Of a stretch of DNA of 45,774 nucleotides, positions 1-45,774 are shown in pieces (position 1 is the first letter of the stretch; each line of letters opens with the position of its first letter). The stretch comes from Sulfurimonas sp. (GTDB lineage Bacteria; Campylobacterota; Campylobacteria; Campylobacterales; Sulfurimonadaceae), in the NCBI GenBank assembly GCA_024513425.1, contig JANEIH010000005.1, forward strand, positions 1-45,774, in the 5' to 3' direction. A model generated the notes under the pieces. That model was not told where the DNA came from and made no database searches. It was given only the letters and a program-made list of their open reading frames with translations. The position numbers and the translations under genes are program-made.

Positions 1-93
1 AATAGCTAGTAAATACAAGATTACTTCTCAGTCACTTGGAAAGTGAAAACATATACTAGATAGCTTTGAAAGCTATTTCGTTCTACTGGACTT
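1..93 (+). other. Hairpin-rich upstream segment of the MFS gene
   Basis: No gene is visible here. Three pairings can be read: a distal pair CTAGTA (6-11) with TACTAG (54-59), a 6-bp hairpin TCACTT/AAGTGA (32-46) nested inside it, and a tight hairpin ATAGCTTT/AAAGCTAT (60-76) followed by TTTCGTTCT. The arrangement could be a 5' leader with a weak terminator-like hairpin, or the 3' end of a transcript that begins before the window. No known riboswitch family was recognised. Confidence 0.35.
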
Positions 94-177
94 TTGTGTT
101 TCTTGAGTTGGTCGGAATCCATACTTCTAGATTTGGGTACTCTTTTTAAGTATTGCAAATCTAGCTATAATTCTAGA

Positions 178-1281
178 ATGATTTTACTACTAAGCATCTT
201 TTATTATTTTTATTTTTCTATTATCGGTATCTATATTATCTTTTTGCCAAAGGTTTTAAGCGGTGTAGGCTATAGTGCTAGTGAGTTAGGGATTATTTTT
301 GCTGTTGCACCGCTTATTCGTTTTATATTGCCGTTTTTGTTTATGCGTGGACTGCAGTTAAACTCCAAGATGTTTAATGCCTCTTTGGTTTTAGCCGCTG
401 TGAGTACATTTTCTTTGTATCTCTCGTTAGAGCATTTTTATTTTCTACTGCTTTCAAATGTTGGGCTTGGAGTGGGACTAAGCCTGATACTTCCTCATGT
501 TGAGCTTATCTCTTTAGATTCGATTGGTAAAGAGCGTTATGGGAAAGTGCGACTCTTTGGCTCACTTGGTTTTATTATTGTGGCACTTGTAGTTGTGAAA
601 TTTTTGTCATCTGCCTCTGTCGCTTTAGATTTTTTATCTGTTTTGACACTGATTATGGCAGTAGTTGCCTACTTTGTTCAAAGTCGTAGAGTAACCAAGA
701 GATCGCAAAGCCAAGAGATATATCAAAATGACATTCATCTTTTGCGTGATTATAAACTCTGGCTAGGACTGTTGTTGATGCAGATGAGTTTCGGTTCTTT
801 TTATAGCTTTTTTACAATCTATGAGACAGATAGAGGCATTTCGCTTGATATAACAATATATCTCTGGAGTTTTGGTGTTATTGCCGAGGTTGCAATGCTC
901 TATTTTCAGGGAAGGTTTCTGCGTGGAAATCTTTTGAGCATTCTACAGATAACCATCTTTGCAACAATCATTCGATGGTTTTTGATTTTTGCATATCCAA
1001 CAAACTTGGGCGTGCTCTTTTTTGCTCAATCTCTACACGCATTGAGCTTTGCGCTTTTTCACTCCGCAGCAATTTCTTACCTCTTTACTCACTACAGAGA
1101 TAAAAGTCTTGCACAGCAGTTTTTCTTAGGTGTTACATATGGTTTGGGCGGGCTTCTTGGAGCTTTGTTGGCGGGTTTTATCTATGAGTATTATGCTCAG
1201 CAACTATTTTTAAGCTCCTCATTAATTGCATTTATGGCATTTGTAATGATCTCTTGGTATAAGCAAGAAAAAGTGGAGTAG
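178..1281 (+). CDS. MFS transporter (HcaT/LacY-like permease family)
   Basis: This is a major facilitator superfamily inner-membrane transporter of 367 residues, with about twelve hydrophobic segments spread along its length. The pattern resembles the MFS_1-like group that includes 3-phenylpropionate permease HcaT, but the substrate cannot be told. An upstream TTG at 94 would add 28 residues (including CKSSYNSR) without membrane character and without a clear ribosome binding site. I therefore prefer ATG 178, after which a membrane helix starts at once (MILLLSIFYYFYF); this start also lacks a strong Shine-Dalgarno. The gene is convergent with the DUF309 gene, whose stop lies 1 bp away. It is intact and has base composition like its neighbours. 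Confidence 0.75.
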   Translation: MILLLSIFYYFYFSIIGIYIIFLPKVLSGVGYSASELGIIFAVAPLIRFILPFLFMRGLQLNSKMFNASLVLAAVSTFSLYLSLEHFYFLLLSNVGLGVGLSLILPHVELISLDSIGKERYGKVRLFGSLGFIIVALVVVKFLSSASVALDFLSVLTLIMAVVAYFVQSRRVTKRSQSQEIYQNDIHLLRDYKLWLGLLLMQMSFGSFYSFFTIYETDRGISLDITIYLWSFGVIAEVAMLYFQGRFLRGNLLSILQITIFATIIRWFLIFAYPTNLGVLFFAQSLHALSFALFHSAAISYLFTHYRDKSLAQQFFLGVTYGLGGLLGALLAGFIYEYYAQQLFLSSSLIAFMAFVMISWYKQEKVE

Positions 1282-1282
1282 A

Positions 1283-1606
1283 TTATATATTTTGTAGCTC
1301 TCTTTGGGTCTGTTCGAGTATGCGTGAGAGTTTATGGTACTCATTGAGATAAGGAGAGTCTATGGAGAAGAGAAGTTGTCTATATTTGAGATAGTTCAGC
1401 CATACTTTTTTGCTCTGCTTTACTCTCTTGCGTTTAATAAGCTCCAAACTTACAGCGGCATTAATAAAGCCTTTGAGGAGCTTTATCTCATTTGTCGCCT
1501 CAAAACGCTGAGGAAACCAGAGTGCTTCGAGTGCCTCATGTGCATCATAAAATCGCTCTTCACGCAGGCATGCTTTAAATGCGTCAATTTTACTTTGTGT
1601 CGTCAT
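1283..1606 (-). CDS. DUF309 family protein
   Basis: A 107-residue, mostly helical cytoplasmic protein. The signature DAHEALEALW near residue 21 and the block KGFINAAVSLE near residue 45 are typical of DUF309, a family of small proteins of unknown function. It is the second gene of a two-gene minus-strand unit: its ATG lies 17 bp inside the 3' end of the rhodanese gene, so translation is probably coupled. The family is known in bacteria and archaea without a defined role, and nothing in the context assigns one beyond association with a sulfur-transfer-type protein. Confidence 0.7.
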   Translation of the reverse strand: MTTQSKIDAFKACLREERFYDAHEALEALWFPQRFEATNEIKLLKGFINAAVSLELIKRKRVKQSKKVWLNYLKYRQLLFSIDSPYLNEYHKLSRILEQTQRELQNI

Positions 1607-1910
1607 CTAGTAGTTGCATACTTTTACGCCAAGATCCACGCCCGCCTTTGAGTGAAATGCAGTGGTGCTTTCCAAAATTCTCCTTATACTCCTGAAGTCT
1701 CTTCAGTGAAGTTCTTCCTGTGTTGCAGTAGAAGACAAAAATAGTTCCCTCCGGGTACTCTTTTAACTCATAAGGATTATATGTAACGGTATCGGCTTTT
1801 TCTATAGGAGAGAGAACTGTGTCAACAAGAACTACTTTTTTTCCCTCTTTTTCAAAACGCTTTTTATTTTCTAAAAACTCTTTTTGAGTCCATTCATTTG
1901 GGTAATTCAT
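1590..1910 (-). CDS. Rhodanese-like domain protein
   Basis: A single-domain rhodanese-like protein of 106 residues. The active-site loop is visible as YCNTGRTS with the presumptive catalytic Cys62, the loop size expected of sulfurtransferases rather than Cdc25-type phosphatases. It may carry persulfide sulfur, but the donor and acceptor are unknown. I place the start at ATG 1910 (MNYPNEW). An upstream start at 1967 would add 19 residues and run into the divergent helicase gene, leaving no promoter space. With 1910 the two divergent genes share a 50-bp promoter region. The downstream DUF309 gene overlaps its 3' end by 17 bp. Confidence 0.7.
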   Translation of the reverse strand: MNYPNEWTQKEFLENKKRFEKEGKKVVLVDTVLSPIEKADTVTYNPYELKEYPEGTIFVFYCNTGRTSLKRLQEYKENFGKHHCISLKGGRGSWRKSMQLLDDDTK

Positions 1911-1960
1911 AGTGCAATTATATATTGGAATTTTTAAGTTAAGATAAGTACAATAACATA

Positions 1961-4777
1961 ATGGCAAAGAAAAATAAGAAAAACAGTAAAATCAATCAGC
2001 GGATACGAAAATTTTTTGATGAAGATCCTTTTGATGTAGGAGTAGAGCGTGTTGAGAGTAAAACACTCAGCGAGCTTTTTAGTGTGCTTGGTATCTACGA
2101 TATTGAGCATAATAAAAAACTGATGGTCAAAACACTTCGTATGATATGGTCAGAAGCTGAGAGTGCGATGCGTCAGGATATCTTGCACTTTTTTGAAGCA
2201 GATGGAAAAGTTTATAGGTCTCAAAAGCCAAAGGATGAACCACACTTTAATCGCCAAGAGAAGATCGATTCTATCTTAACGGAGTTAAATATCAATGATG
2301 AAGAGGCATTGCGTCTGCGTGATCTATTTTCTGCAGTACGCTCTAGGAAGATAACGATTGAGAAGATGGAGTCAAAGCTGCGACATATTCGTTTTGAGTT
2401 GAAAAAAAAGAAGCTCGAACATGAGCTAGGGGATCTTTTTGATCTTGATGATAGTTTTGAGTTTAATGCTTTGCTCAAATATGAACTGTATGGGCAGAGT
2501 TTCCATAAAATCTTAACACTCCGTACAAAACCCTACTCCTATGAGTTCATAGAAGAGAAGTGCCATGAAGAGATAGTTGCAACCATAAGTAAGGATAAAG
2601 CAGTAGTTATAGAGCAAAAACAGCAACAAATAGATGCTTTTTTGCAAGGGCTTAAATATCCTCATGCATATCTCTCCATAAAAGAGGTTATGGACTCTTT
2701 GCGAGCCTCACCTCCTAAAACAATATTAACATACCCCTTAGTGAGTGCGAAAGTTTTAAAGCGTATCATCGCTCAGAAGATTGATGTTAAAGAGATAGAA
2801 TTGCATAGTCAAGAGGTGCTTGTTGTTGTAGATGAATCTCTCGTATTGCCATATTCGGAGCTAAAAGTTGCTTATAATCTAGAGCTACATATAGAACTTG
2901 ATGGACTTTTAGAAGAGATATGGGAGTCTAAGCGTTTCAATTTTGATGCGATCTATATTGAAACAAAAAAAGAGTATGAGTATGAGTTTTTAGAAGAGTT
3001 GCGTGAGCTAGTAGAGGAGTGTAGAGGCTATGCTGAATTACTTCACTTTAGTGAGGAGGAGCTTCACGCAAGAGTTTATGAGTTTGTTTTGGAATTATTA
3101 CCGAGAACACTGCATCTCACGCAGAAGATCAAACGAAAGATTGCTCGAAGGTTTTTACACTCCATCCAAGGTGAGTTGATTAAAAAACAGCGTCAGGAAC
3201 TGCTTGCACGAACAATTCGTGATTTTAAAAATCTTTTTCCTGTTGCACGGGGAATGCAAAGAAAACTGACACTACATATAGGTCCGACGAACAGCGGTAA
3301 AACATATACGGCAATGCAACAACTTCAAGAGGCAGATACCGGTTACTATCTTGCGCCATTGCGACTTCTTGCCCTAGAGGGGTATGAGAGACTTAAATCA
3401 AAGGGAGTAGATGCCTCTTTGATAACAGGAGAAGAGCAGATACTTGATGATGATGCGACACATATCAGCTCAACGATTGAAATGATGAACTATGATGTAG
3501 ATGTGGATGTCTGTGTTATTGATGAGGTACAGATGATAGATGATCGTGATCGTGGCTGGGCATGGGCAAATGCTATTATCGGAGCACCTGCATCTGAGGT
3601 GATAATGACAGGTCCACCAAATGTTAAAGATGCCATTATAGCTCTTGTAGAGTATCTTGGAGAGGAGCTTGAGATCATAGAATTTGAGCGAAAAAATCCG
3701 CTTGAACTTTTGGAAAAACCGATAGATTTTAAGGAGATAGAGGCAGGGAGTGCTGTGATAGCTTTTAGTCGTAAAGATGTACTTAAGCTTAAACAGCGTC
3801 TCTCTGCAGAGTTTAGCGTAAGTGTTGTTTATGGAAATCTTTCCCCAGAGGTCAGACGCGAAGAGGCTCGACGCTTTCGTGAAGGAGAGACGCAAATTCT
3901 TGTTGCCACAGATGCCATTGCCATGGGGATGAACCTGCCGATTAAGAGTATGCTTTTCTCAAAGGCTGAGAAATTTGACGGTATTGCACAACGCAATCTT
4001 TTCCCTTCAGAGATTCAACAAATCGCTGGTCGAGCAGGGCGATATGGTCTCCATGAAAATGGCTATGTGGGAGCACTCAATAAAGAAACTTTTTCAATTA
4101 TAAAGAAAAATTTTGCAAAAGAGCCAAAAAAGATAAAAGCACCGTTTAAGGTGATGGCTTCACTTGAGCATATTAAGCTTGTCGGCTCTATTTTAGAAGA
4201 GAACTTGCTTGAGGAGATTTTACGCTTTTTTATTAAAAATATGGAATTTAACGGTCCGTTTTATGCGGCAAGTCTAGATAGTATGCTTGAGGCATCGCGT
4301 ATCGTAGATTCGTATGATTTAGATATTGCCACGAAGTATCATGTGGCGTGTGCACCACTGACACTGAAATCTACCTATATTATAGATCTCTATGAGAGTT
4401 ATATCTATGCGTTGGAAAAAAAGGAGCCTGTTTACTACTATCCGCCACGCTTGCAGGGCTCATATGCACAAACTTCCGATGAACTTTTGCGTGTAGAAGA
4501 TATGGTCAAAGAGATATCTCTTTATCTTTGGCTCTCTTATAGGTTTTCTGAGAATTTTGTAGATAAAGAAAAAGCACGGCGTCATCGAGGTGTATTGAAC
4601 AAATATATAGAAAAGACCTTGCAACAAACACAGCTTACGCAGGTTTGTAAACTCTGTTCAACTCCACTACCGCTCAATTCAAAGTATGCGATCTGTAACT
4701 CTTGTTTCCGAAAAAACTACACGCATAGAGAGCGATCAAAACGCCCTCAAAAGTTGGTAAAAAAGGTTATGCCCTAG
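1961..4777 (+). CDS. SUV3-like DExH-box RNA helicase with C-terminal zinc-binding tail
   Basis: A 938-residue superfamily 2 helicase. Walker A is the diagnostic SUV3 form GPTNSGKT at 441-448, Walker B is DEVQ at 521-524, and motif VI is QQIAGRAGR at 686-694. The phrase ATDAIAMGMNLPI before motif VI is also typical of SUV3, the mitochondrial RNA helicase that partners a 3'-5' exonuclease in RNA turnover. A 440-residue N-terminal region, rich in charged helices, precedes the motor. The C-terminus has Cys896, Cys899, Cys912 and Cys915, probably one zinc site, followed by a basic tail. By family it should unwind RNA in an ATP-dependent way; its partner nuclease is unknown. No good Shine-Dalgarno precedes ATG 1961. 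Its last 4 bp overlap the convergent permease gene. Confidence 0.8.
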   Translation: MAKKNKKNSKINQRIRKFFDEDPFDVGVERVESKTLSELFSVLGIYDIEHNKKLMVKTLRMIWSEAESAMRQDILHFFEADGKVYRSQKPKDEPHFNRQEKIDSILTELNINDEEALRLRDLFSAVRSRKITIEKMESKLRHIRFELKKKKLEHELGDLFDLDDSFEFNALLKYELYGQSFHKILTLRTKPYSYEFIEEKCHEEIVATISKDKAVVIEQKQQQIDAFLQGLKYPHAYLSIKEVMDSLRASPPKTILTYPLVSAKVLKRIIAQKIDVKEIELHSQEVLVVVDESLVLPYSELKVAYNLELHIELDGLLEEIWESKRFNFDAIYIETKKEYEYEFLEELRELVEECRGYAELLHFSEEELHARVYEFVLELLPRTLHLTQKIKRKIARRFLHSIQGELIKKQRQELLARTIRDFKNLFPVARGMQRKLTLHIGPTNSGKTYTAMQQLQEADTGYYLAPLRLLALEGYERLKSKGVDASLITGEEQILDDDATHISSTIEMMNYDVDVDVCVIDEVQMIDDRDRGWAWANAIIGAPASEVIMTGPPNVKDAIIALVEYLGEELEIIEFERKNPLELLEKPIDFKEIEAGSAVIAFSRKDVLKLKQRLSAEFSVSVVYGNLSPEVRREEARRFREGETQILVATDAIAMGMNLPIKSMLFSKAEKFDGIAQRNLFPSEIQQIAGRAGRYGLHENGYVGALNKETFSIIKKNFAKEPKKIKAPFKVMASLEHIKLVGSILEENLLEEILRFFIKNMEFNGPFYAASLDSMLEASRIVDSYDLDIATKYHVACAPLTLKSTYIIDLYESYIYALEKKEPVYYYPPRLQGSYAQTSDELLRVEDMVKEISLYLWLSYRFSENFVDKEKARRHRGVLNKYIEKTLQQTQLTQVCKLCSTPLPLNSKYAICNSCFRKNYTHRERSKRPQKLVKKVMP

Positions 4778-5814
4778 CTAGAGCAACAACTGCCGCCACT
4801 GCACTTTTTCTTTGTAAAAAAAGAGGCTTTAATGATATAATAGAGAATAAAAGCCCATAACACTATGGTTGAGAACCATGTAAAAACTCCTGCCTCTTCA
4901 TTCATATGAATAAACTCTTTTACATCAACTCCTGCAAAAAGCTTGTCAAGCCCGAGTCCAAAAAGGATGGAACCGACAATGATAGCTCCAAGATAGATAG
5001 CCAACATACGAGAGCCTAACATCTTTTTAACAACTCCAATCGTTACTGTATTGGTTGCGGGTCCCGCACTCAAAAAGACAAAAGCAGCTCCTGGGCTCAC
5101 CCCTGCAAGTATTAGTCCTGCCGCAATAGGAAGTGATGCCGTTGCACAGACATACATCGGTACTGCAATCACAATCGCAATGATATATGAAAGCCAGCTA
5201 TAGGTAAGTAAAATATCACTCAAGTTTTTAGGGATGATAATGGTAATGAGTGCACCAAATATAAGTCCTACTAAAAGAGGCGAAGCAATATCTTTTAAAA
5301 GTGTACCAAAGGCATAGATTAGTGTTGATTTTATCTTAGAATCTTTCTGTTTGCTTTTACAGCTTGATATCTCCTCTTCTTCCTGCGTGAAATCTTGCAT
5401 ATTTTGTCCATAAAAATTTGCCAAAACCCCGACAACAATAGAGATGATCATAGAGGTTACAACTCTATAAAGTGTAAAAACCCAACCAAAAATACCATAA
5501 GTTGCCAAGATGGAGTCCGCCCCTGTAATAGGTGTAGAGATAAGAAAAGAGAGTATTGCTCCATTGCTTGCCCCACTCTTTTTCATCCCCGCCGCTAAAG
5601 GAATTACGCCACATGAACAGACCGGTAGGGGAATTCCAAAGAGTGTTGCTTTTATAACAGACCATAGAGAATTTTTCCCTAGATGATTTTTTATAATACT
5701 CTGGGGTACAAAAGTATGGAGTATTCCAGCAAATAAAAGTCCAAATAGAATGTAGGGTGCCATGGCATTACTTAAATTAAACAGCACTGTTAAAAAATTT
5801 GTGATTATATCCAT
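4774..5814 (-). CDS. Permease, SO_0444/UPF0718-type (probable Cu/Zn efflux)
   Basis: A 346-residue polytopic inner-membrane protein. The half repeat containing PVCSCGVIPLA (Cys66 and Cys68) and the later AGPATN block (250-255) mark the DUF318/ArsP-related permease superfamily. The C-terminus ends in a Cys-rich KKKCSGGSCCSS tail, a feature of the SO_0444 group proposed to export copper or zinc. A charged cytoplasmic loop with EEEE and several lysines lies near residues 145-163. Metal export is inferred from the family; arsenic-organic transport is the main alternative. Transcription starts from the spacer shared with the divergent Crp/Fnr gene, and the 3' end overlaps the helicase gene by 4 bp. 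Confidence 0.7.
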   Translation of the reverse strand: MDIITNFLTVLFNLSNAMAPYILFGLLFAGILHTFVPQSIIKNHLGKNSLWSVIKATLFGIPLPVCSCGVIPLAAGMKKSGASNGAILSFLISTPITGADSILATYGIFGWVFTLYRVVTSMIISIVVGVLANFYGQNMQDFTQEEEEISSCKSKQKDSKIKSTLIYAFGTLLKDIASPLLVGLIFGALITIIIPKNLSDILLTYSWLSYIIAIVIAVPMYVCATASLPIAAGLILAGVSPGAAFVFLSAGPATNTVTIGVVKKMLGSRMLAIYLGAIIVGSILFGLGLDKLFAGVDVKEFIHMNEEAGVFTWFSTIVLWAFILYYIIKASFFTKKKCSGGSCCSS

Positions 5815-6187
5815 GCTCTCTCTTTTTTATAACTATAATTGATATAACACAATTGTCATATAATAAAACTTCAAAAGAGATTATATAGAAGGGTTAGTTT
5901 AAAATAGTAAACATTTTAGGCTTGATGCTTTTTAGGTGCAATTTAAGATGAAAGTAAAACTATCTTTGCAGATAGTGGTTATATGTAAAAAATGGGCACC
6001 TGTACCGGCAAGAACTAGGAAATAATAGAAAAAGAGTAGCCAATATCATAAATATTGGTAAAAAAATGGAAAAAAAGTCCAAAAACTCACTTCAAAATTG
6101 AAAGTGAACTTTTAAAATGCTAAAATATTGAAATCAAAGAGAATCAGCTGGTTTTTTCAGAGGGTTCGATTATTATAGGAGTAGCAG
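5815..6187. other. 373-bp structured intergenic spacer
   Basis: No convincing gene is visible. Elements seen are an inverted repeat GTTTA/TAAAC (5897-5912), a distal pair AGGTGC (5934-5939) with GCACCT (5996-6001), an inner 6-bp hairpin ACTATC/GATAGT (5959-5976), a 7-bp hairpin CCAATAT/ATATTGG (6040-6058), and a pair TCACTT/AAGTGA (6087-6107). This is more pairing than a plain promoter spacer needs. It could be a long leader of the Crp/Fnr gene, a small RNA, or the remains of an insertion. No riboswitch consensus was recognised. Confidence 0.4.
5839..5852. promoter_or_regulatory. FNR-like half-symmetric site upstream of the permease
   Basis: TTGAT-ATAA-CACAA has one perfect FNR half-site (TTGAT) and a second half CACAA that matches the consensus ATCAA at three of five positions. 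It lies 25 bp upstream of the permease ATG and in the same spacer as a Crp/Fnr-family regulator gene. An operator role is inferred only. Confidence 0.25.
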
Positions 6188-6787
6188 ATGAACTTAGAGA
6201 AATTCTCTTTTTATAAAAAACTAGAACCCCAAGCCATTGATTTTTTACAACAACATTTAGAGGCTATTAAAGTGCCAAAAGAGACCCTTTTGTTTGCAGA
6301 GGGAGATATTTGTGATTCGATTTTATTTTTAATATCGGGTGAGATACAACTGCTACAAGAGAAAGAACAAAAAGAGCTCTATAGGCTCTATCCCGGTGAT
6401 CAGTGCATCGTCAATACCGCTTCAACGCTCAGCCAGACAGAGGCAATCGCAAGTGCAGTAACACAAACAGAGATCGAAGGGTATATCTTGGATATGTATA
6501 GTGTTAAAACCCTTGCACAAAACTCAGAACCTTATCTCTCTTACCTTTTTGAGATCTATTCGCTCAATGTAACAGGACTTGCAAATCTTAATTTCTCAGC
6601 ACTTCATGATCTTGATAGCAAAATTATCGGACTAATTAGAAATACGAAAGATAAAAGTATAAAAAATGATGCGAGTGCACTTGCAATGTCATTCAATGTA
6701 TCAAAAGAGAGCGTTGAGATGATTTTAAAAAGTCTTCAAAATGATGAGATAATCACTATAGATACAGATGAAATCAAACTCTTGTAA
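6188..6787 (+). CDS. Crp/Fnr-family transcriptional regulator
   Basis: A 199-residue regulator with an N-terminal cyclic-nucleotide-binding-type beta barrel (about 15-115, including the block LFLISGEIQLL and the turn LYPGDQ) and a C-terminal winged-helix segment (about 145-199, with ALAMSFNVSKESVEMILKSL as probable recognition helices). No FNR-like N-terminal cysteine cluster is present, so oxygen sensing by an iron-sulfur cluster is unlikely; the ligand is unknown. A Shine-Dalgarno TAGGAG precedes the ATG. A small membrane-protein gene follows after 19 bp and is probably cotranscribed. The nearby permease gene is divergent and could be a target. Confidence 0.75.
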   Translation: MNLEKFSFYKKLEPQAIDFLQQHLEAIKVPKETLLFAEGDICDSILFLISGEIQLLQEKEQKELYRLYPGDQCIVNTASTLSQTEAIASAVTQTEIEGYILDMYSVKTLAQNSEPYLSYLFEIYSLNVTGLANLNFSALHDLDSKIIGLIRNTKDKSIKNDASALAMSFNVSKESVEMILKSLQNDEIITIDTDEIKLL

Positions 6788-6806
6788 TAATGGTTAAGAA
6801 ATTTTA

Positions 6807-6995
6807 ATGTGCCTACTCATAACGGTTATTATTCTGCTTGCAGGATATAATTTCTATAACCACAACCTGCTCACGCAGTCCTATATGAGTTTTGGCTTTG
6901 CAGTTATCCCTTTTGGTTTTTTTGTTTATCGTCTTATTAAAAATCGTAAATGTATCTTTGGAAACAGTAAAGATTGCAATAAAAAAGATATTTAG
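6807..6995 (+). CDS. Small two-helix membrane protein of unknown function
   Basis: A 62-residue protein with two predicted transmembrane segments (about 3-17 and 27-44) and a basic, lysine- and asparagine-rich C-terminal tail with two cysteines (Cys49 and Cys57). I do not recognise a family. It starts 19 bp after the Crp/Fnr gene and probably shares its transcript, and its 3' end overlaps the predicted rpsU promoter. The hydrophobic pattern and tight spacing argue for a real gene. Confidence 0.5.
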   Translation: MCLLITVIILLAGYNFYNHNLLTQSYMSFGFAVIPFGFFVYRLIKNRKCIFGNSKDCNKKDI

Positions 6996-7002
6996 CTATA
7001 CT
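6974..7002 (+). promoter_or_regulatory. Sigma-70 promoter for rpsU
   Basis: The -35 TTGCAA (6974-6979) and -10 TATACT (6997-7002) are separated by 17 bp. The predicted transcript would start near 7009, giving a leader of about 30 nt before rpsU. The promoter overlaps the end of the preceding small ORF. Confidence 0.5.
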
Positions 7003-7039
7003 TCCATTTTAAATTTAAACAGAAAGTGGGTGATGTGAT

Positions 7040-7252
7040 ATGCCAGGTATTGTACTACGCCAAGATGATAATTTTGATGCAGTTTATAGACGCTTTAAGA
7101 AGCAGACTGACCGTAACTTAATCGTTACAGAAGTTCGTGCTCGCCGTTTCCATGAAACTGAAACTGAAAAGCGTAAAAAATTCAAAATTGCATCTCGTAA
7201 GAAAATGCTTAAGCGTCTTTATATGATGAGACGCTACGAATCACGCCTGTAA
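7040..7252 (+). CDS. rpsU: 30S ribosomal protein S21
   Basis: A 70-residue basic protein matching S21 along its whole length ([20 protein letters not shown] at the start and an Arg/Lys-rich C-terminal helix). S21 sits on the 30S platform and helps mRNA base-pair with the anti-Shine-Dalgarno during initiation. Here it is a single-gene unit with its own promoter and a strong intrinsic terminator, not part of the rpsU-dnaG-rpoD operon known from enterics. Confidence 0.95.
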
Positions 7253-7280
7253 ACGAAAAGCCTTCGGGCTTTCGTTTTCT
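7251..7280 (+). terminator. Intrinsic terminator of rpsU
   Basis: A hairpin with a UUCG tetraloop (7263-7266) and a stem of about eleven pairs with one bulged A, followed by TTTTCTCTC. It begins at the rpsU stop codon. Confidence 0.85.
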
Positions 7281-7329
7281 CTCTTAACACTTCAATCTCC
7301 AAAAAAAACATCTCAACATAATAAAAAAT

Positions 7330-8538
7330 CTAAAACTCTATACTAAGACCGATAAGAAGTTGGTAGTCACTCTTTTTTGGCATAACGCCACTTACGTCGG
7401 ATTGTGGAGTATGCACATAATCCCAAATTCCTGTTACATCAACATCAAGCCAACTTAAAAGTTTATTTTCAAACTTCAAAATCATATGGTGTTTGTAAAT
7501 ACCTGATTCTCTATTTGAGAGTGTTAGTTTGTAATTATAGGTAAAGTCGGTAATAGATGTAAGCTGTTGCTCATATTTTGTACTGATTTCCAGTGCCGGA
7601 GAGTAGTTTTCACTTTTTTTACCATCTTCGATCGTATAAAAGTGTGTATAGACAACAGCAGGACCACCTGAAAAATTCCAAAAGATATCTTTTGTGTTTA
7701 GGGCTACATACCCAACTCCCATACCTGCTGTGATTTGCTCTTTGATGTTTTTATATTTATCTGTGTAAAATTCACTAAAAACAGGTGTCCAGAAAAAATA
7801 GCGTGTTATATACCTGTCATATTTCTCATTGATACGATGATCATTTGCTATCTCTTCACTATCTTTAAAAGAGATACGACCAAGATAATCAAGAGAGAGA
7901 CTAGAGAGGGCTGTTCGGCGTTTCAGGTTTGCTTGTGCTGCATAATCAAATTGATCGGTATTACCATGTCGTAGGTCAAAATTAAGTGTAATTTTTCTTG
8001 ACCAATAGTTTTTTTCCAGCTCGGCATCAGGAACAAAAGAGATGATATCAGATTTTTTAAACTCATACTTCTCTTCTCCTTGAATGATGGTAACCTTATC
8101 TTTATTAAGACGCAATATACCTGCAATAGAGGCAAGATTCTCTATATGTACACTGATAAGTTGATAGCTTTTAAGCATTGTAATATTATCAAAGTCAAAG
8201 GTGTGAACTCCTATCTCATCACTGTTAAACTCCAGCTTATTATCATAGAGTGCTTTTATCTTACCGCAAAACCATTCATCTGATTTTGTCTGTATCCAGT
8301 CTCTCTTTATGGGTGTTGGAGAGAGCTCTTCCCATCGAACTTTTCTGTAGGGGTTTTTCTGTTGCTCTTTTTTGTCTATCTTTTTTGCAATTTGCCGAAC
8401 CTCATCTTCTGAAAGATCTGAAGTGTCTTCTATCTTTATCAGCTTATTGGAATTTATAACAGTGGTATCGGTATCCTCTGTTGTGGCTGCTAAAAGAACA
8501 ATATTTAGAAGTAGTAGGGAGAAAAATAGTCGTAACAA
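7330..8538 (-). CDS. DUF481 outer-membrane protein
   Basis: A 402-residue secreted protein. It has a signal peptide (MLRLFFSLLLLNIVLLAA), a charged linker, and a C-terminal half made of alternating beta strands ending in Phe (LLIGLSIEF), as in outer-membrane barrels of the DUF481 family, sometimes called salt-induced outer-membrane proteins. The start is TTG 8538: the sequence GGGAGG (8551-8546) lies 7 nt upstream, and the dgt stop codon ends one base before this TTG. The in-frame ATGs at 8553 and 8589 would lie inside dgt, and the 8553 ATG overlaps the Shine-Dalgarno itself. It is the last gene of the minus-strand pcm operon. Its function is unknown. Confidence 0.75.
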   Translation of the reverse strand: MLRLFFSLLLLNIVLLAATTEDTDTTVINSNKLIKIEDTSDLSEDEVRQIAKKIDKKEQQKNPYRKVRWEELSPTPIKRDWIQTKSDEWFCGKIKALYDNKLEFNSDEIGVHTFDFDNITMLKSYQLISVHIENLASIAGILRLNKDKVTIIQGEEKYEFKKSDIISFVPDAELEKNYWSRKITLNFDLRHGNTDQFDYAAQANLKRRTALSSLSLDYLGRISFKDSEEIANDHRINEKYDRYITRYFFWTPVFSEFYTDKYKNIKEQITAGMGVGYVALNTKDIFWNFSGGPAVVYTHFYTIEDGKKSENYSPALEISTKYEQQLTSITDFTYNYKLTLSNRESGIYKHHMILKFENKLLSWLDVDVTGIWDYVHTPQSDVSGVMPKKSDYQLLIGLSIEF

Positions 8539-8539
8539 G

Positions 8540-9607
8540 CTACAACCTCCCATACATTTCGTTATGAAAATTGAGCGCATATCTGTCACTCATACTTGCA
8601 ATATAATCTGCAACAACACGATGCTTCGGACGAATATCTAACTGTCTATAATAAAAAGAAGGGAGCATCTTCTCTTCTTCCATCAAACCTTTGTAGAGAC
8701 CTTTTATAGCCTGTTTACCGGCATACATGCGTCTAACAATATTTTTATGTTGATACATCTTGTGAAAGAGTAGTTTTTTGAGTTTTTTGATTTGTCTCTC
8801 CAAATCCTTTTCAAAACCAATAGGCATCTCCTCTTTATTATTCACTCGCTCTTTGGAGTAGTTTAAAAGTGAATAAACGAGATGATTGATAAGGTGTGAA
8901 CTAAAACGATAGCGAAACATCTCATTATCTGCATCTGTTACACCTTCAGCTTCAACTTTTTGTAATATCTCTGTAGCTAGCTCACTTTCACGCAGCTCTT
9001 CAAATGTTATAAGTCCGGAGTGCACACCATCATCTATATCATGACTCATATAGGCTATCTCATCAGCACGATCAACTACCATCGCTTCATATGTAGGATG
9101 TTTCTGCAAGTCAAACTGCTCATCGATATTTTGAGGTAAAAATGTTTTTTTGTAAGGATAAGAGTGTTTTAAAATACCTTCTAAAGTAGCAAAAGTAAGA
9201 TTTAATCCATCAAAACCGCTATAGCGTTTCTCTAGTTTTGCTACAACACGAAAACTTTGAAAATTATGCTCAAACCCATTGTTGTAACCATCAGTTTTGA
9301 GGCACTCATCTAATGCATCGCCACCAATATGCCCAAAAGGTGTATGTCCCAAGTCATGTGCCAAAGCAATTGCTTCTGCTAAAGATTCATTGAGCCCAAA
9401 CTCGTTGGTAATTGAGCGAGCGATTTGAGAGACCTCTATAGAGTGCGTGAGGCGTGTTCTAAAGAAATCGCCCTCATGATTTAAAAAGACCTGTGTCTTA
9501 TACTCTAGTTTTCGAAAACTTCCTGAGTGAATAATTCTGTCACGGTCCCTTGCATAAGGGTCCCTAAAGTCATCGTCTATTTTATAAAAACGCTCGTTTG
9601 ACTGCAT
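8540..9607 (-). CDS. dgt: dGTP triphosphohydrolase (HD superfamily)
   Basis: A 355-residue enzyme that would cleave dGTP or other dNTPs to the nucleoside and triphosphate. The HD metal site is visible as TRLTHSIEVSQ (His55), ALAHDLGHTPFGHIGGDAL (His84, Asp85, His93) and a later Asp in the SHDIDDG block. The N-terminal DPYARDRDRIIHSGSFRKLE is diagnostic of dGTPases. Length is in the range of the shorter, type 2-like dGTPases. The ATG overlaps the phnA stop by one base (TAATG), so translation is likely coupled. Together with thyX in the same operon it suggests a dNTP-pool theme. Confidence 0.9.
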   Translation of the reverse strand: MQSNERFYKIDDDFRDPYARDRDRIIHSGSFRKLEYKTQVFLNHEGDFFRTRLTHSIEVSQIARSITNEFGLNESLAEAIALAHDLGHTPFGHIGGDALDECLKTDGYNNGFEHNFQSFRVVAKLEKRYSGFDGLNLTFATLEGILKHSYPYKKTFLPQNIDEQFDLQKHPTYEAMVVDRADEIAYMSHDIDDGVHSGLITFEELRESELATEILQKVEAEGVTDADNEMFRYRFSSHLINHLVYSLLNYSKERVNNKEEMPIGFEKDLERQIKKLKKLLFHKMYQHKNIVRRMYAGKQAIKGLYKGLMEEEKMLPSFYYRQLDIRPKHRVVADYIASMSDRYALNFHNEMYGRL

Positions 9608-10137
9608 TATGCTTTTTTAATAAATTCAGTTTTTATGAAGATTTTTGTTCCGTTTACACGGCCTTCAATATGTGTTGGGTCATTTGGTGCTAAAGCAATA
9701 CGCGTTACAGTGGTACCGCGTTTTGCAGTAAAACCTGCACCCTTAACTTCTAAATCTTTAAGTATTACAATAGAATCACCTGCGTGAAGTTCAGTACCGT
9801 TTGCATCTTTATAGATAAGCTTGTTGGCATCAGCATCTATTGCCTGCTCAACAAGCTTTAACTCATTCTCTTCGAGATAGATCATATCAAGCATATCATT
9901 GCGACCAAGTTTGCTCCATAAAATGTAAGACATAACTTTCACAGCTAGAGTTTCTGACCACATAGCATCATTTAAACAGTTAAAGTGTGTCTCATCAAGC
10001 TCACCACTCTCAATCTGTGCCTTACACTTTACGCATAGATAAATACTTTGATCTTCACTTCCATCACTTACCGGTAACTCCATCAAAGTCACATCTGCAT
10101 TGTTGCCACAAAGTTCACAAACTTTACTTCTTGCCAT
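9607..10137 (-). CDS. phnA: PhnA/YjdM-type zinc-ribbon protein
   Basis: A 176-residue protein with an N-terminal zinc ribbon (CELC at 7-10 and CVKC at 35-38) and a C-terminal PhnA domain, an SH3-like fold containing DSIVILKDLEVKGAG and GTKIFIKTEFIKKA. In spite of its name the family has no proven role in phosphonate breakdown. I chose ATG 10137 because GGAG lies 6 nt upstream; an in-frame ATG at 10149 would place that GGAG inside the coding region. It lies between a lipoprotein gene and dgt in the pcm operon. Confidence 0.8.
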   Translation of the reverse strand: MARSKVCELCGNNADVTLMELPVSDGSEDQSIYLCVKCKAQIESGELDETHFNCLNDAMWSETLAVKVMSYILWSKLGRNDMLDMIYLEENELKLVEQAIDADANKLIYKDANGTELHAGDSIVILKDLEVKGAGFTAKRGTTVTRIALAPNDPTHIEGRVNGTKIFIKTEFIKKA

Positions 10138-10169
10138 CTGTTTCTCCATTTAATTTTTTTTGAATTATA

Positions 10170-10397
10170 CTACTTTTCTCTACTAAATTCTATATCTTTA
10201 TCAGATACTTTTTTCTTTTCAATTACTTTATTGAATGCTTTATCTGCCTCTTTTTTATTGTAGTCTCTGCACTCTTGTGGTATCTTCGATGCAGTTGGGT
10301 CTGAAGCGATACGGTCACATATGGTTGCATTTACTTCTATCTGTGAACAAGCACTAAAGGCAAAAAAAATAGCAAAAGCTAATAAAATTTTTATCAT
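10170..10397 (-). CDS. Small lipoprotein
   Basis: A 75-residue protein with a short hydrophobic signal and a lipobox FSAC that places the lipidated cysteine at residue 17. The mature part is about 59 residues, charged, with two further cysteines (Cys27 and Cys43) that could form a disulfide. I do not recognise a family. It lies 8 bp after thyX in the same operon. Confidence 0.6.
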   Translation of the reverse strand: MIKILLAFAIFFAFSACSQIEVNATICDRIASDPTASKIPQECRDYNKKEADKAFNKVIEKKKVSDKDIEFSREK

Positions 10398-10405
10398 TAT
10401 TTATC

Positions 10406-11239
10406 CTATTTCTGTTTAATAATTAAATCAAGATATTTTTTTGGGGTAACTTTCATCATCTCTTGAGCAAGCCAACGAATCTGAAAATATGCCGCTCCAC
10501 TCTCACGCAGATTAAAATAGTTTTTAAGGCTTCTCAAGTTAAAAGTAACCACCATCTCCACTTTGACATTATCTGTAATAATATGTTTGAACGCATCACC
10601 GACATTGCGTTTTTTCTTTCCAGCCTGCAGTGCCGTGTAGAGTTCCTGCGGTCTGTTTTTAAACTCTTTTAAAAGAGGCAAAGAGCTTTTTGAAACCGCA
10701 CTAGCGTAAAAATTATCTACTTTTTGTTTTTGAAAGAGAAGCTTATTATACATCGCTTTAATTTCCAAGCGGTTATAATCGCTGTCTGCTGTAACAAACA
10801 TATCATACGACTCTATAATGTCAATAAAAAACTCCCTATCTCCACCATGCTGCGTGGCAACAAAGGCATTAATGATCCCACTCATTGTATAGCGGGTTGA
10901 ACGAACGGAGATGGCTTGAATACGATGACGGGCATGCTCTTGAAGCACTCCGCGTGAGGTGCCGCGAACCAAATAGGAGAGATTTGCATGTTCAAGTATG
11001 GAGTGATGAAAATAGGTCCATGCCAGATCTTCTAAAAGAGCAGAGCCCTCGATCTCATTGAGCATATCACACATACTTGCATCAGGCAGTTTATGTTTCA
11101 ACTCTTTTATAACATCATTTTCACTGTTAGTAAAACTGTCATAACAGGTGCGCGCTGCGGTCTCTGCTACACCGATTCCTGTATCTTGCAGCAAAACAAC
11201 CTGTGGTCGGTTATATTTTATACCGTACATCTCTTCCAT
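10406..11239 (-). CDS. thyX: Flavin-dependent thymidylate synthase
   Basis: A 277-residue enzyme that makes dTMP from dUMP with methylenetetrahydrofolate and reduced FAD. The ThyX signature RHR-X7-S is present (Arg104-His105-Arg106 to Ser114), followed by TRYT. Campylobacterota commonly use ThyX instead of ThyA. The ATG at 11239 is preceded by AGAGAG at useful spacing; an alternative ATG lies three codons later. It follows pcm by 48 bp and precedes the lipoprotein gene by 8 bp. Confidence 0.95.
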   Translation of the reverse strand: MEEMYGIKYNRPQVVLLQDTGIGVAETAARTCYDSFTNSENDVIKELKHKLPDASMCDMLNEIEGSALLEDLAWTYFHHSILEHANLSYLVRGTSRGVLQEHARHRIQAISVRSTRYTMSGIINAFVATQHGGDREFFIDIIESYDMFVTADSDYNRLEIKAMYNKLLFQKQKVDNFYASAVSKSSLPLLKEFKNRPQELYTALQAGKKKRNVGDAFKHIITDNVKVEMVVTFNLRSLKNYFNLRESGAAYFQIRWLAQEMMKVTPKKYLDLIIKQK

Positions 11240-11287
11240 TTTTACGCTCTCTTTTTAAATGCTACTCTATTTTACTATAATAAAGCT

Positions 11288-11926
11288 TTATTTTACAACA
11301 CCGTCAAGAATCGGTACAAAATCACAATTTTCAAGCTCTTCTTTCATAACTCTCTCACCCTCTTTTAAGAAGCGAGTAATTACCTGCCTGCCATCTTTTT
11401 CTATCGGCGCTACAAGAATACCGCCATCAGCCAGCTGCTCAAAAAGTTTAGGAGGGATTGATTTGGCTGTTGCAGAAAAGAGAATCCTGTCATAAGGTGC
11501 ATACTGAATCCACCCTTTTTGTCCGTCATCTGTGCGGGTATGAACATTGTTGATGCCAAGCTGACGAAAGCGTTTTTTTGCTTCTAGTATTAGCGGTTCG
11601 ATTCTCTCAATCGTAAATACACCACGAAAAAGATGAGAAAGTACTGCTGCTTGATACCCACTACCACAGCCTATCTCTAAAACTCTGTCTGCTCCACGGG
11701 GAAAAAGATACTCCGTCATCTTTGCTACTGTCAAAGGAGAGCTTATATATTGATCTGCTCCGATTGGCAATGCATCAAGTTTATAAGCCTGATGACGAAA
11801 CCCCATCGGCACAAACGCTTCTCTGTCTGTCTTTGCTATCGCCTCTTTTATATCGAGAGAGAGCGTAAACTGTGCATTGCACTCCTCTGCCAAACGAGCC
11901 GTCTTTGTTGCTTTTAATCTATCCAA
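11288..11926 (-). CDS. pcm: Protein-L-isoaspartate O-methyltransferase
   Basis: A 212-residue SAM-dependent methyltransferase that repairs isoaspartyl damage in proteins. Motif I is VLEIGCGSGYQAAVL (82-96), preceded by GADQYISSPLTVAKM, a variant of the usual GxGQTISxPYxVAxM substrate block. The start is a TTG at 11926 preceded by AGGAAAAGAG. It is the first gene of the operon that runs through thyX, lipoprotein, phnA, dgt and DUF481. Confidence 0.9.
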   Translation of the reverse strand: MDRLKATKTARLAEECNAQFTLSLDIKEAIAKTDREAFVPMGFRHQAYKLDALPIGADQYISSPLTVAKMTEYLFPRGADRVLEIGCGSGYQAAVLSHLFRGVFTIERIEPLILEAKKRFRQLGINNVHTRTDDGQKGWIQYAPYDRILFSATAKSIPPKLFEQLADGGILVAPIEKDGRQVITRFLKEGERVMKEELENCDFVPILDGVVK

Positions 11927-11967
11927 ATTACTCTTTTCCTATAGCCGTGTTTCATTTTACGACAGGG

Positions 11968-11973
11968 ATTATA
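11968..11973 (-). promoter_or_regulatory. Possible -10 element for the pcm operon
   Basis: On the minus strand GGTATAATCC contains TATAAT, 41 nt upstream of the pcm start. No matching -35 hexamer lies at 17 bp, which is common in Campylobacterota promoters. Confidence 0.4.
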
Positions 11974-12027
11974 CCATAGTGAAGATGAAAAGCTTAATGT
12001 TCATCATCTAAAATATAGTATAGCTTG

Positions 12028-12114
12028 GTGAAACTTGACAACAATGAGATAGAAGGTTTCAAAGAAAAACGGAAACTAAAAGTTTTAAATGATAAAGATT
12101 TTATAACTTTTTAG
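12028..12114 (+). other. 28-codon open frame, possible gene remnant
   Basis: From GTG 12028 to TAG 12114 the frame reads as a charged peptide containing NNEIEGFKEKRKLK. There is no clear Shine-Dalgarno and it is short. It may be the C-terminal remnant of a decayed gene or chance. It lies in the otherwise empty 243-bp spacer between pcm and the tRNA genes. Confidence 0.2.
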
Positions 12115-12123
12115 TAGAAACTC

Positions 12124-12152
12124 TTGACATTGAAAATATTTTGCATTATAAT
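12124..12152 (+). promoter_or_regulatory. Consensus sigma-70 promoter of the tRNA cluster
   Basis: TTGACA (12124-12129) and TATAAT (12147-12152) are both perfect and 17 bp apart. The predicted start is about 10 nt before tRNA-Thr. This is the strongest promoter seen in the window. Confidence 0.9.
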
Positions 12153-12169
12153 TCTGGCTCAAATTCGAT

Positions 12170-12246
12170 GCCGACATAGCTCAGTTGGCTAGAGCAGCTG
12201 ATTTGTAATCAGCAGGCCCGGGGTTCAAATCCTCGTGTCGGCACCA
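12170..12246 (+). tRNA. trnT: tRNA-Thr (anticodon UGU)
   Basis: A full cloverleaf with acceptor GCCGACA/TGTCGGC, T-loop GGTTCAAAT and encoded CCA. The anticodon loop TTTGTAA gives UGU, reading ACA. Confidence 0.97.
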
Positions 12247-12309
12247 TTGAATTTTGAATATTAGAAACAGTGTTAGACCAGAATACGATACAAATTAGGT
12301 ATCACGGAT

Positions 12310-12394
12310 GGTGGGATAGTCAAGTGGCCAACGACGGCAGACTGTAAATCTGCTCCCTATGGGTTCAGAGGTTCGACTCCTCTTCCCACCACCA
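12310..12394 (+). tRNA. trnY: tRNA-Tyr (anticodon GUA)
   Basis: An 85-nt type II tRNA with acceptor GGTGGGA/TCCCACC, a long variable arm and encoded CCA. The anticodon loop CTGTAAA gives GUA. Confidence 0.97.
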
Positions 12395-12408
12395 TTTAAA
12401 GAAAATAC

Positions 12409-12484
<76 letters not shown>

Positions 12485-12500
12485 CTTTGATTCTGGAAGC

Positions 12501-12562
12501 TGAAGTATAATTTCACTTTACTTCATAACGACTATATATTTTAATACAAATATTTATATAGT
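12501..12562. repeat. Two inverted repeats between tRNA-Gly and tRNA-Thr
   Basis: TGAAGTA/TACTTCA (12501-12525) and ACTATATA/TATATAGT (12531-12562) are perfect 7- and 8-bp pairs with loops of 11 and 16 nt. The 153-bp spacer has no gene. They may assist processing or attenuation of the tRNA transcript, or be chance pairs in AT-rich sequence. Confidence 0.35.
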
Positions 12563-12637
12563 AGAATCTAATCACATTTACTAATATTTTACATATAAAG
12601 AATTATGCAGTGATTTCTTAAATTTGGCGATAACTGT

Positions 12638-12712
<75 letters not shown>

Positions 12713-12760
12713 TCACTAAACTATTTAACAAATTTAAGAAATAATTGAATGATTTTTGGA

Positions 12761-12766
12761 TATAAT
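12761..12766 (+). promoter_or_regulatory. -10 element upstream of tuf
   Basis: TATAAT after TTTTTGGA, 36 nt upstream of the tuf ATG, with no clear -35. The T-rich stretch before it is typical of Campylobacterota promoters. Confidence 0.55.
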
Positions 12767-12802
12767 TCCATTTCAATTCACAAATTAAGGTCGGAGGACA
12801 CT

Positions 12803-14002
12803 ATGGCAAAAGAAAAGTTTGAACGCACTAAACCGCATGTTAACATCGGTACAATTGGTCACGTTGACCACGGTAAAACAACACTAACAGCAGCTATTAC
12901 TGCAGTACTTGCAGTTAAAAATGAAGCACAGTTTATGGATTATGATCAAATTGATAATGCTCCAGAAGAGAGAGAACGCGGTATTACTATCGCTACTTCA
13001 CATGTAGAGTATGAAACTGATAAACATCACTATGCACATGTTGACTGTCCAGGTCACGCAGATTATGTTAAAAATATGATTACCGGTGCTGCACAAATGG
13101 ATGGTGCTATTCTTGTTGTATCTGCAGCGGATGGTCCAATGCCACAGACTCGTGAGCATATCCTTCTTTCTAAGCAGGTAGGCGTACCGTACATTGTTGT
13201 CTTTATGAACAAAGAAGATATGGTTGATGATGAAGAGCTTTTAGAGCTTGTTGAGATGGAAATTCGTGAACTTCTTGATCAATATGAGTTCCCAGGTGAT
13301 GATACGCCAATTACTGCAGGTTCTGCATTAAAAGCACTTGAAGAGGCAAAAACTGGTACTTTAGGTGAGTGGTCTGATAAGATTATTGCGCTTATGAATA
13401 CTGTAGATGAGTACATTCCTGAGCCAGAGCGTGAAACTGATAAAGATTTCTTAATGCCAGTTGAAGATGTCTTCTCAATCTCTGGTCGTGGTACAGTTGT
13501 TACTGGGCGTATCGAGCGTGGTATTGTTAAAGTAGGTGACGAAGTTGAAATCGTAGGTATTAAAAATACTCAAAAAACTACTGTAACTGGTGTTGAAATG
13601 TTCCGTAAAGAGATGGATCAAGGTGAAGCTGGTGATAATTGTGGTATCCTTATTCGTGGTATTGCTAAGGATGAAGTTGAGCGTGGTCAAGTTCTTTGTA
13701 AGCCAGGTTCAATTACACCACATACTAAATTTACTGCTGAAATCTATGTATTAAGCAAAGATGAAGGCGGTCGTCATACTCCATTCTTCAATGGTTACCG
13801 TCCACAGTTCTATGTGCGTACAACAGATGTAACGGGTGCAATCACTTTACAAGAAGGTACTGAGATGGTTATGCCAGGTGATAATGTAAGTATTACTGCT
13901 GAGTTAATTCACCCAATTGCAATGGAGAAAGGTACTAAGTTTGCTATCCGTGAGGGTGGGCGTACTGTTGGTGCTGGTGTTGTTGCAGAGATTCTTGAGT
14001 AG
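12803..14002 (+). CDS. tuf: Elongation factor Tu
   Basis: A 399-residue GTPase that delivers aminoacyl-tRNA to the ribosome. The start [20 protein letters not shown], the P-loop GHVDHGKT (19-26), the DCPGHADY switch II and NKED are all canonical. GGAGGA lies just upstream of ATG 12803; an in-frame ATG at 12749 would precede the ribosome binding site and the protein start known for the family. Here tuf lies upstream of rpmG and secE, whereas in many bacteria it closes the rpsL-rpsG-fusA operon. Confidence 0.97.
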
Positions 14003-14047
14003 TTTGGATTTTCCAAACTGCCTAAATCCTTCTAAAGGTAAACAATA

Positions 14048-14200
14048 ATGAGAGAAGCAATTCACTTGGGTTGTGAGAAGTGCACAAGACGCAACTATCA
14101 CACGACTAAAAATAAAAAAACTCATACTGAAAAATTTTCAGTAAGAAAATATTGTAAGTTCTGCAAAGAACATACAACACACAAAGAGATGAAACTGTAA
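14048..14200 (+). CDS. rpmG: 50S ribosomal protein L33
   Basis: A 50-residue protein beginning MREAIHLGCEKC and ending HKEMKL. The paired CEKC and CKFC motifs show the zinc-binding version of L33. It sits 45 bp after tuf, with an AAAGG Shine-Dalgarno region, in the usual tuf-rpmG-trnW-secE order. Confidence 0.95.
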   Translation: MREAIHLGCEKCTRRNYHTTKNKKTHTEKFSVRKYCKFCKEHTTHKEMKL

Positions 14201-14210
14201 GGTTTTTTTA

Positions 14211-14316
14211 AATTAAGGCACTGTTTGCTTGACCTCCTGCTGAAGGAAATCAAGCGTTAGTGCAGATGGCGGAACTGTTTTTAGTATCGTCACTATTTAG
14301 CAGGAGTGCCTTAATT
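14211..14316 (+). repeat. 106-bp inverted-repeat module between rpmG and tRNA-Trp
   Basis: The ends are perfect 12-bp inverted repeats, AATTAAGGCACT (14211-14222) and AGTGCCTTAATT (14305-14316), extended by CCTGCT (14236-14241) with AGCAGG (14299-14304). A competing hairpin uses the same GCACT (14218-14222) with AGTGC (14259-14263), reinforced by GCTTGA/TCAAGC (14227-14255). A T-run follows the right arm. TTTTTA occurs immediately on both sides. It can be read as a switching attenuator or small RNA, or as a MITE-like insertion with a 6-bp target duplication. Confidence 0.5.
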
Positions 14317-14331
14317 TTTTTACAAAAGTTT

Positions 14332-14407
14332 AGGCGTGTAGCTCCAATGGTAGAGCACCGGATTCCAAATCCGGGTGTTGGGGGTTCGAGTCCCTCCACG
14401 CCTGCCA
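14332..14407 (+). tRNA. trnW: tRNA-Trp (anticodon CCA)
   Basis: Acceptor AGGCGTG/CACGCCT, T-loop GGTTCGAGT and encoded CCA. The anticodon loop TTCCAAA gives CCA. It lies between rpmG and secE, a widespread arrangement. Confidence 0.97.
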
Positions 14408-14480
14408 CCCATTTATTATTAGTAGAGCTTGAGAGCTTTATTTATAATAAATGATATTTTAAATATAATGGAAAGAATTT

Positions 14481-14660
14481 ATGGAATTAAGTAAACACAT
14501 TCGCAATGCAAAATTAGAGTTAAGTAAAGTTATCTTTCCTACAAAAGGTCAGGTAAAACAAGCATATATCGCTGTAATTATTGTTGTATCGGCAGTAGCA
14601 GCATTTTTGGCTTTGGTTGACCTTTTAATGTCATCAGTAGTATCAGCGATTTTAGGTTAA
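14481..14660 (+). CDS. secE: Preprotein translocase subunit SecE
   Basis: A 59-residue single-helix form of SecE. A cytoplasmic amphipathic stretch (MELSKHIRNAKLELSKVIFP, then TKGQV) is followed by one transmembrane helix (about 29-50). Its position between tRNA-Trp and nusG is diagnostic. It clamps SecY in the protein-conducting channel. The nusG start follows after 10 bp. Confidence 0.93.
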   Translation: MELSKHIRNAKLELSKVIFPTKGQVKQAYIAVIIVVSAVAAFLALVDLLMSSVVSAILG

Positions 14661-14670
14661 GGAGAAGGCT

Positions 14671-15198
14671 GTGGCACATCAATGGTACTCAATCCAAACC
14701 TATGGAAGTGACAGAGCAGTTAGAGATGCAATTTTTAATATGATTGAAGAGTATGGTCTTCAAGATAAAATTACAGATGTAATTGTTCCAACAGAAGATG
14801 TTATCGAAGTAAAAGATGGCAAGAAAAAAATAAGTGAGCGTTCACTCTATTCCGGATATGTATTTGCAAGAATTGATCTAGATACTGAGATCCAACATAT
14901 GATCCAATTGATCCCAAAAGTATCTGGATTTATTGGTGAAGCAAATGTACCAACGCCTTTAAGTGAGCATGATATCAATGTTATACTTGATCGTGAAAAT
15001 AATCGTGCAGCACCAAAACCAAAAGTATTTTTTGACAATGGTGAAACTGTTCGTATTATTGATGGACCATTTGCAAATTTTACGGCAACTGTAGATGAGT
15101 ATGATTTAGAACATGGTACTCTCAAACTCAATGTATCAATTTTCGGAAGAGCTACTCCTGTAGATATCTCTTATACGCAAGTTGAGAAAATCATATAA
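14671..15198 (+). CDS. nusG: Transcription termination/antitermination protein NusG
   Basis: A 175-residue protein with the NGN domain (MAHQWYSIQTYGSDRAVRDAI, then YSGYVFARIDLD) and a C-terminal KOW domain (VRIIDGPFANFTATVDEYD, about 125-175). It binds RNA polymerase and links it to Rho or the ribosome. The start is GTG with GGAG upstream. It is coupled to secE by a 10-bp gap and followed by rplK. Confidence 0.96.
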   Translation: MAHQWYSIQTYGSDRAVRDAIFNMIEEYGLQDKITDVIVPTEDVIEVKDGKKKISERSLYSGYVFARIDLDTEIQHMIQLIPKVSGFIGEANVPTPLSEHDINVILDRENNRAAPKPKVFFDNGETVRIIDGPFANFTATVDEYDLEHGTLKLNVSIFGRATPVDISYTQVEKII

Positions 15199-15224
15199 TT
15201 TAAATTCATAAAAAAGGAAATAAA

Positions 15225-15650
15225 ATGGCAAAAAAAGTCATGGACTATATCAAGCTACAAATTGAAGCCGGTAAAGCAAACCCTGCTCCACCAGTAGGAC
15301 CAGCACTTGGGCAACGCGGTGTTAATATCATGGAGTTCTGCAAGGCGTTTAATGAAAAAACAAAAGATAAAATGGGATTCAAAGTTCCTGTTGTTATTAC
15401 TGTTTACAACGATAGAAGTTTTTCATTTGTTACAAAACAACCACCGGCATCTGAGCTTTTAATGAAAGCAGCAGGTCTTAAAAAAGGTACAGATAATCCT
15501 CTTAAAAATAAAGTTGGATCAATTACGCGTACACAATTAATGGAAGTTGTTGAAGCAAAAATCGAAGATTTAAACACTGACAATAAAGAGATGGCTGCTA
15601 AGACTTTAGCTGGTTCAGCTCGTTCAATCGGTATCGAAATCAAGGACTAA
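15225..15650 (+). CDS. rplK: 50S ribosomal protein L11
   Basis: A 141-residue protein with the full L11 pattern, including [20 protein letters not shown] near the N-terminus (the Pro-rich switch targeted by thiostrepton) and a C-terminal RNA-binding domain ending [13 protein letters not shown]. It binds the GTPase centre of 23S rRNA with L10. An AAGGAAA Shine-Dalgarno precedes the ATG. Confidence 0.97.
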
Positions 15651-15660
15651 ATATAGTCAA

Positions 15661-15694
15661 AAATCATCGACCACAATGATTTAAAACTTTGTGG
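15661..15694 (+). promoter_or_regulatory. Overlapping hairpins between rplK and rplA
   Basis: AAATCAT/ATGATTT (15661-15682) and CCACAA/TTGTGG (15671-15694) are perfect pairs that share bases 15671-15682, so only one can form at a time. Position between L11 and L1 genes suggests feedback by a ribosomal protein, but no L1-site consensus was matched. Confidence 0.4.
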
Positions 15695-15718
15695 CAGAAT
15701 TATTAGGGAGAATTTGTT

Positions 15719-16411
15719 ATGAGCAAAAGATATAAACAATTATTAGAAAAAATTGATAATACAAAATCTTACAGTATTGAAGAAGCTACTTCTGTTGTTA
15801 AAGATTTAAAAAGTGCAAAGTTTGACGAAACTGTTGAAATTGCTATGAATTTAAATGTAGATCCGCGTCACGCTGACCAAATGGTTCGTGGTGCAGTTGT
15901 GCTTCCACACGGAACCGGTAAAACTGTTCGTGTTGCTGTATTTGCAAAAGGTGCTAAAGCTGATGAAGCAAAAGATGCTGGTGCTGACATTGTTGGTACA
16001 GATGATTTAGTTGCACAAATCAAAGAAGGAATCTTTAATTTTGATGTTGTTGTTGCTGCACCGGACTGTATGGGACTTGTTGGTCAAATCGGTCGTATTC
16101 TTGGGCCAAAAGGTTTAATGCCTAATCCTAAAACCGGTACTGTAACTCCAGATGTTGCTACAGCTGTTAAGAATGTTAAAGGCGGTCAAGTTAACTTTAG
16201 AGTTGACAAAAAAGGTAATATCCACGCAGGTATCGGTAAAGCTAGCTTTGATACTGCACAAATCAAAGAGAACCTTGAGAGCTTTATTGTTGCAATCAAC
16301 AAACAAAAACCAGCTTCAGCAAAAGGTCGCTATATTAAAAATGCCGCACTCTCTTTAACTATGAGTCCAGCCGTTAAACTTGATGTAGTTGCGTTAGCTG
16401 ATATCAAATAA
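15719..16411 (+). CDS. rplA: 50S ribosomal protein L1
   Basis: A 230-residue protein with two L1 domains. The blocks [20 protein letters not shown] and [20 protein letters not shown] are diagnostic. L1 forms the mobile L1 stalk that guides exit of deacylated tRNA and, in several bacteria, represses its own operon. A 68-bp spacer with competing hairpins separates it from rplK. Confidence 0.97.
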
Positions 16412-16445
16412 TTTTCCATCCTTATGGGTGCGAAAATTTTTATTT

Positions 16446-16590
16446 TGAGATAGTTTTATCTCAGAGTAAAGATTTTCATTTTTGTGGGAATCTGGATAAC
16501 TTGGACTAAAGATAGATGGGGGCGTCTACCGAGTTGGTAGTGAGCTTAATCGTTACCTTTCACCCCTCTTGAAGTTATGTCTAGAAAGGA
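16446..16590 (+). promoter_or_regulatory. L10 leader (rplJ autoregulatory RNA)
   Basis: The 186-bp spacer before rplJ holds a 7-bp hairpin TGAGATA/TATCTCA (16446-16463). Further on is a compact fold in which GGGG (16518-16521) can pair with CCCC (16563-16566), enclosing CTACC/GGTAG (16526-16540) and GTGA with a later TCAC. The position and the GGGGCGTCTACC core resemble the L10 leader family bound by the L10(L12)4 complex. Family assignment is by pattern memory only. Confidence 0.55.
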
Positions 16591-16597
16591 GAACTAA

Positions 16598-17077
16598 ATG
16601 CTTAAGTCAAAAAAAGCTGAAGTAATTAATCAGTTAACTACTTCATTTGCTGAAACAACTGCAGTTATTATCTGTGACTATAAAGGTTTGACAGTAGGTC
16701 AATTAGAAGAGTTGCGTAAAGCTGCGCGTGCAAAAGACACAAGTGTTCAGGTTGTTAAAAATACTTTAGCAACAATCGCACTAAATAATGTTGGAATGAG
16801 TGGTATTGAAATCAAAGATACAAATATTTTTATTTGGTCTGATGATGTTATTAATGCTGCTAAAATTGCTGCTGATTTTGCTAAAACAAATGATAAGTTC
16901 GTCATTAAAGCCGGTTATTTAGATAAAGAACCTGCAGATATAGCTAAAATCGAAGCGTTTGCTAAACTTCCTGGTCGTGATGAGCTACTTGGTATGCTTG
17001 CTGCAACTTGGATGGCACCAATTACAAATCTTGCGATTGGTATTGATGCATTACGCAAGAAAAAAGAAGAAGCTTAA
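16598..17077 (+). CDS. rplJ: 50S ribosomal protein L10
   Basis: A 159-residue stalk-base protein. ICDYKGLTVGQLEELRKAAR in the N-terminal half is the typical L10 pattern, and the C-terminal helix (TNLAIGIDALRKKKEEA) is the anchor for L7/L12 dimers. An AAAGGAG Shine-Dalgarno lies upstream. It is preceded by the predicted L10 leader and followed by rplL after 67 bp. Confidence 0.97.
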   Translation: MLKSKKAEVINQLTTSFAETTAVIICDYKGLTVGQLEELRKAARAKDTSVQVVKNTLATIALNNVGMSGIEIKDTNIFIWSDDVINAAKIAADFAKTNDKFVIKAGYLDKEPADIAKIEAFAKLPGRDELLGMLAATWMAPITNLAIGIDALRKKKEEA

Positions 17078-17144
17078 TAGCTGACTCTGATGTGACATAG
17101 GTCGCAAGAATTAAAAATATAAAAACAAAACAAGGAGCTATAAT

Positions 17145-17519
17145 ATGGCTGTAACTAAAGAAGACGTATTAGAATTTATTTCTGGTTTATCTGTTCTTGA
17201 GCTTTCTGAGCTTGTAAAAGAATTTGAAGAAAAATTTGGTGTATCTGCACAACCTGTTGCTGTTGCCGGTGTTGCCGGTGTTGCCGGTGACGCTGCTGGT
17301 GCTGAAAAAACTGAATTTGATGTAGTACTTACCGATGCCGGTGCTAAGAAAATCGGTGTTATTAAAGCTGTTCGTGCTCTTACTGGTCTTGGGCTTAAAG
17401 AAGCAAAAGAAGCATGTGAGGCATTACCATCTACAATCAAAGAGGGTGTAGATAAAGAGAGTGCTGAAGAAGCTAAAGCTGCTTTAGAAGAAGCTGGTGC
17501 TAAAGTAGAAGTTAAGTAA
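17145..17519 (+). CDS. rplL: 50S ribosomal protein L7/L12
   Basis: A 124-residue stalk protein. The N-terminal dimerisation domain (1-33), a flexible hinge and the C-terminal factor-binding domain ([20 protein letters not shown], then GLGLKEAKE) are clear. The hinge contains a threefold exact 9-bp tandem repeat (17262-17288) coding VAGVAGVAG at residues 40-48. L7/L12 recruits EF-Tu, EF-G, IF2 and RF3. Confidence 0.97.
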
Positions 17520-17537
17520 TTTTACTTAACAATTTGT

Positions 17538-17703
17538 GAGGGCTTTTGCCCCTCCATCTTTGGGCGCTTTAGCGAAGAGAGAAGACTCTCCTCGCTAAAG
17601 TGCCCTTATGTCGTTTATAAGCACTGTAAAATCTCTTGATTTTCAAGAGTACTTAAAATCTATCTAGTGACGACTAGATACGATATGCTTGAGATATTCA
17701 AGC
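17538..17703 (+). promoter_or_regulatory. Five consecutive hairpins in the rplL-rpoB spacer
   Basis: In order: GAGGGC with GCCCCTC (17538-17554), a long stem GGGC-CTTTAGCGA with TCGCTAAAG-GCCC and an inner GAGAG/CTCTC (17562-17605), CTCTTGA/TCAAGAG (17633-17649), TATCTAGT/ACTAGATA (17661-17680), and GCTTGA/TCAAGC (17687-17703). None is followed by a proper T-run, so simple termination is unlikely except perhaps partially. In Escherichia coli the same spacer carries an attenuator and an RNase III site; a similar role is inferred here. Confidence 0.6.
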
Positions 17704-17729
17704 CCCTAATTAACAACTTATCGAGGTAG

Positions 17730-26391
<8,662 letters not shown>

Positions 26392-26496
26392 TCCTCTGCT
26401 TCTCACGCAAACACCTCTTCACAAAACAGACTTATTTCTTTAATTTCTTCTTAAAATAAGCTTTCTTTAAATAGATTTTTTGTATTATTCGGTGTC

Positions 26497-26502
26497 TATA
26501 AT
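26497..26502 (+). promoter_or_regulatory. -10 element upstream of rpsL
   Basis: TGTC-TATAAT lies 64 nt before the rpsL ATG in a 175-bp spacer, with a T-rich stretch in place of a -35. A weak 7-bp pair CTTATTT/AAATAAG (26431-26460) after rpoC may act as a terminator. This suggests rpsL-rpsG-fusA has its own transcript. Confidence 0.5.
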
Positions 26503-26566
26503 TCTCTAAGATTTATCATCATTTTAGGAATTACATTCTACTGGAAAAATTAAGTAAAGGAATTGT

Positions 26567-26941
26567 ATGCCTACAATCAATCAATTGATTCGTAAAGAGC
26601 GTAAAAAAGTAGTTAAGAAATCAAAATCTGCTGCTTTAAAAGCTTGTCCACAGCGTCGTGGTGTATGTACTCGTGTCTATACAACTACACCTAAAAAACC
26701 TAACTCGGCTTTAAGAAAAGTTGCAAAAGTTAGATTAACTTCAGGATTTGAGGTTATTTCATATATCGGTGGTGAGGGTCATAACCTTCAAGAACACTCT
26801 ATCGTGCTTGTGCGTGGTGGTAGGGTAAAAGATTTACCTGGTGTTAAGTATCATATTGTTCGTGGTGCACTCGATACTGCCGGTGTTGCTAGCCGTATGG
26901 TTGCTCGTTCTAAATATGGAACTAAAAAGCCTAAAAAATAA
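26567..26941 (+). CDS. rpsL: 30S ribosomal protein S12
   Basis: A 124-residue decoding-centre protein. [12 protein letters not shown] at the start and [19 protein letters not shown] in the centre are canonical, with both lysines of PKKPNS present, the streptomycin-sensitive identity. AAAGGA precedes the ATG. It is first in the rpsL-rpsG-fusA unit. Confidence 0.98.
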
Positions 26942-26963
26942 TATATATTCAAAGATAGCTACA

Positions 26964-26993
26964 GGACTTACACGATTATTTTATGTAAGTTTT
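26964..26993 (+). promoter_or_regulatory. Hairpin in the rpsL-rpsG spacer (candidate S7 feedback site)
   Basis: ACTTACA (26966-26972) pairs with TGTAAGT (26984-26990), extendable to ten pairs with G-U wobble, loop of 11 nt, followed by TTT. In Escherichia coli the same spacer is the S7 repressor target. The analogy is positional. Confidence 0.35.
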
Positions 26994-27021
26994 GAGTAAA
27001 TTTGGAAAAATTGAAGACTAA

Positions 27022-27498
<477 letters not shown>

Positions 27499-27510
27499 TA
27501 GGAAATTAAT

Positions 27511-29601
27511 ATGCCAAGAAGTCATAAACTAGAAGATGTAAGAAACATCGGTATCGCTGCCCACATCGATGCAGGTAAAACAACAACAACAGAGAGAATC
27601 CTTTTCTATACTGGTGTTGAGCACAAAATCGGTGAGGTGCATGATGGTGCTGCTACCATGGACTGGATGGAACAAGAGCAAGAGCGTGGTATCACAATTA
27701 CTTCTGCTGCAACTACTTGTGAGTGGCAAGAAAAACAGATTAATATCATTGATACTCCGGGACATGTTGACTTCACTATTGAAGTTGAGCGTTCTATGCG
27801 TGTACTTGATGGTGCTGTTTCTGTCTTCTGTGCTGTCGGTGGGGTTCAACCACAATCTGAGACTGTATGGAGACAGCGTAATCGCTATAAAGTTCCTTCA
27901 ATTGTTTTTGTAAACAAAATGGACAGAACGGGCGCAGATTTTTATGAAGTAGAGAAGCAAATTCGCGAGCGTCTCAAAGGTAATCCAATGCCTTTCCAAC
28001 TGCCAATTGGTGCAGAAGACAAATTTGAAGGTGTAATAGACCTTGTAAAAATGAAAGAGATCGTTTGGGATGAAGATGCAGCGATGGGTTCTGCATACCA
28101 TGAAAAAGATATCCGTCCAGAGCTTCAAGAGATTGCTGACGAGTATAGAGAAAAAATGCTTGAAACACTTTCTGAAGTTGATGGTAATGATGAATTTGCA
28201 ATGAAGTTCTTAGAGGGCGAAGAGATCACTGAAGATGAGATCAAAGCTGCAATCAAAGCCGCAACGCTTGGTATGGCAGTTGTTCCAATGACTCCAGGTA
28301 CTGCATTTAAAAACAAAGGTGTTCAGACGCTTCTTGATGCCGTTGTAGATTATTTACCTTCACCGATTGAGGCAGAGTCTATTACTGGTACTATGATGGA
28401 TGATGAAACAAAAGAAGTTGTTGTAGAATCTACAGATGATGGATCATTTGCTTCACTTGCATTTAAAATTATGACTGACCCATTTGTTGGACAGCTTACA
28501 TTTGTTCGTGTTTATCGTGGATCTTTAGAGTCAGGCTCTTATGTTCACAACTCTACAAAAGATAAAAAAGAGCGTATTGGTCGTATCATGAAAATGCATG
28601 CTATCAAGCGTGAAGAGGTAAAAGAGATCTATGCTGGTGAAATTGGTGCGGTTGTCGGTCTTAAAAATACAACGACTGGTGATACCCTTTGTGATCCAGA
28701 AGAAAAAGTCGTACTTGAAAGAATGGACTTCCCAGATCCGGTTATCTCTGTTGCGGTTGAACCAAAAACAAAAGCCGACCAAGAGAAGATGGGTATTGCA
28801 CTCTCTAAACTTGCCGCAGAAGATCCATCTTTTAGAGTTCATACTGATGAGGAGACTGGTCAAACAATCATCTCTGGTATGGGTGAGCTACACCTTGAAA
28901 TCATTGTTGACCGTATGAAGCGTGAGTTTAAAGTCGAAGCAGAAGTTGGTGCTCCACAGGTCTCTTACCGTGAAACAATTCGTGATGAAGTTGATGAAAA
29001 CTACAAGTATGCGAAACAATCTGGTGGGCGTGGACAGTATGGTCATGTAGTGTTTAAAATGAAACCTGCCGAAGCTGGTTCCGGACTTGTTTTCAATAAC
29101 GATATTAAAGGCGGGGCAATTCCAAGAGAATATATTCCTGCAGTTGAAAAAGGTTTTGAAGAAGCTATGCAGGGCGGTGTACTTGCCGGTTATCCGATTG
29201 AAGATATTGAGATTAGTCTTTATGATGGTACTTACCATGATGTCGATTCAAATGAAATGGCATTTAAACTTGCTGCTTCAATGGGATTTAAAGAGGCTGC
29301 AAGAAAAGCAAACCCTGCGATTTTAGAGCCGATTATGAAAGTTGAAGTTGAAGTTCCTGAAGAGTATATGGGTGATGTTATTGGTGACCTTAACCGTCGT
29401 CGTGGACAAGTTAACAATATGGGCGATCGTGCCGGTAACAAAATTGTTGACGCTTTTGTTCCATTATCTGAGATGTTTGGTTACTCTACTGACCTTCGTT
29501 CAAATACTCAAGGGCGTGCAACATACTCTATGGAGTTCGATCACTATGAAGAAGTTCCAAGAAATGTTGCTGAAGAAATTATTAAAAAACGTAACGGATA
29601 A
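27511..29601 (+). CDS. fusA: Elongation factor G
   Basis: A 696-residue translocase GTPase. The P-loop AHIDAGKT (17-24), the switch [10 protein letters not shown] and [10 protein letters not shown] are canonical; domains IV and V follow, including the [10 protein letters not shown] block. An AGGAA Shine-Dalgarno precedes the ATG. It is last in the str-type unit; no tuf follows it, since tuf lies upstream at 12803. A strong terminator follows. Confidence 0.98.
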
Positions 29602-29619
29602 TCTCTAAACCTCTTTTTG

Positions 29620-29650
29620 TTTACAACACTTTTGATAAAAGTGTTGTAAA
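29620..29650 (+). terminator. Terminator after fusA
   Basis: A perfect 14-bp stem TTTACAACACTTTT (29620-29633) with its complement at 29637-29650 and a GAT loop, followed by TTTCAT. It lies between two convergent genes and ends 2 bp before the EamA stop codon. It may serve both directions. Confidence 0.85.
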
Positions 29651-29652
29651 TT

Positions 29653-30540
29653 TCATCTATTTTTTATACGATATTGCGAGTTGATAAAGTAAACCGCAAA
29701 CATAGAGACTCCACCACCGATGATAATGTGTAGTTGCATTGGTTCTTCCAAAATAAGCCAAGCAGAAAAAAGTGCAAAAAGCGGTACCAAAAACATAAAA
29801 GAGCTAGTCTTCTCACTCCCCAATTTTCCACTTGCAATAAAAAAGATAGTCGTAGCAATGGCTTGTCCGAAGATAGCGAGGTAGATCATCGCCATCCAAA
29901 ATTCTACTCCTTGATGCAAGACACTCTCAAGTGCAGAATCTTTGGCATATAAAAATGTCACTATAGTGGCAACAAGTGAGATGGCAAAACTGTAGTGGAT
30001 AGGGTGAATATGTTTTTGTGAATATTGCGAGAGAAGAGTGACTCCTGCCCATATCGTAGCACAAAGTAAAAAGTAGAGATTTGATGAGTTGAGAAAGTGC
30101 GAAAAATCATTAAGCCCCAAAAGAGTATATCCGCCTATTAAACCTAAAATAAGTCCAAAATATTGTTTAGCATGCAGTCGCTTACGAAAAAGTACGGCTA
30201 TAAGTAAAAAGGTCATAATAGGGCTAAAAGTGGTCATAATGACACTTCCGGCTCCTGCATAACCATATTTGATACCCATAAAAGAAGAGATCATAAAGGA
30301 GATGTTTAAGACAGAGCTACCAAAGATATACTTCAAACCGTGTATATTGAGTTTAAATGGAATACGGACAAAGTAGAGAATTGGTAAAAATGCCAGACTC
30401 ATTAGAAAAAATCGCCAAAATATAATAACATCCATTGGAAGATTGTAGGTAAGTATTTTAAGTGCTGTCCAGCCTCCACCCCAAAAGAACATTGCAAGAA
30501 GCATAAGATAGGTAAAGTGTTTCTCTCTAATATTTTTCAC
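29653..30540 (-). CDS. EamA/DMT-family transporter
   Basis: A 295-residue inner-membrane protein with about ten hydrophobic segments forming two EamA repeats (for example AMFFWGGGWTALKIL near the start and LGSEKTSSFMFLVPLFA in the second half). The superfamily exports amino acids or other metabolites; the substrate is unknown. I chose GTG 30540, which overlaps the asnB stop as GTGA with AGGGAA upstream. An in-frame ATG at 30585 lies 49 bp inside asnB. The coupling suggests a link with asparagine or amino-acid handling, by inference only. Confidence 0.8.
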   Translation of the reverse strand: MKNIREKHFTYLMLLAMFFWGGGWTALKILTYNLPMDVIIFWRFFLMSLAFLPILYFVRIPFKLNIHGLKYIFGSSVLNISFMISSFMGIKYGYAGAGSVIMTTFSPIMTFLLIAVLFRKRLHAKQYFGLILGLIGGYTLLGLNDFSHFLNSSNLYFLLCATIWAGVTLLSQYSQKHIHPIHYSFAISLVATIVTFLYAKDSALESVLHQGVEFWMAMIYLAIFGQAIATTIFFIASGKLGSEKTSSFMFLVPLFALFSAWLILEEPMQLHIIIGGGVSMFAVYFINSQYRIKNR

Positions 30541-32339
30541 AGTAGTTCCCTTTCTATCCAGTGCGAGAGCATATAAAGACCCCATACATGTTGTTTAAAT
30601 CTTCCGCTTCTGGCATACTGAATGTATCTTTGTAAAATCTCCTCTTTAAATATACCCGTTTGTTTATTGACCACCTCTATGAGCTCAACACGACCACTCT
30701 CATAGAGATACTCTCCATAAGGAGTTGAAAATCCTCTCTTCTTGCGTGAGAGAATATTTGGAGGAAGTTTATCTTGGAGCATATCTTTGAGTAGCCCTTT
30801 TGTGATACCATCTTGGTAACGCAGAGAGGGTGTAACGCTAAAGAGAGTCTCTACAAACTTATGATCCAAAAAGGGTGTGCGTGATTCGATGGAGTGTGCC
30901 ATACTGACACGATCTAGCTTTGCAAGAAAGTGTTCTGCCTGAAAGTGTTGCAGGTCTGCATAGGAAAACCAGATAGATTCATCAGAGTGTGATGAAGATT
31001 CAAAACGCTCACGCAGAGACTTGAGATATAAAAATCCATCTCCGTCACGAATATTTCTTTTCATTAAGATATTTTTTTGCATATCGGTAAATTTTTCGCT
31101 TGAAGTTCGGAAGATGACCTCCCCCTCAAAAGCCCGCTTATACCACTCCCACTCACGATTCATACTAAAGTTGGAGCGAAAATATTTTTTGAGCCAGTTT
31201 TTATGAAATACTTTTTTGGCTGTTTCCATCTCAAGATACTCAAAATACTGCCTATAGCCCAAAAAGAGTTCATCACTCCCTTCCCCGCTGAGAACTACTT
31301 GAAAGCCATCTTTTTTAATGTGTGAAAAGAGATAATAAAGCGGAATGGCTGCTGGGTCATTAAGCGGTTCATCAAGTGTTTCAAAAACGGTATCAATAGT
31401 CTCAATATATGTTTTTTTACTCAGTTCAATCTCGATATTTTCTACACCTAAAAGTTTTGCACTCTCTTTAGCATTTGAGCGTTCATCATATTTGCCAAAA
31501 TTTTCAAATCCCAAAGTATAGGTTGTAAGTGGTTTGGCAAACCTTTTTGCATAAAAGTTTAATGTCGCACTGTCGATCCCGCCACTAAGCAGTGCTGCCA
31601 TAGGCGCATCACCCTCAAGGCGTAAAGCTATGGACTCTTCTAAAGATTGCGTGAGCTTTATAATGGCCTCTTTTTTTGAGTGGATCTGATTGGCTTGCGT
31701 ATTTAAGATGTCATAGTAAGTTTTTACGGTAATGTGACTGTTTTTTACTGTAAGCATCTCCGAAGGAGCAAGTTTTTTAATCTTTTTGTAAAAAGTGTGG
31801 GGTGCAGTAGGTGCAAGATAACTTAGATAAGAAGAGAGTGCATCATAGGAGAGCTCTTTTTTCTTTAGAAATGGCGTAAGTGCCTTTATCTCTGAAGCAA
31901 AATAAAAATTGTTGCCCTCTTGGAGATAAAAGAGTGGTTTTTTTCCAAGTCTGTCACGAAAAAGGTAGAGTTTCTCTCCATCAATCAAGGCTATGGCAAA
32001 CATACCTCGAAGATACTCTATAAATGCAACTCCCCATTTAAGGTAAGCGGCTATGATAACTTCAGAATCACTCTGTGTTTGAAAGTCAAAGTTTAACTCC
32101 TCTCTTAGCTCTTTAAAGTTATAGATCTCGCCATTGAAAGAGAGTAGTATATCTTTGTGTTTGAGAGGCTGACGGCTTCTTGTGTCTCTATCTGTTATGG
32201 AGAGGCGTTGATGGGCAAAAAAAAGATTTTTTCTCCGCTCAATACCGCAAAAATCAGGTCCACGATGGGAGAGTTTTCCAAGAGCATATTTTGCCTGTGC
32301 ATCATCATATTTGCCTAAGATTCCAAAAATTGCACACAT
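30537..32339 (-). CDS. asnB: Asparagine synthase (glutamine-hydrolysing)
   Basis: A 600-residue class II amidotransferase. Cys2 is the catalytic glutaminase nucleophile (MCAIFGILG), SHRGPD and SFNGEIYNF line the glutamine site, and SGGIDS (252-257) is the ATP pyrophosphatase loop. It makes asparagine from aspartate, glutamine and ATP. An AGGAGAG ribosome site precedes the ATG. Paralogues in surface-polysaccharide loci amidate sugars; here the partner is a DMT transporter, so biosynthesis of free asparagine is the simplest reading. Confidence 0.88.
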   Translation of the reverse strand: MCAIFGILGKYDDAQAKYALGKLSHRGPDFCGIERRKNLFFAHQRLSITDRDTRSRQPLKHKDILLSFNGEIYNFKELREELNFDFQTQSDSEVIIAAYLKWGVAFIEYLRGMFAIALIDGEKLYLFRDRLGKKPLFYLQEGNNFYFASEIKALTPFLKKKELSYDALSSYLSYLAPTAPHTFYKKIKKLAPSEMLTVKNSHITVKTYYDILNTQANQIHSKKEAIIKLTQSLEESIALRLEGDAPMAALLSGGIDSATLNFYAKRFAKPLTTYTLGFENFGKYDERSNAKESAKLLGVENIEIELSKKTYIETIDTVFETLDEPLNDPAAIPLYYLFSHIKKDGFQVVLSGEGSDELFLGYRQYFEYLEMETAKKVFHKNWLKKYFRSNFSMNREWEWYKRAFEGEVIFRTSSEKFTDMQKNILMKRNIRDGDGFLYLKSLRERFESSSHSDESIWFSYADLQHFQAEHFLAKLDRVSMAHSIESRTPFLDHKFVETLFSVTPSLRYQDGITKGLLKDMLQDKLPPNILSRKKRGFSTPYGEYLYESGRVELIEVVNKQTGIFKEEILQRYIQYARSGRFKQHVWGLYMLSHWIERELL

Positions 32340-32468
32340 GGCGTATCTCTCCTTTTTAGTGATGCCATTATATAATAATTTAAAAGAAAATAAGTATGAT
32401 AATAGCAGTTAAATTATGCTAAACTTACCAATCAAAGAGTAAGAGATCTAAAGAACAAGGAGTTTTGG
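32340..32468. promoter_or_regulatory. Divergent promoter region asnB / flavoprotein
   Basis: This 129-bp AT-rich spacer serves two divergent genes. TATGCT (32415-32420) is a possible -10 for the plus-strand gene, whose Shine-Dalgarno AAGGAG is clear. No conserved operator was recognised. Confidence 0.35.
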
Positions 32469-33434
32469 ATGAATGAAATTTATCAATTAGCTATTGTCGG
32501 TGCAGGACCTGCAGGAATTGCAACTGCTGTGGAGAATTATCTACTTGGAGTAAGAGATATTATACTTCTTGAAAAAGATGAAAATCATAATGCAACCATA
32601 CGAAAATATTACAAAGACAACAAGCGTGTTGATCTTGAGTGGAAAGGTCAAAAAGTTGAACTTGATGGTAACATCTACTTTATAGATGGTACAAAAGAGA
32701 CAACACTCGATTTTTTTGATGAGATACTTAAAAATCACTCTGTTGCACTACAGACGCATGTTGAAGTGACGGGTATTGAGAAAAAAGATGACTATTTTGA
32801 AGTATATATGGCTGGAAAAAGCATTCACGCAAAATATGTTGTCGTCACTATTGGTCGTATGGGGAAACCAAACAAACCAAGCTATAAGATTCCACCTGCT
32901 ATTCGTAAAAAAGTGAACTATACAATAGATGAGTGTGGGAGTGATGAGAAGATTTTAGTTGTTGGCGGAGGAGATAGTGCTGTTGAGTATGCAGTTGATT
33001 TGAGTGGTAATAATGATGTAACAATCTGTTATCGTCGGGAGACATTTCGTCGTGCAAATCCGACAAATCAAAGGGATATCGAAAACGCTATAGCACATAA
33101 TGAAGTTCATCCTATTTTGGGTGTAAACATTGATGGAGTTGAAGCTACAGAAGATGGGAGGATAAAGATACTTTTTTCTGAGATTGAACCAGAAATCTAT
33201 GACAGAGTTATCTATGCAATTGGTGGGACAACACCAAGTGCCTTTTTATTAGGTTCAGGCATCAAAGAAGAGGATGGTAAACCGGTTCACGATGAGCATT
33301 ATGAGACAAATATAGAAGGACTCTTTGTAGCAGGTGATATCACGCAGGAGAGTGGAGGCAGTATTGCTCTTGGATTAAATCAAGGTTATGCTATAGCGTG
33401 CCGTATTAAACATTTTTACTCTTGTAAACATTAA
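32469..33434 (+). CDS. Thioredoxin-reductase-like flavoprotein lacking CxxC
   Basis: A 321-residue two-dinucleotide-fold oxidoreductase. The FAD site is GAGPAG (11-16), the NAD(P)H site is VVGGGDSAVE (164-173), and the second FAD motif is GLFVAGD (284-290). In thioredoxin reductase a redox CxxC lies just before the second GGG, but here that region reads YTIDECGSDEK and has one cysteine only. It is therefore unlikely to reduce thioredoxin directly. Relatives without CxxC include YpdA-type bacillithiol-disulfide reductases and ferredoxin/flavodoxin-NADP reductases. The 3' end overlaps the convergent antiporter gene by 29 bp. Confidence 0.75.
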   Translation: MNEIYQLAIVGAGPAGIATAVENYLLGVRDIILLEKDENHNATIRKYYKDNKRVDLEWKGQKVELDGNIYFIDGTKETTLDFFDEILKNHSVALQTHVEVTGIEKKDDYFEVYMAGKSIHAKYVVVTIGRMGKPNKPSYKIPPAIRKKVNYTIDECGSDEKILVVGGGDSAVEYAVDLSGNNDVTICYRRETFRRANPTNQRDIENAIAHNEVHPILGVNIDGVEATEDGRIKILFSEIEPEIYDRVIYAIGGTTPSAFLLGSGIKEEDGKPVHDEHYETNIEGLFVAGDITQESGGSIALGLNQGYAIACRIKHFYSCKH

Positions 33435-34569
33435 TAAACTTGATTATAATCATAACACTAATGACTTGAAAGAGGGATGCTAAAATGAAAGCATAGTAGT
33501 GTAGTTTATCAATTGAGTTGGCGCTGTAGGCAAGTGTTGCCATCGCAATAAGAAGTGTAAGCGGCATTGCGTGAGAGAGACCAAGCAGAAGAGAATCCCA
33601 AGCTCCCAAATCTTTAATAAAAACCAAAGAGGCAAAAACACGCATCAAAATCATAACAACAGTAATAACAACCGCCTTCTCAATAAGTCCAGCAAGCAAA
33701 AGCGCATCCAAGTTAAATGAGCTTCCAATGTGAATAAAAAAGATAGGAATAAGCAGTCCAAAACCAAAAGAGGCAAGTTTTTCGGGAAGTTCATGTTTGT
33801 GCTCAAAAAAAGTCGGAATGAAGATACCAGCCAAGAACGCTCCAAATGCAAGCTCAAGATGTAGGTAGAGCATAGCCCCGACAAGTAGAAAAAAGACCCC
33901 CATACTTAGGCGAATATCTTGTTCTTTGTTATCTTTGTATGGCATAAGTGCAAGTGAGACCTTTGGAGACCACCAAAAAAGCAGCTGCATCGCACGAAAA
34001 ATAAGAAACATAAAAAAGATAAAGGCAATGAGCGCTACAATCGTTTGAAAAAGCCCAAGCCCAATACCAGACTCTAAAGCCGCCGAGGTAATCGTTAAAA
34101 TCACAATACTGACTACTTCACCGATACCACCAACAGTCATAGAGAGTGTAATCCAAGGGGTTTTACCATACTCTTTTGCCAAAGAAGCCACAAGCCCGAC
34201 AGAGATAAGCGGTAGGAGTACCATAAAGATTTTCCCAAGGTGAAACTGCATGGAAAAGGCGATGGAGAAGAGGTATAAAAAAGTTAGATAGAGTGCTACT
34301 TTTTTAATGGTGTGAGCTGGTGTTTTAAGTACATTTTTAAGATTAATCTCTGTTCCGGCTATAAACATCAAGTATAAAAATCCAAGCTCTGCAACAATGT
34401 CAAAAAGGTGTTCATTATGCAAGAAACCGACATAACCAAGCAGAGATCCTAAGATAATCTCGATAGGAGTAGTAGGGAGTTTTAAACTCTTTGCAAGAAA
34501 GGGGGAGAACATAATGATAAGCGATATTGTTATAATTAAAATGATATTATCGCTTGGAGTTTGTGTCAT
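33406..34569 (-). CDS. CPA2-type cation:proton antiporter
   Basis: A 387-residue polytopic membrane protein with about twelve hydrophobic helices and no C-terminal TrkA-N domain, in the KefB/GerN-like monovalent cation:proton antiporter-2 family. Blocks such as PIEIILGSLLGYVGF, GFLYLMFIAGTEINL and the helix FGAFLAGIFIPTFFE fit that fold. The ion (Na+ or K+) is not determinable. It starts 3 bp after bioB, at the end of the topA operon, and its tail overlaps the convergent flavoprotein gene. Confidence 0.8.
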   Translation of the reverse strand: MTQTPSDNIILIITISLIIMFSPFLAKSLKLPTTPIEIILGSLLGYVGFLHNEHLFDIVAELGFLYLMFIAGTEINLKNVLKTPAHTIKKVALYLTFLYLFSIAFSMQFHLGKIFMVLLPLISVGLVASLAKEYGKTPWITLSMTVGGIGEVVSIVILTITSAALESGIGLGLFQTIVALIAFIFFMFLIFRAMQLLFWWSPKVSLALMPYKDNKEQDIRLSMGVFFLLVGAMLYLHLELAFGAFLAGIFIPTFFEHKHELPEKLASFGFGLLIPIFFIHIGSSFNLDALLLAGLIEKAVVITVVMILMRVFASLVFIKDLGAWDSLLLGLSHAMPLTLLIAMATLAYSANSIDKLHYYAFILASLFQVISVMIIIKFINVYKSKNV

Positions 34570-34572
34570 AAC

Positions 34573-35421
34573 TTAGCCCACTACACTCTTAGCAATATTA
34601 AATCCCAAAGCATTTAACATTTCAAGGTCTTTATTCATAGCTCTTCCCGTAGTTGTCAGATAGTTACCGATAACTATAGAGTTTGCACCTGCATCAAAGA
34701 TCTCATGTTGACGATCACCAAACATAACCTCTCGTCCACCTGCAACCATAATGCGTTGAGCTTGAGGAATCATCTTGCGTGTCAGCTTGATAAGCCGAAG
34801 TGCTTCATCGACTGTGAGCAAATTAGGTGAGAGTTGCAGTGCTTCATTGTGATGATAGAAGTTAATTGGTACGGAAGTAGGGTTGAGTGATGCTAAAGAG
34901 TTGAGCATAGAGACTCTATCATCCTCAGATTCTCCAAGACCAAAGATCCCACCGGCGATAAGAACCATACCTGCTTTGTTTACATTTTGACAAGTCTCAT
35001 AACGCTCACTCCATGGATGTGTTGAACATATTTTCAGGTAAAAGGATTCACTTGTTTCAAGATTATGATTATAAGCTTTGATACCTGCTTCTTTTAAGAC
35101 TAGAAGTTGCTCTAGCGTTGCCGTTCCATTGCAGGCGATGAGGCGTAGTTGAGGTGCAACTTTTTGGACTGCGTGAGCCGCTTTGCAAACAAAGTTAACT
35201 GTTTTATCGTTGAGTCCTTTATCGGCAGTAACCAAACAAAATCCAAGAGCTCCGTTGTCTCGTGCCGCAATAGCCTCTTTTTGAATCTCTCCAATCGGTT
35301 TTTGTATGTAACGCTCAATATCTGCTTTATAGCGGACACTCTGCGAACAAAATTTACAATCTTCTTTACAGGTACCGCTATTGATATTACAGATGGAGCA
35401 TAGAAATATTTTTTTATTCAC
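34573..35421 (-). CDS. bioB: Biotin synthase
   Basis: A 282-residue radical SAM enzyme that inserts sulfur into dethiobiotin. The radical SAM cluster is C18-x3-C22-x2-C25 (GTCKEDCKFCSQS), and the SAM/substrate region contains YNHNLETSESFY, typical of BioB. It is shorter than the Escherichia coli enzyme (346 residues), as I recall for Campylobacter-type BioB. The start is GTG 35421, whose first base is the last base of the upstream TAG (TAGTG), so it is coupled to the phosphoesterase gene. Confidence 0.92.
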   Translation of the reverse strand: MNKKIFLCSICNINSGTCKEDCKFCSQSVRYKADIERYIQKPIGEIQKEAIAARDNGALGFCLVTADKGLNDKTVNFVCKAAHAVQKVAPQLRLIACNGTATLEQLLVLKEAGIKAYNHNLETSESFYLKICSTHPWSERYETCQNVNKAGMVLIAGGIFGLGESEDDRVSMLNSLASLNPTSVPINFYHHNEALQLSPNLLTVDEALRLIKLTRKMIPQAQRIMVAGGREVMFGDRQHEIFDAGANSIVIGNYLTTTGRAMNKDLEMLNALGFNIAKSVVG

Positions 35422-35939
35422 TATTTTTGCCTTTTAAATTCATAACTCTTCTTAAGGGAAAATGTATCTTTTTTCTTTTGAGTATAGTAGTTTACTATAA
35501 ATTTATTTGATTTAACTTCAAGTATGGCACACTCTGAGAGTGCTTTTTTTCTTGCACAAACTTCACCGGGATTAAGATAAAGTGAACCGCTTTTAAACTC
35601 CACTTCAAACTGGTGCGTGTGTCCAAAGATGATAACCTCTGCATCAGATGTCATATAAAATGGAAGATGCATTAGTTTAAAAGTAGTCTCTGCGAGTTTA
35701 AAATAGTAAGGCTCTTGAACAAGATGAAAATTGTTATGATGGCACATTAAGTGAGTATCATTGTTTCCATAGACTGCGATGTAGCGTTTGGTGCAGTTTG
35801 CTAGAAGTTCAAGTATCTCATACTCAACAATATCACCGGCATGAATGATAAACTCAGCCCCATTTTCTACAAGAAAATCAAGGGCTTTTTTTGCCTTGTT
35901 GATTTTAGAGTGAGTATCTGAGAGCAGACCTATCTTCAT
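35421..35939 (-). CDS. YfcE/MJ0936-family metallophosphoesterase
   Basis: A 172-residue calcineurin-type phosphoesterase. The metal ligands are visible as SDTH (Asp8, His10), HAGD (Asp36), GNND (Asn59 to Asp61) and GHTH (His107, His109). The usual second histidine block is LMHLPF here (His91), a little altered from the LTHG form. The family hydrolyses phosphodiesters in vitro; the cellular substrate is unknown. It lies 8 bp after topA and overlaps the bioB start by one base. Confidence 0.85.
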   Translation of the reverse strand: MKIGLLSDTHSKINKAKKALDFLVENGAEFIIHAGDIVEYEILELLANCTKRYIAVYGNNDTHLMCHHNNFHLVQEPYYFKLAETTFKLMHLPFYMTSDAEVIIFGHTHQFEVEFKSGSLYLNPGEVCARKKALSECAILEVKSNKFIVNYYTQKKKDTFSLKKSYEFKRQK

Positions 35940-35947
35940 AACTGTTT

Positions 35948-38173
35948 TTACTTGTCTATCTCTTGGCGTGGAGTGCGTGTTTTACATTTAATGCACTCAT
36001 ACACCTCTTTGTTTCTGTATGTTCGAGGAGCCAAAACACCTTTACAGCCTCTCTCTTTACACTTGATGGTCGTTGGCTCAAACTTGGAGATAAATTTACA
36101 ATCAGGATAGTTCTCACATCCCCAAAAAGGTCCTCTGCGTGAGTTTTTAAGTGAAATTTTGCCATTACAATCAGGACAAGGTGTTTTACTTATTTTCTCT
36201 TCAACATTTATGCTTTTTGTGTTTTTGCACTCTGGGTAGTTAGAGCATGCTAAAAACTGACCGTTACGACCATTTTTAACAACCATATCAGAATCACACT
36301 TCTCACATTTCTCCTCTGAGGTCTGTTCTTTTTTCTCTACAGCGTTCCCCTCTTCATCACACTGCTCTGTGTATTTGCATTTAGGAAAGCCACTGCAAGC
36401 GATAAACTGACCAAAACGACCTGAACGAAGAAGCAGTTCTGAGTCGCATTTAGGACAGTTACGCCCTAATGGCTTAGCAACTTTAAGCGATACTATCTTC
36501 TCTTTTCCCTCTTCTATCTGCACCATAAACTCTTCATAAAAGTCAATTAAAAGCTTTTGCCAATCCTCTTTGCTTTGGGCAATCTCATCGAGTTTTTTCT
36601 CCATAGTTGCCGTAAAGTTAATATCTACGATATTGTGAAAGTGTTTCTCTAAAATCTCCGTTACGGTAAAAGCAATCTCTGTGGGAATGATCTGTTTTTT
36701 CTCTATTGTCACATAGGTACGGCTTGAAAGTGTTGCAATGGTCGGTGCGTAAGTTGATGGACGACCAACACCTTCGATCTCAAGCTTTTTAATTAGACTA
36801 GCTTCGGAGTAGCGTGCCGGAGGTTCTGTGAAGTGCTGTTCCGGTTTGATGCTTTGAGTCTCTGCTCTATCTCCCTCTTTGAGAGTTGGAAGAAGTCTAT
36901 CTTTGTCTTCTGTGCCTGTTACCGCATAAAAACCGTCAAAAATGAGTCTCCTCCCACTTGCACGATACTCATTTTCACGACCTCTAAAGATGATACTTTG
37001 CTGCTCAAAAAGTGCATCTTCCATCTGACATGCCATAAAACGCTCATAGATAAGACGGTAGAGTTTTATCTCATCTGGCTTAAGATATTTTACCGCCACC
37101 TCTGGAGTAAACTGAAGCATAGTAGGGCGAATAGCCTCATGAGCCTCTTGAGCACCTTTTGCTTTTTTTGTATAAACTTTCGGATTTTTCGGAAGATATT
37201 TTTTACCGTAACGATTCTCAATGATACCGCGAACCGCACCAATAGCTTCGCTTGCAAGGTTGAGTGAATCGGTTCTCATATAGGTGATGACCCCCGATGT
37301 GCCATCTGGAGTTTTTACACCCTCATAGAGAGTTTGTGCAATCATCATCGTCTTTTTTGGAGTGAAGCCTAGTTTACTAGATGCAGTCTGTTGTAGTGTT
37401 GAGGTCATAAATGGTGGAGGTGTTGAACTTTTTCTCTGTTTTATCTCAATCTTTGCTATTGTAAAATCATCAGCTTTAACACTTGCCGTAATTGCGTGAG
37501 CCTGCTCTTTGTTCTCTATGGAGAGTTTTGAGAGTTTTTTGTTTTTGTGACTGATGAGATTTGCATCAATGTCTGTTTTAAAAACAGTATTGATTGACCA
37601 GTACTCTTGCGGTACAAATGCCTTTATCTCACGCTCACGATCTACTACTAGCTTGAGCGTTGAACTCTGAACACGCCCGCCACTAAGACCTTTTTGAATC
37701 TTTGAAGCCAAAAGAGGAGAGAGTTTATACCCTACTATGCGATCAAGAAGACGACGAGTTTGTTGAGCATTTACCATATACATATCAATCTTGCGTGCAG
37801 ATTTCAAAGCCTGTTTTATGGCATTTTTTGTGATCTCATGAAAGACAATACGCGGTAGTTCTTCTGGATTTTTTTTGATCGCATGTGCAATATGCCACCC
37901 AATAGCTTCTCCTTCGCGATCCTCATCGGTTGCGATATAGATAGTATCGGCTTTTTTCGCTTTTTCGCGTATCTCTTTGACGATTGCAGCATTCTCTTTT
38001 GCCACGGAGTATGTTGGAACGATTTGGTGATGCTCTTCATCTATAGTAATTCCAAAACGGGATTTTGGCAAGTCACGGATATGCCCTTTTGATGCTATTA
38101 CATCATAACCTTTACCTAAAAAGTTCTTGATTGTACGAGCTTTAGCAGGTGATTCGACGATAATTAAGTTCAA
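35948..38173 (-). CDS. topA: DNA topoisomerase I
   Basis: A 741-residue type IA topoisomerase that relaxes negative supercoils. The TOPRIM domain starts MNLIIVESPAKARTIKNF and contains DEDREGEAIGWH; the catalytic tyrosine is Tyr298 in ITYMRTDS. Four C-terminal zinc-ribbon-like repeats follow (beginning CPKCDSELL, CEKCDSDMV, CPDCNGKIS and CKERGCKGV). The start is a TTG at 38173 with AGGAAAA upstream. It heads an operon with the phosphoesterase, bioB and antiporter. Confidence 0.95.
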   Translation of the reverse strand: MNLIIVESPAKARTIKNFLGKGYDVIASKGHIRDLPKSRFGITIDEEHHQIVPTYSVAKENAAIVKEIREKAKKADTIYIATDEDREGEAIGWHIAHAIKKNPEELPRIVFHEITKNAIKQALKSARKIDMYMVNAQQTRRLLDRIVGYKLSPLLASKIQKGLSGGRVQSSTLKLVVDREREIKAFVPQEYWSINTVFKTDIDANLISHKNKKLSKLSIENKEQAHAITASVKADDFTIAKIEIKQRKSSTPPPFMTSTLQQTASSKLGFTPKKTMMIAQTLYEGVKTPDGTSGVITYMRTDSLNLASEAIGAVRGIIENRYGKKYLPKNPKVYTKKAKGAQEAHEAIRPTMLQFTPEVAVKYLKPDEIKLYRLIYERFMACQMEDALFEQQSIIFRGRENEYRASGRRLIFDGFYAVTGTEDKDRLLPTLKEGDRAETQSIKPEQHFTEPPARYSEASLIKKLEIEGVGRPSTYAPTIATLSSRTYVTIEKKQIIPTEIAFTVTEILEKHFHNIVDINFTATMEKKLDEIAQSKEDWQKLLIDFYEEFMVQIEEGKEKIVSLKVAKPLGRNCPKCDSELLLRSGRFGQFIACSGFPKCKYTEQCDEEGNAVEKKEQTSEEKCEKCDSDMVVKNGRNGQFLACSNYPECKNTKSINVEEKISKTPCPDCNGKISLKNSRRGPFWGCENYPDCKFISKFEPTTIKCKERGCKGVLAPRTYRNKEVYECIKCKTRTPRQEIDK

Positions 38174-38190
38174 TGCGTTTTCCTATATAT

Positions 38191-38219
38191 AGTATAGCTA
38201 TTTATTTTTTGATTGTGAA
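38191..38219 (-). promoter_or_regulatory. Sigma-70 promoter of topA
   Basis: On the minus strand TTCACA (38219-38214) and TATACT (38196-38191) are separated by 17 bp. The transcript would start near 38184, leaving a leader of only about 11 nt that still contains AGGAAAA. Confidence 0.6.
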
Positions 38220-38263
38220 AGTGTATCTAAAAAATATAAAATTGTAAAAATTAAAAAAATTTC

Positions 38264-38292
38264 TAAAGTTATTTTTTTAGCTGACGATATTA
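38264..38292 (+). promoter_or_regulatory. Sigma-28 (FliA) promoter of the flagellin gene
   Basis: TAAAGTTA (38264-38271), 13 bp, then CGATATTA (38285-38292) matches the Campylobacterota FliA consensus TAAAGTTT-N13-15-CGATWT closely. No sigma-54 GG-N10-GC pair is needed. Confidence 0.85.
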
Positions 38293-38300
38293 CTATAGTC

Positions 38301-38336
38301 TTGGGCAAGGATGCCCAAAGATAAATAAAAAAAGGA
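38301..38336 (+). promoter_or_regulatory. Flagellin leader hairpin with GGA loop and GGA Shine-Dalgarno
   Basis: A perfect 7-bp stem TTGGGCA (38301-38307) with TGCCCAA (38312-38318) shows AGGA in its loop, and a second AAGGA (38332-38336) is the ribosome binding site of the flagellin. Two GGA sites, one in a hairpin loop, is the layout of CsrA-repressed mRNAs, including Campylobacter flaA. Confidence 0.6.
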
Positions 38337-38342
38337 TTTGTT

Positions 38343-39152
38343 ATGGGTTTTAGAATTAACACAAACACCGGTGCAATGAATGCGTGGCGTAATGCCACAA
38401 TGAATGGCAGTCAGCTTGATAAAAGCTTAAATAGATTATCTTCAGGTTTAAGAATTAATCGTGCTGCTGATGATTCAGCGGGGTTGGCACTTGCCGATAA
38501 ACTCTCCGCTCAATCTCAAGGTCTTGGACAAGCGATGAGAAATGCAAATGATGCAATCGGTCTTGTTCAGACTGCTGATGGTGCATTGCAAGAGTACACA
38601 AACATTGCTCAGCGTATTAGAACACTTGCAGTTCAAGCTGCCAATGATACGCAAGCCACTGCTTCAAGAAGCTATATCCAAACTGAGATTGATCGTCTTA
38701 TCAGTTCTGCTAGCTTTATCAATACACAAACTAAATTTAATGGTAAATCTATCTTTACAGACAGTAGTTTTACTTTTCATATTGGTGCCTATAAAGGCGA
38801 AATTACAAAAACTATCATTAACTCTATGACGGCATCAAGTATTTTAGGTTCTGCGAATGTTAGTGTTCAGTCTGCTGCGGAAGCGACAATCGGTGAAATG
38901 GATACCGCAATCGCAACAATCAATACCTTAAGAGCGAAATTAGGTGCTGCGCAAAATCAACTTGAATCTACAGTTAGAAATAACTCTATAACACAAGTTA
39001 ATATTACTGCTGCTGAATCTCAAATTCGTGATGTTGACTTTGCTGCTGAGTCTGCAAACTTCAACAAAAGAAATATCTTGGCACAATCTGGTTCATACGC
39101 AATGAGCCAAGCAAATGCCGTACAACAAAATGTCCTTAGACTGTTACAGTAG
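38343..39152 (+). CDS. flaA: Short flagellin
   Basis: A 269-residue flagellin made almost only of the conserved D0/D1 parts: N-terminal GFRINTNTGAMNAWRNATMN and a long coiled region to about residue 135, a short central stretch (SFTFHIGAYKGEITKTI), and the C-terminal helices ending NAVQQNVLRLLQ. D2/D3 are absent, so the filament surface would be formed by D1. The segment IAQRIRTLAVQ corresponds to the TLR5-contact region and keeps the Arg. It is transcribed from a sigma-28 promoter and lies beside a Maf/nonulosonate cluster, so glycosylation is likely. Confidence 0.93.
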   Translation: MGFRINTNTGAMNAWRNATMNGSQLDKSLNRLSSGLRINRAADDSAGLALADKLSAQSQGLGQAMRNANDAIGLVQTADGALQEYTNIAQRIRTLAVQAANDTQATASRSYIQTEIDRLISSASFINTQTKFNGKSIFTDSSFTFHIGAYKGEITKTIINSMTASSILGSANVSVQSAAEATIGEMDTAIATINTLRAKLGAAQNQLESTVRNNSITQVNITAAESQIRDVDFAAESANFNKRNILAQSGSYAMSQANAVQQNVLRLLQ

Positions 39153-39171
39153 TATGGTGTAATACCTCTTT

Positions 39172-39201
39172 AAAACTAAGCCTTTTTCGGCTTAGTTTTT
39201 T
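39172..39201. terminator. Bidirectional terminator flagellin / maf
   Basis: AAAACTAAGCC (39172-39182) pairs perfectly with GGCTTAGTTTT (39189-39199) around a TTTTTC loop, followed by more T. The hairpin includes the last codons and the stop of maf on the minus strand, and A-rich sequence on its other side gives T-rich RNA for that strand. Confidence 0.85.
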
Positions 39202-41209
39202 CTATCTCTTTTAAAAAATCTTCCAAATACTCTTTATAATATGCTATCAATTTAGTCAATTGTGTAGTTAGTAGCTTACTAAGTTTTTTGATATGTTTTT
39301 TTGGATTATCAATCTCTTTTGTATTGATAAAATCAAAGATATATCCGCTGACCATCTCTATGTAAAGGCTAATGACTTTATCTGTATCTCCTACTTCATC
39401 TCTCCCATCTTCGGACAAGATATCCATAAATAAGCCAAGAAGTTCATAATGAAATCTATCAAGAGAGCTAAAGTTTTTCTTCTCAAAAGAGTCAAGAAGA
39501 TTTAAAATATTTGCAGCATGTTTAACTCTTTGTTGCACAATTTTTATCTCATCATTCAATAAGCCGACAGAAGAGAATTTCTCAAAAGCTTCCTGAAGTG
39601 ATACATCTGGTTTTTTTACTCTATATTGAAGTTTAATATCTTCCACTCTTTTTGGACTTGCTTTATAAATAGCAGCACCGTTAGAGAGGTTATATGTTTT
39701 TTGCTCATCTGATTGTAGTTTGCTCAAAATTCCACGAAGTTCCGCTAAAGAAGCGATAAAGTGTGGTGTTGTCGGTACTTCATCTTGGAAGTTTCCTTTC
39801 GTGGCTAATACTGTTTCATGATAATTGATATCTTCTTCTAAGTCAAGCATATGGTCGATATCAAGCTTTTTGCTATGGATATGTTCAGAGAGATGTGTCT
39901 GCCCCGTGTCGGCATCAAGCGCCATATCAAGTCCAAGAGCATAGAGCTCTTGAGCTTGGAATTTTATAGCAAGTGCATAGCTCATAATGCCGACATTGGA
40001 AGCCGTAAGCTGACCATACTCTTTTTTTATGGTAGCTGCTGCTTGAAAAATATAGACATTGCTCTTTTTAAAAGCTTTTGCAAATTCCAAATAGGTAAAA
40101 GAGGCAAAAAAAACAATACAATCATCAAAAAAATCAATATTTTTAACATTTTCAAGATGCTTCATACTTGCTTGAAATCCATCAACATGAATGAGAATAT
40201 CTGGTTTTATATCGTGTTTTTCTAAAAGACCCATAGTCGCACTAACGGCAATGACGGTAAAGTTGTTTTGATGTTTTTCTACCCACTCTATGTTGTTTTG
40301 AAGTGATGGTCCTGCCGCAAGCAAAAGAACAGGGTTTTTCTGAAAAAGAGCCACTTGGGAGAGAGCCTCAATATTTACATATTTATATCTATTTTTAATA
40401 TAATTAAGTGGGTGTAAATATATCTGCATAACAGCTGAGTGCGGAAATTTGAGATAATCTTGTGAGATAATGACACTGTGAATTGTTTTGAGTTTTTCTG
40501 TTGAGTGGCTTAGGAGGTGAAAATATTTGAGATAATGGTTATAGATAGGCATCTCTCTTAAAAAGAACTGGATTTTATAGCGAAAAATATCTGGATCATC
40601 AAAGATAGAGAAGATAAGTGTCGCACCATTGTTTGATAACGCCTTATAATCTGTTACAAACAAAGAGAGATAAAAGAGCTCCAAATCATCTTCTATAATG
40701 AAATATGTATGAGCATTAAGCTTCTCATCTACTTTTGTAAGATGGAGACCAAGCCCTGTTCCCATAAAGATAAACTTATGGAGTTTTTTCATTGTTGTAT
40801 CTTTGTTCGCAAACTGATTTGTATAGTTTACAATAGGTGCAATTGTAACAATTGCAGACTCTAAAGGGTTCATCTTTTCATATTTTTGAAGCATCGCTTC
40901 ACTAAAAGAGAGATCTCTAAAAGTTTCAAACAGATTCTCTTTTTTGGAAAAATCAATATGCTCTTTTACCATCTCTGCGTGCTTGTTGCTATCCATATTG
41001 TAGAGCCATTTTCCACTCTTGGTCTCTACTACATCAAAGTAACCCTCCTCTTTATATTCAAGCTCATATCTTGGCGTGTAGTATCTATTTTGCAGTGCAT
41101 TTTCAAAGGCTGTAAGTTGGTTATAAAGAGCTTGATATTTTGCTTGAAAGTAGAGCATATTATCTTCATAGGTGTTTTTCGCATGGGTTTGGATTGAGGA
41201 GTTATTCAT
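39176..41209 (-). CDS. Maf-type motility accessory glycosyltransferase (DUF115)
   Basis: A 677-residue protein. The central DUF115 Rossmann-like domain starts at NPVLLLAAGPSLQNN (GPSL at 300-303) and continues with VIAVSATMGLLEKHDIKPDILIHVDGFQ cut in two nearby blocks, as in the Campylobacter and Helicobacter Maf proteins that transfer nonulosonic acids to flagellin in the cytoplasm. The N-terminal 280 residues and the helical C-terminus fit the same family. It overlaps the CMP-sugar synthetase gene by 4 bp (ATGA) and is convergent to the flagellin, which is the likely acceptor. Confidence 0.9.
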   Translation of the reverse strand: MNNSSIQTHAKNTYEDNMLYFQAKYQALYNQLTAFENALQNRYYTPRYELEYKEEGYFDVVETKSGKWLYNMDSNKHAEMVKEHIDFSKKENLFETFRDLSFSEAMLQKYEKMNPLESAIVTIAPIVNYTNQFANKDTTMKKLHKFIFMGTGLGLHLTKVDEKLNAHTYFIIEDDLELFYLSLFVTDYKALSNNGATLIFSIFDDPDIFRYKIQFFLREMPIYNHYLKYFHLLSHSTEKLKTIHSVIISQDYLKFPHSAVMQIYLHPLNYIKNRYKYVNIEALSQVALFQKNPVLLLAAGPSLQNNIEWVEKHQNNFTVIAVSATMGLLEKHDIKPDILIHVDGFQASMKHLENVKNIDFFDDCIVFFASFTYLEFAKAFKKSNVYIFQAAATIKKEYGQLTASNVGIMSYALAIKFQAQELYALGLDMALDADTGQTHLSEHIHSKKLDIDHMLDLEEDINYHETVLATKGNFQDEVPTTPHFIASLAELRGILSKLQSDEQKTYNLSNGAAIYKASPKRVEDIKLQYRVKKPDVSLQEAFEKFSSVGLLNDEIKIVQQRVKHAANILNLLDSFEKKNFSSLDRFHYELLGLFMDILSEDGRDEVGDTDKVISLYIEMVSGYIFDFINTKEIDNPKKHIKKLSKLLTTQLTKLIAYYKEYLEDFLKEIEKTKPKKA

Positions 41210-41895
41210 AACTTTCCTTGAATTAAAAATGTAGCAAAGTCAAAATCGAATTGTGTATCTATATCTACCGACTCTCTTTGTTCCATAATATAAGCATATA
41301 TATTTTTCTCTAAAAAAAATGTATTGTGCGTTAAGAGTAGTTCTCTTTTTGCTATATAGATTGCACCGTTGAGTCTATAGTACTCTTTGAGTTCCTGACT
41401 GCGTAAATTTAGCAATTTTTGATCCAAAAATCCTGACATACTGTTGTTCTTCCCAAGGGTATTGCTCCACAATGGAGAGTGTTCGACCTCACAAACAGAT
41501 ATGACGCCGTCAGCCTTCTGGCAAGCCAAGAGTTCAATCGCTTCATCTATATGTCTTTTCTCACGCAGGGGACTTGTCGGTTGTAGAAGTACAATATAGT
41601 CATAATTAGAAAATATACTTAGGGTATGTTTGATGACATCTATACTGCTTGCTGTGTCATGGGCTAGCCTATCGGGTCTCTTAATGGTTTTTAGAGAATT
41701 TTGTTTTGCTATTGAGAGTATCTCACTATCATCACTTGAGACAACTACTTCATCAAGATATCTGCTCTTTTTAGCAGCCTCAATGCTCCATGTAATCAAG
41801 GGTTTTCCCGCTAAGGGCAAGATATTTTTACAAGCAAGGCGTTTGCTGCCGCCTCGTGCAGGAATAACAGCTAAAAAAGTTTTACCATCAAGCAT
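41206..41895 (-). CDS. legF: CMP-nonulosonate cytidylyltransferase (LegF/NeuA-like)
   Basis: A 229-residue enzyme that would activate a nine-carbon sialic-acid-like sugar with CTP. The nucleotide-binding loop IPARGGSKRLACKNI (11-25), LQPTSPLR and RLNGAIYI are diagnostic of the NeuA family. I chose ATG 41895, which overlaps the ptmE stop and has GGAGAG 7 nt upstream; upstream in-frame ATGs lie deep inside ptmE. Position in the cluster after ptmE suggests legionaminate rather than pseudaminate as substrate; N-acetylneuraminate remains possible. Confidence 0.88.
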   Translation of the reverse strand: MLDGKTFLAVIPARGGSKRLACKNILPLAGKPLITWSIEAAKKSRYLDEVVVSSDDSEILSIAKQNSLKTIKRPDRLAHDTASSIDVIKHTLSIFSNYDYIVLLQPTSPLREKRHIDEAIELLACQKADGVISVCEVEHSPLWSNTLGKNNSMSGFLDQKLLNLRSQELKEYYRLNGAIYIAKRELLLTHNTFFLEKNIYAYIMEQRESVDIDTQFDFDFATFLIQGKL

Positions 41896-42940
41896 AAAAG
41901 ATCTCTCCATACTCATTTTGAGCCTGCTCAAAGTCGCTTATGCGTCCAATGTCAAGCCAATACTCATGAATAGGAAAAGAGATAGATTTGAGCTTATCTT
42001 CAACAATAGTGTTAAAGAGTGTCGGCATATCATAAAACTCATTTTTTGCAATATATTCAAAAACCTGTGGAGAGAGTACATATATGCCGGCATTGACAAA
42101 AAACTTATGGATAGGCTTCTCTTCAATAGAGACGATCTTACTCCCGTCTGTTTCGATGACACCGTAAGGTACCTGATAATCATACTCTCGAACACACATT
42201 GTCGCTACTGAACGCTCCATCATATGGAAGTCAAGCAGATGTTCAAAGTTGACATTTGTAAGCAGATCGGCATTCATCACAAAAAATGGTTCTTGCGGTC
42301 TCTCTTGCATAAGTGAAAGTGCTCCTGCCGTACCTAAGCGTTTTGTTTCTTCGATATATTCAATATTTACGCCAAGAGTTGCACCATCACCAAAATACTC
42401 TTGTATCATCTCTGCTTTATAGTTGACGCTAATAGTAATATTTACAAATCCATACTTTGCAAAATTCTCTATAATAGTCTCTAAAATAGGTTTGCCTCCA
42501 ACCTTTAACAGTGGTTTTGGTACATCCTGCGTGAGAGGATGGAGTCTTGTGCCGAGACCGCCTGCCATTAGAATGACACGATTGCTTTTTGCATTTGTCT
42601 TTAAGAGGTTTGAGAGCTCTTCTATTTTAACAACTCTTCCTTCATCATCAACGATGGGAATTTGATAGATCTGTTTACGAATGGCTTTTTGAATGATGAG
42701 CTCTTTTGAGTCATTGATATTTGCCAAAGTCGGCTCTTTAAAGTAAAGCCCCTCTATGGTGGAGTCCAAAGTAAGACAGCTTAAGAGTCCACGACGAATA
42801 TCGCCATCGGTCAATGTGCCTACAACTTTTTCATCTTCATCGAGTACAATGGCAATACGCATAGCGCCTTTGTCTATTATCTCTAAAGCCTCTTTGATAC
42901 TAGAGTTTTTTCTTAGTGAGATATCTGCATAATTATTCAC
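41888..42940 (-). CDS. ptmE: Sugar-1-phosphate nucleotidyltransferase with N-terminal CBS pair (PtmE-like)
   Basis: A 350-residue two-part protein. Residues 1-115 form a CBS-domain pair (for example VVGTLTDGDIRRG at 39-51), and 120-350 form a nucleotidyltransferase with GGLGTRL (127-133) and PKPLLKVGGKP. This architecture is that of Campylobacter PtmE, a glucosamine-1-phosphate guanylyltransferase that starts the GDP-sugar route to CMP-legionaminic acid. GDP specificity is from the family, not seen. It overlaps its neighbours by 8 bp on each side. Confidence 0.85.
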   Translation of the reverse strand: MNNYADISLRKNSSIKEALEIIDKGAMRIAIVLDEDEKVVGTLTDGDIRRGLLSCLTLDSTIEGLYFKEPTLANINDSKELIIQKAIRKQIYQIPIVDDEGRVVKIEELSNLLKTNAKSNRVILMAGGLGTRLHPLTQDVPKPLLKVGGKPILETIIENFAKYGFVNITISVNYKAEMIQEYFGDGATLGVNIEYIEETKRLGTAGALSLMQERPQEPFFVMNADLLTNVNFEHLLDFHMMERSVATMCVREYDYQVPYGVIETDGSKIVSIEEKPIHKFFVNAGIYVLSPQVFEYIAKNEFYDMPTLFNTIVEDKLKSISFPIHEYWLDIGRISDFEQAQNEYGEIFYA

Positions 42941-44099
42941 TACAATCCTTTACGGTATGAAATTTTTTTATTAAAAGATTTTGCAGAGAAACAGTTCTTA
43001 AAACCTCTGTGATTTGTTGTGATGTCTCATGGGAAGATCCATAGGGATTTATACTGTGTTGCAGTTTCTCTTTTAGGGTTGGTCTATATATCTGTGCTAT
43101 TGCTTTTTGAATACTCTGTTTATCAATAGAAACATCAATAACAGATACCGCTTGGAGCCGTCCCTCTTGACGCTTACCGATATTTATAGTCGGTTTTTGA
43201 AAGCTAGGTACTTCCAAAATACCGCTTGAACTATTTCCTACAACGCCATCAACATACCGTATGGCACTAAAATATCGAAGTTGCCCAAGAGATGTAAAGG
43301 CAATAGCATTGGTATGTTTGCCGATAAATCTATCTATCATGGAGTTGATGACGGCACCTCCCGTATCGGCATTTGCTTTGGTAAAAATAAGGAGCGTATC
43401 ATCAAGGCATTGAAGTGCATCTAAAAGCTCTTGAAACTGTTCTCTTGGAGAGATTGTGGCGAGTGTCTCTGGATGGTAGGTTATAAGGAGGTTTTTTTCT
43501 TTGAGTTTTATACCTATGGAATTTTCAAACTCTTCTCTACTTAGAAGTTTGAGTTTTTTAATATTTTCAACACCAAGTGCTCCGACATTATAGACTCTCC
43601 AAGGCTCTTCACCCATCTGTAAAACTCTTTTTTTGTACTCCTGCGTTGCAGTAAAGTGAAGATGTGACAGTTTTGTAATTGCGTGACGCAGAGCATTATC
43701 TATGGCTCCTTGTGTTACCTCTCCCCCATGAATATGCGCTATTGGAATGTGCAACATTGTAGCTGTTGTTGCAACACTAAGCATCTCATACCTATCTCCT
43801 AAGATAACAACTATATCAGATTTTAGCTCCGTAAGTGTTTGCGTAAGCTCTGTTTGCAGTTTTGCCATGGCAAAAGAGTTGCTTTGTGGTCTGTTTTCCT
43901 CAAGACAAAGAGGTATCTTTGTATGAATAGTAAAACACCTCTCTACCTCTTCATAGGTGTTGCCAAAACTTTGAGAGAGATGAGCCCCCGTTACTATGAG
44001 TTGTAGCTCTAAATTCGCATCGGCATTAACTTTTTCCATCAGAGGTTTTAGTAGTCCATACTCTGCACGCGTTGCAGTAACAAAGGCTATCTTTCTCAT
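42933..44099 (-). CDS. legG: Hydrolysing nucleotide-sugar 2-epimerase (LegG/NeuC-like)
   Basis: A 388-residue epimerase of the UDP-GlcNAc 2-epimerase superfamily. RAEYGLLKPL near the N-terminus, GDRYEMLSVA, HIHGGE and GNSSSGILEVPSF are the NeuC/LegG hallmarks. In the legionaminate route it releases 2,4-diacetamido-2,4,6-trideoxymannose from the nucleotide; a NeuC would release ManNAc. With PtmE beside it the LegG assignment is preferred. It overlaps the synthase gene by 4 bp. Confidence 0.87.
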   Translation of the reverse strand: MRKIAFVTATRAEYGLLKPLMEKVNADANLELQLIVTGAHLSQSFGNTYEEVERCFTIHTKIPLCLEENRPQSNSFAMAKLQTELTQTLTELKSDIVVILGDRYEMLSVATTATMLHIPIAHIHGGEVTQGAIDNALRHAITKLSHLHFTATQEYKKRVLQMGEEPWRVYNVGALGVENIKKLKLLSREEFENSIGIKLKEKNLLITYHPETLATISPREQFQELLDALQCLDDTLLIFTKANADTGGAVINSMIDRFIGKHTNAIAFTSLGQLRYFSAIRYVDGVVGNSSSGILEVPSFQKPTINIGKRQEGRLQAVSVIDVSIDKQSIQKAIAQIYRPTLKEKLQHSINPYGSSHETSQQITEVLRTVSLQNLLIKKFHTVKDCSE

Positions 44100-45094
44100 A
44101 TTGTCTCATCTTTGGCATAATTTTTTTTTGCGATTTTTCCTAAAATCTCATCCCACTTCATAGGGCTTATTCCACTAGCGGGGCGTTTGACATCAAGATT
44201 GTCTTCACAGAGAACTTCCCCTTTTTTAATCTCTTTTGCCGCAACGATACTCTTACGCGTTGCTATGATATTTTCTGTCTCACTTGGAGATGGTTTTTTC
44301 TCAAAAGAGCCAAGTGCTTTTTCGATATTGCGGATGGAGCGTACCATCGCTTTGAGCTCATCCGGCTCTAAAGAGGCTTTATGGTCAGGGCCGGGTAGTG
44401 TGCGTGAGAGGGTAAAGTGCTTCTCTATTACACTTGCCCCCATCGCAACAGATGCTATGGGTACATCAATGCCTAAGGTATGGTCGCTGTAACCAACAGC
44501 TACACCAAACTCCCTCTCAATACTAAGCATAGCTCGCAGGTTTACATCTTCTAAAGGTGTCGGATACATTGTATTTGCGTGTAGTATAGTAATATTTTCT
44601 CTTTTTGTTCCGCCTCCAAGAAGAGTATAAAAAGCATCTCTTATCTCTTGCATAGTTGCCATTCCTGTTGAGAGAACTACTTTTTTATCAAGCTTTGCAA
44701 TAGCACGCAAGTAAGGCAGATTGGTAATCTCTCCACTTGGAATTTTAAAAATCTCTAAACCCAAATCATCTAAAAGTTCTACACTCTCTAAATCAAAAGG
44801 TGTAGAGAGAAATGTAATGCCCCTGCTTGTGCAATACTCCATAAGCTCTCTATGTGCTGCGGTATCGAGTTCAAGTCTTTGAAGCATCTCAAACTGTGAT
44901 TCATTCTCTTCTTGCATACTCTTTTGCTGATAGAGTGCTTTTTTAGCATTTTTGCTAACAACTCTCTTGGCTTTGAATGTTTGAAACTTTACCGCATCGG
45001 CACCGGCATCACTAGCGACATCGATGAGTTGTTTGGCAAGCTCTATAGTGCCGTTATGGTTTACACCGGCTTCGGCAATAACAAAAACTCTCAT
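44096..45094 (-). CDS. legI: Nonulosonic acid synthase (LegI/NeuB-like)
   Basis: A 332-residue synthase that condenses a six-carbon sugar with phosphoenolpyruvate. AEAGVNHNG (7-15), DAVKFQTFKA (33-42), KIPSGEITN and GYSDHTLGI are typical NeuB barrel motifs, and residues about 270-332 form the SAF antifreeze-like domain (RPASGISPM). Together with PtmE and LegG the product is likely legionaminic acid. The ATG overlaps the acetyltransferase stop by 4 bp. Confidence 0.88.
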   Translation of the reverse strand: MRVFVIAEAGVNHNGTIELAKQLIDVASDAGADAVKFQTFKAKRVVSKNAKKALYQQKSMQEENESQFEMLQRLELDTAAHRELMEYCTSRGITFLSTPFDLESVELLDDLGLEIFKIPSGEITNLPYLRAIAKLDKKVVLSTGMATMQEIRDAFYTLLGGGTKRENITILHANTMYPTPLEDVNLRAMLSIEREFGVAVGYSDHTLGIDVPIASVAMGASVIEKHFTLSRTLPGPDHKASLEPDELKAMVRSIRNIEKALGSFEKKPSPSETENIIATRKSIVAAKEIKKGEVLCEDNLDVKRPASGISPMKWDEILGKIAKKNYAKDETI

Positions 45095-45675
45095 TTTACA
45101 AGACTCCCGGCTTTTATAAACCCCTCTAAAACGATCCCCTCTTTTGTAGTTACACCGCTCCCGACAAAGCTATTGGCTTTTACGAGAACAGCACCATTGA
45201 GTATAGAAGCTGTCGATATATGACAATTATCTTCTACTGCACTATCATGCTCTAGAACTGCTTTGGAGTTGATGATGCAGTTTTTTCCAACTTTTGCACC
45301 TGCATTTATAAGGGCGTGATGCATAACAACCGTCCCCTCATCGACTGTTGCGTGTTGTGAGCAGTAGGCAAGAGGAGAGATGATTGTCGGAATGGTAAAA
45401 TTAAGGGCCTTGAGCTTTTCAAAAAGTTTGATACGAACAGAGTTTGATTTTATATGTCCAATAGTGACAAAAGCATACCTGTAACGCTTGCGTAACTCCT
45501 CCAAATCATCATCACAACCGATTAGCGGGTAGTTAAAAATAGCTTGAGATTCCCCTGCAAATTTTTCAATAATGCCGGCTATTTTAAAGCGTTTTTCCTG
45601 CTCTATGACATCAATGACACCTCTACAGTGCCCACCGCCACCTATCAATAAAATCTCTTCTCTTATCTGTTTCAT
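45091..45675 (-). CDS. NeuD/PglD-like hexapeptide-repeat sugar acyltransferase
   Basis: A 194-residue acyltransferase with an N-terminal nucleotide-sugar-binding domain (LLIGGGGHCRGVIDVIE) and a C-terminal left-handed beta helix (about 88-190) made of hexapeptide repeats. Family members acetylate an amino or hydroxyl group of UDP- or GDP-sugars. In this operon a LegH-like N-acetylation of the 4-amino sugar, or O-acetylation of the final sugar, are the best readings. I chose ATG 45675; a TTG at 45681 is possible but lies in a hairpin. The dehydratase and aminotransferase genes are absent from the window and may lie beyond its end. Confidence 0.75.
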   Translation of the reverse strand: MKQIREEILLIGGGGHCRGVIDVIEQEKRFKIAGIIEKFAGESQAIFNYPLIGCDDDLEELRKRYRYAFVTIGHIKSNSVRIKLFEKLKALNFTIPTIISPLAYCSQHATVDEGTVVMHHALINAGAKVGKNCIINSKAVLEHDSAVEDNCHISTASILNGAVLVKANSFVGSGVTTKEGIVLEGFIKAGSLVK

Positions 45676-45678
45676 CTT

Positions 45679-45707
45679 CAAAACACTCTATGGTTGAGAG
45701 TGCTTTG
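45679..45707 (-). promoter_or_regulatory. Hairpin just upstream of the nonulosonate operon's first visible gene
   Basis: CAAAACACTCT (45679-45689) pairs with AGAGTGCTTTG (45697-45707) in ten of eleven positions around a 7-nt loop. On the minus-strand mRNA it ends 3 nt before ATG 45675 and would occupy the site where a Shine-Dalgarno is expected. Confidence 0.4.
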
Positions 45708-45746
45708 AAGAAGCTACTTTTCAAATAGTTAAAAAAATGATGCTTA

Positions 45747-45773
45747 GGCAAGGGGGAGGTATGCTCCCTTGCC
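45747..45773. terminator. GC-rich hairpin at the window end
   Basis: GGCAAGGG (45747-45754) pairs with CCCTTGCC (45766-45773), with inner AG/CT. On the minus strand it is followed after a short gap by a run of seven T, so it could terminate a gene beyond the window or attenuate the operon. Confidence 0.45.
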
Positions 45774-45774
45774 A

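Follow-up and report, generated by a model that had tools for sequence, protein, structure and literature searches.

The window analysed in this study, a stretch of 45,774 nucleotides of a Campylobacterota genome whose repeat-carrying relatives are Sulfurimonas-like, contains a palindrome embedded in the gene order tuf-rpmG-palindrome-tRNA-Trp-secE-nusG-rplK. Is this palindrome a regulatory signal of the operon, or an element that has been inserted into it? A sequence-only reading had correctly placed it between rpmG (14048-14200, + strand) and the tRNA-Trp gene, trnW (14332-14407, + strand), and had proposed either a conditional terminator controlling tRNA-Trp-secE-nusG or a MITE-like insertion, neither of them explained by a known family.

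The terminal inverted repeats of the palindrome are indeed perfect, and their length is 13 bp, not the 12 bp given in that reading. The 5' arm (AAATTAAGGCACT, 14210-14222, + strand) and the 3' arm (AGTGCCTTAATTT, 14305-14317, + strand) form an outer stem, which encloses an 82-nt branched loop. The fold of the palindrome is beyond chance: the minimum for the + strand of the region 14205-14330 was -41.7 kcal/mol, vs -26.0 +/- 3.4 kcal/mol in dinucleotide shuffles (z = -4.7, 0/200). The TTTTTA motifs reported for both ends were recovered as T7A (14203-14210 and 14315-14322), which alone means little in an A+T-rich spacer. The second of two competing folds proposed for the palindrome, a hairpin of GCACT (14218-14222) with AGTGC (14259-14263), was obtained as the fold of transcript prefixes ending at 14262-14304 (-18 to -32 kcal/mol). 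Once the RNA is complete, the outer stem is favoured by 3.5 kcal/mol and the probability of the GCACT hairpin is approximately 0.2%. This hairpin is thus predicted to be a folding intermediate of the growing transcript, formed before the 3' arm is made, and not a competitor in the complete RNA.

Sixty relatives with rpmG-trnW were searched first; longer spacers were found in some congeners, and the inner part of the palindrome was matched at unrelated places. A pattern derived from these places had 106 matches among GTDB genomes, and the titles of the matching stretches were limited to Sulfurimonas, Sulfuricurvum, Sulfurovum, Sulfurospirillum, Helicobacteraceae and unclassified MAGs. Iterated nhmmer searches over the fetched loci yielded 156 distinct copies of a repeat unit of about 80-130 bases. 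Analysis with covariance model R1 (built from 65 sequences) revealed copies in at least 52 of the 60 genomes of the genus of the window (from 0 to at least 63 in each) and, across the class, in at least 36 of 249 genomes and at least 10 of 56 genera, representing four families of Campylobacterota; these counts are lower bounds, and many of the genomes are MAGs. At least 49 copies were present in a complete genome of family f20, which is probably Sulfurospirillum, as inferred from the taxon make-up of the pattern matches. None was found in the plasmid and phage records searched. A single copy, upstream of an open frame, was observed in a viral-classed contig (IMGVR_UViG_3300032212_000702; L270:5684-5764).

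Neither the window nor the good copies gave a credible match to the covariance models of Rfam 15 (4227 families) at permissive thresholds, and no prior description of the repeat was found in the open-access literature. As far as Rfam 15 and the searchable literature go, the repeat family is previously undescribed, and the view that the palindrome fits no known family holds to the same extent.

All copies share a core of approximately 80 nt, composed of a hairpin (P1), a pseudoknotted P2, a small hairpin and P3. Its elements are arranged in the order P1 palindrome, GRGC, P2 (UUYCU/AGRAA), loop GCYGA, AACCNAG, hairpin GY-GUUA-RC, G-UA and P3; the loop of P2 is engaged in a 3-bp pseudoknot, and the stem of the GUUA-loop hairpin comprises 2 bp. 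GTAG is found 5' of the P3 hairpin in most copies, and its GTA forms a bulge between pairs 49-79 and 53-78. In alignment A1, 91.3% of the cells were paired, vs 32-51% after shifting the partners by 1-3 columns; double changes numbered 373, vs 120 after shuffling. Neither pseudoknot pair 19-29 (GC 39, AU 25, GU 1) nor pair 43-48 (CG 31, UA 31, UG 3) was broken in any copy, and P2 was 98.8% paired despite its freely changing sequence. P1 was the least regular helix (74% paired), partly because MAFFT misplaces copies with different loop lengths. Mutual information, given no pairs beforehand, selected the same pairs. The covariation proposed as a test in the sequence-only reading is therefore strong at the level of the family, where it concerns a pseudoknot plus three hairpins, and not the two stems originally drawn. 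Paired columns contained 126 G.T vs 23 A.C combinations, and this excess indicates that the structure is formed on the modelled strand, as RNA or single-stranded DNA, and not as a DNA cruciform. In one of these two forms, the core may be what the propagation machinery recognises.

The window palindrome contains a diverged copy of this core (14215-14293, + strand), which R1 detected with 44 bits, vs 70-99 bits in good copies (E = 2.5e-8; the E-values of this model are rough). Its P1 has lost the right arm, the pseudoknot pair A20.C28 and the P2 pair C22.A36 are broken, and the GTAG of the repeat has become GCAG. The P2 region (14227-14255, + strand) has been re-formed as a stem of 14227-14232 with 14250-14255 plus one of 14235-14238 with 14244-14247, and the P3 hairpin is located at 14264-14294 (+ strand). 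Orthologous copies are present between rpmG and trnW in two further genomes (G007 and G011) and in the S147 bin, where they carry GGCACTAGTGCC...GGTGCC(C)TAAA; their left arm is pairable either locally (P1) or with the distal GGTGCC. The GGCACT of the 5' arm in the window corresponds to the old left arm of the P1 palindrome (GGCACTAGTGCC in these orthologues). The 3' arm is derived from the CCTT region of two further family hairpins, P4 and P5 (see below), and the equivalent position is occupied by GGTGCCCTAAATT in the three orthologues. Although blastn searches of the window genome (a 1.35-Mb draft) matched the window copy alone, the covariance model revealed two weaker ones, one before nusB (E = 2e-9) and one with E = 0.003. 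The nusB copy (L193:1501-1581; G000:C17) is a decayed version of the long form described below. Taken as a whole, the palindrome of the window is probably best explained as an old insertion, diverged and eroded, of a structured RNA-like repeat that is dispersed among the Campylobacterota.

Many Sulfurimonas copies extend by a further 45 nt or so on the 3' side, up to a Shine-Dalgarno AAGG that precedes a start codon by 7-11 nt. In 52/52 non-redundant copies of this long form, a tetranucleotide of the CCTT type lies upstream of AAGG and is able to pair with it, giving a long A+U-rich hairpin (P5); the same tetranucleotide pairs upstream in P4 (again 52/52). Since CCUU is common to both, P4 and P5 are mutually exclusive around the ribosome-binding site. 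Covariation was also observed in P5 (position 7: T-A 27, A-T 23; position 11: A-T 33, T-A 16, G-C 3), whose mean energy was -5.0 kcal/mol (range -1.1 to -10.3). The downstream genes, with names read from translated starts, form about 60 groups with no common theme (18 of them represented by two or more copies) and include dnaK, groEL, fabG, fabI, nusB, ribH, ilvC, hypA, rplL, PPIC rotamase, hom and cysK. Three long forms precede tRNA-Trp with AAGG intact (L015, L021, L100), so the module is part of the element itself, whatever gene lies downstream. Copies of f20 are devoid of the 3' module and carry an AGAGTTC..GAACTCT hairpin instead; they occur in all orientations, many of them between convergent genes. 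The 3' module would keep a downstream gene translatable after insertion within an operon; the ribosome-binding site would be closed by P5 and opened by P4.

The comparison of filled and empty sites allowed us to consider how the repeat is acquired. Two sites of G313 (S1 and S2) could be compared with relatives that share 80-97% identity in the flanking genes. At S2, the unit missing from three relatives measures exactly 90 bp (122 vs 212 bp between anchors), and at S1 a filled site of 212-225 bp compares with an empty one of 87 bp (a difference of about 125 bp); the inserted sequence at S1 is preceded by TTAAAAGTA and followed by TTAAGAGTA. One relative contains a tandem copy. The rpmG-trnW spacer is 19-54 nt long in most species of the genus and is filled in a minority; to judge by the differing copies and orientations, it has apparently been filled two or three times independently. 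The nusG-rplK spacer, empty in the window (15199-15224, + strand; 26 nt), holds the repeat in seven congeners. We read these sequence comparisons as pointing to insertion of a discrete unit, and deletions could explain part of the filled/empty differences. The movement may be old, since many copies occupy conserved orthologous positions. A target duplication (9-10 bp) was found at one site only, and a pooled test for such duplications among the G313 copies was negative (5.10 vs 4.95). Terminal inverted repeats, perfect in the window and represented by similar arms in three orthologues, are missing from most Sulfurimonas copies, and TAGASTTCTTGCA-like ends were seen on some f20 copies. The proposal of a MITE-like insertion was thus largely borne out by the dispersed related copies, the filled and empty rpmG-trnW spacers and the clean empty sites elsewhere; the repeat departs from a textbook MITE, with terminal inverted repeats missing from most copies, unproven target duplications and no tracking by a transposase. 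No autonomous transposon sharing its ends was encountered in the course of the analysis, and membership of the MITEs is unproven.

For the window copy, we envisage that a long form was inserted between rpmG and trnW, that the role of the inserted AAGG then passed to the tRNA's own TTTAGG, and that P1 decayed, its left arm now pairing with the old CCTT region to give the outer 13-bp stem. Lying between the rpmG message and tRNA-Trp, this stem would be a stable structure that transcription reads through, leaving the 5' end of the tRNA free, and would probably protect the rpmG and tRNA-Trp RNAs or help to process them, and not end transcription. Judging from the sequences compared, the window copy is most likely an old insertion working as a read-through intercistronic structure and not as a terminator, with a presumed role at trnW.

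Part of this region may also form an alternative hairpin, P5' (14308-14335, + strand), in which 14308-14319 is paired with 14324-14335 (11 bp and one mismatch) and the 3' arm includes nt 1-4 of tRNA-Trp. It appears to be a relic of the Shine-Dalgarno-hiding hairpin P5. The window and three orthologues (L008, L009, L085) have kept both the outer arms and a P5'-type hairpin of 10-12 bp, and in these four species the arm that once held AAGG now reads TTTAGG(C) and coincides with the 5' end of tRNA-Trp. P5' excludes the outer stem, so that structures holding and freeing the tRNA 5' end compete. In the predicted ensemble, this end was captured by P5' at about 50%, and 47 of 100 shuffled leaders equalled the window; capture was above chance in two orthologues only (1-2 of 100 shuffles). 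Capture of the tRNA-Trp end by P5' is a suggestion based on the four orthologues, and the predicted level is no more than that of chance for the window copy.

Among known systems, the repeat most resembles ERIC/IRU/RU-1 and NEMIS/Correia, which are likewise about 100-150 bp long, intergenic and co-transcribed, with structured RNA and a species-variable copy number; ERIC and NEMIS alter the stability of neighbouring messages (PMC2229807). These elements are characterised by terminal inverted repeats, TA target duplications and one long stem-loop (PMC2229807), whereas the repeat described here has a pseudoknotted multi-hairpin core, one-strand covariation and a portable Shine-Dalgarno switch; moreover, it is found in different bacteria and shares no sequence with them. 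The pairing of the anti-Shine-Dalgarno CCUU either upstream (P4, open) or with the Shine-Dalgarno site (P5, closed) is reminiscent of the Shine-Dalgarno-hiding platforms of riboswitches; unlike these, it is part of a dispersed repeat that precedes unrelated genes and contains no known Rfam 15 aptamer. By analogy, the repeat may work like the small structured intergenic repeats (ERIC, NEMIS), with the leader logic of translational riboswitches.

A more far-reaching reading is a transposing riboregulator, a genome-wide mobile RNA element that would spread via a structured RNA or single-stranded-DNA intermediate, without a known transposase, and give downstream genes a translation switch (core sensed, P4 open, P5 closed), wiring gene sets to one signal independently in each species. 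We give this proposal a rather low chance of being correct. A riboswitch or protein-responsive leader, with the core as the aptamer, P4/P5 as the expression platform and the copies as a regulon, is unlikely; the window copy would then attenuate trnW-secE-nusG. The conserved pseudoknotted core and the mutually exclusive P4 and P5 at the Shine-Dalgarno site fit such a leader, and the element is associated repeatedly, across several species, with certain genes (dnaK, PPIC rotamase, nusB, hom, fabG). However, the unrelated gene groups form no coherent regulon, the copy number varies from none to dozens inside one genus, the f20 copies face any direction, many of them between convergent genes, and the long-form module is retained even before a tRNA. 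An aptamer-like domain combined with a switchable platform was found in the long form only, the window copy having lost the platform.

REPs are single hairpins of about 20-40 nt with a terminal GTAG. The core of the present repeat, with 80 nt, three hairpins and a pseudoknot, does not conform to this pattern, and we conclude that the repeat is not a REP. Nevertheless, it shares with the GTAG REPs and BIMEs (PMC3733652, PMC2817692) the GTAG before a variable hairpin, the occurrence as singles, tandems and head-to-head pairs, and compensatory changes in the stems; GTAG repeats, compared here by description and not by sequence, have also been reported from Sulfurovum NBC37-1 (PMC3733652). It could accordingly be asked whether the copies are REP-type palindromes moved by a RAYT (Y1 HUH transposase), with the GTAG before P3 as the REP tag. 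This is quite improbable, as the unit is a larger composite element without RAYT linkage, and its tag belongs to a structured junction, GTA being placed between two stems (with GCAG in the window copy). Genes for Y1_Tnp were absent from complete genomes with 7-14 copies of the repeat (G030, G031, G077), no copies were present within about 1.5 kb of Y1 transposase genes, and a rank test revealed no tracking of copy number by the Y1 transposase (p = 0.20). A RAYT/IS200 link was rejected on these three grounds. The f20 genomes that were searched do contain a gene for a Y1 transposase (about 258-289 aa; Pfam Y1_Tnp), mostly in a single copy and not flanked by repeats of the family (loci L318, L320, L322-L324, L326).

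Intrinsic terminators have a G+C-rich stem, a short loop and a U-run directly after the stem. The outer stem of the palindrome is followed by a T7 run (14315-14321, + strand), and a short hairpin with a T-run occurs just before trnW in other species, e.g. in L023. For all that, there is little to recommend a conditional intrinsic terminator between rpmG and trnW: the 82-nt loop is branched, half of the T-run lies inside the stem, and terminator calling on the palindrome gave no intrinsic terminator, the T7 run being outside any called one. Furthermore, with the promoter likely upstream, tRNA-Trp, secE and nusG would need read-through and would be cut off by a strong terminator, and the structure is absent in species with spacers of 19-28 nt, some of which lack any hairpin. 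The terminator half of the sequence-only reading is consequently not supported. Species without the repeat often show an unrelated short hairpin just before tRNA-Trp, some with a T-run (L018, L022-L027, L017, L010, L035). As many repeat-free species have such a simple hairpin and some have none, structure at this position appears to be tolerated, not required.

The RNA thermometers of the fourU and ROSE types have an A+U-rich hairpin over AAGG, as does P5 with its AAGG-CCUU pairing and the energies given above, but a thermometer-like leader hiding the Shine-Dalgarno site at low temperature only is highly improbable, since P5 of the repeat is not a lone hairpin, the conserved core and the P5-less copies would be left unexplained, and there is no reading frame behind the window copy.

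The repeat is a large unannotated family new to the sulfur-living Campylobacterota (Sulfurimonas, Sulfurovum, Sulfuricurvum, Sulfurospirillum), one that combines a covariation-supported pseudoknot core with, in the long form, a portable ribosome-binding site that stands before core genes with two exclusive hairpins. Should a protein or ligand bind the core, housekeeping genes by the dozen would be wired to the repeat; if it is unbound, the repeat clearly exemplifies a selfish element that is kept harmless by the start signal for translation that it supplies. Cultured strains would allow either reading to be tested directly.

Several further arrangements of the repeat were observed. Tandem arrays of two or three copies are present in L333/L349 (G316), L223 and L239 (G036). 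In G231, each of the four rrn operons has a head-to-head repeat pair immediately upstream of 23S rRNA (L311 about 5785-5950, L312-L314); these identical copies were considered as transposon ends, which was rejected because they sit in the 16S-23S spacer. Short hairpins of approximately 20-27 nt (of the GTACCCYTTGNGGGTA type, and CTGTCGTAAGACTCTCTGTGAG) are lodged in loop tips (P2, the GUUA hairpin, P3 or P5) in many copies (L237, L235, L243, L247, L223, L044, L061, L131, L164), and are either insertions within the insertion or loop modules that can be exchanged. Many f20 copies are preceded by a separate hairpin, TAGACTTCTTGCAAAA..TTTTGCAAGAAGT, which constitutes a second repeat family (L282, L283, L292, L299), and a similar one stands alone at site S2 of another species (L354). 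Finally, in the nusG-rplK spacer of L012, L008, L009 and L013, the repeat is adjoined by a palindrome, AACTACGCTAAGG...CCTTAGCGTAGTT, built from the CGTTAG/CTACG core of the repeat, which is perhaps a derived half-element.
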